Origin: Planctomyces sp. SH-PL14
GTDB taxonomy: Bacteria; Planctomycetota; Planctomycetia; Planctomycetales; Planctomycetaceae
Direction of reading: 5' to 3'
DNA: 64,000 nucleotides
NCBI RefSeq assembly: GCF_001610835.1
Contig: NZ_CP011270.1
Span: forward strand, 310,001-374,000
Below the pieces are notes generated by a model. The model did no database searches. It had not been told where the DNA came from and was given only the letters and a program-made list of their open reading frames with translations. Of the stretch, positions 1 through 64,000 are shown one piece after another. Numbering within the stretch: position 1 is the first letter of the stretch; every line of letters begins with the position of its first letter. The translations under genes were made by a program, and so were the position numbers.

Positions 1-181
1 GGTCTTGCTGCTGCACGGCGACCCAAAGCCCCAACGCAAGAACGAAGGACAGGGCGAGAAGGGGAACGCCTGGGATGATGATCCAACCGGGATGCATAAA
101 CCGGACGATGCGGATTTCGTCTTCGGTGATCTCCAACCCATCAAACGCCGAGCTGGGAGGGATCTTGGTGGACTTGGGCAT
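1..181 (-). CDS. N-terminal part of a small membrane protein (runs off left edge)
   Basis: The reading frame opens with ATG at 181 and stays open to the window edge (about 60 codons). It starts MPKSTKIPPSSAFDGLEI and then has a polar, acidic stretch. One strongly hydrophobic segment (WIIIPGVPLLALSFVLALGL, residues about 34-53) looks like a membrane anchor. The C-terminus lies outside the window, so no family is assigned. It lies upstream-to-downstream with the secreted protein at 254-1402 on the same strand. Confidence 0.6.
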   Translation of the reverse strand, partial: MPKSTKIPPSSAFDGLEITEDEIRIVRFMHPGWIIIPGVPLLALSFVLALGLWVAVQQQD

Positions 182-253
182 TGGACCGATGTCGCCTTGT
201 GGGCGTCGAGAACGTGTCTTTCACAAGTCTTGGAATAGTCCACTTGAGAATCG

Positions 254-1402
254 TCATCGAGCTTCCTCTCGGCGCTCACGTTCGAACTCTGCCTCGAGCC
301 GCTCTCCCTCTTCCACGTCGTCATAGCTCTGGGGGAACCGTCGTTTCATGTCTTCCAGCCCCCCTGTGGCTTGAGCGAGACGGGCTTTCTCTTCTGAGGA
401 TTCGCCCCCGTTGGCCCGCTGCATGGCCCGCAGGAATCGAATAGTGGCCCGCTCCTGTGCTGGCGTAAAAGATTTCGGTCTCACGGCCTGCAGGATGAGA
501 TCACATGCTGTCCAGTGCTTCTCGTCTTTCAGACGCGTAATGGCGAGATCGCAGAGTTGTTCGTTTGCCGCCAACCTCGCGATCTCGGACAGAACGGCCT
601 CGCGCGGAACGAATCCCAACGGGATGTGGTCCTGGATGGCCAGGAAGTGGGCGTAGGTGAATTCAACCTGCTTGCGTGGCGAGAGGGCGCTGTCGACCAC
701 TGAGGTGATTTCCTGCTGCCCCAAGACGGCGATTCGGGCGGCTCGAATCGCGCGGCGTTGGATCGGGTCCGACTCGAGCGAAGCGGCGTTTTCGGTCAGG
801 AATCGCGTCCCCTTGTCTCCGCAGCCAGCGATGAGAAAAGAGTAGAACGACGACAGCTCAGGATCATGCTCCTTGAGCATCCGACTGCAGGCGGTATCGA
901 GGAATCCCTCTGCCTTGAGGTCGAAGACTTCCCGAAGCGAAAGCTGCCGCAAACGGAGATAGACGAGGTCTCCGCAAGCAGTCTCCTGTTCGAGATGATC
1001 AAGGTGTCTTCGCAGGACCTCCCGAGCTTGCTTGGGATCGTCCAACTTCAGCAGTTCCGCCCATGCGGCGGCGTCGCCGACCGGGCTCCGAATCCATACC
1101 AGGCCGTAGTACTTCGAGCTGAAGCATGTCAGCAGGTCTCCCGGGGCGGCCCCCCGCGGGAGTCTGGCCAGTTCAAACTCGAACGGCTGGTCAGGCTGCA
1201 GCTTCGTTTCAGGAACCGCCAGAGCAATGCGGCCTTTCGCGATCTCCGCCGTTTTGTCGATGGCTTCGAGCTTGGCGACGAGTGCCAGTCGGCGATATCC
1301 AAGCCGCTTGGATTCGGCGGCCGCGGACCTGCCGAGAAGCGGAGGCAGAATCAGGCCGAGGAGAAGGAACGGGAGAAGGGACCGAAAGCGGGTGGTCGTC
1401 AT
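254..1402 (-). CDS. Secreted hypothetical protein, about 382 aa
   Basis: The protein begins with an Arg-containing n-region, a Leu/Pro-rich hydrophobic core (FLLLGLILPPLLG) and an Ala-rich cleavage region near residue 28-30, a standard Sec signal peptide. The mature part is charged and mostly helical, with no catalytic motif I recognise. The tail is highly acidic/basic (EEGERLEAEFERERREEAR). ATG at 1402 is preferred over the TTG one codon upstream because GGGAG lies about 9 nt before it. The last 95 bp are duplicated at 3477-3571. Function unknown. Confidence 0.75.
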   Translation of the reverse strand: MTTTRFRSLLPFLLLGLILPPLLGRSAAAESKRLGYRRLALVAKLEAIDKTAEIAKGRIALAVPETKLQPDQPFEFELARLPRGAAPGDLLTCFSSKYYGLVWIRSPVGDAAAWAELLKLDDPKQAREVLRRHLDHLEQETACGDLVYLRLRQLSLREVFDLKAEGFLDTACSRMLKEHDPELSSFYSFLIAGCGDKGTRFLTENAASLESDPIQRRAIRAARIAVLGQQEITSVVDSALSPRKQVEFTYAHFLAIQDHIPLGFVPREAVLSEIARLAANEQLCDLAITRLKDEKHWTACDLILQAVRPKSFTPAQERATIRFLRAMQRANGGESSEEKARLAQATGGLEDMKRRFPQSYDDVEEGERLEAEFERERREEAR

Positions 1403-1486
1403 CAATCAAAACTCCCGTTACTCCGCGTGAAGGGGAGGGCCGCGGCAGCAAGAAGCCGGTGGCACCAGCCGATTGAACCCTTTCCA

Positions 1487-1513
1487 GTTTCTTGCCTCAA
1501 GACAATTTTGGCC
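1487..1513 (+). repeat. Short dispersed repeat, copy 1
   Basis: A 27-28 bp sequence that begins GTTTCTTGCCTCAAG and ends TTTTGGCC. It recurs with two or three changes at 4910-4937. Both copies lie between genes. Function unknown. Confidence 0.55.
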
Positions 1514-1620
1514 CCGGGCATTCCCTGCGACAAGCCGCCGTTGATCCTAAAAGGGCCGGTGCCTAGCGGTTCCTGGAGCGTCAGGGATCGCAGTGGAGAC
1601 CCCGCAGGCTTTGCGAGGAG

Positions 1621-1653
1621 TCGGAACGGAGAGCCCGGCCCGTTGAGGGGACG
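1621..1653 (+). repeat. GGAACGGAGAGCCCGGCCC repeat, copy 1
   Basis: The core TCGGAACGGAGAGCCCGGCC followed by CGTTGAGGGGACG recurs at 2037-2069 and, slightly changed, at 8245-8281. The three copies are in the same orientation and lie beside small winged-helix genes or a transposase remnant. Confidence 0.65.
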
Positions 1654-1730
1654 ACATCGGCCTGGGGAATCGACGTCAAACGCACGTCCGTGATAAAGTT
1701 GGTGTGGCGGCTGGTGGCGGAGATTGCTGG

Positions 1731-2003
1731 ATGCGACAGGTCACGATCTTTGAGGACGAGTGGCAGTTGTTGGTCGACTTGGTCGACGGCACGTGGCTCT
1801 TTGACGACGTGGAGACCGACGACTTCGCTCGGTGGGCGTCGGCTCGAGATGGCCTGATCGAGTACGGTCTGGCGGTGCGGACAGCGGAGGAGCTTCGCGC
1901 AACGGAACTGGGGCATCGTGTCAGGGTGGACGAACCATCGAAAGTGACAGGGGTGAGTCGACTCTGGGTTGAAACCGACGCTCCGAAGCGGCGCCGGCGG
2001 TGA
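1731..2003 (+). CDS. Small winged-helix-like protein, EDEW family member 1
   Basis: A 90-residue protein starting MRQVTIFEDEWQLLVDLVDG. It shares a layout with proteins encoded at 8461, 10131 and 35008: an N-terminal (I/F/S)EDEW.LLV block, a middle helix, a 'GL' turn, a T.LG hairpin strand and a C-terminal (R)(L/V)W motif (here SRLWVE). That spacing resembles a single compact winged-helix domain, which is an inference. ATG at 1731 is chosen because it aligns with the paralog at 8461; an in-frame GTG lies at 1704. No toxin, enzyme or membrane features. Role unknown. Confidence 0.6.
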   Translation: MRQVTIFEDEWQLLVDLVDGTWLFDDVETDDFARWASARDGLIEYGLAVRTAEELRATELGHRVRVDEPSKVTGVSRLWVETDAPKRRRR

Positions 2004-2036
2004 ACCACCGCGAGGCTCGGATCGCGAGCACTGGAG

Positions 2037-2069
2037 TCGGAACGGAGAGCCCGGCCCGTTGAGGGGACG
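2037..2069 (+). repeat. GGAACGGAGAGCCCGGCCC repeat, copy 2
   Basis: Same sequence as 1621-1653 over about 33 bp, 35 bp after the stop of the small winged-helix gene. Confidence 0.65.
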
Positions 2070-2083
2070 CCATAGGCCCGGAG

Positions 2084-2245
2084 TCACGCAGCTTGCAGCG
2101 GCTGGCGTGCGAAGAACTCAGGAACCTGCGTGTCGGCTAGCTTGCGAAGTAACTCTGCAATTGCAGCGAATCGCAGCGGAGCATTGGGGAAAACCCGGAT
2201 CTTCGGCGGACCGGTCGCCGGAATTGGGCAAGGTAGGACCGGGCG
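2084..2245 (-). pseudogene. Possible 3' end fragment of an unknown gene
   Basis: An open minus-strand frame of about 54 codons ends at a TGA at 2084-2086 and has a protein-like composition (PLRFAAIAELLRKLADTQV, then PEFFARQPLQAA). It has no start codon in a good context, and a stop closes it just upstream. It reads like the surviving C-terminus of a decayed gene. The rest of 2004-2618 shows nothing else convincing. Confidence 0.25.
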
Positions 2246-2618
2246 TCAGCCCCGTCCTTCTCCTCTTGGAACGCAACGTCCGGATCGCAGATTGGAGGCA
2301 CATCTTGACTCCGAAGGGGTGTTCGCTCGTATCGCCCGGATCGGTGGATCCCTGATTCCGGATCCGGCGACGGAGGAAACAGAGCAGGGCGGGGTGGCAC
2401 CGATGCCGCCGCCCCGAAACGCCCCTTCGCGAGGTGGTTCCACCTCGGGTCGACGTACCAAGTGAGCCGACTGGCCCGGTTGGGCCACAGCCTGCAAAGC
2501 TGGAACCAATCGATCGTCCGGCCCGCATGTCAAACGCGGAGTTGTCTACGTAGACTCCGGATTGGGCTGAAAGGCGCGTCGCACACAATGCCTCGCCAAG
2601 GGATGGGGGGAATCGACG

Positions 2619-3440
2619 ATGATGTTTCGTGGGGCCAAGTGGACGACCGAGCGGATAATGGCCCGAATGGCAGGGCGAAGGATCAGGTCGCTGGAGCTGT
2701 ACGACACGGCGGCGGACGACGACCTCCTGAGAGCGCTGGCAGAAGTCGGAAGTCTCACAACGCTGCACGTGTCGAGTTCCCTTATCACCGACGCGGGGGT
2801 TGGGGCGCTTGCCAGGAAGTGCGGCTTGCAGAGTCTGTTGATTCGGAAGGCCCCCCTGGTAACCAACAAATCGCTCAGGGACATCTCGGTGTGCTTGTCA
2901 CTGAAGGAGCTGTTCCTCGGGGGCACTTCCGTCACCGATGAGGGAATCGGCCTCGTTCGCGCGCTGCCGGATCTCTGTTCGTTAGACATCAGTCAAACTC
3001 AGATCACAGACAACGGTCTCCGCCGAATTGCGTCGAATCGCATCGAGCTGATCAGCTTCGATGATGTCGCAGTCACCGGCACGGGGTTCTCGACGTGGTC
3101 CTTTCCCGAGAAGATGTCGTTCTCTACCAAGAGATCGTCGCTTAACGACGAAGGGTTCGCCGTGGCCTGTCAGGCCTTCCCGGTCCTGTGGAATCTTGTG
3201 ATGGAATTCACGGACGTGACCACCTCGGGCCTGTCCGCTCTCGCAGGACAGGCGCCAACAATGATCCGCATCAACGGCTCCAAGATCGACCGGCGAGGAG
3301 TTCTCTGGCTCATCAAGAATACGGAAGTTGAAAGCATCGAGGTTGATCCCTCTCAGTTCTCAGAATCCGACGCGGCAAGGTACAAGGACTACAACGGGCG
3401 CTACCTGAGCATTTGTGTCTACAACGATCATTCGAGTTGA
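2619..3440 (+). CDS. Leucine-rich repeat protein, 273 aa
   Basis: Repeats of about 24 residues with the pattern L..L.(I/V)..(T/S).(I/V)TD.G(L/I)..(L/I) are seen from about residue 35 to 235 (e.g. SLITDAGVGALA, SQTQITDNGLRRIA). This cysteine-free 'TDxGL' LRR type is common in planctomycetes and usually mediates protein contacts. There is no signal peptide or membrane segment, so it is likely cytoplasmic. A GGGGGA sequence 8 nt upstream supports ATG at 2619. It stands alone among orphan small genes, and its partner is unknown. Confidence 0.75.
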   Translation: MMFRGAKWTTERIMARMAGRRIRSLELYDTAADDDLLRALAEVGSLTTLHVSSSLITDAGVGALARKCGLQSLLIRKAPLVTNKSLRDISVCLSLKELFLGGTSVTDEGIGLVRALPDLCSLDISQTQITDNGLRRIASNRIELISFDDVAVTGTGFSTWSFPEKMSFSTKRSSLNDEGFAVACQAFPVLWNLVMEFTDVTTSGLSALAGQAPTMIRINGSKIDRRGVLWLIKNTEVESIEVDPSQFSESDAARYKDYNGRYLSICVYNDHSS

Positions 3441-3476
3441 TGACCCACCTCCGGTGGTGCCGTTCTATGGGAATCC

Positions 3477-3571
3477 TCATCGAGCTTGCTCTCGGCGCTC
3501 ACGTTCGAACTCTGCCTCGAGCCGCTCTCCCTCTTCGACGTCGTCATAGCTCTGGCGGAACCGTCGCTTCA
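3477..3571 (-). pseudogene. Duplicated 3' tail of the gene at 254-1402
   Basis: About 95 bp closely match the last codons of the first secreted gene: both encode DMKRRF.QSYDDVEEGERL followed by an E/R-rich end. The rest of the gene is absent, so this is a partial duplication that left only a C-terminal fragment. Confidence 0.65.
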
Positions 3572-3593
3572 TGTCCAATTCTGAGGTCGAATA

Positions 3594-4250
3594 ATGTCCG
3601 GCCATGTATCGCGACGAGCTTCGCTCAGGGCCGCCGCAAGTGGTTTCGTGTTGGCCTGTGCGGGGTGTGGGTCGCGGGCTGCGGATCCCGGTGATCGACT
3701 TCAGGATGCAATCGCACATTGCACGGGGTCGGTGATTTTCGATGGCGGGGAAGCCGCGTATCAGAAGTCGCTGTCTTCGTTGTCGCCGGAGGAGAGTCAC
3801 CTGGCCCTCGTCTCGTGGTGTGATACCGAGGTCTGCAATGGAGGATTTCACCAGTTCTTTTTGAACTCAACCGGCATGGTTGCGCCCGAGGCATCGAAGG
3901 ATTCCAGCGATGTTGCATTTGCGGAAGGTGGAGTGAAATGGACTCTGCACACCTTTTCGGAGGGCAAGCGCACGGCCCGAGTTGAGATCCCGGCCAAGTC
4001 TCCCCTCTCCACGGACATCGAAGAAGCGGTGGATCTCGGCAAATCGACGCCTGACGCCGTAAACCACGCTCCGTCAGTCTTGGTCGATTCCGCGCTGATT
4101 CGAATCAACTTTTTGGAGGGGAAGACGGTAATTTCCATTCGCAAATCGCCGTCGTCTGTGTGGGAGCAGAGGTCGAGGGAGCCCACTAAATCAGACACAC
4201 GGCTGCGCGCCATGTTGCTCAGACGTGCAAAGATGAACGAACGAATCTGA
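3594..4250 (+). CDS. DMP19/DUF4375-like exported protein, possibly chimeric
   Basis: The N-terminus is basic and then hydrophobic with cysteines (GFVLACAGCGS), so it may be a lipoprotein or exported. Residues about 45-105 resemble the DMP19/DUF4375 family: a helix followed by WCDTEVCNGGFHQFFLNSTG. Beyond GMVAPEA the expected family sequence stops and an unrelated segment of about 100 residues follows. That looks like an old frameshift or a fusion. A role in binding or immunity is plausible for the family but not shown here. Confidence 0.55.
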   Translation: MSGHVSRRASLRAAASGFVLACAGCGSRAADPGDRLQDAIAHCTGSVIFDGGEAAYQKSLSSLSPEESHLALVSWCDTEVCNGGFHQFFLNSTGMVAPEASKDSSDVAFAEGGVKWTLHTFSEGKRTARVEIPAKSPLSTDIEEAVDLGKSTPDAVNHAPSVLVDSALIRINFLEGKTVISIRKSPSSVWEQRSREPTKSDTRLRAMLLRRAKMNERI

Positions 4251-4413
4251 AGGTCACGTGGCCACTCAGCGGACCGCGCAAGTTCAGGGAAACCCCGGGC
4301 GTTGAAGGGCTGGTCGAATTGATTGCACGGCGGCTCTGGATTGCGGCGCCGGAAGCCGCGTCAGCGGCCCAGCCGTCTCGTTCGGTCGTCTGGAGTGGCA
4401 GGGGGAACGCACC

Positions 4414-4835
4414 TCAAGTGCCGTGCTTCTCGACGAAGATCTGAGCGGCTCGACGCGCTTCCGGGGTTGCGTCATGTCGCTGGATCACTTCTTGGAGCAG
4501 GGGCGTCAGCCGAATACTGCCGACCTCCTGCACGCCTGAGTTGAGCATGCGGCCGAGCATCAATACGGGGAACTCACTTGAGGCGCGGCGTACCAGCTTG
4601 ATCACGTCGCCTTCGTATCTAGGGATTGACTCCAGCCCGTGAACGATGCTCCAGAATACCCCCGCTCCATCGTCGGTCGTGAAGCGTTCGAACACCCGAG
4701 CATCACTTTCGTCCCGAGTGACTCGGCCCCGGTCTGGAATAACTCCCTCAGTAGCCCGTCGATGGGAAGCCAGTTCCCGCCGGTCGGCTCGAAGCGCCGG
4801 ATGTCTTCGATGATGTCTGATGCCGCTCTCGCCAT
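4414..4835 (-). pseudogene. Immunity-like protein gene broken by a one-base frameshift
   Basis: Two overlapping minus-strand frames join into one sensible protein. The N-terminal part begins MARAASDIIEDIRRFEP (ATG 4835, AGAGGTGG upstream). The C-terminal part starts VFERFTTDDGAGVFWSIVHG and ends QIFVEKHGT. The switch lies in the GGG run near 4694-4700, where one missing G would account for it. The helical D.G..FW.(I)VHG.E architecture resembles small immunity-type proteins, but I cannot name the family. It may be a true mutation or an assembly error. Confidence 0.55.
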
Positions 4836-4909
4836 GGCCACCTCTGTGCCCAGGGGGGAGGGTGAGCAAGAGGCCGCCCTGCGGCAAGGGCCAACAGGGC
4901 GTCGGCTCC

Positions 4910-4937
4910 GTTTCTTGCCTCAAGGCAACTTTTGGCC
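4910..4937 (+). repeat. Short dispersed repeat, copy 2
   Basis: Near-identical to 1487-1513, between two minus-strand orphan genes. Confidence 0.55.
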
Positions 4938-4955
4938 GGCTGTACGTGTGGGGAC

Positions 4956-5408
4956 TCACAGCCCTGGTTGCCGGGCTGGGATCACGTTCGCGCGATACCA
5001 ATCGAGCAGCAGTGGGGTGAACTTGTCGGCGTCTCGCACGATGAAGTCGCTCATCGGCGACTCAACGTCCGAATGGAAGGGGTGACCCATGTCCCAATAC
5101 AGAGCCTCCCATCGCGGCTCGTGATCCAAGGTGGCAAACCCGCCTGGAATCGCGGCCATCCACTCATCGAGGGCCTGAACGAGTCGCACTGCCCCAGCTT
5201 CGGCGATGTACTTGCGAGTCTTGAGGATCAGCTCGGTCCCAATTTGGGCCCACTCGTTCATGCCCCCGATCTCGACGAGGGCAAACAGGGATCCCATCAG
5301 CCAGAGCGGTTCATCGACTGCTGTGCCATCCGGGAGGCTGTGCCAGGCTTTGAAGAACTCGGAGTCGTGATCCAGTCGGGGCCAGTCGAAGTCCATAAGC
5401 GTCTCCAT
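4956..5408 (-). CDS. Orphan 150-aa protein, immunity-like context
   Basis: The protein starts METLMDFDWPRLDHDSEFFK. It is acidic, rich in Trp/Phe and predicted mostly helical, with no signal peptide or membrane segment. It sits between the frameshifted immunity-like gene and the three-gene set at 5551-6478, all on the minus strand. The compact, acidic, Trp-rich character is typical of orphan immunity proteins of toxin systems, but I recognise no specific family and see no toxin gene nearby. Confidence 0.6.
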   Translation of the reverse strand: METLMDFDWPRLDHDSEFFKAWHSLPDGTAVDEPLWLMGSLFALVEIGGMNEWAQIGTELILKTRKYIAEAGAVRLVQALDEWMAAIPGGFATLDHEPRWEALYWDMGHPFHSDVESPMSDFIVRDADKFTPLLLDWYRANVIPARQPGL

Positions 5409-5550
5409 CAGGGAAGTGGCCCCGGAGGAAATCCCCAGTATCCCCCCATCTACTCCACAGGTTGCCGCTGAGAATCAACCGTCTTGATTCTGTCGGCACT
5501 TGCCGCCATCAGAAGCGTTTGCCCGTAACACTTCATCAGTGCCTCGCAAC

Positions 5551-5781
5551 CTACAGCGAAGGGAGGCCGTCTGACTCACCAGGCGCGATTGGCCCCCACT
5601 TCTCCGCCCAGATCATTCTGATGATTCGAACGCGACGGAGCACGTAGACCCTAGTCTGCCCAAGGATCTCGGCGATTGCGATCACCTCGAGTCCCTCGAG
5701 CCCCAGGACCGCAACCTCGCGGAGAGTGGGGTCGTCGAGGGCGAGAACTCTCGCTTCGTAGTCGTCCGGCAACCTGCTCAT
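5551..5781 (-). CDS. Sigma-70 region 4-like small protein, copy 1
   Basis: A 76-residue protein, MSRLPDDYEARVLALDDPTL..., with a helix-turn-helix in LEGLEVIAIAEILGQTRVYVLRRVRII. It resembles an isolated sigma factor region 4 (promoter -35 recognition helix) without region 2. A close paralog is at 11611-11838. ATG overlaps the TGA of the gene before it (ATGA), so translation is probably coupled. It could regulate the set it belongs to; that is inference. Confidence 0.7.
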   Translation of the reverse strand: MSRLPDDYEARVLALDDPTLREVAVLGLEGLEVIAIAEILGQTRVYVLRRVRIIRMIWAEKWGPIAPGESDGLPSL

Positions 5782-6008
5782 CGCACAGCATCCGCCGCGA
5801 TTTTCATCGGCACCCACGATTCGGCATTCGCCTGCAGGTACGCCATCACCTTGTCCGCTTGCGGGTCCCCGCCGGGGAACTCGAAGCGGCACACAAAGCC
5901 GTCGGCGGTCGTTTCGACCTGGAGCTCATCCTCGATGTTCTAGCCGTCCATCAGCTCAGTCAGCAAGGTGAGCTCTTCTTCGGATGTTGTCTTCGCTGTG
6001 ATGATCAC
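5778..6008 (-). pseudogene. Small coupled gene with an in-frame amber codon
   Basis: GTG at 6008 overlaps the stop of the 6005-6478 gene, and the frame ends at TGA 5778-5780, which overlaps the next ATG. It would encode 76 residues (TSEEELTLLTELMDG, then a stop, then NIEDELQVETTADGF and a tail with DPQADKVMAYLQANAE). Codon 23 is TAG (5940-5942). The exact overlaps on both sides argue that this is a real gene, either recently inactivated or read through. A decayed relative of its tail is seen near 11842-11930. Confidence 0.55.
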
Positions 6009-6478
6009 TCGAACAACCCTGGAGGTGCGTGTCGCCGGAACTCCCTGCCGTAGTGCTTCTGCGTCTCGGCATGGTCAATGGAAATGTGGCCCTCTGTCGC
6101 CTTCGTTGCCAGCCTCACGGAGCATCGATTGTTGCGCCACAGGAGGGCCTCGCTCGAGTCTCCCTGGTCCTCGAGCTCGCAGTCAGTTCCGAACTCTGTG
6201 TGGCAGAGTTCCAAAACCTGCTGCTGAAACTCCAGCGGGAAGGTCCAACTGACACTCCCCAACGTCTGTCCGGTGAACTGGAACGTGCTTCGACGACTCG
6301 GCGCTGGCCCAACCGTGAAGCCGGTATCGAGGACAAGCCAGGTCGCGAAGCTGTCCTTGTTGGGGAACCCCTTGATTCGTGCTGCCGCCTCACCGAGTGC
6401 CGCGAGGACTTCCTGCCGCGTCGTCAGCCCTGGAACGAGCTGCTTGTCGAAGTAGTAGAGGTCATCCGGACCGAACAT
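6005..6478 (-). CDS. Orphan 157-aa protein, 'DLYYFDKQLVPG' family, copy 1
   Basis: It starts MFGPDDLYYFDKQLVPGLTT and shows a repeating beta-rich pattern. It aligns along its whole length with the protein at 11946-12422 (MFDFDDLYYLDERLIPGKTT; shared LG.A..R, P......F, W.....FQ...L.LC...FG.DC). AAGGA lies upstream of ATG 6478. It is the first gene of a coupled three-gene set with 5778-6008 and 5551-5781. Function unknown; a polymorphic immunity or sensor protein is one option. Confidence 0.65.
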   Translation of the reverse strand: MFGPDDLYYFDKQLVPGLTTRQEVLAALGEAAARIKGFPNKDSFATWLVLDTGFTVGPAPSRRSTFQFTGQTLGSVSWTFPLEFQQQVLELCHTEFGTDCELEDQGDSSEALLWRNNRCSVRLATKATEGHISIDHAETQKHYGREFRRHAPPGLFE

Positions 6479-6516
6479 TTCTGATTCCTTATGGTCGCTC
6501 TGAACGCTCGGGAGTG

Positions 6517-6948
6517 TCAGGCAGCCCCACCGTTCTGGTCCGCCGCCTTCCTGTGTTCCTGGCACTGTTTCAGACGCTCCGGATGAATGATTCGAAGGAC
6601 CGCGATCGGATTCGCGGGCGTGGTCTCAAGGCAAAACTGTGCCCCCTTCTCCCGCCAGACGGTCTTCGGGACGCTGAAAGATTTACCGAAGAAGTGGGCG
6701 AGGGCTGGAACGTCCTCCACAGGGAATGTCGCCCAGACCATCGCGAGGATCGACTCCGAGAAGAACAGACCGAGTGTTTGAATGGAGGCGCCGCCGAACA
6801 GGCATTTGCCCGGCTCAAAACCGGTTGACCAGACCGAATACTTGTCGTTGCCCTCACGCTTCAGGAGCTTCTGCCCCTGCTCCGAGAGGTAATGCTCGGC
6901 CTGTTCGAAGGTTGTCTGACCGGGGGCGAAGGCGAGCGTAGCAGGCAT
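6517..6948 (-). CDS. Orphan 143-aa protein related in layout to its downstream neighbour
   Basis: ATG at 6948 has an excellent AAAGGAG 6 nt upstream, better than the more distal starts. The protein (MPATLAFAPGQTTFEQAEHY...) has the same order of features as the 6005-6478 product: TT.E.A..YL near the N-terminus, a GF.PG...G strand and an S....F..ED.PAL..FFG helix. It is probably a diverged paralog. It lies 38 bp upstream of that gene, likely in the same transcript. Function unknown. Confidence 0.6.
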   Translation of the reverse strand: MPATLAFAPGQTTFEQAEHYLSEQGQKLLKREGNDKYSVWSTGFEPGKCLFGGASIQTLGLFFSESILAMVWATFPVEDVPALAHFFGKSFSVPKTVWREKGAQFCLETTPANPIAVLRIIHPERLKQCQEHRKAADQNGGAA

Positions 6949-7051
6949 TCGAACTCCTTTCTCCAGCATCGGGACGCCATCGGATACTGCCACGGTTGGG
7001 ATCATTTTGCGAGCGGTGCTCCCTGGTCATGCCCCGAGCTGGGTTGCGGGA

Positions 7052-7570
7052 TCATCGTGGACGTTCCCCGCGCGGCACGCCCAGCCCCTTCGCGACCTCG
7101 ACCGCCTCGACCTTGGCAGCGAGCCGCATCACCTCCGCCGCGAACTCGTTGAGCCCCGCTGTTCCCGCCGCCGTCGCCTCTCTCAGCGGATCCTTCTCCG
7201 GGAATGCCAGCGCGTCCATCCGCTCCGTCAGCTTCCGGAGATACTCCTTGAGGGCAGCCACGCGATCGTGAACTGCCATGATCTCCTGCGGCGTCAGCCG
7301 TTCCGAACGGTTCTTCGCCGGGTCTCCGAGCGACGTCGCCACCGTCTCGTCCTTCTTGAACATCAGGCGGTTGATTGCCTCGTAGTGAGCATAAACCCAC
7401 AGCCGGTGCGCCGCATCATGAACCTCGGTGACCTTCGGGCGGAGCGGGTCCGCCGGATGGAGCTTCAGCTCGTCCATCTGCCGCACGACCCGGTACAGCG
7501 CCCCTTTCATCCGGCCGAACATCTCAGCGAGCGTTTTCCAGTGAGCGTACTTCAGATCTTTGCTATCCAC
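7052..7570 (-). CDS. Helical hypothetical protein, 172 aa
   Basis: A GTG start at 7570 (VDSKDLKYAHWKTLAEMF) has GGAGGGG 7-8 nt upstream; the open frame also extends to 7600. The sequence is almost entirely amphipathic helix with heptad-like spacing (REATAAGTAGLNEFAAEVMR) and no signal peptide. No family recognised. It is followed, on the opposite strand, by a transposase remnant at 7621. Confidence 0.6.
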   Translation of the reverse strand: MDSKDLKYAHWKTLAEMFGRMKGALYRVVRQMDELKLHPADPLRPKVTEVHDAAHRLWVYAHYEAINRLMFKKDETVATSLGDPAKNRSERLTPQEIMAVHDRVAALKEYLRKLTERMDALAFPEKDPLREATAAGTAGLNEFAAEVMRLAAKVEAVEVAKGLGVPRGERPR

Positions 7571-7620
7571 TTGACGCCCCTCCCCGCCGGGAGGGTACAC
7601 TCAGGTCGGCACGTGGACAA

Positions 7621-8128
7621 ATGAATACTTCCGGACGGTGCCCAGAGTTGCGGAAGGAGATGGTGCTCGTCGCCGACCGGAACTTCTGCACGAGCCGGAT
7701 CCTGTTCGGAATCGTGCAGCGTTCGGCCTTCTTTGTGATCCGTCAACATGGCTCGAACCTCTCCTGGGAGCGGGAAGGGAAGCGGCGGCGGATCGGCCGG
7801 ACGGCGACGGGGATGATGTTCGAGCAGACCCTGGACCTGAACTATGAGGGCCAGACGCTGCCGGTCCGGCGGCTGACGATCGAACTGGACGGACCGACGA
7901 ACCAGGGGGAGAGCGAAGTCCACATCCTGACGAATCTTCCGGCTGAAACAGTCCCGGCCGGCGAGGTGGTGGAGGCATACCGCCTGCGGTGGACGATCGA
8001 AGAGGCGTTCCAGTGTCTGACGGAGGTTCTGCGGTGCGAGGTGGAAACGCTGGGCTATCCGCGGGCGGCCCTGTTATCGTTTGCAGTGGCGGTGGTGGCC
8101 TGGAACACGTATGCGGTGGTCGCGGGAA
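7621..8128 (+). pseudogene. IS4-type DDE transposase, internal/C-terminal fragment
   Basis: The frame encodes LVADRNFCTSRILFGI (the strand with the second catalytic Asp) and later WTIEEAFQCLTEVLRCEVET, which carries the catalytic Glu region of IS4-family transposases. The N-terminal third with the first Asp is missing, and similarity ends around AVVAWNTYAV. It is a decayed insertion sequence. No terminal inverted repeats were recognised. The ORF runs on to 8403 through non-transposase sequence. Confidence 0.7.
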
Positions 8129-8244
8129 GCGACAGACCAGTCGCTCGGCCGAAGAAGGCGCCAAACTTCGAGAACACTCACCGGAACGTGCCAGCTTCCG
8201 CAGGGGTGACCGGGATTCGAAGACCGCCAACGTATGCCCGAAGC

Positions 8245-8281
8245 TGGAACGGAGAGCCCGGCCCGTTGAGCGGACTTCATA
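8245..8281 (+). repeat. GGAACGGAGAGCCCGGCCC repeat, copy 3
   Basis: Matches copies at 1621 and 2037 with small changes (CGTTGAGCGGACTTCATAG). It lies after the transposase fragment and 180 bp before the next small winged-helix gene. Confidence 0.6.
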
Positions 8282-8460
8282 GACCCTCGCGTCCAAACGG
8301 TCTCGTCGGCGTTAGATTGTTTGCGAGCGAAATCGTTACATCTCAGTTTGATTTCGTAGTCCGATGGCTTCGGTCGGTGTTTCAATGCCGATTGGCCAAG
8401 TAGCCAAGACTTCAGGCGAGAACTGGAGTCGCAAGGTTCAGCGATCAGAGGTGCCGACTG

Positions 8461-8703
8461 ATGCGCAGGATCACGTTCTTGGAAGACGAGTGGTGCTGTC
8501 TCGTAGCGATACCTCGCCGGCGGATCTTTGCAGAGGATTCGTTCAGCCTTGAGGTCGTTCGATTCCTTGTCGAGAAAGGAGTCGCGGCCGAAGAGGGAGA
8601 GCTGCTCGCCCCGACCGACTTGGGCCGCGAGATACTCGCACGAAACCCACCGCCTTCGCCGGTCGGCGCACGGTTGTGGGTAGAACGCTTCTCTGTGGGG
8701 TAG
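8461..8703 (+). CDS. Small winged-helix-like protein, EDEW family member 2
   Basis: An 80-residue protein starting MRRITFLEDEWCCLVAIPRR, with V.FLVEKG.AAEEGELL.PTDLG (the wing-like turn) and an ending GARLWVE, matching the family at 1731 and 10131. GAGGTG lies before the ATG. Single-domain DNA- or protein-binding function is inferred from the fold pattern only. Confidence 0.6.
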   Translation: MRRITFLEDEWCCLVAIPRRRIFAEDSFSLEVVRFLVEKGVAAEEGELLAPTDLGREILARNPPPSPVGARLWVERFSVG

Positions 8704-8798
8704 AGCATGAGCAGCGACGCGAAGGCATCGTGTTTCTGGTTCCGTGTTGGTACCGTGGTTGTGTTGCGAGTCAGTGAGTTGTGATTCGAGGTGGCCAA

Positions 8799-9062
8799 AT
8801 GCCGGGAACAACGGATGGCCATGTCGTGGTGGGGCGTAAAGACCTCTCTTTTTTGCGGTTGGTCAGCGCCAGCAAGTCAGGCAGCTTTCAGGTGATGCCT
8901 GGTGTGGTGCCGTTAGAGGTCGCTCGGCTCGTCGAACTCGGCCTGCTGATGCTGATCGGGGGCAGGGCGTGTATCACGGCGCGGGGAATCTGTGCCGTTG
9001 AGGCGCGCCCGGTCATGCAGAGCGAGCGAACAGTGACAATCCGTGGTGTGGATCTGTGCTGA
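8799..9062 (+). CDS. Small winged-helix-like protein, second subfamily
   Basis: MPGTTDGHVVVGRKDLSFLR begins an 87-residue product. It has a P.EVARLVELGLLMLIGGRACITARG pattern, a helix-turn-helix plus wing arrangement, like the proteins at 9709 and 10665. ATG 8799 follows GAGGTGG. Unknown function; its value is as one of at least nine related small genes in this window. Confidence 0.55.
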   Translation: MPGTTDGHVVVGRKDLSFLRLVSASKSGSFQVMPGVVPLEVARLVELGLLMLIGGRACITARGICAVEARPVMQSERTVTIRGVDLC

Positions 9063-9286
9063 GTGCGGGCGGCTGGAGTCTGCGGGGAGACGTTCGTAGG
9101 CGCAGCGCCATGCAGGGAGGGGCGGTGGGCAGCCTCCGATGTTGAGGGGAAGCCCTGCCCGTGCCGGCTCGGGTGCACTTCGCGTTGCGCAGGCACGCCG
9201 CTTGCTTTCCCGGGCCAATTCTGGCGTGTCTGCCAGATTTGCCCTGGTGAGATTCCCGGGGCGGTGTTCGTTCCGGAGGGAGGATC

Positions 9287-9538
9287 GTGGAGGGGCAGGA
9301 GGGCGCTAGCACGCGCGAGCTGCTTGCGAAGAGTGCGGAGCTCCGGCACAAGTCCGAGGTGTTGCGTGAGTGCTTGCGGGATGGGGAGTCGGAAGCTCAG
9401 AACTTGAGGGCCTACGTGCTGTGGTGGAGGCATCGTCAGCGCGCGATGTTTGTTGGCGTCAAAGAGCCAAAGCCCGAGCGGGACGGGAATCCCCCGGCGC
9501 AGTGCCAACAGGAAGAGCCGAATGACGGCTCCGCCTGA
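9287..9538 (+). CDS. Small coiled-coil protein, copy 1
   Basis: GTG start; 83 residues. Residues about 10-55 form a short coiled coil (TRELLAKSAELRHKSEVLRE) followed by W..RQR and a Pro-rich tail. It is paralogous to the product at 34165 (NRELAAECERLRHHSMLLQE), and in both places it sits just upstream of an MK.LVLL.DEVALL gene. The pair has therefore been duplicated together. Confidence 0.55.
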   Translation: MEGQEGASTRELLAKSAELRHKSEVLRECLRDGESEAQNLRAYVLWWRHRQRAMFVGVKEPKPERDGNPPAQCQQEEPNDGSA

Positions 9539-9708
9539 TGCGGCGCGAGGTGTGGGCGATTCGGGCGTGAACAAGTCGACGCGTCGATTTTGGCCGTCGC
9601 GTCCCGATCCGGTCTGGCTCACGGTCACCCGCTAGGGAAGATGAACTGCGGAAGCTGAGTCCTGCCGGTCCTTCCTTCCTGCCCGTTTCGGGGTCCGTGG
9701 GGTGACCG

Positions 9709-10215
9709 ATGAAGGCTCTTGTTCTGCTGGCAGATGAAGTGGCGCTCCTGAAGTTCGCCGCGAAGCAGGGGGCGCTCCCCCGGACGGGTGGGACAGTCGG
9801 CCATGAGATCGCCTGTGACTTCTTCTGCGAGTCCGGCCTGGCGGAACCGAACGACGACCAGCTCCGGCTAACGGGGTTCGGATCACGCCTCGCGCATCGG
9901 CTCATCGCGACCGGGGCAGCGGGCACCGTCTCCATTCCGCCGTCGGTCCTCGATGCGCTGGGACCGCAACTTGCATTTGCCCGCCCGTCCCCCCCGGTAA
10001 CGATCACGTCGGGGGTAAGCCTTTCCTGGCCTGCCGCGGCGTGTTTGGGAATGGCGGCGGACCAGCTCCCCCCGGCGTGGCCGTCTAAACTCTTTCCAAG
10101 AACCGGTCGTCAGTCGTCGGTCGGAGGTGTGTGGTGGGAGCGACGGGGAGTTCGGTGGGGCCCGTTCAAAGCCTCAAGATCTCAGAGGATGAGTGGCGGC
10201 TGTTGGTGGACCTGA
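9709..10215 (+). CDS. MKxLVLLxDEVALL winged-helix-like protein with a run-on C-terminus
   Basis: The first about 97 residues (MKALVLLADEVALLKFAAKQ ... VSIPPSVLDALGP) align well with the 96-residue protein at 34579. They contain an H.IA..FF.ESGLAE..DDQLRLT helix/wing pattern. The copy at 34579 stops shortly after ALGP, but here the frame stays open for another 70 residues and overlaps the next gene by 85 nt in a different frame. The extension is low-complexity, Arg/Trp/Pro-rich and probably the result of losing the stop codon. Confidence 0.55.
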   Translation: MKALVLLADEVALLKFAAKQGALPRTGGTVGHEIACDFFCESGLAEPNDDQLRLTGFGSRLAHRLIATGAAGTVSIPPSVLDALGPQLAFARPSPPVTITSGVSLSWPAAACLGMAADQLPPAWPSKLFPRTGRQSSVGGVWWERRGVRWGPFKASRSQRMSGGCWWT

Positions 10216-10930
10216 TTGCCGGCTTCGATGCCACGCGCTACCACCCCGTCCGACTCGACATGGCCATGCAGGGGCTGATTCAAAGCGGACTGCTCGAAGA
10301 GGTGCGGAACGGCACACGGGTCACGAAGCTGGGATACCGGGTGAGGGCGGATGGGCCCCGATACGTCCCCGGAGGTCCGCGGGTCTGGTGCGGCGGCGTC
10401 GAACGAGAGGATCCGAGAGAGAAGCCGGGCTCCGATCGCGGTGGCGCCCCCCCGGCCTGACTCGTCTCACAGGCCATGTCGCGGGGAAAGAGCCGCAGTC
10501 GCCGCTCAGCTTCGGCGGTTTGAACCTTATCTATTCCTGCCGCTATCTTCCGGTCACAGCGGCGACCCTTTGGGCTTCAGGTACGGGCGTCCTCCAACGC
10601 CGGATGCACGACGATTCTCTGGCAGTTCGATTGTCGTTGGGGCACTTTCGGGGTGAGGCTGGATATGGAGCAGGACTCGCTCGGACCGAGAGCACCATCT
10701 CGACGGTTTCGGATGCTGGTCTCCGAATACATCACGCTTCGAGAGATCGGCGTCAAGCCGATCGCTGTGCCCCTTGTCGCCCCTTCGGTAGCAGGCGATG
10801 TTGAGTTCCTGGTGGCTGCCAAACTCGCCTCTCGAGAAGGAGACACAGTGACGATCACTCCGCGAGGCACGGAGCTGTTGAAGGCGACGCCATACAGCTG
10901 GAGCCGGGTGGTGGTCAGTTTCGATGCTAA
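10058..10930 (+). repeat. Duplicated block, copy 1 (about 870 bp)
   Basis: Nearly base-for-base identical to 34924-35812 in the same orientation, with only a few substitutions (e.g. 'ccttatcta' against 'cctgatcta'). Copy 2 has one extra CAGTCGT heptamer. The block covers two small genes. The flanks are only distantly similar, so the boundary of near-identity is sharp. Confidence 0.85.
10131..10460 (+). CDS. Small winged-helix-like protein, EDEW family member 3
   Basis: GTG start; 109 residues. The core LKISEDEWRLLVDLIAGFDA ... GLIQSGLLEEVRNGTRVTKLG ... GGPRVW matches the 1731 and 8461 proteins. A charged, Pro-rich tail follows. It is identical at protein level to the gene at 35008. Its upstream neighbour (9709) overlaps it. 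Function unknown. Confidence 0.6.
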   Translation: MVGATGSSVGPVQSLKISEDEWRLLVDLIAGFDATRYHPVRLDMAMQGLIQSGLLEEVRNGTRVTKLGYRVRADGPRYVPGGPRVWCGGVEREDPREKPGSDRGGAPPA

Positions 10931-10946
10931 GGGCTTAAGCTGGTGA
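10665..10946 (+). CDS. Small winged-helix-like protein, second subfamily (duplicated)
   Basis: ATG 10665 (an in-frame GTG lies at 10653); 93 residues. It begins MEQDSLGPRAPSRRFRMLVS, then VAGDVEFLVAAKLASREGDTVTITPRGTELL forms a helix and a beta-wing-like hairpin. It differs from the copy at 35542 by a few residues near the C-terminus. It lies about 200 bp after the EDEW gene, probably as a separate cistron. Confidence 0.6.
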   Translation: MEQDSLGPRAPSRRFRMLVSEYITLREIGVKPIAVPLVAPSVAGDVEFLVAAKLASREGDTVTITPRGTELLKATPYSWSRVVVSFDAKGLSW

Positions 10947-10951
10947 TTATG

Positions 10952-11024
10952 CCCGCTCCCGGCACCGCTTGAAGTCTGGGTCTACGCTCCGGAAGTTGCC
11001 GTAGAGCCACCGCCGTGCGCCGCC
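10952..11024 (-). pseudogene. Remnant of the 12472-type gene with its middle deleted
   Basis: The minus strand reads ARRWLYGNFRS directly followed by VDPDFKRCRERAG. In the intact gene at 12472-12918 the first motif is near the N-terminus (ARRWLYGELRSD) and the second near the C-terminus (AIDPDFRRCYERAAG). The intervening ~100 codons are missing here. Confidence 0.55.
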
Positions 11025-11151
11025 GAGGAGGTCTCCCGCTCGTAACAGATGTAAATGACGTGGTCGACACTACCGTGGGGCTGTCGCGGCGTGGCTTTGT
11101 TCGCGGGCACGCACGTTGCAGGTGGCAGTGATATCAATCGGAGGTTGTCCC

Positions 11152-11598
11152 ATGCTGCCGTCAACTGTCGAACGGGTTCCCCAAAACACATCCGAAGCGG
11201 TCAATGAACAGATTCGGCGCCGCACTGAGGAGTCCATCGCGAGAACGATCGGTTCTGGGCCAGCGGCCATCGAACGGAGGTTGCGGGAGCTGGATGAGGA
11301 ATGGGACACAGAGCGGCTTCTGGAAGCGAACGCGTCATCGATCATGCTGGTCGGTCTCGTTCTTGGAACGACTGCCAATCGGAAGTTCCTGTTGCTGCCT
11401 GCGGCGGTCGCCGCATTCTTGCTCATGCATGCCCTTCAAGGCTGGTGCCCTCCATTGCCGATGCTTCGCCGGCTTGGTGTCCGCACCCAACCTGAAATTG
11501 AATACGAGCGATACTCGTTGAAGGCGTGGCGGGGAGACTTTCGGAGAATGTCCTCAGGTGAGACGAACGTGCCCTCACCAGCGAACTCTGCGACGTGA
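11152..11598 (+). CDS. YgaP-like/DUF2892 inner-membrane protein
   Basis: 148 residues from ATG 11152. An amphipathic helix with RTEESIARTIGSGPAAIERR and LRELDEEWDTERLLEANAS leads into two hydrophobic segments (SIMLVGLVLGTT and FLLLPAAVAAFLLMHALQ) and then GWCPPLPMLRRLGVRT. This order is that of the DUF2892 (YgaP-like membrane) family. It is likely anchored in the cytoplasmic membrane by two helices. The isolated gene has no rhodanese domain beside it. Confidence 0.7.
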   Translation: MLPSTVERVPQNTSEAVNEQIRRRTEESIARTIGSGPAAIERRLRELDEEWDTERLLEANASSIMLVGLVLGTTANRKFLLLPAAVAAFLLMHALQGWCPPLPMLRRLGVRTQPEIEYERYSLKAWRGDFRRMSSGETNVPSPANSAT

Positions 11599-11610
11599 AG
11601 CTGATAGAGC

Positions 11611-11838
11611 TTACCGGGGCAGACCGTCCGGTTGGCCGAAGTCCGGCGGGCTCCACTTTTCCGCCCAAATCAACCTGATGATTTGAAGGCGGCGACGCAC
11701 GTAGACTTGGGTGACGCCGAGAATGCCGGCGATGTCGATCACATCGAGCCCCTCTAGACCCAGGATCGCTACTCTCTTCAGCGTCGGATCCTCGAGGACC
11801 GCTAGTCTCGCTTCGTAGTCATCCGGAAGCCCGCTCAT
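11611..11838 (-). CDS. Sigma-70 region 4-like small protein, copy 2
   Basis: 75 residues, MSGLPDDYEARLAVLEDPTL..., with the same helix-turn-helix region (LEGLDVIDIAGILGVTQVYV) and the same IWAEKWSP tail as the copy at 5551. Duplicated together with an upstream 'DLYY' gene. It may act as a DNA-binding regulator; no core-binding region 2 is present, so it is unlikely to be a complete sigma factor. Confidence 0.7.
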   Translation of the reverse strand: MSGLPDDYEARLAVLEDPTLKRVAILGLEGLDVIDIAGILGVTQVYVRRRLQIIRLIWAEKWSPPDFGQPDGLPR

Positions 11839-11841
11839 CTC

Positions 11842-11935
11842 ACACCACTTGCTACGCCTTCATCCGCTCCCACGCCGTGCGTTCGCCTGCCGGTACGCTA
11901 TCGCCTTGTCCGCCACGGAGCGACTGGTTGCCGTC
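11842..11935 (-). pseudogene. Remnant of the small middle gene of the copy-2 operon
   Basis: VADKAIAYRQANA on the minus strand matches the tail QADKVMAYLQANA of the 5778-6008 gene and lies in the same relative place, between the 'DLYY' gene and the sigma-like gene. No full frame survives. Confidence 0.5.
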
Positions 11936-11945
11936 GCTGCGATGC

Positions 11946-12422
11946 TCACTTCCGCCGCTTGGGGCGGGTACTCTTCTTCAGTTCTCTCTCGTAAATCTTC
12001 AGCGTCGCGTGGTGCCCGATGGCCAGGCTGAATGACTTCTCCGAGGCCGTCGTCAGGTACGCCCAAGAAAAGATGTTCTCCCACCGCCGCCCCTCAGCGT
12101 ACGTTCCCTCGTGAACGACTTTGCAGTCAGGTCCAAACTGAGATTCGCAGAGGTGGAGTATCGCCGGCTGGAACTCTTTCGCGACGCTCCATTCCACTGA
12201 AGCCATCGTCTGATGACCAAACTGCAATTTGAGGGCGTAGCACGGCGAGGTTCCCACCGTCAGTCCGGGGTTGTTGACAAACCAGGACGAAAAGCCCTTT
12301 CTCTCTGGACGGTAGCTGACTCGGTCCGCCGCATTCCCGAGAACGGCGAGAGCCTCTGGTCGAGTTGTCTTCCCCGGGATCAGCCGCTCATCGAGATAGT
12401 ACAGATCGTCGAAGTCGAACAT
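11946..12422 (-). CDS. Orphan 158-aa protein, 'DLYYLDERLIPG' family, copy 2
   Basis: Starts MFDFDDLYYLDERLIPGKTT and aligns end to end with 6005-6478. Conserved pieces include ALA.LG.AA.R, FG.QT..SV.W and LHLCES.FGPDC. The C-terminus is Lys/Arg-rich (KKSTRPKRRK). It is the first gene of the second copy of the minus-strand set; the middle gene has decayed and the sigma-like gene is intact. Function unknown. Confidence 0.65.
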   Translation of the reverse strand: MFDFDDLYYLDERLIPGKTTRPEALAVLGNAADRVSYRPERKGFSSWFVNNPGLTVGTSPCYALKLQFGHQTMASVEWSVAKEFQPAILHLCESQFGPDCKVVHEGTYAEGRRWENIFSWAYLTTASEKSFSLAIGHHATLKIYERELKKSTRPKRRK

Positions 12423-12471
12423 TGCGCCCCGCTGGTGTCCGAAACCTTTTTGGATACTGCCACGCCCCGAA

Positions 12472-12918
12472 TCACTTGGCGAGTCCTGCCGCCCGTTCGT
12501 AGCATCGCCTGAAGTCAGGATCTATCGCTGCCGCAGCGAGGTTCCGCCCCTCGGCGGTCGGCCGGTTCCTCCGCAGCAGGACCAGCACGATGTCGCAGAT
12601 CGCCCGCGGGTATCGTTCGAGCTCGCGCTGAAAGTGCTCCTCGATGGAGTTCAGCCGCTCCGGCCAGCCATACGCTCCGCCGCCGCTCCACGAGTCCATC
12701 ACGCCAACGGAGTAGAGCAGGCGGTATTGCTCGTCCTGCAGGTGGCCGTGCGAGCCTGGACCGAATACGAACAGCCATGCGGCTCGCCCGGTGCGGTCAC
12801 CGATCATCCCCCGCCATTCCGCCTCGGTTGATGGAGGATCGCTTCGGAGTTCACCGTAGAGCCAACGGCGGGCGCCACGGGCCAGGTAGTGGAGGTTGTC
12901 AAAAGTCAGGAAGGGCAT
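12472..12918 (-). CDS. Orphan 148-aa protein, immunity-like context
   Basis: ATG 12918 (MPFLTFDNLHYLARGARRWL) is preferred over the upstream open frame because homologous remnants begin with the same LARG.RRWLYG region. The protein is Trp/Arg-rich, with a glycine-rich turn (DSWSGGGAYGW) and a helical C-terminus ending DPDFRRCYERAAGLAK. Two broken relatives are at 10952-11024 and 36076-36146, so this is a multi-copy, quickly decaying family. No function assigned. Confidence 0.6.
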   Translation of the reverse strand: MPFLTFDNLHYLARGARRWLYGELRSDPPSTEAEWRGMIGDRTGRAAWLFVFGPGSHGHLQDEQYRLLYSVGVMDSWSGGGAYGWPERLNSIEEHFQRELERYPRAICDIVLVLLRRNRPTAEGRNLAAAAIDPDFRRCYERAAGLAK

Positions 12919-13399
12919 CGCTGGCGGATTTAGAATTCTCACTCTGCAAAATGATCCAGCCGACGGGAACAAGTGAAGCGGACCAGCTCTACACTCGCTT
13001 GACCGTCGATCGGACGAAGGACGATAGACACGGCGGCGACACAGAGCCACAAATTGTGGTTTGAGCGTGAGGGAGCCGATTGTCCGAACCCACGACCGCC
13101 GCTCGGTTCGTCTAGGACTTCATCGGGCGCGCCCGCAGCTGGGGGACGCCGGAGCATGTCGTCATGCGGGCCCTGCGAGACGCTTTACGCTCTTGCGAAG
13201 TCGCGGCCGACTGATTGCGGTACTGCCAGTAGCGGCCCGCACGGCTCGCCAGTCGACCTTCCCTTCGCGACCCTGTCCGAAACCTCGCGATGTCCTGCAC
13301 GGCCAGCAAGTCGCGTTGCATTCGTGACGTGGCGGGAGCAGACTGCTGAGGGGCCAGACGTCAGCATCAGGGAATGGCAGGGCCCGGCAAAAATCATGG
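12919..13399. other. Intergenic, no convincing gene
   Basis: Short frames on both strands lack family features or credible starts. I see no clear repeat or promoter. Confidence 0.4.
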
Positions 13400-14254
13400 A
13401 TGCTTCGCGAGGTGGCGCACGTGTCGGGGAAATCCCGACTCTCGTTTCCAGCCCTATTTCTCACCGCCACGGTGATAGCCTCACGTCTGTTGGGGGAAGA
13501 CCGCACCATCAAGCGGGTCGAGGAGCTACTGATGGCGACGGGCGCTGACAGCCCGCAGAGCAGGCTCGTCACCACTGTTTTTGGAGGCATGAGTGAGTCT
13601 GAGCTCGCAGATTTGGTCGTCGCCTCATCCAGCATGTCCATTCGCTTACGGGCCGCAGAGGAACTCGCCCTTCACAGGGGTGATACGCATCCGTGCGACT
13701 CCTTCGTGGAATTGGTTGATGCGGCCTTGGGAGTGCCATCGCCGCGGCGATTCAAGTATTCCGTCCTGAATGCGAGGGTGTTCCAAGGTCAAGTTGTTCC
13801 GAAGTACGGATATCGTCCGTCCTTCGGAGCTGCTGAGGGGGCCGGATGGAAGATGCAGGTGCCCAATGCTGGCGTTCTAACGGTAAAGATCGGTCCGAAC
13901 CGCCATGCGATCAAGGTCCCTGACAGCGGCGTTGTGGTGGCGGCCGCAGAGGTCGACAAGGCGATCGTCTGCGTTGTGTTTGACAGGTCTCTGGCTACGG
14001 ATCCGTTGCTGATGGCAATTACGAAGGAATCCGGCGCTGAGATGTGGCGGTGCCGAGCTCGAGGGGCCGGACACCGAGGGGATCGCGCCCCGATGATCCC
14101 GCATCACCTGGAGCTCGTCCAGGACGGAGAACGGGTGTACCTCTACGGCGTCTCTGAAACGAACGTGTACATCGAGTGCTACTCCGTCTCGGAAGGAGCG
14201 GTCGTCGGGAGGTATCGAACCCGGATGATGCCGAGCGAGAACGTCGGTCAGTAG
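13400..14254 (+). CDS. Hypothetical protein, 284 aa, possibly exported
   Basis: A hydrophobic segment near residues 15-30 (FPALFLTATVIASRLLG) could be an uncleaved or late signal sequence. The middle is helical (ELADLVVASSSMSIRLRAAE). The second half is beta-strand-like (VVVAAAEVDKAIVCVVFD; ERVYLYGVSETNVYIECYS) and could be a few blades of a propeller. No motif identifies it. Start choice is uncertain. Confidence 0.55.
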   Translation: MLREVAHVSGKSRLSFPALFLTATVIASRLLGEDRTIKRVEELLMATGADSPQSRLVTTVFGGMSESELADLVVASSSMSIRLRAAEELALHRGDTHPCDSFVELVDAALGVPSPRRFKYSVLNARVFQGQVVPKYGYRPSFGAAEGAGWKMQVPNAGVLTVKIGPNRHAIKVPDSGVVVAAAEVDKAIVCVVFDRSLATDPLLMAITKESGAEMWRCRARGAGHRGDRAPMIPHHLELVQDGERVYLYGVSETNVYIECYSVSEGAVVGRYRTRMMPSENVGQ

Positions 14255-14333
14255 CCAGGTCCAACCGCACGCTCGCGGAACGCTTTACGCCCCGGCGCCT
14301 GCAAGGCAGACTGACAGGCAGGAGACATTGACC

Positions 14334-14516
14334 ATGCTCATGACGCACGAAGGGAATCGCTCGGCTTGGATCGCCGTGGCTGTCGCGGCGTTGGCGTGCA
14401 TGGTTGCCTATGCCAGCTGGCGGATTTCCCCACTGAGGCCGATCGATACCTCAGACTCCCCGCCTGCTCGCCCGACGCACACCGACAATCCAAGGCCGAC
14501 TCTGACTGACTCGTGA
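14334..14516 (+). CDS. Small single-pass membrane protein, 60 aa
   Basis: ATG 14334 follows GGAG by about 10 nt. One hydrophobic helix (WIAVAVAALACMVAYASW, about residues 12-29) is followed by a Pro/Thr/Asp-rich tail. Such short membrane proteins have no assignable role from sequence alone. Confidence 0.45.
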   Translation: MLMTHEGNRSAWIAVAVAALACMVAYASWRISPLRPIDTSDSPPARPTHTDNPRPTLTDS

Positions 14517-14971
14517 AGTGGTGCGGTCGATGGGGCACAGACTGACCAGGATGCGATTGCCGGTCGCGCCCCGCATGGATGCCGGGCGCTTCCTTTACAG
14601 CCCAAAACGAAAACACTCGGCTGGAGCGACCCAACCGAGTGCAGGCGCCAGTGGCTGCCGGACCATCTGGCACTTCGAACATCAGCTATGCACGCCACGT
14701 GCCGTAGCATGCTAAGCGTCGTGCGGAAGACCCAGAGGTGTATGCCCGAGGGGCAATCGCATTACGCCCGCTCACTACACGTCTTGAAGTGTGGCTCCTG
14801 GGCAATCACGGCCCGGATCACTCATCGATCGTCGGTCTGCGATGCGTGCCGGACATCAGACCGGAGACCCTATGATCGGGGGCCTTTCCCGTTGTTCGTC
14901 CCGGGTTTTCTCCGATCCGGGTCGGTTCGGCGTCGACAGTAGCATGTCGTCTGTCACGGGGAGCGGACAAC
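14517..14971. other. Intergenic, nothing recognised
   Basis: Open frames here lack protein-like composition or credible starts. No terminator hairpin or repeat was identified. Confidence 0.4.
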
Positions 14972-15175
14972 ATGCGAGAGATCCTGACTTACGCGGTCAC
15001 CGGCGTCATCACGCTAGCGGCGACGCTCTGGTGGGGCGCAGCTTTCGTAGGGCTGATAGATGTCACGCGGAAGGCCACCAGGGAAGAAGGAACAGTTCCT
15101 GGCCCTCTAATCCTGGCCTGGGCGTTCTTGGTGGTGTGCATCGCCCTCGGCCTCCAGCGGGGCTGCGCTCGCTGA
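14972..15175 (+). CDS. Small two-pass membrane protein, 67 aa
   Basis: MREILTYAVTGVITLAATLW begins the first hydrophobic segment, and GPLILAWAFLVVCIALGLQ forms the second. A short charged loop (DVTRKATREEG) separates them. Family not recognised. Confidence 0.55.
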   Translation: MREILTYAVTGVITLAATLWWGAAFVGLIDVTRKATREEGTVPGPLILAWAFLVVCIALGLQRGCAR

Positions 15176-15289
15176 CCTACGGCTCACTTCTCACCTCGCG
15201 GCCGCTGGTGCATACTCTGGGCGGCACAGGCCAAGGACGGCTGGTTGCGGTCCCCGCATGGACCGCGGGACGGTTCTTGTGGAGGTCGT

Positions 15290-15529
15290 ATGGACCCACA
15301 ATACATCCCTGTCGACGAGCTCGTTCCCGGCAAGTGGTACGCGGTCAAGTACGATCCCTCTCATCTCCCGGATCGCAGGAAGGGAGACGTCGGAGTCTCG
15401 ACTCTCCTTCGCTTTGCGATTGCGGGTCCATTCGATTCCGAAGCGGCCGCAGCGGGATGGTTCGACGAGCACCAGGAATTCGGCGGCGAACATGCCCACG
15501 TCCGGCAGGTGCCGATCGCGAAAGCCTGA
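15290..15529 (+). CDS. Small hypothetical protein, 79 aa
   Basis: MDPQYIPVDELVPGKWYAVK starts a compact acidic protein with IAGPFDSEAAAAGWFDEHQE in the second half. The pattern suggests a small alpha/beta fold. No signal peptide; no family recognised. It is followed at once by a dispersed repeat at 15538. Confidence 0.5.
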   Translation: MDPQYIPVDELVPGKWYAVKYDPSHLPDRRKGDVGVSTLLRFAIAGPFDSEAAAAGWFDEHQEFGGEHAHVRQVPIAKA

Positions 15530-15537
15530 GTCCAAAG

Positions 15538-15649
15538 GTGCCCGGTGACGCGAACGAACAGGGGTTTTGCCGACCTGCCTAAAATCGACCGTGCACCGGG
15601 CGCACCGATTTTGGAATCCGCAGTCGGCCGCTTCAAGCGAGGAAAAACC
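15538..15649 (+). repeat. CCGGTG..CGAACGAACA repeat, copy 1
   Basis: About 110 bp with GCGAACGAACA, TTGCCGACCTGCCT and AAATCGACCG.GCACCGGGC. It is closely similar to 37207-37318. In both places a hairpin repeat of the CCCGGGGACGG class lies within about 100 bp downstream. Confidence 0.65.
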
Positions 15650-15712
15650 CGGGGACGGGAACGGCCGCGAGTCAATCCAATCTCGCGACTGCTCAACCAT
15701 CCCCGGGCGGAA
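15650..15712. repeat. CCCGGGGACGG hairpin repeat, copy 1
   Basis: Outer arms CCCGGGGACGG and CCATCCCCGGG flank an inner palindrome CGCGAG...CTCGCG with loop-like sequence TCAATCCAAT. The inner part is shared with 37918-37985. Confidence 0.65.
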
Positions 15713-15872
15713 CACGAAGTAAATGCTCGAGGCAGGACTTGGACTCGGCTAGGAAGTCCTGCTCAACCGCTCCCGGGCTCCATCAGTATCGCTCAGCTGC
15801 GGTCCTCCGCAATAAGGAAGGAGGGTGCGCTCGCCCTTTAATGAGGCACGTCACTGGACGACTGACCGCCGG

Positions 15873-16460
15873 TCATGGGCCGCTGAGCAGCTCCTTCAAG
15901 ATCTCCCTTACCTCGGCCAGCCCAGCCTTGCTCGGATCGATGGCGTCCGACCGGAAGTAAGGCGTCTTGTCGTCGGGGAGATCTTCCACTGGGAACGCGA
16001 AGTCGTTGTCGAAGAGCACTTCGTCGACGCACTCGTCGAGCAGCAGCGCCCAGTCTTCAAAGTTCTCCGAGCTCTGAACCAGCAAGCCCTTTCCTTCGCC
16101 GCGAATCGACATGACGACCTTCTGCCGCAGCCTGCGATGCGCGTGCCCCGTTCCGTCCTCCATCTCGATTTCGATCAGGGTGAGGAACTGGTAATAGACT
16201 GAGGAGATCGCTCCCTCAATGACTGCAGTCTGCGAAGGAGGCCGGCACTCCACACATCGCAGTGCCGCCGCGGCGTCTGCCAGCTCGCTCAGCTTGTGCT
16301 CGGACTGCATGCGACCGAAGTAGGTAATCGCTTCTTCGTGATCTCGGTCGCCTGACTCGATCTCATCCTCAAGGTCTTCCACCGCGGACCGCAGGGCAGT
16401 CGAGAACAGCTCCCATTCAAGGTCAGTCAGGACTCGGGTGCCGCGCGGGGTACGCCACAT
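15873..16460 (-). CDS. Hypothetical acidic protein, 195 aa
   Basis: It starts MWRTPRGTRVLTDLEWELFS and has long acidic helices (AVEDLEDEIESGDRDHEEA) and the segment WALLLDECVDEVLFDNDFAF. No signal peptide or membrane helix. The composition again resembles orphan immunity or adaptor proteins, but no family is recognised. Confidence 0.55.
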   Translation of the reverse strand: MWRTPRGTRVLTDLEWELFSTALRSAVEDLEDEIESGDRDHEEAITYFGRMQSEHKLSELADAAAALRCVECRPPSQTAVIEGAISSVYYQFLTLIEIEMEDGTGHAHRRLRQKVVMSIRGEGKGLLVQSSENFEDWALLLDECVDEVLFDNDFAFPVEDLPDDKTPYFRSDAIDPSKAGLAEVREILKELLSGP

Positions 16461-16518
16461 GGTGTGCTGTCTGTCACTGAGAAGCTATGCGGACTCCGCA
16501 GCTTGCAACGCGACGACG

Positions 16519-16580
16519 GCCGGGGAGGTGAAGAGAGGGTGTAAGGCCAAACACAGCTCCGCTCACCATCCCCGGGCAGG
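16519..16580. repeat. CCCGGGGACGG hairpin repeat, copy 2
   Basis: Arms GCCGGGGAGGTG and CACCATCCCCGGGC enclose AGAGGGTGTAAGGCCAAACA and CAGCTCCGCT. The interior is the same as at 17194-17258. Lies between divergent genes. Confidence 0.65.
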
Positions 16581-16752
16581 ACCAGTCTATCAGAGTGGCC
16601 GCCACAAGCAGTCCGTGCGGTGCTTTGAAGGTCCCTCATCAAGGTGTTCGTAGCGGACTCCAGGCCTCGACAATGCGACGTTGGTTGAATGAAGATGCGG
16701 CCTGACGCTCCTGAGTGCGTCTCCCACAACCCGATACCAAGGGGCCTTGACG

Positions 16753-17172
16753 ATGCGAGTTGTTCTGTCGATGGCGGTCGCTATTTTCCTTGCTGGTGAG
16801 ATCACCGCATTCGCTGCCGATGAAGTTAAGGATCAGTTCGGAGCCGGTTCCGTGTGGGCCGGCGAGATTCGTGTGGCGGGCAAAGAAGAAGCTGGCAAGG
16901 CTGTCCTTACCGTCAGCGAGCGAATGGGCGAGTCCTTCAAGGGCGAGTTCGTGGTCAGGAGCCCGGCAGGCAAAGTCGCCACGTTCCAGGTCAGCGGGAC
17001 AGCGACGAACAAGGCCTCCGGCGCGGTAATCTTCGAGACCGAGAAGCAGGGCATCTCCCAAGTGAAGCTGCGAGGGAAGCTCGCGAACAATGCCGTCAAT
17101 CTGGTGTTCGTCGGCACCTCCCCTTTCGGTGGAAAGGGCGGCGGAGCGCTTGTTCTGACGCCGAAGCTGTAA
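16753..17172 (+). CDS. Small exported protein, 139 aa
   Basis: ATG 16753 (an in-frame TTG lies at 16747). Residues 1-22 (MRVVLSMAVAIFLAGEITAF then AA) are a clear Sec signal peptide. The mature protein is beta-rich and repetitive (GEFVVRSPAGKVATFQVSG, VKLRGKLANNAVNLVFVG), with a Gly-rich loop near the C-terminus. It may be periplasmic or surface-exposed. No family recognised. Confidence 0.6.
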   Translation: MRVVLSMAVAIFLAGEITAFAADEVKDQFGAGSVWAGEIRVAGKEEAGKAVLTVSERMGESFKGEFVVRSPAGKVATFQVSGTATNKASGAVIFETEKQGISQVKLRGKLANNAVNLVFVGTSPFGGKGGGALVLTPKL

Positions 17173-17193
17173 GCGTCCTGTCTACAACGAAAA

Positions 17194-17258
17194 ATGCCCG
17201 GGGACGGGAACAGAGGGTGTAGGGCCAAACACAGCTCCGCTCGACCGTGCCCGAGCGG
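17194..17258. repeat. CCCGGGGACGG hairpin repeat, copy 3
   Basis: GCCCGGGGACGGGAACAGAG opens the copy and GACCGTGCCCGAGC closes it; the interior matches copy 2. It lies 20 bp after the exported protein gene and before the IS21 fragment. Confidence 0.65.
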
Positions 17259-17413
17259 TATGTTGAGGGCGGTCCAAAATGGCAGCGGCGGGCGGGGATC
17301 GGGGCGGTCGAATCTGACAGCGCACGGGTGTGCATTTCACGAACGCGGCAGGATGAAGGCGCAAGCCTTCTTCCTGTCTCACGTCCCGGAGGTGCCCAGG
17401 AGTGCGATCCGAT

Positions 17414-17755
17414 ATGGAGTTCTGGAAAGAGGTCCGGCTGCTGGCCCGGACCGGCCAACTCACCTAGCGCGCCGCCTACCGCCAGTACAGCCTCGGTTGG
17501 CGGACCCTCAAGAAGATCCTGGCCCACCCCGAGCCACCGGGATACCGGAAGAACCAGCCACGCCCCAAGCCCAAGCTGGAGCCGTTTCTCCCCATCATTC
17601 AGCAGATCCTGGAGGTGGACCGCACGGCGCCTCGCAAGCAGCAGCATACAGCCAAGCGGAATTTCGAGCGTCTTCGGGACGAGCATGGCTACCAGGGGAA
17701 GCTGACCGTCGTGAAGGACGCGGTCCGGGACTGGAAGCAGTCCCACCAGGAATTG
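17414..17755 (+). pseudogene. IS21-type istA transposase N-terminal fragment
   Basis: The frame reads MEFWKEVRLLARTGQLT, then an in-frame TAG, then RAAYRQYSLGWRTLKKILAH and KLEPFLPIIQQILEVDRTAP to DWKQSHQEL. This is the helix-turn-helix N-terminus of IstA-type transposases. The DDE catalytic domain and istB are absent. At about 17752 it abuts recombinase coding sequence in another frame. Confidence 0.75.
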
Positions 17756-18786
17756 CGGAGTGGCTCTCTCACGGCCGGCAGATCCCGTCGGCCGTAGTTC
17801 CCGAAGAACTCAGCCTCGCCGAATTGTTCGTGGCGTATCGCGACTTCGCGCGGACGTACTACTGGCGTGATGGACAGCCGACGAGCGAGTTCACGGACAT
17901 GATGGACGTGGTCAAGGATGCCGCGTCGCTCTACGGACGGCACACCGTTTCGGATTTTGGGCCCGTCGCACTGAAAGCCGTGCGGCAACTCTGGGTCAAC
18001 CGCGGGTACGTCCGACGGCGGATCAATCAGAAAGTGAATCGCCTCCGGCGGATCATCAAATGGGGAGTGGAGAATGAACTCGTACCGCCCGGGATCCTCC
18101 ACGGTCTTCAGGCCGTTCAACCGCTGAAGGAGAGGCGGACCCCAGCTCCAGAGAGCCAACCGGTTGAGAGCGTCTCCGAGGAGATCGTCCGACCAGTCCT
18201 GCAACACGTCTCACGGCAAGTCGCGGCGATGATTCAGCTTCAATTGCTCACGGGCATGCGCCCCGGGGAGGTGGTTCTGATCCGGCCGGGCGACGTCGAT
18301 CGGAGAGAGGACGTGTGGATCTACCGCCCCCAGCGTCACAAGACTGACTACCAGGGGCATGAACGCCTCGTTTTTCTCGGCCCTCAGGCACAGGACGTCT
18401 TGCGACCGTTCCTGGACCGACATGCCTCCGGATACTGCTTCAGCCCGGCAGAGGCAGAGCAGGAACGACTTGCAAAGCGGAAGGCCACGAGAAAGACTCC
18501 GGGGCAGGACGCGGGCCGACGTCGCCGTGAACGACCAAAGAAGTCGCCGCGTGACCATTACGACCGAGACAGTTACCGTCGTGCAATTCTTTACGGGATC
18601 AAGAAGGCTGGAGTCCCCCACTGGCATCCACACCAGTTGCGTCACACTTGCGGCACGCGGGTCCGAGAAGAGCACGGCCTTGATGCAGCTCAAGTCATCC
18701 TGGGGCACCGATCGGCACGCGTCACTGAGGTCTACGCCTCCGTTAGCGCTTCCAAGGGGCAGTCTGTGGCGCGGCAATTTGGATGA
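17752..18786 (+). CDS. Tyrosine recombinase (integrase), N-terminus replaced by istA fragment
   Basis: Site-specific recombinase of the phage-integrase type, cutting and rejoining DNA through a Tyr. From the junction the frame reads IAEWLSHGRQIPSAVVPEEL, then a SAM-like core-binding domain, then the catalytic domain. TGMRPGEVVLI carries Arg I, HQLRHTCGTR the HxxR pair, LGHRSARVTEVYA the His and nucleophile Tyr (about residue 328). The usual arm-binding N-terminus is missing. The frame is open upstream to 17194 but through istA DNA out of frame, so the real start is unclear and activity is uncertain. A 9-bp gap to the next gene suggests co-transcription. Confidence 0.8.
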   Translation: MAEWLSHGRQIPSAVVPEELSLAELFVAYRDFARTYYWRDGQPTSEFTDMMDVVKDAASLYGRHTVSDFGPVALKAVRQLWVNRGYVRRRINQKVNRLRRIIKWGVENELVPPGILHGLQAVQPLKERRTPAPESQPVESVSEEIVRPVLQHVSRQVAAMIQLQLLTGMRPGEVVLIRPGDVDRREDVWIYRPQRHKTDYQGHERLVFLGPQAQDVLRPFLDRHASGYCFSPAEAEQERLAKRKATRKTPGQDAGRRRRERPKKSPRDHYDRDSYRRAILYGIKKAGVPHWHPHQLRHTCGTRVREEHGLDAAQVILGHRSARVTEVYASVSASKGQSVARQFG

Positions 18787-18795
18787 GAGGGTGTC

Positions 18796-19623
18796 ATGAA
18801 GCGACAGTCTCGTGTTGACGAAGAGCGCTTATGGAACGAGATTCACGCGTTCCAACTCGGACACTTCGCGATCCTTCGCGATTTTGAACACTTGGGAGAT
18901 GTGATTCCCAAGATCTCTCGGAGGATCGGGACGGGGGCTTTGATGGGCCTCACGCTCACCGTGCAGCGTTTGCGGACTGTCATTCGGCTACGGACAGCAA
19001 TGGAGAAAGCAGTCAGACGCGGAAGGGACGAGCCGAAAGCAACGTCGGCGGCCGCCACGTCCATCCTGGAGGCGCACATCGAGGGGTACTCGGAAGAGGA
19101 GACTTTCCTCATCTCCGATCTCAAGAAGTGGGGGTGTGAAGCATTTGAAGCAGACGACGTTTGCCAGGCATTCTTCATCCTCGGGCGCCTGACTGCCTCC
19201 CCTCAAGGTGATTCCACGAGGGATTTCACGCCTGAATTCACTCGCATTGATAATCGCCCGCGCATTCTCGAAGTCGTCGAACGGGCCCTCTCCGGCGGAA
19301 GCGGCGGGCAAACCGTCCTCGGAGAATTAGAGGATGCCTTTAATAAGTGGGCCGGTCCAAAGACCGATCCAGTCAAGTGGGCCGTGCAGAACTTTGCTCG
19401 AAAGTTTTCCGATCTGGAAAAGCTCGTTCTGCAAGTGCTGAAACGCCGTCCAGAAGAGGCATTGTCCGGGGAAGAGGTTGCGGCGGCACTTCCAGCGACG
19501 AAGAAGCGAGGCGAAAGTACGGTCCGAAGTGCCCTATCGCGACTCGTAAATGCAGGAGTCATTCAAAAAAACGCCCTTAAGGCAGAAGGGCGACCGCGCG
19601 GCTACTGGCTCAATTTGTCGTAG
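18796..19623 (+). CDS. Protein with C-terminal winged helix, 275 aa, in the RT module
   Basis: The N-terminal 200 residues are largely helical with basic stretches (EKAVRRGRDEPKATSAAATS). The C-terminal about 65 residues read as a winged helix (LEKLVLQVLKRRPEEALSGE, EVAAALPATKK, STVRSALSRLVNAGVI, GRPRGYWL). It probably binds DNA or a protein partner. It starts 9 bp after the recombinase gene and lies 75 bp before the DUF1580 gene. It may be a regulator of the element or a component of the RT system. Confidence 0.6.
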   Translation: MKRQSRVDEERLWNEIHAFQLGHFAILRDFEHLGDVIPKISRRIGTGALMGLTLTVQRLRTVIRLRTAMEKAVRRGRDEPKATSAAATSILEAHIEGYSEEETFLISDLKKWGCEAFEADDVCQAFFILGRLTASPQGDSTRDFTPEFTRIDNRPRILEVVERALSGGSGGQTVLGELEDAFNKWAGPKTDPVKWAVQNFARKFSDLEKLVLQVLKRRPEEALSGEEVAAALPATKKRGESTVRSALSRLVNAGVIQKNALKAEGRPRGYWLNLS

Positions 19624-19698
19624 CACAATTCTTCTTTGTTCGAACAGATTCCGTCCCCTCGACACGAGTAATGTTCTCCGCCAACTCGTGGAGGACAG

Positions 19699-19980
19699 AT
19701 GATCGACCTGGAACTCGAGACGCTCATTCCCATCGGTGAGGCGCCTCGTCACATCCCAGGGCGTCCGCACAGGGCGACCGTTTGGCGCTGGATCCAGGGA
19801 GGGGTCCGCGGCGTCACGTTGGAATCTGTCTTGATCGGAGGACGCCGGTACACATCGACCGAGGCGATCCGCCGATTTCTTTTGGCAAGCAATGCCACTT
19901 CAGCAGCCCCAATTGTGCCAGTCGCTGCTGGAAGTCGCTCCAAGGTCGATCGCGCGATGCGCGAACTCGAGCTTGGATGA
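19699..19980 (+). CDS. DUF1580 protein, excisionase-like
   Basis: 93 residues. HIPGRPHRATVWRWIQGGVR then LESVLIGGRRYTSTEAIRRF is the MerR/excisionase-like helix-turn-helix plus wing of DUF1580, a planctomycete family usually found next to tyrosine recombinases. It probably binds the element's recombination site or promoter. Its TGA overlaps the ATG of the next gene (ATGA at 19977-19980). Confidence 0.8.
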   Translation: MIDLELETLIPIGEAPRHIPGRPHRATVWRWIQGGVRGVTLESVLIGGRRYTSTEAIRRFLLASNATSAAPIVPVAAGSRSKVDRAMRELELG

Positions 19981-21488
19981 TTCGGATTCACGAGATCGAT
20001 TCCCGGGAATTGAAAGGAACTTACGTGGGCAAACGTATTCGTACGCAGAGCGAACAAGTCGTGAGCTTTCCAACGCCGGTGTCGGCGTTGATCTTCGGTT
20101 CTCCCTATCTAGAACTGGAATACCGGTCACAAGACGCGGAGACCGTAAGAACGTTCTTCGAAACGCGACTTCTTGGCTTTGCCCAGCCGCCTCGATCACT
20201 AATCCAGGAGTGGGCTTATAACGGGCTCACGAAATTCTCCGGCCGACTGGCGCTCGGCCCGGTCTTTCGAGCACTGGTGGGACAGTATCTACCCAGCGTT
20301 CCCGAGAACCGCAGGATTGGTTGGCCTGAACAACTTTCTGACGAACTCGAGAGAACATTCTATGGGCACGTGTTCCAACAGGCTTTCGACTTCATTCGAA
20401 CTTTCGACAGGGGTGTCATTCGCGGATGGAGGCCGCGCCTCTTGGATCAGTTGATCGCACAAGTCATCACCGCCTACCCGGAACGCAACATTGTTGTCGC
20501 ACTCGCCAATGAGCGATCCGGCGTAACGTTGGGTGTGCGGGTGCAGGAGTTGGTTCCAGCCAATCTCCGCAAGTTCTTCGCTTTTCTCAAGAAGGGAGAC
20601 TCAGCACCCTCGGAACGGAGATACTTCTTCGGAGGGATCACCCATTTGCAAGGAGTCGGTGACAATCCAAATCGCATCGATCTCATCCTCCTTGGCGACG
20701 CGCGATTCTGCGGACACGAGTCCGTACCCGAAACGCTTGACGTATACGAACACGCCAAGGTCTTTGCCTTCATCAATGAGGCTTCGCCCCTGAGTGCTTA
20801 CGAGGACGACTTCACGAGGAGCGTACTGGGCTTTGAGGAGATGTGGATCCTTGGCCCCGGAGAGAATGTCCGGTTTCCGTCGATCCGAAAGATCAAGGTG
20901 CCGCGCGGGGAATCGCTGCCATCAACCCTCTCGGAGCTCGAGCTGCTCAAGCGCGGAATCATCCATCACAGGGAACGGAATCGGCTCGTTGTTGAGGTTG
21001 CGGAAAAGGAGAGCGGTTCATCACAGCTCATCGTTGCTGCCAACCTCGAGCACGCACTGCTGCTGGCCAAAAAGCTGCCGCGTTGGCACATCCCCGAGCA
21101 GTACCTCCAACCACGCTGGGCCAAGGTGCAGTACGAGAAGATGCCCCGCGTGAAGAGGACGATGAGCCAGCCTCCTCTCCACATTGTCCCGTGTCCAGAC
21201 TTTCGCCGCGTCCAACTCAGCCTATATCGGCTGATTGTTTACGCTGCGGGCACCACGGAAGTCCCCGACCATATCCAACAAGGACTCCTCTGGCGTCAGC
21301 TGGGCCGATCGTCCGTTGTTACGTGGGTGGACTTCAGCGACCGTCAGCATTGGCGTTTACGGCGCGACGCCGCCAGGCGATTCCAAGAATACGCGAGCTG
21401 GGGATGGGCTCCCGAAGGCCAATCGGTGGGCGAGCTTCGCATCCGTCAGTTCATTGCCCGCAGGATTGCAAACCTTGTATCCCATTAG
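19977..21488 (+). CDS. Helicase-like protein lacking Walker A, partner of the RT
   Basis: 503 residues from ATG 19977, translationally coupled to DUF1580. The C-terminal part resembles the second RecA-like domain of superfamily 2 helicases: ANLEHALLLAKKLPRWHIPE, later HIVPCPD, and the tail VVTWVDFSDRQHWRLRRDAA followed by RRFQEYASWGW. Yet no GxGKT/S Walker A or DExH box is visible in the first half. It may be a helicase-derived protein that binds nucleic acid without ATP hydrolysis. It overlaps the RT gene by about 14 nt. The helicase link is inferred by eye. Confidence 0.55.
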   Translation: MIRIHEIDSRELKGTYVGKRIRTQSEQVVSFPTPVSALIFGSPYLELEYRSQDAETVRTFFETRLLGFAQPPRSLIQEWAYNGLTKFSGRLALGPVFRALVGQYLPSVPENRRIGWPEQLSDELERTFYGHVFQQAFDFIRTFDRGVIRGWRPRLLDQLIAQVITAYPERNIVVALANERSGVTLGVRVQELVPANLRKFFAFLKKGDSAPSERRYFFGGITHLQGVGDNPNRIDLILLGDARFCGHESVPETLDVYEHAKVFAFINEASPLSAYEDDFTRSVLGFEEMWILGPGENVRFPSIRKIKVPRGESLPSTLSELELLKRGIIHHRERNRLVVEVAEKESGSSQLIVAANLEHALLLAKKLPRWHIPEQYLQPRWAKVQYEKMPRVKRTMSQPPLHIVPCPDFRRVQLSLYRLIVYAAGTTEVPDHIQQGLLWRQLGRSSVVTWVDFSDRQHWRLRRDAARRFQEYASWGWAPEGQSVGELRIRQFIARRIANLVSH

Positions 21489-22683
21489 CCACTACCGTCG
21501 GAAACCGATTCTGTTCCCAGGACAACTTGGTTGCGTCGAGAACACAACCGAATTCGAGGAGATCATTGATCATGAAAACCTATTGGCTGCCTTCTATGAG
21601 ATTCGTGAGAAGGGAGACCGTGCGGCTGGAGTCGATAAGATCCGCGCGTTCGACATCGGCCGAATTGAGGCGGCGGAGATGGCGCGAAGCTTGTCGGCCG
21701 CGATCCGTGGCGGACGCTACTGCCCACAGCCTTTCCGAACCGTGTCCATCCCGAAGGCACAAGGCACTTCGAGCGAGACGCAGCGATATCGGAAGCTCCA
21801 GATCCCAACCGTTGCGGATCGATGTGTGTCGCATGCCGTTCACCGGGCAATCGGTCCATTCGTCGATGCCAGGTTCGACGACCGAAGTCTTGGGTTTCGC
21901 CCGGGGCGGGGGATTTGGAATCTGCTCGTCGAATTGGAACGAGAGATACCTCGGAACAACGGGTTTCTGCTTCAAATGGACATTGAGGATGCGTTCCCCT
22001 CGATTCCGTTGCGCCCACTGCTGCAACACGTCGCGTCACTCATCGGAAACGAAAGCTTGGTTTTACTCATCGAGCGGATCGTCCGTCTCGATCGTACCAG
22101 AGAACCACGCGGCCTATCACAAGGAGATCCCCTCTCACCTCTACTAGCAAATCTCGCCCTACACCACACCCACGACCAACTGCAGTCGCAGTTCCTGAAC
22201 CGCCGCTGGTTTCGATATGTCGATAACCTGACATACCTCGCTACCAGCAGCGTCGAGGCACGACGCATTCGCGAGTCCATCTCCGAGACTCTGGCCAAGA
22301 GCGGTCTTCGAATCCGAGTAGACGCCACAGAAACCACGGTTCTCCAAGGAGGATCGGCAGAGATACTGGGCTTCCAAATCGGATCAAAAGACGGGCAACT
22401 GACCATTGAGATCGGAGACAAGGCGAGGGGACACCTCCAAGCCCTGCTGGAAGAATGCGTGCGATCTAGCCGACCAGACGCTCATCGTGACGTCGTGCGA
22501 AGCTGGATCCTCTCAAATGCCCCTGCCCTCGACAGAAGCTCCGGAATACTGGACGAAGTTCAACTTCTCTGTAGTAGCTGCCAGATCCCCATCGAACGAC
22601 ACCACGTTCTGGCCTGGATCAAGACAGCACAGGCGAACTGGCGGAATTTCCGCTCGGTTCACTTGGCTACAGGAGAGGAGTAA
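21475..22683 (+). CDS. Reverse transcriptase, group II-like, with YVDN active site
   Basis: RNA-directed DNA polymerase fold. Visible motifs: AGVDKI near the N-terminus, YRKLQIPTVADRCVSHAVHR, RSLGFRPGRG, motif A QMDIEDAF (Asp about residue 169), LSQGDPLSPLLANLAL, and RYVDNLTYLA at about 247-256, where the usual YxDD is YVDN. LGFQIG and a thumb-like region ending ANWRNF follow. No maturase X-specific endonuclease (HNH) domain is seen. There is no ATG near the start; TTG 21475 or another non-ATG codon inside the upstream gene is likely, implying coupling. It sits last in the recombinase/DUF1580/helicase-like operon. Confidence 0.85.
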   Translation: MYPISHYRRKPILFPGQLGCVENTTEFEEIIDHENLLAAFYEIREKGDRAAGVDKIRAFDIGRIEAAEMARSLSAAIRGGRYCPQPFRTVSIPKAQGTSSETQRYRKLQIPTVADRCVSHAVHRAIGPFVDARFDDRSLGFRPGRGIWNLLVELEREIPRNNGFLLQMDIEDAFPSIPLRPLLQHVASLIGNESLVLLIERIVRLDRTREPRGLSQGDPLSPLLANLALHHTHDQLQSQFLNRRWFRYVDNLTYLATSSVEARRIRESISETLAKSGLRIRVDATETTVLQGGSAEILGFQIGSKDGQLTIEIGDKARGHLQALLEECVRSSRPDAHRDVVRSWILSNAPALDRSSGILDEVQLLCSSCQIPIERHHVLAWIKTAQANWRNFRSVHLATGEE

Positions 22684-24240
22684 TTCGTCTTGGTGCTCCG
22701 CGACCGTAATTTGCTCTCGACCATCTTCGATGGAGAGCACGGATATCGCCTGGAAACGGGCGATTTGGTCGTGGGTGTGGTGCTGGGCGAGTGTCGTCTT
22801 GGTCCGCTTACCGCAATTCCACGATTGGGTGGAGTGTTCCCTTCGACGTCGCCTGGCCCTCACGCGGTCAAAAAACGCTGGGGAGAATCCGTCTGCGAAA
22901 AATTGTTCTGAACGTTGAACCGAGCGGTATTCCGCCGACGATCGAGACCATTTCGCCACGCTGAGGACTTCTGCCTGCTGCTGATCCTCGGGGAGAGTAG
23001 TTTCCGCCGAAAGCAGGGCGTTGCGATAACAAGGCGACGCCAGTGGATTTCCTGAGGCCGCCGGGAATATATGTTCAGTATCCCAAGCACGATTGTCGCC
23101 AAATTCGAGGCGAAAGGTCCTGCCACGCTTGTCAACTTTCCGGCGCCGCAATTGCGCCATTGAATTTCACCGAGTATCGCGGCTTGCCGATGACAATGCT
23201 CTCCATTTTGAGTGAAATGTGGTGGGGCAGCACGGTCTCCTCCGCCCCGATGACCACACGCCACTCAATCGCGTCGCATGGTGGAAGTGACTCGACTCCT
23301 ACTTAACCTCGAGAGAGCCAGGCATCTGATGCAAGGGGCGGCCGCGAGATTAGGTTCGCTCTCTCGCCGCTTGAAAGATCACCGCCTCCATCTAGGTGTT
23401 GCCAAGAATTGGAGACGTGTACTGATTGCTGTCCTCAGTCGAAAATAGTTTTGCTTGACAGGCGCCACGCTCCGTCCACCTTCAGGGCGACGAACCGCAT
23501 TCCGCCGAGGGCGTCTTCACCCACGAATACCGAAACCGTTCCACCGGGCCTCGGAGTGATGGACCGGACTGGTCACGATGTGTGTCGCTGCACTTGCTGT
23601 CGAATCAATAATTGGTCGGACTCGGACAACGTTACCTTGCGTGAGGCGGCCCGATGGCTTGTGTAACCCCAGATTCCATCCGCAGTGACGGCGAAAAACA
23701 GGATCGGACCACGGAGGATGTGTGACAATTTGGCCCACACTACTTTTCCTCGTGTCAGAACGACACGGGATAACCCGTCTATTGACTCCCAACACCTCAC
23801 CCGGTTCACGTTAGGTTAAGCACGGTGCCTTAACTCTGGAATCGATGTCGGGGCCGGTCTGAACGAGACCATAGCACGCCGGGAGCCTGATGTATTGCTG
23901 AAAAGCGTGATCAGCCACTCAGTAGGCGACACGACCGATCCCTCTGATGAACTCCTCGCTCTTCAGTGTGCCGCAACGCGAAAGATCAAGATCACCGTCA
24001 ATGCGGATCGGCGAGCTTCCAATCGTTAATGTGCTTCACGAACTCCGCGGCCAATCGGTGCCTTCCGACGAAAGACTTCGGAGGCGACGCCGCTCTTGTG
24101 TGATGTAAACTCCGTGCTGATGACGACCAGCTGATTCCCTGCTGCAAGCCCCTCCTCCGTTATGGCTTGTGGTATGTCGCACACGGGAGCCATCTGCCTT
24201 TATCGGCAGGCTCCGACTCACTGTTTCAGCCGCGACACTC
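22684..24240. other. 1.5 kb after the RT gene without a confident gene
   Basis: Open frames on the minus strand at 22513-23160 and 23163-23303 have partly protein-like sequence (VVIGAEETVLPHHISLKMES) but lie in different frames, and one overlaps the RT. An 18-nt sequence at 22765-22782 is the exact reverse complement of RT codons at 22162-22179. A decayed gene lies at 23435-23809. Nothing else is recognised from 23820 to 24240. It could include decayed coding DNA or a non-coding RNA for the RT. Confidence 0.4.
23435..23809 (-). pseudogene. Hypothetical protein gene with an in-frame TGA
   Basis: A minus-strand frame opens near 23809 and runs through VVWAKLSHILRGPILFFAVT and ADGIWGYTSHRAASRKVTL to QRHTS, a TGA, and then continues in the same frame as PRPGGTVSVFVGEDALGGMR and FVALKVDGAWRLSSKTIFD. 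The two halves match in style. No family recognised. Confidence 0.35.
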
Positions 24241-25575
<1,335 letters not shown>

Positions 25576-25657
25576 CGGAAAACAATCCTTGGGAAGAGCG
25601 GCGCCGGGAAGCGCTACGTACACCAGACAAGAAAATGGGCGATGGCATTTCAGGCCC

Positions 25658-26602
25658 TCAGTCCGCCAGACATCGCACGGACGTGTGTATGCTCCGATAC
25701 AGTTCGTCGAGGGCATCGAGCTGAAGCTGGCGGATCCGTTCCTTGCTCAGGCCGATAGACCCTGTCAGCTCCCTGAGACTTTGTGGCCGTGCACCGTTAA
25801 GTCCATATCGCGCCATGACGATGGCTCGGTGCCGAGGATCAAGCTGACCAATCCAGTCTCGAAAGGCTTCGGATGCAATCTGTACCACAGGCTTCTCATC
25901 GACATCGCCCGGAGCCGCGGCAATCTCATTCAACAGCTCTGAATCGACGCCCTGTTCCCGGCGAGTTCGCTTCTGGTCGCGGAGGAGGTGGCGGTATAGA
26001 TGTCGGCGGACGGCATGGGTGGCGTACGTGCTGAACCGAAAGCCTCGGCTGAAGTCGAACTTATCGACAGCGTTCAGCAACACGACGTTCCCTTCGCTGA
26101 CCAGTTCCTCAACGTCGAGGGCTGAAGTCCGGAACCCACGAGCAGTTGCGGCAACCAGGCGCAGGTTGGACTCAACCAGTTGTGAGCGGCACAGTTCGGC
26201 GTTTCTCAGCAGGGTCTCGATCTCTTCGATGAGACGTTTGGCTGGACGACGTGGGTTAAGCTGACGGCGAAGCCTGAGTGCTCTGTACCTGCAGAAGTTC
26301 ATCCTCCGAAACAGCGTTCTCTCTCCATCTGGACGGAGGAGTGGGGCCCTGAACAGAGGAGACAAGTGCGTTCGACGGAGTGGGGCCTCCTCCTCGTCAA
26401 CCAAGAGAGGTCCTTGAGGAAAGGCGGCTGCTTCCGGCTTCATTCTCGCGAACGCTCGATTGGGCACAAACGAGATGTCGAGCTCCAGAATTCGCAGCGA
26501 TCTTCGTTGAAGATCGTTCCGAGCGGAAGGACAGTCGCCGAAACGAGCTTCCTGATGGGTGCTGGTGAAAGACCGGTGCGAAGATGAAGTGCAGTTCCTC
26601 AT
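25658..26602 (-). CDS. RNA polymerase sigma-70 family factor (planctomycete type)
   Basis: Directs RNA polymerase to promoters. The N-terminal segment [16 protein letters not shown] and the block [20 protein letters not shown] are typical of planctomycete sigma factors. Region 2 follows ([40 protein letters not shown]). Region 4 is at the C-terminus ([20 protein letters not shown]). Because the FVPN segment is conserved, ATG 26602 is preferred over ATG 26443; the frame is open to 26683. It lies about 80 bp upstream of ahcY on the same strand. Confidence 0.8.
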
Positions 26603-26825
26603 AGTGCAAAGCGGCCATTGAAGGTCGGGGCGACACCTCCATTCCGCTGTCTGCTCTCTGAAACAACAGGAAAAATCCTCCAAATCTCCAAACGGACGTC
26701 GAGAGCGCCGTTGGCCGCCGACGGTCCATCGCGTGCCCTGTTAAGACACTGCAGCTGGCGAGCGGCGCCTCCCTCGCCTCTGACCTGCCGGCAAGCCACC
26801 GCGGCGACGGAGTGGCAACCCCACC

Positions 26826-27305
26826 CTACAGACCTCCGGGGTTGAGCTGCCAGATCGTGAGGTTCAGGCCAGCGGCAAAAGAGACCCAGGCTAGGTAGGG
26901 CATCATCAACATGCCTGCGAGCCGCCGTATCCGGAGGAAATGAAAAACCGTGACGGCGATGGCTCCCCACAAACAGAGGATCTCCAAGAATGCCCACCCC
27001 GGCTGATGAAAGTGGAAGAAGATCCATGACCACAGGACGTTCAACGTCAGTTGAACATGAAACCAGACCAGCGGCAGAACCGCTCGTTGAAGGCCCGCCG
27101 CACGCCAGACCAGCCAGGCCGAGATCGCCATCAGCAAGTACAGAGCGGTCCACACGGGGCCGAACACGGCATCGGGCGGCGTCCATTGGGGGCGAACCAG
27201 TGAACGATACCACCCATCGATTTCAGGGTTGGTGGCCAGCGCTCCCAGTGCGGCGGCAGCGAACGAGATAAGGAAAAAGTAGGCGAACGCAGGGAAGTGC
27301 TTCAT
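26826..27305 (-). CDS. tspO: TspO/MBR family membrane protein
   Basis: 159 residues with five hydrophobic helices and family motifs: [21 protein letters not shown] near the first loop, [20 protein letters not shown], and [20 protein letters not shown]. TspO proteins bind tetrapyrroles/porphyrins in the membrane and act in stress regulation. ATG 27305 has GGAGAG directly upstream; more distal starts would add a non-hydrophobic leader. Confidence 0.88.
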
Positions 27306-27842
27306 CTCTCCGGCCTGTCTCTGGGTGAAGGGCATTAGCCAGTAACCCCAGCTTTGGCTGGGAACCAACGGCTCCGGATGCACGACTCATCCTCATGGAG
27401 TGCTGCAAGTCAGATGGAATTGCGGTGGATGGCGAGACGTTCACGCCAAATCCTGTGGCCGCCGGCCATGGCGGTTTCGAGAATGAGTGGAATCGGCCCC
27501 GGGGGGCCTTTCCCCAATCGTGACCACCTGAAAAGAATGCGAACAGTTCGGCATTGGGAAAGTCGGAAGGAGTTCAGGGATCGTCTGGACAGCGACTCTT
27601 CGGACGATCGTTCGAAAACAGGTATGACTCCTGGACGGCACATCGATTGCTGCACCGCTGCGGCCGTACGGTTCCCGGCTTTCAGAGGCGTGGCGATTGA
27701 ATGACAGTTCGGTTTGGTCAGATGCGTGATCGCGACTAGACCGGGGTGGTGATCGGGGCTCCAGTAGCGCGGGTCTTGCACCGAAGAGAGTTCCCCTGTC
27801 GTTCTCGGATCCATTCCCATCAACCAGGAAAATGTCGCGGAT
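27306..27842. other. Intergenic, no supported gene
   Basis: A minus-strand open frame at 27410-27823 has no family features, and its composition looks random. No terminator or repeat recognised. Confidence 0.4.
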
Positions 27843-28463
27843 ATGTCTTCGTCGGTGGCCGCGCTGCGAGTTCTTCTTGTTGACGACAGCCGAGACAGTC
27901 GGACGTTCCTTTCACGCCTCCTGCAACGTCATGGCTTCGCCATCGCGGAAGCAATCGATGGGGAGCAAGCCCTTGCCATCGGATACGAGTTCCGTCCTGA
28001 CTGCGTCATCTCGGATCTGGCCATGCCGAATCTGAGCGGCTATGGCTTGGCGCGTGAGCTGCGTCGCCGGAGTGGGTTGGACAAAACTCTCCTCGTGGCG
28101 TATTCCGCGTACGTTGATCCTGCTGAGGCGCGAGCTGCCGGGTTCGACTACTGGTTCGTCAAGCCGACACCAATCTCGGCCTTTTTGCAAGTTCTGAAGG
28201 AATTTGAGGTCATGAAGAAGCGGCTTGATCAAGTCGAAGAAGCAGCACGCGAACAGGGCCACGTCGTCCACGAGGTCCGCGACCTGATGAAGGAAGTCAA
28301 GAGCGACATCAATGAGATCAAGACTGGGCTCCAGGAAGACGTGAAAGATCTCAAGGTTCAGCTCCAAGAGGTGAAAGAGGATGTGCAGGAGATCAAGGAG
28401 CAACTTCGGCGAAGCGAGGACGGATCCCCTGACGGAGACGCTGCCGACACCTCCTCATCTTGA
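27843..28463 (+). CDS. Response regulator with C-terminal coiled coil
   Basis: Residues 1-125 form a CheY-like receiver: LVDDSRDSRTFL (acidic pair), CVISDLAMPNLSGY with the phospho-acceptor Asp, AYSAYVDPAE and the conserved Lys in FVKPTP. There is no DNA-binding or enzyme output. Instead residues about 130-195 are a long coiled coil (VRDLMKEVKSDINEIKTGLQ, DVKDLKVQLQEVKEDVQEIK). Such proteins act by protein contact. It converges, with a 9-nt overlap, on the broken histidine kinase gene. Confidence 0.85.
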   Translation: MSSSVAALRVLLVDDSRDSRTFLSRLLQRHGFAIAEAIDGEQALAIGYEFRPDCVISDLAMPNLSGYGLARELRRRSGLDKTLLVAYSAYVDPAEARAAGFDYWFVKPTPISAFLQVLKEFEVMKKRLDQVEEAAREQGHVVHEVRDLMKEVKSDINEIKTGLQEDVKDLKVQLQEVKEDVQEIKEQLRRSEDGSPDGDAADTSSS

Positions 28464-29825
28464 TTCAATGGTACAGCTCACTGCGAACTCTGAAACTTCC
28501 CGGATCGCCGCTAACGGTCCTCGTGCTCCGGGAGTCCGGAACAGGCAGCAGCTGTATTTACACCGCGGGCCGAGGACCGCCTCGAAGAATGCCGGCGGGA
28601 TCTCGTAGTGCTGCTCGTTCGCCCGCTCCGGGACGACCTCCACTCGTTCCCGTTGCTTGGACGTCAATGGATTTTGGTTGTCGGCCAGAGCATCTTCAGC
28701 CGGCCCCAGCATCAGCGCCAGCGGAGTGCGGAATTCGTGACTGACATTGCCGAAGAACGTTGTCTTCGCCCGATCGAGTTCCGCCATTGCCTGGGCTCGC
28801 CGCCGCTCCTCTTGGTAGGTACGTGCACTGGCGACGGAGGCAGCGATGTGACCGGCAAGCAAGTCCAAGAACCCTCGATAATCCTCGTCGAGCGCCAGTC
28901 GAGGGCTAACACCTGCAACGAGAAAACCGGCCAACTCCGTCTGGCCCGACCTGACAATCGGCAGAATGACCGCCCGCTGTGGAGGCTCTGGCCACGGGGC
29001 CCCGGAAAGCGGTCCGATCCGCGCTGAAATGTCGTCAACCGTGACGGCCTTGCCTGTCTCGGCGACATGGTGGAACGGCCATGGGCTCTCGAGCGAGTCG
29101 AAACGGAGCGTGACGGGACTGGCCTGAGTGTCTCGATCGAGTCCCGTAATCCCAGCAAGGATTAACTGACCGCCGTCTTGCAGCAGGTACAAGAGGGTGA
29201 ACGGGAGATCGTGCGGGTTCTGTGTGAGAGAATGTGTCGCCGTCTCGCATGCTTCCTCAGCAGTACGAGCCACACCGGTCTTCCACACCCCTAACTCTCG
29301 CAGCGTTCACAGTCGGCGCTCGCCGATGACCCGCTTGGTGGTCTCTAGCCCGGCGTTGAACACGCCTTCGACCTTTCCATCCTCGCCCCGAATCGGACTG
29401 AAGGTGTAGTCGAAGTAGCATTCTTCCGTGAAACCGTGCCGGTGCATCGGGAGGAGTTGATCCCGGCTGCGTGTGGCCTCGCCAGTGGACATCACTCGCC
29501 CGAACAACGGCTCAATGATGTGCCAGATCTCCGGCCACGCCTCACGTGCGGGTCGGCCGAGTGTCCAAGGGTGCTTCTCTCCGGGGATCGGACTCCACTC
29601 GTCGTTGTAAAGGAGGACGAGGTCGCAGCCCCAGTGGATCGCAATGGGGAAATTTGAGTCGATGCAGATGCTCAAGGCCCAGAGGAGGCTCTGCGGCCAA
29701 AGCCGGATATGACCGAGCGGAGTGGCCGACCAGTCGAACTCTCGAATTCGCCGCCCCATGTTGCCACCGCCAGCGAAGGCGGCGAGTGGGGAATTGTCCG
29801 GAAGTTCCGAGCTGTCGTCTTTCAT
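28455..29825 (-). pseudogene. PAS-GAF-HisKA sensor histidine kinase, nonsense-mutated and truncated
   Basis: The first part from ATG 29825 is a PAS sensor (NFPIAIHWGCDLVLLYNDEW, FDYTFSPIRGEDGKVEGVFN). It ends RVIGERRL followed by TGA at 29307-29309. In the same frame the protein continues TLRELGVWKTGVARTAEEAC, then a GAF domain (FTLLYLLQDGGQLILAGITG) and a HisKA box (FFGNVSHEFRTPLALMLGP). One CGA-to-TGA change would explain the stop. The ATPase (HATPase) domain is missing at the C-terminus. It cannot autophosphorylate. Confidence 0.8.
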
Positions 29826-29943
29826 CGGTTCTCGGGCGAATTGCGGAAGGCTGCTCGGAGCTCCTCTCCTCCTGCCCCGGGGGTCCCCACCAATCGGGGG
29901 GACAAAGGGGACTATGCTACCGGTCCCAACCTGCGTCAGACAC

Positions 29944-29977
29944 AAAAAAAGACGCACGTCGATTCGATGTGCGTCTT
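29944..29977 (-). terminator. Rho-independent terminator of the 29999-31828 gene
   Basis: On the minus strand AAGACGCAC and GTGCGTCTT form a 9-bp stem around an 11-nt loop (ATCGAATCGAC), followed by a run of seven T. It lies about 20 bp after the stop of the gene. Confidence 0.85.
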
Positions 29978-29998
29978 CAACCTGAGAATGCAGGCCGT

Positions 29999-31828
29999 TC
30001 AATCCGCTTTCATCGCCTTCCGGAAGCTCGCCAGGTCAAACGCCGCCCCCTTCTTCGCCGCCGCGATCTTCCCCGGCCTGGAAGCTCCTCCCCCCTTCTC
30101 CGACGTCCCCGCCCCGGACTTCTCCTTCGCAGTCCGCGAATCAAACGCGGACGAATCGAAAACGGACGACGCCGGCTTCGTCCCCGACTTGGCGACGGAT
30201 TTCGCTTCGGACTTCGCCTGCGGCACGCGGACACTCTCGGTCGGGAAGACCTCCCAGAGATTGTCCGCCGGATCGATCGCCAGCGACACCCGCACCGCGG
30301 AGTCGTAGAAGCACCGCTCCGCGTCCTCCCCCTCCTTGCCGCGATTGAAGCGGATCACGATCGGATAGACCCCCGCATGCTCCCGCGTGGCGCCGGGAGC
30401 CAGCTCGAAGGACTCTCCCCCCGCCTGATAGTGGAACGGAGCGTCCATCCCCACGCTCTCCATCGTCACCTTGAACTTGCGGCTCCCCAGCTGCCACCGG
30501 CCGTCCGCCAGCGTGAAGACGTACGTGCCGTCCGTCAGCGAGTACCGCGTCGGCGAACCGCCGTTCCCCGGATCAAAACTGATCTCGCGGCTGCTGCCTG
30601 GGTTCACGTGCTCCCAGCTATCGGCGTCCAGGCTGTAGCTCTGTCCGCCGAGAAGGAAGTTGACGGCCCCTCCCGTCTCCGAGTCGTTGTAAAGCCGGAT
30701 TCCGGTCTGGTCATGCGACACAACGGCAAACGCCGCGTCGCTCGGACCGACCGGCAGACCGATCAGGTCGGCCGTCGTCGTCGTCAGGCACGCGATCGGC
30801 TCGCCCGGCTCGATCCCGGTGATGAGACCGCCGCCGGGGAGATAGAAGATCTGCCCGGGCGGGAGACCGGGGATCACCGCCAGATCGATCTCGTCCGACG
30901 GCAGAACGGGGTCGAACGGATCGGCCGGATACTCGTCGTCGAACATCCCCGCGATCTCGCTGCGGGTCTGCAGGTCCGTCGTCAGCTTGGCGATCCGCTT
31001 ACTATCGCTTTCGGTCAGTTCGTCGTTCTTGTCCGCGACGGCCAGCTCGATCGCATCCTCGTACGCTTTGATCATCTCGTCGGTGACCGGTTCCCCCGCC
31101 GCCACCTGGTCCTTGATGTCGTCCAGAGCTTCCTGAACGGCCGGAACGTCCCCGACGCCGAGATCGTCCGCCGCCGTCTGCAAGTCCTGGACGTCCGCGT
31201 CGATCGAGTCCTTCAGCGCCTTCTGAACCGCCGAGTAGTCCTCATCCGCCAGAACGGCGACGTCGCCCGGATCGTACTCCAGGGTGTTGTCCGTCAGCGG
31301 AGCCGCGATCGGCGGCGGGACATTAGGAACGTTCTGCGGGACGATGTTCGGCTGCGGCGTGATGACCACTGTCGGCCCCCGCTGCAGAGGCTGCGGCTGA
31401 ACCGGGATCCGCTGTGGAACGACGTCGGGCTGCCGCGGGATGTAGTCGTACCGCGGCGGGCTGTTCGTCTGCGGCCGCATCCCCCCCTCAGGGAGGATCC
31501 GCCGGCCATTGTTCGGCTGCTGCGGCTGCGTGGGTCGCTGCGGCTGCTGTGGGATACCCCGTAGCGCGTCTTCCAATAATCTCGCTGCGTCCTGCCCCGA
31601 CAGGTTCCGATTGTTCTGCGGCGCGCTCTCTGGAACAAAGCCTTTGGGAAACAGGTTCTGGTTCGGCTGGGTCCGGGGCCGGACATTCGTGTCCGTCTCG
31701 GCCTTGATCCCGCCGCTCGGTCGCGACGCCCGGTTGCTGCGAGCATTCTGCGCCCGGATCGGCGACACCGACAGACAGGCCGCGAGACCAACACCGCAGA
31801 AAAGCCCCCAACGCCATGTCTGACGCAT
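29999..31828 (-). CDS. Large secreted/periplasmic protein with Pro/Gln-rich linker
   Basis: About 609 residues from the ATG before MRQTWRWGLFCGVGLAACLS, a Sec signal peptide ending near PIRAQ. A Pro/Gln/Asn-rich linker follows (RGIPQQPQRPTQPQQPNNGR) and then an acidic helical region (residues about 180-290). A beta-rich domain (SLDADSWEHVNPGSSREISF, TDGTYVFTLADGRWQLGSRK, PFHYQAGGESFELAPGATRE) and a Lys/Ala/Ser-rich basic tail complete it. The GTG at 31945 would add an unlikely leader. No enzyme motif; possibly a cell-envelope protein. A clear terminator follows. Confidence 0.8.
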   Translation of the reverse strand: MRQTWRWGLFCGVGLAACLSVSPIRAQNARSNRASRPSGGIKAETDTNVRPRTQPNQNLFPKGFVPESAPQNNRNLSGQDAARLLEDALRGIPQQPQRPTQPQQPNNGRRILPEGGMRPQTNSPPRYDYIPRQPDVVPQRIPVQPQPLQRGPTVVITPQPNIVPQNVPNVPPPIAAPLTDNTLEYDPGDVAVLADEDYSAVQKALKDSIDADVQDLQTAADDLGVGDVPAVQEALDDIKDQVAAGEPVTDEMIKAYEDAIELAVADKNDELTESDSKRIAKLTTDLQTRSEIAGMFDDEYPADPFDPVLPSDEIDLAVIPGLPPGQIFYLPGGGLITGIEPGEPIACLTTTTADLIGLPVGPSDAAFAVVSHDQTGIRLYNDSETGGAVNFLLGGQSYSLDADSWEHVNPGSSREISFDPGNGGSPTRYSLTDGTYVFTLADGRWQLGSRKFKVTMESVGMDAPFHYQAGGESFELAPGATREHAGVYPIVIRFNRGKEGEDAERCFYDSAVRVSLAIDPADNLWEVFPTESVRVPQAKSEAKSVAKSGTKPASSVFDSSAFDSRTAKEKSGAGTSEKGGGASRPGKIAAAKKGAAFDLASFRKAMKAD

Positions 31829-32749
31829 GATTTTCGCCCCGTTCGTGAAGACTGCACCGCCCCATCGCCCACGCCGAGCTAGTCTAACGGTGCTGCAATT
31901 CGCCGCACACACACAGGGAAAGATTAATGCTTTGTAATTATCCACAAGTCTTCGCTCGTATCGGATTTATGCTGCAGTTCGCCTAGTGGAACAACACGGA
32001 AGTCCTCCGGCACCTTGGGCCAAGGCTATTCGACCGGCGGGACTGGAACGCTCAGGGTCGCTAGCTCCTCAGCAACGCTTTGAGAATCGGAACGCGAGAT
32101 TCACCTCGATTATGACTTTCGGCTTCTTCAAGAACGTGACAGCACGGGCGAGGGGCTTCCGGTGAATCGGAAGTTGCGTTCGTAACCGACGCATCGATAT
32201 GGACTTGCATCATCGTCGACCTTGTCTGCCCTCCCTTGCGGCATCGCTTTGCTGAAGCGGTGCGGAAGGCGATCGATCTCGGCTCAGTCGTCCGCTAGGA
32301 ACGATTGCCACCGTCGATGCGTTGACTCTTGGTCAGTGCCAAAGTGAAGTTCGATCCGGGGCTCGGGTTGCGGCTAAGGCCGATCAGTTACATAGAAGCG
32401 GTTCGCCCTGGGGAGGACCGAAGTCGAGGCGCTCAGCGTAGGAATCGCTGTCGGCCGCTAGGCGTAGCACGGAGACTGCTTCATCCTGCTCATCGCCGCG
32501 AAGCCGGGCGATCACTGCTACTCCTCAGCCGCAACCACGCCGCCACTTGTCTGCCGACATGACAGGCGATGCCAGGGCTTCGTGGTCCTTCTTTGCCACA
32601 AGTTCTTGACGAGTTTCCTCTTGAAGCTACGAACCGCCGTTGGCGCGCGGCTTGCTTGCGGTGTCGCTCCATGTCGGAGGCGATTTTCCCTCTCCGGCAA
32701 TTCGCCCTGACTGAACGGGCGCGGCTAAAACCACGAAAGGAGATGAAAG
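31829..32749. other. Intergenic, about 920 bp, nothing confidently recognised
   Basis: No open frame shows family features. A short minus-strand frame near 32380-32520 (VIARLRGDEQDEAVSVLRLA) is protein-like but very small. The last 15 bp carry the ribosome-binding site of the Hsp20 gene. Confidence 0.4.
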
Positions 32750-33193
32750 ATGATGCCCACGCTCAATGAACGCTGGAACGCTTTGTTTTCCAATCCCTTC
32801 GAGGCCGTTCGCCGCGAGATCGCCAGTCGCCCGCGGGGGATCGCAAACGGTTTCGGCGCCTTGTCCTCGTGGGAAGATGAAGGAAACTACTTCGTTGAAA
32901 TGGATGTCCCGGGAGTCGCGCTTGACGATCTGAGCATCACGTTCGAGAAGGAACACCTGCTGATCGAGGTCACCCGAAAGGCCCCCACGAACGCGCGCAA
33001 CAGCTGGTATGACGAACGCGCGTACGGCACGCTCCGACGATCGCTGCGGCTGACCGATGAGGTCGACGCCGAGTCCGTCGAGGCGATCCTGTCGGATGGT
33101 GTGGTCCAGATCAAGATCGCCAAGAAGCCGGAACACCAGCCACGGCGGATCCCCGTACGGGCCGACGGGCAGAAACGGCTCGCCACCTCGTAG
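32750..33193 (+). CDS. Hsp20 / alpha-crystallin small heat-shock protein
   Basis: ATP-independent chaperone that holds unfolding proteins. The central alpha-crystallin domain (about residues 38-130) has FVEMDVPGVALDDLSITFEK, the RSLRLTDEVDAESVEAIL strand and the diagnostic A-x-x-x-x-G-V (ILSDGVVQIKIAKK). The C-terminal tail carries an I-P-V motif for oligomerisation (RRIPV). AGGAG lies 8-9 nt before ATG 32750; ATG 32753 is equally possible. Confidence 0.92.
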   Translation: MMPTLNERWNALFSNPFEAVRREIASRPRGIANGFGALSSWEDEGNYFVEMDVPGVALDDLSITFEKEHLLIEVTRKAPTNARNSWYDERAYGTLRRSLRLTDEVDAESVEAILSDGVVQIKIAKKPEHQPRRIPVRADGQKRLATS

Positions 33194-33311
33194 GTTCTCG
33201 TTCCTCATCATGTGATGAGTGAGCTCCCGACGATGGTTGAGCGGAGTGTAGAGCTGGCCCGCCTCACTGTGCTCCCGTCGTCGGGACTCGTTCTTCCGGC
33301 GCCCTCGTTCC

Positions 33312-34055
33312 ATGAAGATCACGCTTCACACCCCCGAGACAATCTATTCGCCTCGCCACGTACCAAGCTGGCTTCTTCTGGCTTGTGCCGCGGGGATGGT
33401 CAACGGCTTTGCCTTCCTCATGTGCGAACAGTTCGTGACACATGTCACAGGAACCGTAACGCGAATGGGGCTCGAGTGGCCGATCGTCGGAGTCGCAATC
33501 GAGTATGCCGTGGTGCTCGCCAGCTTCGTCCTGGGGGCGGCGGTTGCGGTCATCGTCATTCAGTCCCGAGCGCGTCAGGGAAAGCAGCCGCGCTGGGCGA
33601 TGCCGCTCGTCCTGGAAGCGATGCTTCTGATAGGCATCGCAATTACAGGACGTACCGGCGCATTTGGTCAGCTGGCAAGGGCAGCCTCCTCGGAGCCCCC
33701 TCCGGTTGCATTTCTCTCGCTGCTGGCCTTCTCGATGGGCGTCCAGAACGCGGCTGTCGCGTCAACGACGGGGCTGGCCGTCCGCACCACTCACTTGAGC
33801 GGGCCGGCAACTGACACCGGAATTCACTTAGGAACCGCCCTCCTGGCCGACGGTGAGGAACGACGGGCGGCTCTGCGAGGGGCCGCGCTTCGAGGAGGGA
33901 AGATTCTGGCGTTCATGCTCGGAGCTGGCATCGCCGTCCCGTTAACCCTTTCTCTCGACTACCTCACCCTGCTGGCACCGGCGATCTTGGTCAGTGCGGC
34001 TACGGCGCTCAGCTTTACCAGCACATGGAGTCCTAGCGATATTGTCATCCGTTAG
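33312..34055 (+). CDS. YoaK/DUF1275 family membrane protein
   Basis: 247 residues with six hydrophobic segments. The family features are a first segment WLLLACAAGMVNGFAFLMC, VTHVTGTVTRMGLEW, and an internal GVQNAAVASTTGLAVRTTHL with SG.ATD (GMQNA..TH.TG pattern). DUF1275 proteins are inner-membrane proteins of unknown transport role. It follows Hsp20 on the same strand by 118 bp. Confidence 0.85.
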   Translation: MKITLHTPETIYSPRHVPSWLLLACAAGMVNGFAFLMCEQFVTHVTGTVTRMGLEWPIVGVAIEYAVVLASFVLGAAVAVIVIQSRARQGKQPRWAMPLVLEAMLLIGIAITGRTGAFGQLARAASSEPPPVAFLSLLAFSMGVQNAAVASTTGLAVRTTHLSGPATDTGIHLGTALLADGEERRAALRGAALRGGKILAFMLGAGIAVPLTLSLDYLTLLAPAILVSAATALSFTSTWSPSDIVIR

Positions 34056-34164
34056 GGCAACTTGTTGTGTTGGGACTCCGTTGCGAAAAATGCGGCGTTC
34101 GCCGCGACGCTGTTATCGGGCTTCTTGTGGATCCGAGGGGTGAGGAACAGTTCCGGAGTGTCCC

Positions 34165-34383
34165 TTGGAAAGTCAGCCCGACGGCAATCGAGAGCTCGCC
34201 GCTGAGTGCGAGAGATTGCGCCATCATTCGATGCTTCTGCAGGAGCGCCTGCGGGCTGCCGAGTGGGACGCGCAAGGCCTGCGCGGCTTTGCCATCGAGT
34301 GGATAAGGGAGCAGAGGAAACTGGTTCGCGCTCATGCGTTCCCGCCCGGGCGCGTCCCGGCGCAGAGTCTCTCGGCGGAGTAG
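34165..34383 (+). CDS. Small coiled-coil protein, copy 2
   Basis: TTG start at 34165 with GGAG upstream; 72 residues. NRELAAECERLRHHSMLLQE and RLRAAEWDAQGLRGFAIEWI resemble the 9287 product, with the same W.R.QR(K) helix end. It precedes an MK.LVLL.DEVALL gene as at 9.3-9.7 kb. Confidence 0.5.
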   Translation: MESQPDGNRELAAECERLRHHSMLLQERLRAAEWDAQGLRGFAIEWIREQRKLVRAHAFPPGRVPAQSLSAE

Positions 34384-34578
34384 AAAGACCGCACGAAAGG
34401 ACAGCCGTTCCGGGGTCGGCGATCGCGGTCGAGGCGGCCAGAATTCAACGCACGTCAATTCGCGGCGCCTCGGGAAAACGGGGTCTAGCCGGACCGCCGC
34501 GCCTCGCGAAAATGCCCCGCGCATAGCGCCCCTGTAGGGCTGCCAAGGGTGGCAGGGACCAGGACAACGGAGTTGTGA

Positions 34579-34869
34579 ATGAAGGGGCTGGTGTTATTGG
34601 GTGACGAGGTCGCGCTCTTGAAGTTCGCGGCAAAGGACGGGGTTCTGAGCCGGACCGGCCCGACGCTGGGGCACGAAATCGCCTGCGAATTCTTTTGTGA
34701 GGCTGGCCTGGCCGAAGCCGTCGGCGACGAGTTGCGACTGACACCGTTGGGGCGAGCTGTATCGCAGAAGCTCATCGACTCAGGAGCTTCCGGCACGGTG
34801 TCGATCCCGCGTTCAGTTCTCTATGCGCTGGGACCACCATTTGCGAGCTATCGGGGTTTGGAGCCATAG
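34579..34869 (+). CDS. MKxLVLLxDEVALL winged-helix-like protein
   Basis: 96 residues, MKGLVLLGDEVALLKFAAKD, then HEIACEFFCEAGLAEAVGDE and LRLTPLGRAVSQKLIDSGAS, ending IPRSVLYALGPPFASYRGLEP. It is the non-extended form of the 9709 protein, with its stop in place. GGAG lies before ATG. The helix/wing pattern suggests a compact winged-helix fold. It is followed by the duplicated block. Confidence 0.6.
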   Translation: MKGLVLLGDEVALLKFAAKDGVLSRTGPTLGHEIACEFFCEAGLAEAVGDELRLTPLGRAVSQKLIDSGASGTVSIPRSVLYALGPPFASYRGLEP

Positions 34870-34923
34870 CGGCCACGTCAGGGGTAGGCCCTTCCTAGAC
34901 TGCTGTGGTGCATCTGAGAAAGG

Positions 34924-35812
34924 TGGCGGACCAGCTCTCCCCCGGCGTGGCCGTCTAAACTCTTTCCAAGAACCGGTCGTCAGTCGTCAGTCGTCGGTCG
35001 GAGGTGTGTGGTGGGAGCGACGGGGAGTTCGGTGGGGCCCGTTCAAAGCCTCAAGATCTCAGAGGATGAGTGGCGGCTGTTGGTGGACCTGATTGCCGGC
35101 TTCGATGCCACGCGCTACCACCCCGTCCGACTCGACATGGCCATGCAGGGGCTGATTCAAAGCGGACTGCTCGAAGAGGTGCGGAACGGCACACGGGTCA
35201 CGAAGCTGGGATACCGGGTGAGGGCGGATGGGCCCCGATACGTCCCCGGAGGTCCGCGGGTCTGGTGCGGCGGCGTCGAACGAGAGGATCCGAGAGAGAA
35301 GCCGGGCTCCGATCGCGGTGGCGCCCCCCCGGCCTGACTCGTCTCACAGGCCATGTCGCGGGGAAAGAGCCGCAGTCGCCGCTCAGCTTCGGCGGTTTGA
35401 ACCTGATCTATTCCTGCCGCTATCTTCCGGTCACAGCGGCGACCCTTTGGGCTTCAGGTACGGGCGTCCTCCAACGCCGGATGCACGACGATTCTCTGGC
35501 AGTTCGATTGTCGTTGGGGCACTTTCGGGGTGAGGCTGGATATGGAGCAGGACTCGCTCGGACCGAGAGCACCATCTCGACGGTTTCGGATGCTGGTCTC
35601 CGAATACATCACGCTTCGAGAGATCGGCGTCAAGCCGATCGCTGTGCCCCTTGTCGCCCCTTCGGTAGCAGGCGATGTTGAGTTCCTGGTGGCTGCCAAA
35701 CTCGCCTCTCGAGAAGGAGACACAGTGACGATCACTCCGCGAGGCACGGAGCTGTTGAAGGCGACGCCATATAGCTGGAGCCCGGTAGTGGTCAGTTTCG
35801 ATGCTGAGGGGC
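34924..35812 (+). repeat. Duplicated block, copy 2
   Basis: Near-identical to 10058-10930 in direct orientation. At the left end it has CAGTCGTCAGTCGTCGGTCG where copy 1 has a single CAGTCGT. Carries identical or nearly identical small genes at 35008 and 35542. Confidence 0.85.
35008..35337 (+). CDS. Small winged-helix-like protein, EDEW family member 4
   Basis: Identical in protein sequence to 10131-10460 (LKISEDEWRLLVDLIAG...). GTG start. In this copy the upstream gene stops earlier, so the two genes do not overlap. Confidence 0.6.
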   Translation: MVGATGSSVGPVQSLKISEDEWRLLVDLIAGFDATRYHPVRLDMAMQGLIQSGLLEEVRNGTRVTKLGYRVRADGPRYVPGGPRVWCGGVEREDPREKPGSDRGGAPPA

Positions 35813-35823
35813 TAGGTTGGTGA
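35542..35823 (+). CDS. Small winged-helix-like protein, second subfamily (duplicated)
   Basis: 93 residues; differs from the 10665 product only near the C-terminus (WSPVVVSFDAEGLGW against WSRVVVSFDAKGLSW). The ATG lies four codons after a GTG. Confidence 0.6.
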   Translation: MEQDSLGPRAPSRRFRMLVSEYITLREIGVKPIAVPLVAPSVAGDVEFLVAAKLASREGDTVTITPRGTELLKATPYSWSPVVVSFDAEGLGW

Positions 35824-35872
35824 GGCGGCCCACTGCCTGGACCGCAGAAGTCTGGATCCCACTTCTCCGCAA

Positions 35873-36064
35873 TCATCTCAGAGGGACTGCCTGGGCGGCG
35901 TATGCAGCCAAAATGATCGCCAGGTTCAGCAACAGGGCGGCGGCGATCAAGGTGGTGTTCCAGTCAAGTTTGACGGCACCAGTAGCCTTGCCGATTACGA
36001 GCAAGACCCCGATGAAGACGAGGAAAAATGAGAGCCCGCAGAGAAGGCCTGGGTCGACATGCAT
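35873..36064 (-). CDS. Small two-pass membrane protein, 63 aa
   Basis: MHVDPGLLCGLSFFLVFIGV begins the first hydrophobic helix and NTTLIAAALLLNLAIILAAY forms the second, with a short KATGAVKLD loop. Family not recognised. Confidence 0.55.
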   Translation of the reverse strand: MHVDPGLLCGLSFFLVFIGVLLVIGKATGAVKLDWNTTLIAAALLLNLAIILAAYAAQAVPLR

Positions 36065-36075
36065 TGCATACTTGG

Positions 36076-36146
36076 TCAGAGCTTCCAGAAGGTCGTAGGG
36101 ACCTCGCTCCGGAGGTCACCGTGGAGCCAGCGGCGGGTGCCGCGTG
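36076..36146 (-). pseudogene. Remnant of the 12472-type gene
   Basis: The minus strand reads RGTRRWLHGDLRSEVPTTFW KL and stops. It matches the ARGARRWLYGELRSD start region of 12472-12918. A third, differently truncated copy is at 10952-11024. Confidence 0.45.
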
Positions 36147-36152
36147 GCGGAT

Positions 36153-36428
36153 TCAGCCGTTCTCGAGGTCTGCCCGAGTGATCACGATCTCGGAGTTGGG
36201 ATCAGCCTTGTCAATTCTCCGCCGGGACGCGGCCTCGACCTCTCTGAACCGCTGGTCAAAGACTCTCAGAAGATCCAGAGCATTGGAGCACGGGAGGCCA
36301 CCCGCGGTGATTGCCTCCTCTGAAATGATGCACCAAGTTGGAACGCCGTCCACGATCGCGCCGAATCGCACAGCGTTGCGCTCGAAGAGGTACTCGCGCT
36401 TTCCAGTGAACTCGACGTGCTTTGCCAT
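36153..36428 (-). CDS. DUF1488 family protein, 91 aa
   Basis: MAKHVEFTGKREYLFERNAV then VRFGAIVDGVPTWCIISEEA matches the small DUF1488 fold (a strand-rich N-half and an AL..F...R..IE helix). Function of the family is unknown. No neighbour suggests a partner. Confidence 0.55.
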   Translation of the reverse strand: MAKHVEFTGKREYLFERNAVRFGAIVDGVPTWCIISEEAITAGGLPCSNALDLLRVFDQRFREVEAASRRRIDKADPNSEIVITRADLENG

Positions 36429-36499
36429 ACTTTCACTCTAACCGAGTGGCCTCGGCAGGGACGTTCCGCCGGTCGAAGCGGAGGGCGGCGGCCAGATTG

Positions 36500-36958
36500 T
36501 CAGTTTCTAGCAGTGGCGTCGCCGCTCGTCGTCGACTTCGGCTCTTCCGCATCGAGCACGAGCCGGATCGATTCGAGGCCGTTGCCGCGATCAATGTCGA
36601 TGTCGATGACTCTGCCACGCCCGCGGAGTGCGCCGATTTCGATATCGCAGTGCCACCACACCTGGGCACCAATAGGCTTCCTCGCCGTCAGAGTGATGAT
36701 CCGCCCCATCTGGTCAACTTTCACACCCTCAGTGAATTCGATCGTCCGAGTTCCATCCGTTAAGCGGTCCACAGTTCTGGCCTTTCCGTCGCTGGCTACT
36801 GGAGTGTGGTTACGCCCCGCAACTCGCGAAGTCCCCGAATCGTCTGCGCCTGATCGGAGTCTCCCAGGGCAGAAGCAAAGCAGGCCCCGGGCTAAGCAAA
36901 CGCCGCCCGGAGCGTACTCAGCCTCGTGGTCACACTCGGATCTTCGATTCGATCTCAT
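36500..36958 (-). CDS. Hypothetical protein, 152 aa
   Basis: The second half is protein-like and beta-rich (RTIEFTEGVKVDQMGRIITL, QVWWHCDIEIGALRGRG, LESIRLVLDAEEPKSTTSG). The first about 60 residues are Arg/Cys/Gly-rich and may not be translated, so the true start could be further in. It overlaps the 36930-37139 gene by 29 nt. Confidence 0.45.
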   Translation of the reverse strand: MRSNRRSECDHEAEYAPGGVCLARGLLCFCPGRLRSGADDSGTSRVAGRNHTPVASDGKARTVDRLTDGTRTIEFTEGVKVDQMGRIITLTARKPIGAQVWWHCDIEIGALRGRGRVIDIDIDRGNGLESIRLVLDAEEPKSTTSGDATARN

Positions 36959-37139
36959 CCGGCCTGAGATAGTCGACTGTCGTTCGGTTGCAGCGCCAAA
37001 CGTTTCCGAGGCAGGGTTCTAACCCCCAAGCTCGCAGATAGAGCTTGGCTGCCTCGGCCGTCAGGGGCTCGCCGTCACGTCTGGCATTCTCAACGAATCG
37101 GCGAAGGTTGACTTTCACAACGTAGGTTGGGTTTTCCAT
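36930..37139 (-). CDS. Small hypothetical protein, 69 aa
   Basis: MENPTYVVKVNLRRFVENAR, then EPLTAEAAKLYLRAWGLEP and a YLRPDEIESKIRV end. It has a compact helix/strand pattern. It looks genuine by composition and position, but no family is recognised. Confidence 0.5.
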   Translation of the reverse strand: MENPTYVVKVNLRRFVENARRDGEPLTAEAAKLYLRAWGLEPCLGNVWRCNRTTVDYLRPDEIESKIRV

Positions 37140-37206
37140 GGTCCTGACCTCCGTAGGTCAGCCCGCAACACGCCATTTTGTTCCACTCGACGAAGCTGTC
37201 AAGAAA

Positions 37207-37318
37207 GATACCCGGTGGCGCGAACGAACAAGGGGGTTGCCGACCTGCCTTAAATCGACCGCGCACCGGGCACGGCAATTTTGAAATCCGTAGCCGACTG
37301 GTGCAAGCAAGAAACGAC
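37207..37318 (+). repeat. CCGGTG..CGAACGAACA repeat, copy 2
   Basis: About 110 bp similar to 15538-15649 (GCGAACGAACA, TTGCCGACCTGCCTTAAATC). Confidence 0.65.
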
Positions 37319-37409
37319 TCACTGAGGCCGGGCCAGGAGGGGAGCGGCAGGAACGTTCCTTCCAGTCCGCCGCCCCTCTCCTTCGGGCCCTCGCCTCCGT
37401 GTACAAAGT

Positions 37410-37473
37410 GCCGGGGAGGGAACAGACTTGACGGCGGGCCAGCACGACGCCGGCTGCTCAACCGTCCCCCGGC
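37410..37473. repeat. CCCGGGGACGG hairpin repeat, copy 4
   Basis: GTGCCGGGGAGGGAACAGAC opens it and CAACCGTCCCCCGGCGG closes it. The interior has its own GC-rich palindrome around GACGCCGGC. A third interior type of this family. Confidence 0.55.
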
Positions 37474-37570
37474 GGCGAAGAGTATCGGCAGGAAGAATTG
37501 CAGGAATTTGCTGATGGCCGCGAGGACCGATTCATCCGAATTTGCCCTTAAAGTCGGCGCCGTCGGAGTG

Positions 37571-37633
37571 AAAGACCCCGGGGACGGGAACAGAGCGCTG
37601 GGCCGGCCACAGCTCCGCTCACCATCCCCAGGA
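37571..37633. repeat. CCCGGGGACGG hairpin repeat, copy 5
   Basis: CCCCGGGGACGGGAACAGAG ... CAGCTCCGCTCACCATCCCC; the interior is close to copies 2 and 3. Precedes the small gene at 37680. Confidence 0.65.
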
Positions 37634-37679
37634 AGAGGTGTCATAGTAGGGAGGCACGCACGCCGGTATCGTTTCGATC

Positions 37680-37916
37680 ATGAGTGATCCGTCGCGGGCC
37701 CTAAAGAACCTCAATGGAGCCGCACGGCTCGTCGCTGAGGCTGCGGCCAACCTTCGCACAATCGCCGATAAGGGTACTCTGAGGCAGCTACGCCTGATCC
37801 AGGTTGAGCTGAAGCTGATCGAGGAACAGCAGGGGGCGAAGCTTAGTTCGGCAAGCGTCGCTGACGGGCCCCGATCGTCCGGTGCGGGAAAAGCGACCGA
37901 CATCGCTATCGAGTAG
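37680..37916 (+). CDS. Small helical protein, 78 aa
   Basis: MSDPSRALKNLNGAARLVAE, then KGTLRQLRLIQVELKLIEEQ: two amphipathic helices and a Ser/Gly tail. Lies between two hairpin repeats. No family. Confidence 0.45.
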   Translation: MSDPSRALKNLNGAARLVAEAAANLRTIADKGTLRQLRLIQVELKLIEEQQGAKLSSASVADGPRSSGAGKATDIAIE

Positions 37917-37917
37917 A

Positions 37918-37985
37918 AACGCCCGTGGACGGGATCAGAGGCGAGGCAATCCAATCTCGCGACTGTTCAACCGTCCCAGGCGGAA
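37918..37985. repeat. CCCGGGGACGG hairpin repeat, copy 6
   Basis: CCCGTGGACGGGATCAGAGG opens it, with interior CAATCCAATCTCGCGACTG as in copy 1, and CAACCGTCCCAGG closes it. Immediately follows the small helical gene. Confidence 0.6.
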
Positions 37986-38087
37986 GGAGACTGCGAAGCC
38001 CGGGGAGGGCCACAAGAGCGCTGCCGGCACAGCGCTCCCTCCTCCTCGGTGACATCCCTCGGGCGGGGACATCATACCGCCAAGAGC

Positions 38088-38470
38088 TCACTCCGTCACG
38101 ATTCCCGCGGACGCCAGCTCCTGGACGAATTCCGCGATCATACGGAGGCATTCCTCCCCGTGTTGGACGCCGTCGACCGTCATCCGGATCTTGTCGGTGT
38201 GCCGGACCGCCTTCGAACGGACGACGAACGGATAGGGGCCAAGTTCGAGGGAAAGCCAAAGACCTTCCTGTGGCCTACGACTTCCCCTTTATAGACGACC
38301 GACTCATCGAGCCCCTCGACCCCGCGGCGGTAGAACTCCCGCATGGCGCGATCGTTGATTTCTGCGTCGAGATCCTTCACCGCGGCGCTGCACGCCTCAG
38401 ACTCTTGCCGCCGCGCGTAGTGCGTCGGTCGGGTGAGTCCGCAGCGTTTCGCCGCGGCCGAGTGGAGCGG
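38088..38470 (-). pseudogene. Decayed gene with phage terminase-small-subunit-like N-part
   Basis: AAAKRCGLTRPTHYARRQES, then FYRRGVEGLDESVVYKGEVVG resembles the helix-turn-helix family that includes phage terminase small subunits (RRAVEGV..PV.YKGE..G). After about 38255 the sequence continues in another frame as LSLELGPYPFVVRSKAVRHT to FVQELASAGIVTE and a stop. It may be two joined fragments or one frameshifted gene. Confidence 0.45.
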
Positions 38471-38721
38471 GCTGAAAGAACTCGCGATCGTGCCGCGACG
38501 GCGTGCCTTCGCTCTGGAGCTTGTGGGGGCAGAAATGCTTCGACTTCTAATCGAGAAGGGGCTGGTCGAGGACATGGACAGGTCATCCACAGCACTGCGC
38601 GTGGTCTGAGTCTGTTGAAGTCCAACCCTACCGTGTCCCCCGCCGAAGTGCGAATCTGGTTTGAGTGGGCCTGATGGAAACTGCGGCCTCCAGATACCTC
38701 GAATTGATGCGATAAACACTC

Positions 38722-40245
38722 TCAAACGGTGACATGCAGGCAATAACGGCCTTCCAACCAGCCTAAGGCTCGCGCAAGCAAGGTTGTTGGGACACCCGCG
38801 TAATGTCGATCCGACATCGACTTTGGCGCGTGGTCGAGGAAGACTGCCTCAACGCCATTGAACTCAGCGTTGTCCCGCAACAGTGAGGCACTGGTTTTCT
38901 TCAGGCTCTTGAAGTCGCCCGACTGCCCCAGGGACTTCCGAAGTCGCACGAATGCCACGCGGATTGGATTCCGTCGGACGAGCTTGCCATTCCTGAGTTC
39001 CTCGCCTCGAAGAGTCTTCCCATTCGAGGAAAGCAGCAAATGGTTCGGATCGTTAGATCGTAGCTTCTTCAAGAGCCTGAGCGTGATGCCCCACAGTTTG
39101 TACGTGACCGTGGGAACCCGCTCGAAGTGGATGGTCTTTCCTCGCTTGCGAGTCAGTGTTCCGGCGTCCCAATCGACGCTCTCAGGCTTGAGCGCGCTGA
39201 TGTCGACCTGCGTCATTCCGCAGTTCAGGGCCAGGAGGATGTAGAGCTTCAGGTCCTCGGGAGCCGCTGCGAACAGTTCTCGGATCTGTTCCACAGTGTA
39301 GGTTTTGATGACGGGCGGTTCCCGAGTGATCCGCAGCGCCCGGGACGTCAGGTTCTTCGGGAGCTGGTGCAGCACGTCTGTTTCGTGGAGCCAGCGAATG
39401 AACATCTTCGCCGTCTTGAAGATGTCCGCCGCATATGTCTTCGTGAAGCGTTTTCCTTCGCAGTCCTGCAGCAACGCCTGATGGAGATCGTCGACATGTT
39501 TGCCCCCGACTGCCGAAGCATCAAGGCCTGGGCCGAGCTTTCTCTGCATGTACTGCAAGTGCCGGCGGATGTTGTCGGCAGCCGTGGGAGTGATTCCGGA
39601 CTCACGCCGTTTGACGACGTATCTGTCGACGAATGCCTTCAATGTGGACTCGCGAGGCGTCTCTTGCGAGGGTTGGACGCTGGCGGCGGCGAGGCGATCC
39701 TTCCAGATCACATTGCTGATGTACCTCTCGACAATTCGTTCCAGTTCCTCTTCGCGATCCTCGGCAACGCCCAGTTCGTCAACGAGATCGACCGCGGCCG
39801 AGCGCGCAACCTTGGCCACATCGGACTGGGCGAGCGGTGCCTGGATCTGACCAATCCGCAATCCAAATCGCCGAACTGGGTAATCTGTCCGCCTGCTGAC
39901 TCCCGGTGGCTTCCGGCTGTTCATTCGCCGATGGAGGTCATCGATCTTTGCCGCAGCGACGATCGCTGCCGATTGGTCTTCCACCGTCCGTGCGGCAAGA
40001 AGCACTCGCTCCCACTCCGCGATGGCCCGTTCGTACTCCGCTCGGTGCGGTTTTTCAAATGCCACCTCAGCGTCAATCAGTAGCTTCTGACGCTCAAAGT
40101 CCGCCAGGGCCCTGGAATAGGCCTCCGCGTCAGACTTTCCGCTCCCTCCATCGAAGTACAGGATCCGCCCCTTGTACATCTTCTTCCATCGCCCACGTCG
40201 CCCCGCTCCTGTCTGCCACGTCAGCTTGAATCTCTTTCGTGCCAT
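38722..40245 (-). CDS. Divergent tyrosine recombinase (planctomycete type)
   Basis: 507 residues from ATG 40245 (MARKRFKLTWQTGAG...). A long helical N-terminal region with an SAM-like core-binding domain is followed by the catalytic domain: ALNCGMTQVDISALKPESVD, FKSLKKTSASLLRD and VFLDHAPKSMSDRHYAGVP with the Tyr (about residue 480). The usual Arg I (G.R..E) is T/Q here and the HxLRH box is changed to FKSLKKTS. Such divergent sequences recur in planctomycete integrases; activity is uncertain. It lies next to a palindromic site and a severed ankyrin gene. Confidence 0.8.
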   Translation of the reverse strand: MARKRFKLTWQTGAGRRGRWKKMYKGRILYFDGGSGKSDAEAYSRALADFERQKLLIDAEVAFEKPHRAEYERAIAEWERVLLAARTVEDQSAAIVAAAKIDDLHRRMNSRKPPGVSRRTDYPVRRFGLRIGQIQAPLAQSDVAKVARSAAVDLVDELGVAEDREEELERIVERYISNVIWKDRLAAASVQPSQETPRESTLKAFVDRYVVKRRESGITPTAADNIRRHLQYMQRKLGPGLDASAVGGKHVDDLHQALLQDCEGKRFTKTYAADIFKTAKMFIRWLHETDVLHQLPKNLTSRALRITREPPVIKTYTVEQIRELFAAAPEDLKLYILLALNCGMTQVDISALKPESVDWDAGTLTRKRGKTIHFERVPTVTYKLWGITLRLLKKLRSNDPNHLLLSSNGKTLRGEELRNGKLVRRNPIRVAFVRLRKSLGQSGDFKSLKKTSASLLRDNAEFNGVEAVFLDHAPKSMSDRHYAGVPTTLLARALGWLEGRYCLHVTV

Positions 40246-40270
40246 CTCCCCGTGTTCCCCAGCGCGAATT

Positions 40271-40320
40271 GATACAAAACCAGGATACAATTCTTCTCAT
40301 GAGGCGCCAGAATTTGTATC
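40271..40320. promoter_or_regulatory. Imperfect palindrome, possible recombination or operator site
   Basis: GATACAATTCT (40284-40294) and AGAATTTGTATC (40309-40320) face each other around a 14-bp spacer, and another GATACAAA lies at 40271. It sits between the recombinase start and the cut-off ankyrin tail, where an att core or operator would be expected. Confidence 0.4.
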
Positions 40321-40355
40321 ACAAACCTCTGAAAAATCCGGTGATTCTTGAGTTT

Positions 40356-40433
40356 CGCACGCCGCTGGCGTGGGCTGTCCGCCGCGGCCATCCCGAGATT
40401 GCCGAGATGCTGAAGCAGCACGGGGCGGTGTGA
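40356..40433 (+). pseudogene. 3' tail of an ankyrin-repeat gene
   Basis: RTPLAWAVRRGHPEIAEMLK then QHGAV and a stop is the end of an ankyrin repeat (TPL..A...GH..I...L...GA). No upstream part remains on this side. It appears to have been separated by the insertion of the recombinase-bearing element. Confidence 0.6.
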
Positions 40434-40460
40434 CCGCCCGTGCGATGTCGATACGACTGC

Positions 40461-41534
40461 TCAGGGTTGCCGCAGAGAGACAGGGGTCTCGGGCCGCGGC
40501 AGGGCGCCCGCTTCTCCGAGGGCCATGACCGCGAAGGCGGAGCCGGCGTGCGTCAGGAAGTGATGGTTGTCCTTGTGCAGCGAACGGGTGAACCACCGCC
40601 CGCTTTCGCGCTGGTTCGTCTTGAGCCACGTGATCCCCTTCTCAATGCGAGGATCGGTCGCCGGAACGCCCCCCTTCTGCAGGACGAACAGCACGAAGCC
40701 GGTTCCGTATCCGTCGGCGACGTCGGGCGTCTGCGGCGTGTCGTCGCCTCGTTTCCAGTCCCCGAGACTGGAGGCGGACCAGCCGCCGTCGGGAAGCTGC
40801 CGCGATGAGAGGTCGGCGAGCGTTCGTTCCCGGTCTTCGGCAGTCAGGAGTTCCGGCCAGGCCGCGGATGCCCACACGAGCATGGCCCGGTGATGGAGTG
40901 TCGGCCACTTCGTCTCCCTGAGGTATTTCTGCAGCTTGGCAATTCCCACCTGGGCCTGCGGCTGTGATCGATAGTTCTCGGGAGCGCTGCCGACGGCGAT
41001 GGCCGCCAGCACGGCGCCGTACTCGTCGTCGTTCTCCATCGGCGGCCAGCCACACTTGAGCCAGTCGAACCCGCCGTCGTCCCGCTGCACGGTCCAGATC
41101 CGGTCGAGGGCGGTCCTGGTGAGCGGATGAAGTTTGCCTGTCGTCGCGGCATCGTTGATCGCCAGCGCCGCGGCCGTGGCGACGACTTCCGCGTCCCAGC
41201 GGGGACCCTTTTCGGCCCAGCGTTTCTCGACGAGCTCTTCGGCGAACTCCCGGACCTGTCGGTGGGCCGTCGTATCCGCTCCGAGATAGGGGCGGGCCAT
41301 CAGGTAGGCGTAGTTCGTGTGGCAGGTGAAGCACTGCCGGGACTTCTGCCAGTGCAGGGACGCGGTGTCGAGAAACGCGCCGGCCCGTTCGAGCGAAAAC
41401 TCCTTGGCGACCGGCTCGTCAGCGACGTTCTTGCCGCTCGGCGCGACGTTCTCCAGCGTGACCGGCTCGTCTGCGGATGACGGGCGCGGGGACAGGGAGA
41501 CCAGAAGCAGCCCGACGCAAAGGATCCGGATCAT
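40461..41534 (-). CDS. Secreted prenyltransferase/squalene-cyclase-like protein with CXXCH
   Basis: ATG 41534 gives a signal peptide (MIRILCVGLLLVSLSPRPSS). The mature protein has alpha-alpha toroid repeats of the squalene-oxidosqualene cyclase fold (QRDDGGFDWLKCGWPPMEND, RQLPDGGWSASSLGDWKRGD). A single CFTCH sequence near the N-terminus could bind a c-type haem. The DxDD acid motif of true cyclases is not seen. Probably a periplasmic protein of unknown substrate. Length about 357 residues is shorter than a hopene cyclase. Confidence 0.75.
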   Translation of the reverse strand: MIRILCVGLLLVSLSPRPSSADEPVTLENVAPSGKNVADEPVAKEFSLERAGAFLDTASLHWQKSRQCFTCHTNYAYLMARPYLGADTTAHRQVREFAEELVEKRWAEKGPRWDAEVVATAAALAINDAATTGKLHPLTRTALDRIWTVQRDDGGFDWLKCGWPPMENDDEYGAVLAAIAVGSAPENYRSQPQAQVGIAKLQKYLRETKWPTLHHRAMLVWASAAWPELLTAEDRERTLADLSSRQLPDGGWSASSLGDWKRGDDTPQTPDVADGYGTGFVLFVLQKGGVPATDPRIEKGITWLKTNQRESGRWFTRSLHKDNHHFLTHAGSAFAVMALGEAGALPRPETPVSLRQP

Positions 41535-41680
41535 GTTCGAATTCCTGTCAGGAGACGTTTCCCCGAAGCGAACCCGCGGATGTCGACGCGCTGCGCCTCC
41601 CCGCGAAGGCACATTACCCATAAGCCCCCGATGATGCGACTGTCCGCGATCGCCGAAGAGGAGCCACGTACGAAGCGGGC

Positions 41681-42808
41681 TCAGGCGCCTGTCGGTGCGG
41701 AGGCGGTGTCGCTCGACTCGCCGCAGCCTTCCTGTGCGCCGTTGGCCTCGTTGAGCTGGGGACGACGACCCGGCTGGTCTTCGGCGTAGCAGGCCGAGAC
41801 TACGGCGTGAAACTCCCCGACAGACCGAAGCGTCGCGAATCGGTTCCGGACGGTCTCCCAGTCCGGATGGACCCGGGAGTATTTGAGAGCGGCCTTCCGC
41901 AGCGGGCTCAGGCTGGCGGTCTCTCCGTAGTGTTCGATCAGCAGACGGCCGTGTTCCAGGAGCGTCTCCCGCTGCTCGAAGACCGAGGGGGGAGCCGGAA
42001 CGGGGAGGCCGGACAGCACCGCCCGAAGCTCACGGAAGATCCACGGATTGCCGATCGCACCGCGGGCGATCGAGAGGCCGTTGACCCCCGTTTCCCGCAG
42101 CATCTTCAAACCGTCTTCGGCCGAGAACAGGTCGCCGCTCCCGAGGATCGTGCGGTGCGGAGCGTGCTCGCGGACCCGCCTAAGGAAGGCCCAGCGGCTG
42201 GGACCGATGTACCCCTGAATGACCGTCCGGCCGTGGACCGTGACCGCGGCGACTCCGGCGGCAAAAGCGCCATCGAAGATCTCGAAGAAGCGGTCGGCGC
42301 TCTCGGGGGTGTCGTCGATTCCCCGCCGCATCTTGACCGTGACCGGGATCTCGGAGGGGACGGCGTCGCGGACGCGGCGGACAACCTCCAGCGCCGTAGC
42401 GGGCTGGCTGAGGTGATAGCCGCCGCGGCAGCCTCCCATCGCCGATTTGACGGGGCAGCCGAAGTTGATGTCGATGGCGTCGAAACCCGCTTCGACGAGC
42501 CGCCGGGCCGCCGCGGGGAACTCATCGGGATCGGCCCCCATGAGTTGGCCGCCGACCGGGTGCTCTTCGTCCTGGATCCGGAAGTGGTGCGAGGTCTTCC
42601 CCGTTCCCCGGACCTGCTTGAGGAAGCGGTCGATCATCACCTCGCCGAGCGAATAGGCCGCTCCGAACCGGCGGGCCATGACCCGCATCGGGCTGTCGCT
42701 GTAGCCGCTGAGAGCCGCCTGGGCGACCGGGAGATCGAGGACGATCGATCCGATCTGGAGCCGGGGGATCGCGATGGCGGGACGGGTGGGGAGGACCGAT
42801 GCGCTCAA
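41681..42808 (-). CDS. dus: tRNA-dihydrouridine synthase
   Basis: FMN-dependent reduction of uridine to dihydrouridine in the tRNA D-loop. TIM-barrel motifs: QAALSGYSDSPMRVMARRFG, then DINFGCPVKSAMGG with the catalytic Cys, VTVKMRRGIDDTP, VTVHGRTVIQGY, ILGSGDLFSAED and ARGAIGNPWIF. About 375 residues is slightly longer than usual because of a charged C-terminal tail. Most like the DusB group, but the exact paralog is not certain. Confidence 0.88.
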   Translation of the reverse strand: MSASVLPTRPAIAIPRLQIGSIVLDLPVAQAALSGYSDSPMRVMARRFGAAYSLGEVMIDRFLKQVRGTGKTSHHFRIQDEEHPVGGQLMGADPDEFPAAARRLVEAGFDAIDINFGCPVKSAMGGCRGGYHLSQPATALEVVRRVRDAVPSEIPVTVKMRRGIDDTPESADRFFEIFDGAFAAGVAAVTVHGRTVIQGYIGPSRWAFLRRVREHAPHRTILGSGDLFSAEDGLKMLRETGVNGLSIARGAIGNPWIFRELRAVLSGLPVPAPPSVFEQRETLLEHGRLLIEHYGETASLSPLRKAALKYSRVHPDWETVRNRFATLRSVGEFHAVVSACYAEDQPGRRPQLNEANGAQEGCGESSDTASAPTGA

Positions 42809-42962
42809 GGGGCGGGAGAACCTGGGGGACGTGTGATCCGGAGGGGACGGATCGGCCGAGGGCCGCTGGGGCCGAACTGGGAACGAGGAACTGCGAGGGT
42901 TAATCTTCGCCGATGCCCCCCGCCATGAGAAGCGGCGGCGTTCGAAGGAAGGTGTCAGCTCG

Positions 42963-43559
42963 ATGCGAATCGGGATCTACGGCGGAACGTTCGATCCAAT
43001 CCATTTTGGACACCTGCTGCTGGCGGAGTCGTGTCGCGATGCGTGCCGGCTCGACCGGGTGATCTTCGTTCCCGCGCGAGTCTCGCCGCACAAGCTCGAC
43101 GTCGTCATTGCCCCGGTCCGGGCCCGGCTCGAAATGCTGGAGCTGGCGCTCGCCGGATTCCCGGAGTTCCGCGTCTCCCGTGTCGAGGTGGACCGCCAGG
43201 GGCCGAGCTTCACGGTCGACACGCTGCGGCACTTTCGAACAGAAGTCCCCGACGACGAGCTGTTCCTTCTGATGGGGGCCGACTCCGTCACCGACTTTCC
43301 CCGCTGGCGCGAACCGCAGCAGATTCTGGAGCTGGCGACGCTGGTGGTCGTGAACCGGGCGCGGGCGGTTCCGGACCTCTCGGCCCTCGCGGATCTCGAC
43401 ACAACCGGGCATCCGCCACTGTCGGTCCCGATGCCCGGAGTCGACTTCAGCGCCAGCGACATCCGCCGCCGGGTGCAGGAGGGGCGAAGCGTTCGCTTCC
43501 AGCTGCCCCGACCGGTTGAGCATTACGTGCGGGACAAGCGTCTCTACGCCGCGTCGTGA
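42963..43559 (+). CDS. nadD: Nicotinate-nucleotide adenylyltransferase
   Basis: Joins nicotinate mononucleotide and ATP to make deamido-NAD in NAD synthesis. The nucleotidyltransferase signature is at the N-terminus (GGTFDPIHFGHL), with SPHK, SFTVDTLRHFR, LLMGADSVTDFPRWR and the C-terminal SASDIRRRV (S.S.IR) motif. Length 198 residues is typical. Confidence 0.95.
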   Translation: MRIGIYGGTFDPIHFGHLLLAESCRDACRLDRVIFVPARVSPHKLDVVIAPVRARLEMLELALAGFPEFRVSRVEVDRQGPSFTVDTLRHFRTEVPDDELFLLMGADSVTDFPRWREPQQILELATLVVVNRARAVPDLSALADLDTTGHPPLSVPMPGVDFSASDIRRRVQEGRSVRFQLPRPVEHYVRDKRLYAAS

Positions 43560-43777
43560 CACAACTGGCGGTTTGGGCAGTGTTTGAGGCCACTCGGCGG
43601 ACGAATCAGTGGCATCAAATATTAATTCCAGCCACATCGTTCGTTCGCTTACTGTTAGCGTTGCCGGGGCGTTTTTATACTGCCGATCAGTCGACGGGAA
43701 TCAGAGGTTCCCGTTGTGGTTCTCGAGCCGCACGCAGGGACGGAGGCGGATCGTGTTTTCCATCCGAGCCGCGTGTC

Positions 43778-43984
43778 ATGAAGATCACTGCCAGAATTCA
43801 GGATGATCGGCTGGTCGACGTCGCCACCTACATGGCGTCGCTGACGAGTCGCGAGCCGCTCATTCGGGCCGACGTGCCTGAGCGCAACCTGCTGGGATTG
43901 CTGAACCCCCGCACCGGAAACCGGATCCTCGTCTCGTCGAACGAGGTCGACCGGCTCCGCCGCGGGATGCTGCACGCCTTCTGA
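43778..43984 (+). CDS. Small conserved protein, 68 aa
   Basis: MKITARIQDDRLVDVATYMA then EPLIRADVPERNLLGLLNPR. ATG at 43778 follows a long untranslated stretch (43560-43777) after nadD. Mixed alpha/beta, no catalytic motif. A terminator lies 175 bp downstream. Confidence 0.6.
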   Translation: MKITARIQDDRLVDVATYMASLTSREPLIRADVPERNLLGLLNPRTGNRILVSSNEVDRLRRGMLHAF

Positions 43985-44159
43985 AGTGGACAGGAGTCCG
44001 GTCTGGCTGAAGTGACCGACCCGCGGGAGCGACTTCCGCGTACGAGTGAGAACGGCCTGCCGGCGGTTTTCGAGAGTGACGAGTGCTGTAGTCAAGCTGT
44101 CGTGATGTGAAGCGGGACGCCTCGCCGTGACATGAGGCGGATCAGAGAGTCAAAGAAGA

Positions 44160-44189
44160 AAGCCCGCAGGAGAGTCCTGCGGGCTTTTT
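44160..44189 (+). terminator. Rho-independent terminator
   Basis: AAGCCCGCAGG and CCTGCGGGCTT form an 11-bp stem around AGAGT, followed by TTTTT. A-rich sequence on the left side would let it work in both directions. Confidence 0.8.
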
Positions 44190-44225
44190 CGTTTCGAGGG
44201 CTGCTTTGGAGCTCATAAGGCCATC

Positions 44226-44540
44226 GCGTCCTTGCCGGCATCGCTTCCATTGCTCAAACCCAACGTGCCACGGCAGCGTGGGGTCAAAGGGGTCTCACCC
44301 CCTTGCCGCCGGAGGCGCTTCCACGAGGAACCGTGGGACACAACGGATGTCCCCTTTGTGGAACCGGCGCCGAGGAGTCCACGCTCGCTCTGGAATCCCC
44401 GCGGGTTGGTGAGGGGGCATACGGCACGTTGTCCGCGCTTGGACACTCGCTCCTTCAGACATCTCTCGACGGCCAGGCCTCCGGCGGGCAAAGGGGCGTT
44501 GCCCCTCTGCACTCCCCACCAGGGGGCCCCTGGACCCGGT
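44226..44540 (-). repeat. 320-bp intergenic repeat, copy 1
   Basis: Reverse orientation relative to the other three. It contains ACCGGGTCCAGGGGC, a CCGCCGGAGGC box repeated near both ends, CACAAAGGGG and CGTTGGGTTTGAG. Lies between a terminator and fumC. Confidence 0.85.
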
Positions 44541-44580
44541 TTAACGGGGTGTCGATGCTCCCAACAATCCGCCCGCGTGC

Positions 44581-46005
44581 TCAGGCCTGCGGCTCCGTCA
44601 TCGAGAACGGATCGAGAGCCGCCTCCAAGACATCCTCCGGAAGAATCTTCTGCTCCGTGCAGAGCTCGCGGATCGTTTTCCCCGACTTGAACGCCTCCTT
44701 CGCAAGAGCCGATGCCTTCTCGTAACCGATGTGCGGGTTGAGACTCGTCACCATCGACAGGCTCTTCTCCACACTCGCCACGCAGGCTTCCTCGTTCGCC
44801 TCCATCTCCTCTGCACAGAATTCGACGAACGCATTCGTCGCCCCCGTCAGCAGCATGATGCTCTCAAGCGTCGTCTGCCCCATGACCGGCATCATGATGT
44901 TGAGCTGGAAGTTTCCGCCCGCCGCGCCGCTGAGGGTCAGACACCCGTCGTTCCCGATGACACGGGCACAGACCTGCATCATGCTCTCGCACATGACCGG
45001 GTTCACCTTGCCAGGCATGATCGAGCTGCCGGGCTGACGGTCCGGCAGCTTGATCTCGTAGAAGCCGCATCGCGGCCCCGAGCCGAGCCAGCGGATGTTG
45101 TTCGAGACGTTGAAGAGCGTCGTCGCGATCGCCTTAAGCTCGCCATGACACTCGACGAGACCGTCCCGCTGGGCGTTCCCTTCAAAGTGGTTCACCGCTT
45201 CGACAAACGGGATTCCGGTTTCACCAGCGACCGACTCCGCGACGCGGTGGCCGAACTCCGGATGCGTGTTGATTCCCGAGCCGACCGCGGTCCCGCCGAC
45301 CGGAAGTTCCAGGACCGACGTCAGCGCCCGCTCGGCCCGCTCGATCGAGAGCGTGAGCTGCCGCGCGAAGCCGCCGAACTCCTGGCCGAGCCGGAGCGGC
45401 GTAGCGTCCGCGAGGTGGGTCCGGCCGATCTTGATGATCTTGTCCCATTCCTTCGCCTTCCGGGAAAGCACGTCCTCGAACCGCTTCAACGCGGGAATCA
45501 GCGTCTTCCGGATGCTGACGGCGACGGCAACGTGGATCGCGGTCGGGAAGGTGTCGTTCGTGCTCTGCCCCATGTTGACATGGTCGTTGGGGTGAACCGG
45601 CTTATCTTTGGAGAAGCGGTCGCCGCCGAGGATCTCGATCGCCCGGTTGGCGATCACTTCGTTGGCGTTCATGTTGCTCGACGTTCCCGATCCGGTCTGG
45701 AAGACGTCGATCGGGAACTCGCCGTCGAACTTGCCGGCGGCCACTTCCTTGGCGGCGGCCAGCATGGCGTCGATCTGTTTGGCATTCAGGCGGACCTTGC
45801 CCGTGTCCTGCAGCTTCATGAGGTCGCGGTTGGCGACGCCGCAGGCGTACTTGACGATCCCCATGGCGTGGATCAGATCCTTGTGCAGCGGCCAGCCGGA
45901 GACCGGAAAGTTTTCGACGGCCCGCTGCGTCTGGGCGCCGTAGTAGGCCTGGGCGGGGACTTGGACATCCCCCATGGAGTCCTTTTCGATCCGGAATTCA
46001 GACAT
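44581..46005 (-). CDS. fumC: Fumarate hydratase, class II
   Basis: Interconverts fumarate and malate in the TCA cycle without an iron-sulfur cluster. Motifs of the superfamily: TGSGTSSNMNANEVIANRAI, THLADATPLRLGQEFGGFAR, the signature GSSIMPGKVNPVMCE and DGLVECHGELKAIATTLF. About 474 residues from ATG 46005 is close to the usual length; the eight codons before are not family-like. Confidence 0.93.
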   Translation of the reverse strand: MSEFRIEKDSMGDVQVPAQAYYGAQTQRAVENFPVSGWPLHKDLIHAMGIVKYACGVANRDLMKLQDTGKVRLNAKQIDAMLAAAKEVAAGKFDGEFPIDVFQTGSGTSSNMNANEVIANRAIEILGGDRFSKDKPVHPNDHVNMGQSTNDTFPTAIHVAVAVSIRKTLIPALKRFEDVLSRKAKEWDKIIKIGRTHLADATPLRLGQEFGGFARQLTLSIERAERALTSVLELPVGGTAVGSGINTHPEFGHRVAESVAGETGIPFVEAVNHFEGNAQRDGLVECHGELKAIATTLFNVSNNIRWLGSGPRCGFYEIKLPDRQPGSSIMPGKVNPVMCESMMQVCARVIGNDGCLTLSGAAGGNFQLNIMMPVMGQTTLESIMLLTGATNAFVEFCAEEMEANEEACVASVEKSLSMVTSLNPHIGYEKASALAKEAFKSGKTIRELCTEQKILPEDVLEAALDPFSMTEPQA

Positions 46006-46285
46006 GGGCACACTGCACTTCAAGGCCAACGGCGAGGTCGGCCGGCCACGGGATAATCGACAGGTCCGGCGCGGGGGCTGGACGACGCCGGATTTTAGCG
46101 GGGGCGATTTGAAGTCGCAGCTTCAGGCCGTTGGGCTGGAGGCGGAAGGCTTAAGGCTGAAGACGGAAGGGAGAAGGTGGTTGTCGACTTCTCCTTCACC
46201 TCTCCCCTTCCACTGAGGATGAATTTCCCGACAGGGTTCGGTCGAATGCGTCGCGAGTTGGAAACGGATACCGAGGGGCATTGGC

Positions 46286-47413
46286 TTGGCGATCGAAGAA
46301 CTACGGATCGATGGCTACCGCTCGCTGCGGCGGCTTCGGATTCCGCTGCAGCCCATCACCGTCGTCACAGGCCCGAACGGCTCTGGAAAATCGAATCTGT
46401 ATCGGGCTCTCGTCCTGATCGCCCAGTCCGCTCAGGGCCGGTTTGCCCGTGCGCTGGCTGAAGAAGGGGGTCTCTCCTCTGCGATGTGGGCGGGACAACG
46501 CTTCACGCGAGAAAAGACCCGGGTCGTGCTCGGGCTGACAACCGACGAATTCTCCTTCGAGATGGCCTGCGGCTATCCGCAGGGGGGAAAGACGCTGCAT
46601 GACCCCGGTCGATTCGCCCTGGATCCGGAGATCAAACTCGAGCAGGTCTGGGGCGGACGGCAGCGACGGCCGTCCGCGCTGTTGTGCGAGCGCAGGAACA
46701 GCATGATTCGCATCCGTGGCGGCGACTACGAATGGAACGACTACCCGTTCACAGTCACGCCGACGGAGTCGGTCCTCTCGCAGCTTCGCGAGCCATACAG
46801 GTACCCGGAACTCTGGCGTCTGCGAGAGTCTGTGCTCCGGTGGCGGTTCTATCACCAGTTCCGGACCGATTCCCGATCGCCGCTGCGGCAGTGGCAGGTC
46901 GCGACGTACTCCCCGATTCTCGATGACGACGGTGAGAACCTCGCCTCCGCGCTGGCCACGATCCAGCTGGGCGAGCTCTCCGAGGCCCTGGCCCGTGCCG
47001 TCCATCAGGCGTTCGGCGCGAATCTCGTGATCGCCAGTGAAGACACTTTGAGGAATCCAGCGTCACGGACACTGACGCGAGCGGAGATTCGACTGGAGAC
47101 CCCGTCGCTGGGGCGGGCCTTGACGGCCCGCGAGCTGTCGGATGGAACGCTGCGTTTTCTCTGCCTGGCGGCCGCTCTTCTGAGCGACCGTCCGCCAGAG
47201 CTCCTCGCCCTCAACGAACCTGAGACAAGCCTCCATCCCGACCTGATTCCGGTCCTGGCCGGAATGATCGTGGACGCGTCCCGGTCGAGTCAGGTCTGGG
47301 TGACGACTCACTCCGCGCTCCTGGCTGAGCGGATCGCGGAATTGAGCGGGTGCCAGCCGATCCGTCTGGAAATGGTCGACGGAGAAACGCGAATCATCGA
47401 CGGCGACGCATGA
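46286..47413 (+). CDS. AAA family ATPase, RecF/SMC-like (AAA_21 type)
   Basis: TTG start at 46286. The N-terminus LRIDGYRSLRRLRIPLQPIT leads to Walker A (GPNGSGKSN, about residues 29-37). The C-terminal half has the ABC-like signature LSDGTLRFLCLAAALLSDRP, the Walker B region LLALNEPETSLHPDLIPVL and a switch TTHSALLAERI. Such ATPases usually act in DNA repair or defence, but it stands alone here. Length 375 residues fits the family. Confidence 0.85.
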   Translation: MAIEELRIDGYRSLRRLRIPLQPITVVTGPNGSGKSNLYRALVLIAQSAQGRFARALAEEGGLSSAMWAGQRFTREKTRVVLGLTTDEFSFEMACGYPQGGKTLHDPGRFALDPEIKLEQVWGGRQRRPSALLCERRNSMIRIRGGDYEWNDYPFTVTPTESVLSQLREPYRYPELWRLRESVLRWRFYHQFRTDSRSPLRQWQVATYSPILDDDGENLASALATIQLGELSEALARAVHQAFGANLVIASEDTLRNPASRTLTRAEIRLETPSLGRALTARELSDGTLRFLCLAAALLSDRPPELLALNEPETSLHPDLIPVLAGMIVDASRSSQVWVTTHSALLAERIAELSGCQPIRLEMVDGETRIIDGDA

Positions 47414-47445
47414 GTTCCGTCCGGCGATCCCCTACAATTCGCTCC

Positions 47446-47830
47446 CGGAGTGAGTCGAACGGTCGCTGGAGGCGGGGTAGCCCGCCTCTGGAGGAAAGTC
47501 CGGGCTCCACAGGACACGGTGGTGGGTAACGCCCACCGTTCGCAAGAACAGGGACAGTGCCACAGAAAACAAACCGCCGATGGCCTCACGGCACAGGCAA
47601 GGGTGAAAAGGTGCGGTAAGAGCGCACCGCGATCCTGGCGACAGGGTCGGCACGGTAAACCCCACCGGGAGCAAGACCAAGCAGGACGCAATGCGGGGCG
47701 TTTCGGCGCCACGCATCGGGAGCGGTTCGTTCCCGTAGGACGTCCGGGTAGGTCGCATCGAGGCGTCAGGCAACTGCCGCCCCAGAGAAATGGCCGTTCT
47801 CGACAGAACCCGGCTTACAGACTCACTCCG
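47446..47830 (+). ncRNA. rnpB: RNase P RNA, bacterial type A
   Basis: Catalytic RNA that trims the 5' ends of tRNA precursors. Conserved core sequences are present in order: GAGGAAAGTCCGGGCTCC near the 5' end, GAGGGTGAAAAGGTGCGGTAAGAGCGCACCG-like region in the middle (GGTGCGGTAAGAGCGCACCG), and ACAGAACCCGGCTTA near the 3' end. The outermost CGGAGTGAGTC and GACTCACTCCG pair to close helix P1. It lies just after the AAA ATPase on the same strand. Confidence 0.95.
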
Positions 47831-47953
47831 GATAGTTTTTCGTCATCAGTTTTCAGTCGGCAGTTCAGCAGTCTCGGTTGGGCAAGCGGCGCTTCCAGCA
47901 GCCTCGGACTGAAAACTGATGACTGACAACTTCCTCACTCTCCGGACCTCTCC

Positions 47954-49279
47954 ATGTCGAGTCTCCTGTTGGGCGGTGTGCTGTGGATTCTGGCCGCGGG
48001 TCCGCTTCAGGAAGCCCCTACCACCGACCTTTACTACTCGACGCAGCTCGGGCAGCTCGACCGGGGGGGAAAGTCGACTCCGGTCCATGAGTTCAATATG
48101 CATGTGTTCGTGACCCGGAACGGGACGGACTTCACGACGCGGCATGTCATCGAGGACGCCGGGAACACGCTTCCCTGGATCGGCCGGTTCGGGCAGAGCT
48201 CCCGCGCAGGGACGTTCCCGGCCATCGCGACTGTTCATCGCCATGACGGGCTGCCGTACTCCCTGACCGTCCGCGTGCCGTTCCTCAACGGGGCCCCCAA
48301 GCTCGCCGCGGACACGAAGTGGGAAGAGGGGCAGGTCGATCTCGAAGTGACCGGAACGCGGAAAGTCGGTGATTGGGACTGCTGGGTGGTCGAATCGTCC
48401 GATGGCCTCGGACGGCGGGGAACATTCCTGGTCGATCAGGAGACCGGGATCGTGACCTCCAGCACGCAGCGGATTTTTATGGGGCAGGGAGACCGGTTTG
48501 AGCTCGTCACCCGGCTTGTCTCGACCAACGCGGTGGCGGACGCCTCCGAGGCCCGCGTCGCCGCCATCGGCGAGAGTCTGCGGAAGCTGCAGGCAGAACT
48601 CGGATATGCCGAACGGACCACCGATTTTGAACTGACGGCGGCGCAGCTGGAGTCGGTGGCGGACCAGATTCCGGCGCTGACCGAAGCGGCCGAGGGAACG
48701 GCTTACGAGCGGTTGGTAGCGCTCATCAACCGGGAAGTGAAGGCCCAGCAGCAGCGGACGACCGCGGTCGCGGACCTGACGAAGCGGTTTGTCGGCCAGG
48801 CGGCCCCGCCGATCCGGGTGAAGACGCTCACCGGGACCGATTACGACATCGCCCCGCACAAGGGGAAGGTGATCGTTCTTCACTTCTGGGACTATCGTGA
48901 TTCGCCGTTGACGGAGCCATACGGCCAGATCGGTTACCTGGATTTCCTGGCCTCGCGCCGCGGCGAGCGGGTTAAGGTGATCGGCGTGGCGGTCGATCCC
49001 CGGCTCGGGTCGCCGGATACGGCGGGCCTCGCGGTCCGGTCGATCCGCAAGCTGAAGGAGTTCATGAACGTCGGCTACGACATCACGACCGATTCCGGGG
49101 ACCTCATCAAGAGTTTCGGCGATCCGCGACAGTTCTCCGCACCCCTCCCCTTGTGGGTCGTGATCGGTCCGAACGGGCAGATCGTTCATTACCGGAACGG
49201 GCTCTACAAGGTTGACGTGAACCGCGGTCTGGAGGAGCTGGACCTCGTGGTGGCGGCCGCTCTCAAGTCGGCCAAGTGA
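47954..49279 (+). CDS. Secreted thioredoxin-fold (TlpA/AhpC-like) protein without CXXC
   Basis: Hydrophobic N-terminus (MSSLLLGGVLWILAAGP) suggests export. A beta-rich region of about 180 residues leads to a thioredoxin-like domain from about residue 275: FVGQAAPPIRVKTLTGTDYD, GKVIVLHFWDYRDSPLTEPY, VKVIGVAVDPR and LWVVIGPNGQIVHYRNG. The place where redox proteins have C-x-x-C holds WDYRDSP, so it is probably not a disulfide oxidoreductase. 441 residues. Confidence 0.8.
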   Translation: MSSLLLGGVLWILAAGPLQEAPTTDLYYSTQLGQLDRGGKSTPVHEFNMHVFVTRNGTDFTTRHVIEDAGNTLPWIGRFGQSSRAGTFPAIATVHRHDGLPYSLTVRVPFLNGAPKLAADTKWEEGQVDLEVTGTRKVGDWDCWVVESSDGLGRRGTFLVDQETGIVTSSTQRIFMGQGDRFELVTRLVSTNAVADASEARVAAIGESLRKLQAELGYAERTTDFELTAAQLESVADQIPALTEAAEGTAYERLVALINREVKAQQQRTTAVADLTKRFVGQAAPPIRVKTLTGTDYDIAPHKGKVIVLHFWDYRDSPLTEPYGQIGYLDFLASRRGERVKVIGVAVDPRLGSPDTAGLAVRSIRKLKEFMNVGYDITTDSGDLIKSFGDPRQFSAPLPLWVVIGPNGQIVHYRNGLYKVDVNRGLEELDLVVAAALKSAK

Positions 49280-49365
49280 TTGGCCGCGGATCGCGTTGCC
49301 GGATCGTCGAATGCTGAAGTGATCGCAGGGACGGGGCGGTTTGATCGCCGCCCCCGAAGGACTGA

Positions 49366-50118
49366 ATGATGAAAGACAACCGCCGCCGCGCCGCCCTTGT
49401 CACCGGCTCCGGAACGGGGGTGGGACGGGCCACCGCTCTCCGCTTGGCACGGCTGGGATTTGATGTCGTCGTGAATTACTCACGGAGCGAGGGCGAGGCT
49501 CGCGAGACTGCGGAGCTGGCGCGGCAACATGGAGGCCGGGTGATCGTGGTCCGGGCGAATGTCAGCCGCAGCGAGGAAGTCGATGCGATGCTGAAGCAGG
49601 TGGAGGCGGAGTTCGGGCGGCTCGATGTTCTGGTCAACAACGCCGCCACGACGAAGTTTATTCCGCACAACGATCTCGACACGCTGACCGAGGCGGTGTG
49701 GGATGAGATCCTGGGCGTGAACCTGAAGGGGCCCTACTTCTGCGTCAAGGCGGCTGCGCCGCTGCTGCGGCAGTCGGATGCGCCGGCGGTGGTGAACGTC
49801 TCGTCGGTGGCGGGGATTGGCGGGGAGGGGTCTTCGGTGGCGTATGCGGCGAGCAAGGGGGCGCTCAATACGATGACGAAGTCGCTGGCGCGGGCGCTGG
49901 CTCCGATTCGGGTGAATGCGGTCTGTCCGGGGCCGATTGATTCGCGGTGGCTGCGGGACATCATGACGGAGGAGCAGCTTCATAAGCGGGTGGAGAACTA
50001 TCCGATTCCGCGTCCTGCGCAGCCGGATGATATTGCGGATGCGATTGTGTATCTCGCTACGGGAACGTCGTTGACGACGGGGCAGTGCTTGGTTGTTGAT
50101 GGTGGAAGGACGATGTAG
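49366..50118 (+). CDS. Short-chain dehydrogenase/reductase (FabG-like)
   Basis: NAD(P)-dependent oxidoreductase with the complete SDR set: TGSGTGVGRA (cofactor loop), NNAA, the catalytic Ser in VVNVSSVAGIGG and YAASKGALN (Tyr/Lys). NAVCPGPIDSRW and a GQCLVVDGGRTM end complete it. 250 residues is typical. Without acyl-carrier neighbours its substrate is unknown. ATG 49369 is also possible. Confidence 0.88.
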   Translation: MMKDNRRRAALVTGSGTGVGRATALRLARLGFDVVVNYSRSEGEARETAELARQHGGRVIVVRANVSRSEEVDAMLKQVEAEFGRLDVLVNNAATTKFIPHNDLDTLTEAVWDEILGVNLKGPYFCVKAAAPLLRQSDAPAVVNVSSVAGIGGEGSSVAYAASKGALNTMTKSLARALAPIRVNAVCPGPIDSRWLRDIMTEEQLHKRVENYPIPRPAQPDDIADAIVYLATGTSLTTGQCLVVDGGRTM

Positions 50119-50127
50119 CGCGTACTT

Positions 50128-50460
50128 ACCGGGGTCCAGGGGGTAACCCCTGGTGGGGGATGCAAGGGGGCCACGCCACCTTGCCCGCCGGAGGCCTGGC
50201 CGTCGAGAGATGCCTGAAGGAGTCAGTGTCCAAGCGCGGACACCGTGTCGTATGCCCCTCTCACCAACTCACGGGGACTGCAAAGCGCGCGGTGTAATGT
50301 GAGGGAGTTCTCATAGCTGGTACCACAAAGGGGACGTCCGTTGTGTCCCACGGTTCCTCATGAAAATGCCTCCGGCGGCAAGGGGGCGTGGCCCCCTTGA
50401 CCCCAGGCTCGCCGTGGCACGTTGGGTTTGAGCTATCAAGTCGTGCCGGCAAGAACGCTG
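50128..50460 (+). repeat. 320-bp intergenic repeat, copy 2
   Basis: Begins ACCGGGGTCCAGGGGGTAAC, has TTGCCCGCCGGAGGCC, CCACAAAGGGGACGTCC and ends CGTTGGGTTTGAG then GCCGGCAAGAACG. Nine bases after the SDR stop. Confidence 0.88.
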
Positions 50461-50722
50461 TTATCGCCTGAACTTGCTGTCCGTATTTCCTGAAGGGACC
50501 TCCGCTCCCTGAGTCCGCAGGAAATCCGGTGACATGCACGCAACCAGGAATGAGTCCTCGTTCACATTCTCTTCGCCCTCCGTTCATCTCGAGGACCGAC
50601 GCCCCGACTCACCCCGCTGGCTCGGCCTGGAAGGGCCAGCCCCCCTGCACGCTGCCCGCCCGGATGGATATGATCTCGAAAGGCCCCCAACGCCCGGACA
50701 GACACCTCCATCCCCGCCGCTC

Positions 50723-53700
50723 ATGCCCTCCCGCTACCACGGACTCCTCACCGATCTCCAGAAGGCGATCAGCGCGCGGCACCGCGGCGAAATGGAGGCT
50801 TCCCGGAACTTCCAGCTCGTCGGTGACGAACAGCTCCGCGAGTTCCAGGAGGCAATCCGGCGGACGATCGCCGACCGGGAAGACACCCTGACCACGCTCG
50901 CCGAAACGCACGCCCGCGTCCGCGGCGAAACCGAAGAGGAGTTCGGAGCGCAGCTCCGCGGGATCGAGACCGAACACCGCGGCATCGTCCGAGAAATCGA
51001 GAGCCGCCGGGGGGCCGAACGGAACGACATCGAGCACCGCTACAACGAGAGCACCTGGGTGACGTCGTCGGTCCTCGACGATACCGCCGAGGACAGCCCG
51101 AAACGCCAGTACGAGCGGTTCAAAGGCACCCTCCTTAAGACCCGCGACGAGCAGGCGACCGAGGTCGAGGCCCTCGACGCCCTCTCCAAGGAATTCGCGG
51201 AGTCGCGGCACTGGGCCGGAGCCCTGCCGACGGAGCCGACGACCGTCCTCAAGAACCGCGACGCCGCGGCCGAGCGGTTCCGGGAACTGATGGACGGGGC
51301 AATGGGGCTGTTGGAGTCCGCCCGGCGGATGATCCTGCCACACCTGTTTCTCGGCTTCCGGTCGATCGCAACGTACTTCGCCCTGTCGGGCCTGATCTTC
51401 GTTCCCCTCTTTCTGCTCCTTGATCCGACGGTCCTGCAGGTGACGACGGGGCGGATGTCGCTTCACTGGATCGGGATCTCGGCGGGAATCGGGCTGGGGG
51501 CCGGACTGCTGCTGACGGGGATCGTCTACACGCTCGCGAGCATGCGGTTTCACGACACCATGCAGTCGCTGACGCAGACGCTGGCGGAGGCGGGATGGAC
51601 GCACCGGCGGTGGCTCGGTTTTGCCCAGGAAGAGATGGGGCAGGCCCAGAAGGAGTTCGAGTTCCGCCAGCGGGAGATGCTCAAGCAGCGGGAAGCGGCC
51701 ATCAAGCGGTACCAGCAGGCCCACCAGCAGAAGGTGCTCGAGATCGAGGCGCTGCTGCATGAGGAGCTGACGGCGGCCCGCACCGACTATGCGGCCCGTC
51801 GGCAGGAGATCGAGACAGTCCGCGACGAGCGGCTGAAGGAACTCGACTCGCAGCACCGGGAGGAAGTGTCCCACGCCACGGCGGAGCGGACCGCCCGGCT
51901 GGAGACGCTGGAGGCGGAGCTGGAAGCGTATTCGGCCGATCGCCGCCGCCGGCAGGCCGCGGCGTGGCACCAGATGAAGACGACTTGGGAACAGCAGCTC
52001 CGCGACTTCCAGGAGGCGGTCCAGGCGGCCGACCGCGAGAGCGCCGAGGTCTACGGCGAGTGGCAGGGGACGCTCGATCCCGCCTGGACACCGGCCAAGA
52101 CGACGCCCCCCTTTGTCCGTGTCGGCAACTACGCGATCGATCTTCACAACTGGCAGGAAGCGATCTCGTCCGACATGCGGCTCGCCCCCCGCGCGAGCGA
52201 GTTTTCGCTGCCGGCGACGGTCCGGTTTCCTTCGGAGACCTCGCTGCTCCTCAAAGGGCGGGGAGCGAAGGCCCGGGAATCGGCGGTCAAAGTCATGCAG
52301 ACGGCGATGCTCCGGCTGCTGACGCACCTGCCGCCGGGGAAGCTGCGGTTCACCATCATCGACCCGATCGGACTCGGGGAGAGCTTCGGCGGGTTCATGC
52401 ACCTGGCCGACTACGACGAACTCCTCGTGACGAGCCGGATCTGGACCGAGCCGGGGCACATCGAGGCCCGCCTGGCGGACCTGACGGAGCACATGGAGAA
52501 CGTCCTCCAGAAGTACCTCCGCAACGAGTTCGCCACGATCGAGGAGTACAACGAGCACGCCGGCGAAGTGGCCGAGCCGTACCACATCCTCGTCGTCAGC
52601 GATTTCCCGTCGAAGTTCAGCGACATCGCGGCCCGCCGGCTCATCAGCATCGTCAATAGCGGCCCGCGGTGCGGCGTCTACACGCTGATGAGCGTCGACA
52701 CGAGCAAGGACATTCCGCACAGCTTTTCGCTGGCCGATATCGAGTCCGCCTGTTCAACGTTCGAGTGGAAGGACGAGGCGTTTCATTCGACCTCGTCCGA
52801 ACTCGCCCCGTGGCCGCTGCAGATCGATGAGCCTCCACCGCCGGACGTCTTCACCGGGATCGTGAAGCGGGTCGGAGACGCCTCGAAGGATGCCCGCCGC
52901 GTCGAGGTCTCGTTCCAGCGGATCGCGCCGACTCCCGCCGCCTACTGGACGAGCGACAGCCGCCGCGGGATTGATGTCCCGCTCGGGCGGGCCGGGGCGA
53001 CCAAGCTCCAGCACCTCCGACTCGGACAGGGGACGAGCCAGCACATGCTCGTCGCGGGGAAGACCGGCTCGGGGAAGTCGACGTTCCTGCACGCCCTCAT
53101 CACGAACGTGGCCCTGCACTACAGCGCCGACGAGGTCAACTTCTACCTGATCGACTTCAAGAAGGGGGTCGAGTTCAAGGACTACGCGCAGTTCGAGCTG
53201 CCGCACGCCCGGGTCGTCGCGATCGAGAGCGACCGCGAGTTCGGCGTCAGCGCGCTGCAGCGGCTCGACGAAATCCTCCAGGAACGGGGCGAGCTGTTCC
53301 GTAAGCATGGCGTTCAGGACATCGCCGGCTTCCGCAACGCGAATCCGAACACGCCGCTGCCGCGGATCCTGCTCGTCGTCGACGAGTTCCAGGAGTTCTT
53401 CATCGAGGACGACAAGCTCGGCCAGTCCGCGTCGCTCCTCCTCGACCGCCTCGTCCGGCAGGGGCGGGCCTTCGGGATGCACGTCATTCTCGGCTCGCAG
53501 ACGCTCGGCGGGGCCTACAGTCTCGCCCGCAGCACGCTGGGGCAGGTGGCGGTCCGCGTCGCTCTCCAGTGCAGCGAGTCCGACGCCCACCTGATCCTGA
53601 GTGAAGAAAACACCGCCGCGCGACTGCTCACCCGTCCCGGCGAGGCGATCTATAACGACGCCAACGGGCTTCTCGAAGGGAACCATCCGTTCCAGATCGC

Positions 53701-54745
53701 CTGGCTCTCCGATGAGGAACGCGAGGACTATCTCCTGCGGATCCAGGGGCTGGCGGAGCACAGCGACCGGGAGTGGGATCCGGCGATCGTCTTCGAGGGG
53801 AACATTCCTTCGGACGCGGCCCGGAACGTCGCGATCCGGCGACTTCTGGAGAAGCGTCCGGAGGACCGCGGGCTGACTGCTCCGACGTTGTGGCTCGGGG
53901 ACGCGGTCGAGATCAAGCAACCAACGGCTTACACGTTCCACCGCCAGACCGGCTCACACCTGCTGATCGTGGGTGCGGATGCTGAAGCGGCCCAGGGGCT
54001 GATGGCGACGGGGCTGTTGACGCTGGCGGCTCAGGTCCCGCCCGTCGGTGAGTCGACATCGCCGACGTTTACGGTCTTTGACGGCAGCCCGGCCGATTCG
54101 CCGGATGCGGCGATGTGGAAGCAGGTGGTCGACGCGGCGCCGGGTGCTGTCCGGCGGGTGACTCCTCGCGACAGTGCGGCGGTCCTGGCGGAGCTTCATG
54201 CCGAATGGAAAGACCGCGACGAGCATCGCGATGAGGTTCGGCCGCCGTTGTTCCTGTTCGTGTATCACCTGAGTAAGTTCCGCGATCTGCGGAAGGGGGA
54301 AGACGAGTTTTCGCTGGGCGGGTTCGGGGGGAGCAGCGAGCCGAAGCCGCCGCAGCCTTCGAAGATGTTCTCCGACCTGCTGGCGAACGGGCCGGAGTCG
54401 GGAATTCATGTGGTGATCTGGTGCGACCTGTACAGCAACCTGGAGCGATGGATCAGCCGGAATGCGATGCGGGATCTGGATACCCGGGTGGCGTTCCAGA
54501 TGAACCAGTCGGATTCGAGCAACCTCATCGATTCTCCGCAGGCGGCGAAGCTGGGTGTGCACCGGGCGCTGCTGTATCGCGAGGAGAGCGGCACTTCGGA
54601 GAAGTTCCGGCCGTATGGGGTTCCTGGCGGGGCGTGGCTTCAGTTTGTGAAGGCTCGGCTGGCGGGTGAGCCGGAGGTGGAAGGGGAGGCGGCGGCGGTT
54701 GATCTGCATGAGGCGACCGACCTCGACGAGTTCATGATTTCGTAG
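50723..54745 (+). CDS. FtsK/SpoIIIE-type ATPase with coiled coils and membrane segments
   Basis: ATG 50723 (MPSRYHGLLTDLQKAISARH); the frame is open from 50534 but the leader is Pro-rich and unlike a protein. Coiled coils at about residues 12-190 and 285-440 flank two membrane helices (about 207-274, FLGFRSIATYFALSGLIFVP). The FtsK ATPase core follows: Walker A VAGKTGSGKSTF near residue 777, LIDFKKGVEFKDYA, Walker B ILLVVDEFQEFF near 885. A second, degenerate RecA-like domain (HLLIVGADAEAAQGLM) lacks Walker A. No gamma DNA-orientation domain is recognised. It resembles EssC-like/FtsK-like translocases; substrate DNA or protein is unresolved. Confidence 0.82.
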   Translation: MPSRYHGLLTDLQKAISARHRGEMEASRNFQLVGDEQLREFQEAIRRTIADREDTLTTLAETHARVRGETEEEFGAQLRGIETEHRGIVREIESRRGAERNDIEHRYNESTWVTSSVLDDTAEDSPKRQYERFKGTLLKTRDEQATEVEALDALSKEFAESRHWAGALPTEPTTVLKNRDAAAERFRELMDGAMGLLESARRMILPHLFLGFRSIATYFALSGLIFVPLFLLLDPTVLQVTTGRMSLHWIGISAGIGLGAGLLLTGIVYTLASMRFHDTMQSLTQTLAEAGWTHRRWLGFAQEEMGQAQKEFEFRQREMLKQREAAIKRYQQAHQQKVLEIEALLHEELTAARTDYAARRQEIETVRDERLKELDSQHREEVSHATAERTARLETLEAELEAYSADRRRRQAAAWHQMKTTWEQQLRDFQEAVQAADRESAEVYGEWQGTLDPAWTPAKTTPPFVRVGNYAIDLHNWQEAISSDMRLAPRASEFSLPATVRFPSETSLLLKGRGAKARESAVKVMQTAMLRLLTHLPPGKLRFTIIDPIGLGESFGGFMHLADYDELLVTSRIWTEPGHIEARLADLTEHMENVLQKYLRNEFATIEEYNEHAGEVAEPYHILVVSDFPSKFSDIAARRLISIVNSGPRCGVYTLMSVDTSKDIPHSFSLADIESACSTFEWKDEAFHSTSSELAPWPLQIDEPPPPDVFTGIVKRVGDASKDARRVEVSFQRIAPTPAAYWTSDSRRGIDVPLGRAGATKLQHLRLGQGTSQHMLVAGKTGSGKSTFLHALITNVALHYSADEVNFYLIDFKKGVEFKDYAQFELPHARVVAIESDREFGVSALQRLDEILQERGELFRKHGVQDIAGFRNANPNTPLPRILLVVDEFQEFFIEDDKLGQSASLLLDRLVRQGRAFGMHVILGSQTLGGAYSLARSTLGQVAVRVALQCSESDAHLILSEENTAARLLTRPGEAIYNDANGLLEGNHPFQIAWLSDEEREDYLLRIQGLAEHSDREWDPAIVFEGNIPSDAARNVAIRRLLEKRPEDRGLTAPTLWLGDAVEIKQPTAYTFHRQTGSHLLIVGADAEAAQGLMATGLLTLAAQVPPVGESTSPTFTVFDGSPADSPDAAMWKQVVDAAPGAVRRVTPRDSAAVLAELHAEWKDRDEHRDEVRPPLFLFVYHLSKFRDLRKGEDEFSLGGFGGSSEPKPPQPSKMFSDLLANGPESGIHVVIWCDLYSNLERWISRNAMRDLDTRVAFQMNQSDSSNLIDSPQAAKLGVHRALLYREESGTSEKFRPYGVPGGAWLQFVKARLAGEPEVEGEAAAVDLHEATDLDEFMIS

Positions 54746-54831
54746 CGTCGCGAGGAGCCTGCTTCCGGCGGACTTGGTGGTGGACCGGCTCATCCTCGAG
54801 GAAGTGAGCGGTCAATATCTTGCGCGAGCCA

Positions 54832-55146
54832 ACCGGGTCCAGGGGGTGCCCCTGGTGGGGAGTGCAGAGGGGCAAGGCCCCTTTGCCCGCCGGAGGCCTA
54901 GCCGTCGAGAGATATCTGAAGCAGGGAGTATCCGAACGCGTACAACGTGCCGGATGCCCCCTCACCAACCCGCGGGGATTGCAAAGCGAGCGTGGAATCC
55001 TCAACGCCGGTCCCACAAAGGGGACGTCCGCTGCATACCACGGTTCCTCGTGGAAGCGCCTCCGGCGGCAAGGGGGCGAGGCCCCCTTGACCCCAGCGGC
55101 CGTGGCATGTTGGGTTTGAGCTATGGGCGTCGCGCCGGCAACAACG
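54832..55146 (+). repeat. 320-bp intergenic repeat, copy 3
   Basis: ACCGGGTCCAGGGGGTGCCC at the left; CGTGGCATGTTGGGTTTGAG near the right end. About 90 bp after the FtsK-like gene, between convergent genes. Confidence 0.88.
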
Positions 55147-55164
55147 TGGACGACTTCCCGCTCT

Positions 55165-56004
55165 CTACTCCTTCCTCCCTTTCCCCGCCCGTTCGATGAC
55201 AAACTCATAGGCGGCAAGGGTGTCGGCGTAGTTCGTCGCGTGCCCCCCTTCGGGACGATGGATCACCAAAATCTCGCGGTCCAGACGTTTGAGAACGGCG
55301 GCCAGGCGGAGCGCGCTGCCGGGAGGAACGATCTCGTCCCGTCCGCCGGTCGTGATGGCGCACGGCATCGTGAACTTCTCGGGCCAGTACTCCGCGCTGC
55401 GGTTCTTGTACTCGGGCAGCTTCTCGGCCTTGCTGCCGCCGAATGAGGCTGCGATCGCATCCTGGAACCGGTCGTATTCGAGGTGGTTGGCGTGCGGATT
55501 CAGGGCGACGACGCCGGCGACCAGATCCGGATGCAGCGCGGCGAACGTCAACGCCGAGGTTCCCCCCATCGATCCGCCGCTGACGATCAAGTGTGAGATC
55601 CTGTACTTCGCCCGAAGCTCTTCGAGGATCTGAAGGACATCCTGTTCGGCCTGCGGTCCCATCCATGACGTGCGGGCCCGGTAGTCGGGGGAGACGAAGA
55701 TCAGCCCGTGCCGGTCGGCGGCGTCACGGGCGGCCCGGCACTCGTCCCGTCCGTCCCGGACAAACTGCCAGCGGTCCGAGCCATGTCCGTGGAGAGCGAT
55801 CAGGAGTCCATGAGGAACTTCGTCGCGGAACTCCGGAGGAAGCCGGACGACGTACCGCTGTTCCGACCCGTCGTTCCTGGCCCGGAAGACGACATCCTCC
55901 GGCTCGGCGGCTACGCACACGCCGGAAGCGAGAACGAAGCTCATCAGAAACGCGACGAACCATCGTGTCGCGGTGGGCGACGGACGATCTGCGGAGAGGG
56001 ACAT
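55165..56004 (-). CDS. Secreted alpha/beta hydrolase (esterase-type)
   Basis: ATG 56004 (MSLSADRPSPTATRWFVAFL) gives a signal peptide ending near VCVAAEP. Alpha/beta-hydrolase fold: LLIALHGHGSDRWQF (oxyanion region), nucleophile Ser in LIVSGGSMGGTSAL, Asp in TTGGRDEIVPPGSALRL and His in RPEGGHATNYADTL. Similar to polyhydroxybutyrate-depolymerase-type esterases. The frame continues upstream to 56304 over tsaE but is not protein-like there. 24 bp downstream of tsaE. Confidence 0.82.
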   Translation of the reverse strand: MSLSADRPSPTATRWFVAFLMSFVLASGVCVAAEPEDVVFRARNDGSEQRYVVRLPPEFRDEVPHGLLIALHGHGSDRWQFVRDGRDECRAARDAADRHGLIFVSPDYRARTSWMGPQAEQDVLQILEELRAKYRISHLIVSGGSMGGTSALTFAALHPDLVAGVVALNPHANHLEYDRFQDAIAASFGGSKAEKLPEYKNRSAEYWPEKFTMPCAITTGGRDEIVPPGSALRLAAVLKRLDREILVIHRPEGGHATNYADTLAAYEFVIERAGKGRKE

Positions 56005-56027
56005 GGATGTCTCAGGTGACGCTGGGG

Positions 56028-56462
56028 TCAGGGCGATGGGAGGCCGGTCACGCGAAACTCGCGGGAGGATTCGCCGATCGGAACGATCTCGATCCGGACG
56101 AGGTCCCGCGGCAGGACGTCGGCGATCCGATCCGCCCATTCGATGAGGGCAATCCCGTCGCCGCGGAGCAGTTCGTCCCCGCCGAGTTCCAGGAACTCGT
56201 CGCTGTCTTTCAGACGATAGGCGTCGACGTGGTAGACCGGGACGCGTCCGGCATATTCCTGGATGACGACAAACGTGGGGCTGTTGACGTACGCGTCGTG
56301 GCACCCGAGGGCTTCGGCGATCGAACAGACGAGGGTCGTCTTCCCGGCTCCAAGCGGACCGGCGAGGGCCACGGTTGTTCCGGGAGCCATCCGCGCGGCG
56401 AGCGCGTGCCCGACGCGGCGCGTCTCTTCGAGTGACTCGGAACGCAGGATCTCAGGGGCCAT
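56028..56462 (-). CDS. tsaE: tRNA threonylcarbamoyladenosine biosynthesis ATPase
   Basis: P-loop ATPase that works with TsaB/TsaD to make t6A at tRNA position 37. Walker [21 protein letters not shown] is followed by [34 protein letters not shown] and [16 protein letters not shown], the standard TsaE order. 144 residues is typical. Confidence 0.95.
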
Positions 56463-56537
56463 GGGAGAAACCGACAGACGAACGAGGGTGGGGGGAGGCT
56501 GCGGGCCGCCGGTGACGGTGACCGGGTGAACGGCAGG

Positions 56538-56984
56538 TCATCGGGTCGAGAGCGCGGCGAGGACGCCTCCGGCGATCGTGAGCACGCTCGCGGCCAGGAT
56601 CTTGACCGGATGAACGGTGTGCCATTCGGAGAGGACGACCAGACCGACGCCGACCGCCACGAGCGTGTTCATGTTGTAGAGGGGGACGAGTTGGCTGAGC
56701 TGTGCGTGGTAGCGGCCAAGGGCCGTGGCGATGCAGGCCATCCCCGCCGCCCAGAGCGCGGCTCCCGCGGCGCCGTGCGCGGCGCTCGTCCAGTTGATCG
56801 TGAGGTCCCGCTGGATGGCGGTCAGGATGAGCCCGACGAGCAGCACGACCGCGCCGACGACGAGAAGAAAGGGGCCGGCGGCGATTCCGGCCCGGTTGCT
56901 CGTCTTCTGAAAAACGCTGGAGAGTCCGAGGAACACGGCCGGGAGGAGTCCGCCGATAATCAGACCAAGAGTATTCGCTTTCAT
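56538..56984 (-). CDS. DMT-superfamily small membrane protein (half-size EamA-like)
   Basis: 148 residues, five hydrophobic segments: [77 protein letters not shown] and [18 protein letters not shown]. Resembles one half of an EamA/DMT permease, which may work as a dimer. Substrate not predictable. Confidence 0.7.
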
Positions 56985-57073
56985 GCGGGGAGCATAACGG
57001 ATCGGACAGCAAGGGCCGCACTGACGATCGGGGCCGGCGATCGGGCGGGAGTGGACACACGGGGAGTGGCCCT

Positions 57074-58432
57074 TCAGCGTCCCGGCGCGACTTCCTCGAT
57101 CGACTCGATCGCGGCGTCCAGCAGTTCATCGACGAGCGAGAGCGGCATCGCCGGGGCCGGCATCAGGACGACGACGTCTCCCAGCGGTCGGAGGATGACA
57201 CCGCGCCGGCGGGCCGCCAGCGTGACGAGGTGGCCCGTGCGCCGCGCGGCGGGGAATGGCGCGAGCGTCTCGCGGTCCGCGACGAGCTCGATCCCGACCA
57301 TGATCCCCTTCTGGCGGACCTCGGCGACGTGAGGATGCGCAGACAGGGGAGCCAGCCGCTCACGGAGACGGGCTTCGGTCGCCCGGACGTTGGCCAGGAC
57401 TTGGCAGGATTGGAAGAGGTCGAGAGAAGCGAGCGCCGCGGCACACCCAAGGGGGTTTCCCGTGAAGGTGTGGCCGTGGAAGAACGTCCGGGCCTCGTGC
57501 GGTTCCCCGAGAAAGGCGTCGTAGATCTGGTCCGTCGCCAGCGTCGCGGCGAGCGGGAGGTAACCTCCGGTGAGCCCTTTCGCGAGGCACATCAGATCGG
57601 GCGCGACCTCTTCCTGTTCACAGGCGAACATCGTCCCGGTCCGCCCGAAGCCGACCGCCACCTCATCGGCGATGAGCGGAATGTCGTAGGCCCGCGTCAG
57701 CTCGCGGACCCGCCGCAAGTAACCTTCAGGATGGACGAGAATCCCCGCCGCCCCCTGGACGAGCGGCTCCAGAATGAACGCCGCGAGCCGCTGATGGTTT
57801 TCGACGATCACCTGTTCCAGCGCGGTGAGACAGTGCTCGGTCCACTGCTGCCGCGTCATTCCCCGCGGCCGCCGCAGCGAGGCGGGGCTGGGAACGGACA
57901 GCGTCGGGAAGAGGAGCTTGCCGTAAACGGCGTGGAACAGGTCGATGCTGCCGACGCTGACGGAGCCGACGGTGTCCCCGTGATAGGCGCCCTGAACGGT
58001 CGCAAACAGGCTCCGGTCCGGAGCGGCGGGCCGGCGCTGCCGCTGGTACTGGTAGGCAAGCTTGAGGGCGACTTCGACCGCCGTCGCGCCGCTGTCCGAG
58101 TAGAAGACTTTCGTGAGGCCCGGCGGGACGATGTCGACCAGCCGTTTCGCCAGCTCGATCGACGGCCGCGATGAAAGACCGAGCGTCGTCGAATGGCCGA
58201 CGCGGTCGAGCTGAGCCCGGATCGCGTTATCGATTTCCGGGACGCGGTGGCCGTGGACGTTGCACCACAGGGACGAAATGCCGTCGAGATACCGCCGCCC
58301 CTCGACGTCGGTCAGGTGAAACCCTTCGGCCGCCTCGATGATCGGGGCCGCCTCGGTCCGGTATGCCTGCATCGGCGCAAAGGGGTGCCAGACGTGGTCG
58401 TTGTCCCACTGGCGCAGCGTTTCGGGATCCAT
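57074..58432 (-). CDS. bioA: Adenosylmethionine-8-amino-7-oxononanoate aminotransferase
   Basis: PLP enzyme of biotin synthesis making 7,8-diaminopelargonate with SAM as amino donor. [20 protein letters not shown] and [13 protein letters not shown] are typical BioA N-terminal motifs. [67 protein letters not shown] (PLP Lys) and [18 protein letters not shown] follow. 452 residues. No other bio gene is adjacent. Confidence 0.93.
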
Positions 58433-58555
58433 CGCAGTCCGTCGAGAAATTTCACGCCAGCCCGAAGTGCCGGCGAGGGAACACGGGCGTCCCCCGGCTG
58501 TCCGCTCGCGGACCAGCCGGGAGCGTGGTCTCGTCGTTCCCTTCCGTTGCCCCGT

Positions 58556-59836
58556 TCAGAACTTCCAGCCGTCGGGCAGGACGGTGTTCCGGGGAATGAC
58601 GATGATCCCGTCGCGGACCACCAGCGGGCCCCGCTCTCCATCGCTCGGGAAGCCGGGGGGGAGCTTGATCGTCACGTTCTTGCCGATGCAGACGTTCTTG
58701 TCGACGATCGCCTTCTCGATGACCGTCCCTTCGCCGATCCCCATCGGGATCCCCTCGGGATTGGTCGTCGCCCGGACGTCGCTGGGGAAGAAGTCCGCCC
58801 CCATCAGAACCGAGTCGCGGATCACGACCCGACGGCCCAGGACCGCCCGCAGGCCGATCAGGCTGTGATGGATCACGACTTCCGGCTCGATCTTGCAGCC
58901 GTCGGCGATCAGGCTGCGGCTGATCGTCGCTCCGTCGATCCGCGACGGCGGCAGGAACCGCGGGCGGGAGTAGATCGGCGTAGCGGCAACGTCCATCGAG
59001 AACGGCGGGTTCGGATCGGTCAGGTCCAGGTTCGCCTGGTAGAACGCGCCGATCGTTCCGATGTCCTCCCAGTACCCGTCGAACATGTGCAGCTGCACGT
59101 GCCGGGTTCGGATCGACATCGGGAAGACTTCCTTGCCGAAGTCGTGGTAGTCGGTCTTGGTCAGCAGCTCAACCAGCGTGTCGCGGTTGAAGAGATAGAT
59201 CCCCATGCTGGCAACGTACTCTCGCCCCTTGCTGTCGATCCCCTGCTCCTGGAGCCAGGCGGGATCGGTCCGGACGAGCTTGAGCTCCTGCTCGGTCTTG
59301 GGCTTCTCGAGGAAGCCTTCCACGCGGCCGGTCTCGTTGAAGCGGATGATCCCGAAGCCGGAGGTCTGCTTCGTCTCGACCGGCAGACCGGCGATCGTGA
59401 CGTCCGCCCCGGCCGTGAGGTGCGTGTTGAGCATCTCCTGGAAATCCATCCGGTAGAGCTGGTCTCCGGAGAGAATCATCACATAGTCAATCCCGCATTC
59501 CGAGATGTAGCGAAGCTGCTTGCGGACGGCGTCGGCCGTTCCCTGGTACCAGTCCATCGCCTCGTTGGTCTGCTGGGCGGCGAGGATTTCGACGAAGCCC
59601 CCCGAGAAGGAATCGAAGTTGTAGGACTGGCGGATATGGCGGTGGAGGCTGACGGAGTTGAACTGCGTGAGGACGTAGATCCGGCGGATGCCGCTGCTGA
59701 TGCAGTTCGAAATCGGAATGTCGATGAGCCGGTACTTTCCGGCGAGGGGGACGGCCGGCTTGGAACGGTCGGCGGTCAGAGGCAGCAGCCGCGTCCCCTT
59801 GCCCCCACCCAGAATCAGGCACACAACATTCTTCAT
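58556..59836 (-). CDS. glgC: Glucose-1-phosphate adenylyltransferase
   Basis: Makes ADP-glucose for glycogen. Nucleotidyltransferase signature LILGGGKGTRLLPLTADRSK, then PAVPLAGKYRLIDIPISNCI, substrate region VMILSGDQLYRMDFQEML, GFLEKPKT, YVASMGIYLFNRDTL and VEDIG-type YWEDIGTIGAFYQANLDL. A left-handed helix C-terminal domain ends VIPRNTVLPDGWKF. 426 residues from ATG 59836, which has AAGGTGG upstream. Confidence 0.94.
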   Translation of the reverse strand: MKNVVCLILGGGKGTRLLPLTADRSKPAVPLAGKYRLIDIPISNCISSGIRRIYVLTQFNSVSLHRHIRQSYNFDSFSGGFVEILAAQQTNEAMDWYQGTADAVRKQLRYISECGIDYVMILSGDQLYRMDFQEMLNTHLTAGADVTIAGLPVETKQTSGFGIIRFNETGRVEGFLEKPKTEQELKLVRTDPAWLQEQGIDSKGREYVASMGIYLFNRDTLVELLTKTDYHDFGKEVFPMSIRTRHVQLHMFDGYWEDIGTIGAFYQANLDLTDPNPPFSMDVAATPIYSRPRFLPPSRIDGATISRSLIADGCKIEPEVVIHHSLIGLRAVLGRRVVIRDSVLMGADFFPSDVRATTNPEGIPMGIGEGTVIEKAIVDKNVCIGKNVTIKLPPGFPSDGERGPLVVRDGIIVIPRNTVLPDGWKF

Positions 59837-60139
59837 CACACCACCTTGCACATCATGATTGCTTTGGGCCTCTGGCAGTCACCGCCGGCGGATCGATGAC
59901 GCCATCAGACTGTCGTATCGTGTCCGATTCCCAAGCAACATTCAAACCGCGGATCGCGGAAGTTCGCTGAGCCGTCCCGGAGACCGTGGAACTGGTCTTG
60001 ACGCAGCCGGGGACGGGAAGTTTCGGGACGGCTGACAGCCACAAAAGGCTACTGTATCTTCCGATCGAACTGCGGTATCGGATCATTTCCTCCACGTCTC
60101 CGTCCCACGACGGGCGCTCACTGACTGAGGTTTCGCATC
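59837..60139. other. Divergent promoter region of glgC and the oxidoreductase
   Basis: About 300 bp between oppositely directed genes. No structured RNA or clear operator was recognised. Confidence 0.4.
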
Positions 60140-61336
60140 ATGGAAACAACGAACGGCTCCCTGAATCGCAAACTGCGGATGGCCCTGTGCGGCGGAGGAC
60201 AGGGGGCGTTTATCGGCCGGGTCCATGCCACCGCGGCCGTGCTCGACAATCGCGCGGAGCTCGTGGCCGGGGCCCTTTCGTCCGATCCGGCCAAGGCCAA
60301 GGCGTCGGCCCCGGCCTACGACATCAAGGCGGACCGGGCCTATGGCTCGTTCCAGGAGCTGATGGACAAGGAGAAGGCGCTTCCGGCCGACAAGCGGATC
60401 GACTTTGTGACCGTCGCGACGCCGAACCACACGCACTTCCCGATCGCCAAGGCGGCGGTCGAGGCGGGGTTCAACGTCATCTGCGACAAGCCGATGACCT
60501 TCGACCTGAAGGAGGCCGAAGAGCTCCAGAAGCTGGTCGAGAAATCGGGCGTCGTGTTCGCCGTGTCGCACAACTACACGGGGTACCCGCTCGTGCGGCA
60601 GGTCCGGGAGATGGTTCTCAATGGGGAGATCGGCGAGGTCAACGCCATCCGGTCGAACTACATTCAGGGGTGGCTGCGGACCCGGCTCGAGTCGTCGGAT
60701 CAAAAGCAGGCCAAGTGGCGGACCGATCCCAAGCAGTCGGGGGCCGCCGGGGCGTTCGGCGACATCGGGACGCATGCCTACAACCTGGCCCGCTATATGA
60801 CGGGGCTGCTGCCGAAGGACGTTTCGTGTCATCTGCGGACCTTTGAGGAAGGTCGGTCCCTCGATGACTACGGTCACGCGATTGTCCGGTTTGAGAACGG
60901 GGCTCTCGGGACGGTGACTGCCAGCCAGGTTTCGCATGGTCGCGAGAACGATCTGTTCATCGAGGTCGACGGGACCAAGGGGGCGATCCAGTGGCGGCAG
61001 GAGAACCCAAACGAGTTGATCGTCCGCCGGAATGGGCAGGCGCACCAGATTTACACGCGGAACGGCGGTCCTTACCTGGGGGCGCTGTCGACCGCTTCGA
61101 GCCGTCTTCCCAGCGGGCATCCGGAAGCATTTTTTGAGGCGTTCGCGAACGTTTACCGGTTCGCCTATGACGCGATGGCCAAGCGGGCCGCCGGTGAGAA
61201 GTTCGAGGGGCGGGACACGATTTATCCGAACGTCTATGACGGTGTGGAGGGGATGTTCTTTATTCAGCAGTGCGTGGCCAGCAGCAAGGAGGATGGTGCG
61301 TGGGTGCCGCTGAAGCATGCGTCGGCCCGTAAGTAG
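60140..61336 (+). CDS. Gfo/Idh/MocA family oxidoreductase
   Basis: NAD(P)-dependent dehydrogenase, usually acting on sugars or inositols. The Rossmann domain has MALCGGGQGAFIGRVHATAA, FVTVATPNHTHFPIAKAAVE and the conserved VICDKPMTFDLKEAEEL (EKP-like). The C-terminal domain has AFGDIGTHAYNLARYMTG and DDYGHAIVRFENGALGTVTA. There is no twin-arginine signal. 398 residues. Substrate unknown. Confidence 0.9.
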   Translation: METTNGSLNRKLRMALCGGGQGAFIGRVHATAAVLDNRAELVAGALSSDPAKAKASAPAYDIKADRAYGSFQELMDKEKALPADKRIDFVTVATPNHTHFPIAKAAVEAGFNVICDKPMTFDLKEAEELQKLVEKSGVVFAVSHNYTGYPLVRQVREMVLNGEIGEVNAIRSNYIQGWLRTRLESSDQKQAKWRTDPKQSGAAGAFGDIGTHAYNLARYMTGLLPKDVSCHLRTFEEGRSLDDYGHAIVRFENGALGTVTASQVSHGRENDLFIEVDGTKGAIQWRQENPNELIVRRNGQAHQIYTRNGGPYLGALSTASSRLPSGHPEAFFEAFANVYRFAYDAMAKRAAGEKFEGRDTIYPNVYDGVEGMFFIQQCVASSKEDGAWVPLKHASARK

Positions 61337-61363
61337 TGGGACGTTGCAGACGTGACATGAGCC

Positions 61364-61399
61364 AGAGGGCGCGGTCGTCGGATCGCGCCCTCTTTCGTT
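61364..61399 (+). terminator. Rho-independent terminator of the oxidoreductase gene
   Basis: GAGGGCGCG and CGCGCCCTC form a 9-bp stem around GTCGTCGGAT, followed by TTTCGTTT. It lies 28 bp after the stop. Confidence 0.8.
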
Positions 61400-61412
61400 T
61401 GGTGGATCAAGA

Positions 61413-61740
61413 ACCGGGTCCAGGGGGTACCCCTGGTGGGGAGTGCAGAGGGGCAACGCTCCTTTGCCCGCCGGAGGCCTGGCCGTCGAGAGTTGTCTGA
61501 AGGAGCGCGTGTCCAAACGCGGAGAACGTGTCGTATGCCCCCTAATCAACCCGCGGGGATTGCAAAGTCAGCGGTCTGATGTGTGGGAGTCCTCAACGCT
61601 GTTCCACAAAGGGGACATCCGTTACTTACCAAGGTTCCTCATGGAAGCGCCTCCGGCGGCAAGGGGTTGCCCCCTTGACCCCGGCTGCCGTCGCACGTTG
61701 GGTTTGAGGTGGCGTAGCCGCGCCGGCAAGGACGCGGTTT
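61413..61740 (+). repeat. 320-bp intergenic repeat, copy 4
   Basis: ACCGGGTCCAGGGGGTACCC ... GCACGTTGGGTTTGAGGTGG. Lies directly after the terminator of the oxidoreductase gene. Confidence 0.88.
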
Positions 61741-61883
61741 GAGCGAGCGGGATACGCCCCTGTGGATGGTCCCGCTCGCCAACCGGCGGTCGACCGAACG
61801 TGGTCAACCCGAAGGCCGAGGCTTAGACTCGACGCGCGGCCAACCCATGGCCCCGTCAGACGGTCATCCTCAGAGGTGCAGTC

Positions 61884-62294
61884 GTGAAAGCTCTCCACGG
61901 TTTCAGAGACTTTATCCTGCGCGGCAACGTCGTCGACCTCGCGGTCGGGGTCGTCATCGGGGCCGCGTTCGGCGACCTCGTCAAGTCGATGGTGGCCGAC
62001 GTCATCACGCCGTTAATCGCCTTCATCGTCTCCCTCGCTGGCGGAAAGGGAGGCAAGGCCGAGTTCGCCGCCTTTGAGATCCCCTACACGACGATCAAGA
62101 TCGGCAACTTCCTGAACTCGCTCCTCAGCTTTCTCGCCATCGCCGTGGTCGTGTACTTCGCGGTCGTCCTCCCCATGAACCGCCTCCTGAATTACTTCAA
62201 ATCGCCCGAGGTCGAGAAGGAGGTCCCGCTTACCAAGGACCAGCAGCTCCTCATCGAGATCCGGGATGCCCTCAAGGCCCGCCCCATCGCCTGA
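61884..62294 (+). CDS. mscL: Large-conductance mechanosensitive channel
   Basis: Pore that opens under membrane tension to protect from osmotic shock. GTG start with GAGGTG upstream. KALHGFRDFILRGNVVDLAV then GVVIGAAFGDLVKSMVADVI is the diagnostic N-terminal and TM1 sequence. TM2 (LNSLLSFLAIAVVVYFAVVL) and a charged C-terminal helix (LTKDQQLLIEIRDALKARP) follow. 136 residues is normal. Confidence 0.95.
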   Translation: MKALHGFRDFILRGNVVDLAVGVVIGAAFGDLVKSMVADVITPLIAFIVSLAGGKGGKAEFAAFEIPYTTIKIGNFLNSLLSFLAIAVVVYFAVVLPMNRLLNYFKSPEVEKEVPLTKDQQLLIEIRDALKARPIA

Positions 62295-62336
62295 GCCCCT
62301 CTCCCCTTCCCAGACTCTTCGCGCCCGGAGTGTTTC

Positions 62337-63647
62337 ATGAGCCGTCCCTCGCTGACTGTCTGGTCTCTCCTGACCATGGTGCTATGTCTCGCCGCGACGA
62401 GCGCGTGGGCGGCCGAGAAGCCGAACGTCGTCCTCATCATCTCAGACGACCACGCCTGGACCGACTACGGGTTCATGGGGCATCCCCACATCCAGACGCC
62501 GAACATCGACCGGCTGGCAGCGGAAAGCCTCTGCTTCCGGCGGGGGTATGTCCCGTCGAGCCTCTGCTGCCCGAGCCTGGCGTCGATCATCACCGGAATG
62601 TACCCCCACCAGCACAAGGTGACCTCCAACGACCCCCCGATTCCCGCGGGGATGACAAACCGGGACTTTCAGAAGTCCGACGCCTTCCGCGAAGGGCGAG
62701 AAACGATGAACGTCCACATGGATGCGGTCCCGACGCTGCCGAAGCTCGTCCGCGACGCGGGCTACCACTCCCTCCAGACCGGCAAGTGGTGGCAGGGGAA
62801 CTTTCGACGAGGCGGCTTCACGGAGGGCATGACGACGGGCCAGCGCCACGGCGATGCGGGGCTCGACATCGGCCGCAAGACGATGCAGCCGATCGACGAC
62901 TTCATCCGTGGCTGTGCGGCCGAGAAGACTCCGTTTCTCGTGTGGTACGCCCCCATGATGCCGCACGATCCGCACACGCCGCCGGAACGCCTCCTGGAGA
63001 AGTACCGGGACAAGACGCCCTCGATCCATGTCGCCCGCTACTGGGCCATGGTGGAGTGGTTCGACGAGACCTGCGGAGCCTTGATGGGAATCCTGCGGGA
63101 CCGCGGTGTGGAGGAGAACACGATCGTCATTTATGTCGCCGACAACGGGTGGATCCAGAACCCGGACAAGCCCGGCTTCCTCCCCTCGAAGCGCTCCCCT
63201 TACGACTCCGGGCTGCGAACGCCGATCCTCTTCCGGTGGCCGGGAAAGATCACGCCGGCGGTGATCGACCAGCCCGTGCAGTCAATCGACATCGCGCCGA
63301 CCGTCTGTGCGGCACTCGGCCTCCCGAAACCGGCCACGATGTCGGGAGTCGACCTCCGGGACGAACGGGCGGTCCGCGAACGAAAGACGGTTCAGGGAGC
63401 CTGCTTCACCCACAATGCCGTCGACCTGAACAACCCAGCCCGAAACGTCATGGAGCGATGGATCATCGCCGATGGATGGAAGCTCATTGTACCGACTCCA
63501 CTCTCGGACGTTTCGCACGCTCAACTTTTTCACATCGCCGACGATCCGGCCGAGCAGCGCGAGCTGGCGACGGCCCAGCCGGACCGCATCAAAGAGATGA
63601 CCGCCCTCCTGGATGCCTGGTGGAAACCGGTCCCCGTTCAGGAATAA
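62337..63647 (+). CDS. Secreted sulfatase with altered C-x-P-x-R signature
   Basis: Signal peptide MSRPSLTVWSLLTMVLCLAA to AWA|AE. Sulfatase fold: PNVVLIISDDHAWTDYG (metal-binding Asp pair), active-site segment SSLCCPSLASIITGMYPHQH, HSLQTGKWW, MMPHDPHTPPERL and YVADNGWIQNPD (DNG metal site). The formylglycine motif C-x-P-x-R reads CCPSL, so the Arg is Leu. It is probably periplasmic and acts on sulfated polysaccharides. 436 residues. It starts 42 bp after mscL. Confidence 0.9.
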   Translation: MSRPSLTVWSLLTMVLCLAATSAWAAEKPNVVLIISDDHAWTDYGFMGHPHIQTPNIDRLAAESLCFRRGYVPSSLCCPSLASIITGMYPHQHKVTSNDPPIPAGMTNRDFQKSDAFREGRETMNVHMDAVPTLPKLVRDAGYHSLQTGKWWQGNFRRGGFTEGMTTGQRHGDAGLDIGRKTMQPIDDFIRGCAAEKTPFLVWYAPMMPHDPHTPPERLLEKYRDKTPSIHVARYWAMVEWFDETCGALMGILRDRGVEENTIVIYVADNGWIQNPDKPGFLPSKRSPYDSGLRTPILFRWPGKITPAVIDQPVQSIDIAPTVCAALGLPKPATMSGVDLRDERAVRERKTVQGACFTHNAVDLNNPARNVMERWIIADGWKLIVPTPLSDVSHAQLFHIADDPAEQRELATAQPDRIKEMTALLDAWWKPVPVQE

Positions 63648-64000
63648 CCCTGCTGACGGGGCCGGCACTTTCTGCGCACTCCGTGGTCACTTGCCTCGGC
63701 ACAGAGAAGATGTCCGAAGAATTTCCAGATGTTCGGTTTTCCGAACATCCCCAAAATGAGGCAGGATCGTGGGGCCGGGCCTTGAAATTCCATGGGCCAA
63801 GACTCCCCACCGCCCCATGAACGATGACGACTTCGCAGGAATCGGCCTTTCGCTCGGAGGCGGGCGGATCCCGCGTTGCCCAGGTGGCACGGGAACTGCT
63901 TTGAACGAGAACGCCTTCGGTTTTGCTGGCGCTCACTGGTGAAGCACGGGGTCTGTGACGGGTCCAGATTCGTGTCTCCCTATGCGCGCCGCTGACATTT
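63648..64000. other. Right end, no supported gene
   Basis: A plus-strand micro-frame near 63829-63907 (MTTSQESAFRSEAGGSRVAQ) is too short to judge. Otherwise nothing recognised. Confidence 0.4.

What the first reader, a model, noticed from the sequence alone, without database searches (positions are those of the whole stretch)
17752..22683. Recombinase-borne operon: winged-helix protein, DUF1580, helicase-like protein and YVDN reverse transcriptase
Five plus-strand genes follow each other with a 9-bp gap, a 75-bp gap, an ATGA overlap and a 14-nt overlap. The last two are a group II-like RT without an endonuclease domain and a helicase-related protein with no Walker A. RTs in operon with accessory proteins on mobile elements are often defence systems (retron, DRT and Abi types). 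I recognise neither the partner protein nor the combination as a named system.
Basis: partly seen in the sequence, partly recalled or inferred. Interest (0 to 1): 0.8.

Follow-up and report, generated by a model that had tools for sequence, protein, structure and literature searches.

The report
Reverse transcriptase paired with dead helicase
Many planctomycete bacteria carry a two-gene module, a reverse transcriptase and a helicase-shaped protein that has lost its ATP-binding motif; the two are almost always neighbours and sometimes one protein, which points to an uncharacterised RNA-to-DNA copying machine, possibly an antiviral one.

Summary
In detail: gene order, gaps, overlaps, YVDN and missing Walker A are as described. 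Only the last two genes form the conserved unit; wHTH, DUF1580 and recombinase are optional, and the recombinase lacks its 5' end. The partner has an SF2-helicase fold (AlphaFold2; VIA Z about 15-16.5) but no GK[S/T] at motif I in 51 of 51 relatives that cover it. A partner profile matches 49 of 397 Planctomycetia genomes; 48 of 53 intact partners have the RT directly downstream or fused (5 fusions). Of 58 family RTs, 54 have a partner or its remains nearby; partner and RT trees correlate (r 0.82). The RT is group II-like without intron RNA and probably belongs to the orphan class G2L5. It splits into YxDN (36, with the window) and YxDD (22). Of 17 paired YxDD members, 12 have a 148-1417-nt gap before the RT and 8 a C-terminal RNase H domain; of 31 paired YxDN members, none has either. 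Six gaps were folded whole (z -3.1 to -7.3). Best reading: a two-subunit RT-pseudohelicase making cDNA, perhaps from a cis-encoded RNA. Defence is plausible but untested.

The parts
17414..17750 (+). Remnant of the start of an IS21 istA gene (frame interrupted by a stop), joined to the truncated recombinase; ends approximate
   Evidence: ORF 17615-17797 reads nearly as the istA ORF L008:6983-8557 over about 45 residues (by eye); DNA of 17353-17697 is also alike, 74% when both are read in another frame
17752..18786 (+). Tyrosine recombinase, 5'-truncated
   Evidence: Pfam Phage_integrase E 1e-16; relative L118 (62% over 346 residues) has about 44-64 further N-terminal residues
18796..19623 (+). 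Winged-helix protein, P0003; not a conserved part of the module
   Evidence: Penicillinase_R E 3e-4, 21.7 bits against a cut-off of 22.6; no relative in the other 62 partner-led loci at E 1e-4
19699..19980 (+). DUF1580 protein, P0004 (excisionase-like HTH by inference); optional neighbour
   Evidence: Pfam DUF1580 E 1e-15; in 9 of 63 loci including the window
19977..21488 (+). Pseudohelicase partner, P0001, 503 aa: two RecA-like SF2 domains (residues about 126-480) without Walker A
   Evidence: AF2 model, Foldseek and VIA; motif I lost in 51 of 51 partners that cover it
20412..20450 (+). Position of the lost motif I: GVIRGWRPRLLDQ in place of G-x-G-K-T
   Evidence: Family alignment; placement by eye
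21475..22683 (+). Group II-like (probably G2L5) reverse transcriptase, P0002, 402 aa
   Evidence: RVT_1 E 5e-26; TIGR04416 169 bits against a cut-off of 300; tree
22216..22227 (+). Active-site motif YVDN in place of YxDD
   Evidence: Direct reading; xDN in 36 of 58 family RTs

Best explanation
The unit is a two-component reverse transcriptase holoenzyme. A helicase-fold protein that can no longer bind ATP in the usual way acts as a nucleic-acid-binding clamp and specificity subunit. It is encoded directly before, and probably bound to, a group II-like RT that copies RNA into DNA. In the YxDD lineages the likely template is a structured RNA encoded between the two genes, and some RTs carry an RNase H domain that would strip the template. 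In the YxDN lineage (the window) there is no such spacer, the genes are tightly packed or fused, and the template is unknown. The module lies in mobile or recombining regions. The most likely role is a conditional, DRT- or retron-like defence module whose DNA product or RNP acts against phages or rival elements. Shown here: linkage, fusion, correlated trees, fold, loss of motif I, RNase H domains, and strong folding of the six gaps tested whole. Inferred: complex formation, polymerase activity, RNA template, defence.
For: Linkage: 48 of 53 intact partners have the RT downstream on the same strand or fused; RT-led, 54 of 58 have a partner or its remains in the fetched stretch. Five one-ORF fusions: L042, L085, L099, L108, L126. 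Mirror-tree r 0.819, 0 of 999 permutations as high. Fold: Foldseek E 6e-9 to 1.4e-8 (UvsW, XPB, RadD); VIA Z about 15-16.5; a second member gives XPB at E 1.4e-10. Motif I lost in 51 of 51. The motif 3 aspartate and the first aspartate of xD[D/N] are kept in 58 of 58 RTs. RNase H in 8 of 17 paired YxDD RTs, of two types: Pfam RNase_H in L111 (3e-36), L121, L119, with L112 and L116 aligned to L111; Bacillus halodurans-type RNase H for L048, L049, L084 (E 6e-32). Gaps of 148-1417 nt in 12 of 17 YxDD and 0 of 31 YxDN pairs, Fisher P 9e-8. Six of these 12 gaps were folded whole: z -3.1 to -7.3, no shuffle as low. The L048/L049 gap changes evenly over codon positions (23/30/20) while the RT gene does not (43/26/86).
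Against: No activity, RNA, complex or phenotype was tested. The xDN change could weaken catalysis. Three intact partners have no RT near (L109, L110, L117), L089 is cut by the contig end, and in L102 the RT lies 2 kb off on the other strand. L146 and L147 are family RTs without a partner, and four weaker RTs that the tree puts in the YxDD clade (L153-L155, L157) have none. The ncRNA model of one lineage significantly matches only its own three members; covariation rests on three sequences and its energy term is not favourable; the L048/L049 spacer is less conserved (about 81% over 390 columns) than the RT gene (88%); in the 200-nt scan some stretches inside genes also reach z -4 to -5, and the gaps of L107 and L009 show nothing. 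TM-scores to helicases are low (0.2-0.3) and the AF2 model is middling (mean pLDDT 64, pTM 0.45); a profile comparison with T4 UvsW is weak (probability 1%). The counted loci are related, so P values overstate independence.
Confidence: 0.5

Rival explanations
1. A mobile or domesticated group II-derived retroelement: the RT and its helper serve transposition or retrohoming of the element that carries them, not defence.
For: Group II-like RT; recombinase, IS or transposase genes beside several loci; three diverged pairs in one genome; two 90%-identical pairs in genome G475 (L106, L107).
Against: No intron RNA by Rfam and no maturase or endonuclease family in Pfam for the RTs scanned. Among the pairs fetched I saw no identical copies within a genome, whereas other group II-type RTs in the same searches recur with identical scores.
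Confidence: 0.18
2. A DNA-repair or genome-maintenance RT, as recalled for G2L4: the dead helicase holds branched or RNA-DNA intermediates (XPB, UvsW and RadD are repair or recombination helicases) for fill-in synthesis by the RT.
For: Nearest folds include repair and recombination helicases; group II-like RT; RNase H fusions fit removal of RNA from hybrids.
Against: Patchy presence (49 of 397 genomes), several fragmented or frameshifted copies, mobile surroundings and a structured RNA-like spacer in some lineages fit a conflict system better than housekeeping repair.
Confidence: 0.2
3. The xDN RT is catalytically weak or dead, and the pair is a structural or regulatory RNA-binding complex, or decaying cargo.
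For: One of the two adjacent catalytic aspartates is replaced in a whole clade (36 of 58 RTs); the partner lost its ATP-binding motif; fragmented copies exist.
Against: The other two catalytic aspartates are kept in 58 of 58 RTs over deep divergence; tight packing, fusion and correlated trees show selection on both genes.
Confidence: 0.12

Closest known systems
G2L5 group II-like RTs (Simon and Zimmerly class; known to me here through passages of PMC4244168, PMC8934634 and PMC4424553)
   Same: Planctomycete, group II-like, no intron RNA; two Gimesia maris RTs 28% identical to each other, one beside an InsO-type transposase, as for L042 and L043 of genome G385 (29% identical)
   Different: The passages describe three RT sequences and no partner, no xDN, no RNase H, no spacer; one passage credits G2L3-5 with a maturase domain, which Pfam does not find here; a 2015 review says their role is unknown
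DRT10 (UG17): RT plus SLATT protein plus ncRNA (passages of PMC12632851)
   Same: RT with one neighbouring protein and an RNA; tyrosine recombinase beside two of three tested systems; best-scoring UG profile here (75.8 bits)
   Different: Partner is a SLATT protein, not a helicase fold; YVDD; a generic RT profile scores far higher for the window RT (147.8 bits)
G2L4 repair RT (recalled; its YIDD motif also in a passage of PMC4244168)
   Same: Group II-like RT outside introns
   Different: YIDD; no such partner that I know of (recalled)
SF2 helicases XPB, UvsW, RadD, Hef
   Same: Tandem RecA fold over residues 123-481
   Different: Motif I absent and motif II degenerate by eye, so no canonical ATP binding expected

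Membership tests
G2L5 RT class | Groups with the Gimesia maris and Blastopirellula marina founder sequences | tested here: inconclusive
G2L5 RT class | Conserved maturase domain (credited to G2L3-5 in PMC4244168) | tested here: inconclusive
   Pfam finds only RVT_1 in the window RT, but the TIGR04416 match runs to position 311 of 353; PMC8934634 says one founder lacks GIIM
Mobile group II intron | Intron ribozyme RNA around the ORF | tested here: not met
   No Rfam match at E 1 in window 12-28 kb; at six other loci only one chance snoRNA match below its cut-off
Mobile group II intron | RT/maturase model TIGR04416 above cut-off | tested here: not met
   169.2 bits against a cut-off of 300
Retron | Retron RT profile above cut-off | tested here: not met
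   Best retron NCBIfam model 61.6 bits against 235
DRT / UG-Abi RT systems | RT assigned to a UG/DRT class | tested here: inconclusive
   PADLOC generic RT 147.8 bits above UG17 75.8; over 11 RTs the generic profile matches 11 and UG17 7 at 1e-10; no reference tree with UG sequences could be built
DRT10 (UG17) | Adjacent SLATT protein | tested here: not met
   None of the five window proteins matches a SLATT family
DRT / UG-Abi RT systems | Anti-phage activity | not testable with these tools
   Needs phage assays
CRISPR-associated RT | Cas1 fused or beside the RT | tested here: not met
   RT aligns to positions 57-274 of 617 of an RT-bearing Cas1 profile only; no other cas match among the five window proteins save weak HTH hits of the wHTH protein
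Diversity-generating retroelement | Template and variable repeats, Avd | tested here: inconclusive
   Repeat search of window 15.0-24.6 kb shows no long near-identical pair involving the RT except a 27-nt inverted repeat
Active SF2 helicase | Tandem RecA fold | tested here: met
   VIA Z about 15-16.5 over residues about 123-481
Active SF2 helicase | Walker A (motif I) | tested here: not met
   No GK[S/T] at motif I in 51 of 51 partners that cover it; L117 of the 52 aligned starts later; four members have GK[S/T] elsewhere

The most novel reading that the evidence does not exclude
A new kind of RT system: an RT-pseudohelicase holoenzyme whose YxDD forms also have a cis-encoded structured RNA and, apparently twice or more, their own RNase H (a nearly complete retrovirus-like copying kit in bacteria), with a clade that fixed an xDN active site, has no RNA spacer and fused the subunits, and that works in immunity by making a DNA product.
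Probability: 0.35. Interest if true: 0.87.

Novelty: new variant of a known kind. Interest (0 to 1): 0.72.

Why it matters
It gives an orphan RT class a partner, an architecture and testable parts. An RT with a dead-helicase neighbour or domain, RNase H apparently acquired more than once, and a clade-wide change of a catalytic aspartate to asparagine each ask direct biochemical questions about how RTs are steered and what they copy. If defensive, it would be an RT immunity system outside the UG and retron branches.

Tried and rejected
Single-protein scan of genome contigs with the partner found no relative and plasmids none; the wider family appeared only with profiles or through the RT. A viral scan with an RT alignment confirmed none. 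The nearest listed plasmid and phage RTs are annotated as group II RTs or not annotated; no partner was seen by profile in L140-L142 or L143-L145. A genus search for more copies of the L100 lineage found no new locus. A covariance model of the 5' part of the L100 spacer matched significantly only its own three sources of 50 searched; the rest had E 0.13 or worse, so I do not claim one RNA family across lineages. A 27-nt inverted repeat between the RT gene and its 3' flank looked like a template-repeat clue; of 54 other loci compared none has one as strong, though L099 has a 20-nt one (19 of 20). Profile comparison with T4 UvsW was too weak to name the helicase ancestor. The second AlphaFold2 model (mean pLDDT 58.6) left the N-terminal domain unresolved. 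An alignment for folding the natural fusion looked misaligned and was not used. Absence of a family from the VIA list was not used as evidence. No paper on an RT with a helicase-like partner of this kind appeared in the listings of searches; subscription journals are mostly missing there.

Full report
Observation. The RT (P0002) hits RVT_1 (5e-26) and no other Pfam family; TIGR04416 reaches 169 bits against a cut-off of 300. The partner (P0001) has no match in Pfam, PADLOC, NCBIfam or by sequence in the PDB. The recombinase reading frame begins inside DNA that reads as an IS21 istA remnant (by eye); a relative in L118 (62% identity over 346 residues) has about 44-64 more N-terminal residues, so the window copy is 5'-truncated.

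The unit. The same genome carries five RTs by RVT_1. Two more of them lie directly downstream of a partner relative: at 3.84 Mb (L008; partner 32%, RT 38% identity, ATGA overlap, YADN) and at 2.77 Mb (L009; far diverged, YADD). The other two (L010, L011) are retron-type RTs by eye without a partner match. Searching 392 genomes of the phylum with the RT of L008 and with a two-sequence partner profile led to seven more genomes with partner plus RT. With a profile of 11 partners, 49 of 397 genomes of the class match at E <= 1e-3; two of these (G603, G724) were weak and not confirmed by the refined profile (L133, L130). That search scored at most three candidates a genome, so copies may be missed.

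Linkage. In 63 partner-led loci (window, L008, L009, L042-L049, L082-L133), 53 hold an intact partner (profile span of 330 or more positions). In 48 the RT follows on the same strand or is fused; the other five are L089 (contig end), L102 (RT 2 kb away, opposite strand), L109, L110 and L117. Five are one-ORF fusions (L042, L085, L099, L108, L126; L042 and L085 RTs are 93% identical). RT-led (at most four candidates a genome), 58 RTs score 244 bits or more in the 397 genomes. 54 have a partner or its remains in the fetched stretch; the four without are L146, L147, L148 (contig edge) and L150 (truncated RT). Four weaker RTs (213-226 bits; L153-L155, L157) have no partner although the tree places them in the YxDD clade, so the link is strong but not absolute. 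Tree distances of the 48 pairs correlate at r 0.819, above all 999 permutations. By blastp at 1e-4, a relative of the wHTH protein is found only in the window; DUF1580 in 9, Tyr recombinase in 6, ParB-like in 13 and MerR-like in 9 of the 63 loci.

The partner. An AF2 model of the window protein from six sequences has mean pLDDT 64 and pTM 0.45; blocks between residues 131 and 480 are mostly 70-90, residues 1-125 are below 50. Foldseek ranks T4 UvsW, archaeal XPB and RadD first (E 6e-9 to 1.4e-8; TM-scores about 0.25). VIA-align gives Z about 15-16.5 to Hef, eIF4A, XPB and others. A second member (L138) gives XPB at E 1.4e-10, again with low TM-scores. Of 52 aligned partners, 51 cover motif I and none has GK[S/T] there; motif II has D-A-x-x-like remnants in many. 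R334, N335, D455 and R468 of the window protein are invariant and D452 nearly so in the 11-member alignment, which may mark a kept nucleic-acid surface; that is inference. Against: profile comparison with UvsW alone is weak, although it aligns the RN motif with an RN of UvsW (probability 1%).

The RT. In a FastTree of 58 family RTs and 12 others, the family and four of those 12 (the partnerless L153-L155, L157) form one clade (support 0.996) apart from the group II-type RTs. xDN members (36) group together (0.834), and xDD members (22) with those four group together (0.934). The aspartate of motif 3 and the first aspartate of xD[D/N] are present in 58 of 58; the tyrosine is not invariant. Eight paired YxDD RTs carry a C-terminal RNase H domain. 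L111, L121 and L119 match Pfam RNase_H (3e-36, 1.7e-23, 1.5e-6; L119 looks degenerate by eye); L112 and L116 align with L111 (68 and 64%); Pfam did not see the L048 domain, but a profile of L048, L049 and L084 matches Bacillus halodurans-type RNase H of the PDB (6e-32; organism recalled). A direct profile comparison of the two types is weak (probability 9%), which suggests at least two acquisitions.

The spacer. The distance from partner stop to the start of the RT profile match (so RT N-termini are included) is at most 125 nt or zero (fusion) in all 31 paired YxDN members, but 148-1417 nt in 12 of 17 YxDD members (Fisher P 9e-8; related loci, so only indicative). Six of the 12 spacers were folded whole (L115, L047, L100, L048, L101, L104): z -3.1, -7.3, -5.3, -5.8, -3.9, -5.9, with no shuffle as low. 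Several end in a long hairpin just before the RT, with a T-run in L048, L100 and L104 (by eye). Between L048 and L049, 73 of the first 390 spacer columns differ, spread evenly over codon positions (23/30/20), unlike the RT gene (43/26/86), so that spacer does not look protein-coding; it is also less conserved than the RT gene (88%). In a 200-nt scan of 13 loci the spacers of L047, L048 and L115 stand out, L100 and L101 only mildly, and L107 and L009 not; some stretches inside genes or flanks also reach z -4 to -5.6 (L101, L044, L046, window). RNAalifold on three L100-type spacers gives 98 pairs, 20 with a two-sided change, but the covariation term is not favourable (+1.12). Rfam has no match there and a model of one part finds no other lineage. 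I therefore call these candidate ncRNAs, lineage by lineage. The window has no such spacer.

Known kinds. Passages of PMC4244168 and PMC8934634 describe G2L5 as three planctomycete RTs, two from Gimesia maris that are 28% identical and seem to lie in transposons. A passage credits G2L3-5 with a maturase domain, which Pfam does not find here, while another says one founder lacks GIIM; so I say probably, not certainly. A review (passages of PMC4424553) says the role of G2L3-G2L5 is unknown. UG17 is DRT10, an RT-SLATT-ncRNA defence system (passages of PMC12632851); its profile is the best UG match but far below the generic RT profile. G2L4 repair is recalled.

Mechanism and verdict. The simplest account of adjacency, packing, fusion and correlated trees is a constant two-subunit complex. 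A helicase fold without ATP binding suggests holding, not unwinding, of RNA or hybrid; RNase H fusions suggest that the RT really makes hybrids; a structured spacer in YxDD relatives suggests a cis-encoded template, as reported for DRT2, DRT9 and DRT10. Patchy distribution, fragmented copies and mobile surroundings favour a conflict role over housekeeping, but defence remains analogy. I put the two-subunit complex at about 0.8, active cDNA synthesis at about 0.65 and anti-phage or anti-element defence at about 0.45.

Noticed in passing
window 22153-22179 and 22765-22791: 27-nt inverted repeat (25 of 27) between the RT gene and its 3' flank; the stretch around 22591-22790 also folds unusually well (z -5.6). 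Of 54 other loci compared none has one as strong. Unexplained.
   Followed up: partly
window 16520-16564 and 17198-17242: 45-nt direct repeat at 91% identity upstream of the recombinase; a nearby 35-nt stretch (17261-17295) recurs in L008 near the second pair.
   Followed up: no
L008:6983-8557: Apparently intact IS21-type istA (by eye) beside the second partner-RT pair, and an istA remnant beside the window pair.
   Followed up: partly
L008:1292-3214: Downstream of the second pair, a 640-aa ORF that looks like an OLD-family AAA/Toprim nuclease (by eye), a frequent defence-island gene (recalled).
   Followed up: no
L010:4762-6156 and L011:5284-6594: Two retron-type RTs (by eye) in the same genome, without a partner match.
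   Followed up: no
L044:3590-4486, L045:3507-4457 and 11 other loci: ParB-like protein near the pair in 13 of 63 loci, directly before it in some, possibly a plasmid-like or integrative element function.
   Followed up: partly
L153, L154, L155, L157: RTs inside the YxDD clade without a detectable partner, possibly a further sub-lineage.
   Followed up: partly
L106 and L107 between partner and RT: A 1.4-kb spacer without an evident gene; the two loci, of one genome, are 90% identical; not unusually folded in the scan of L107.
   Followed up: partly
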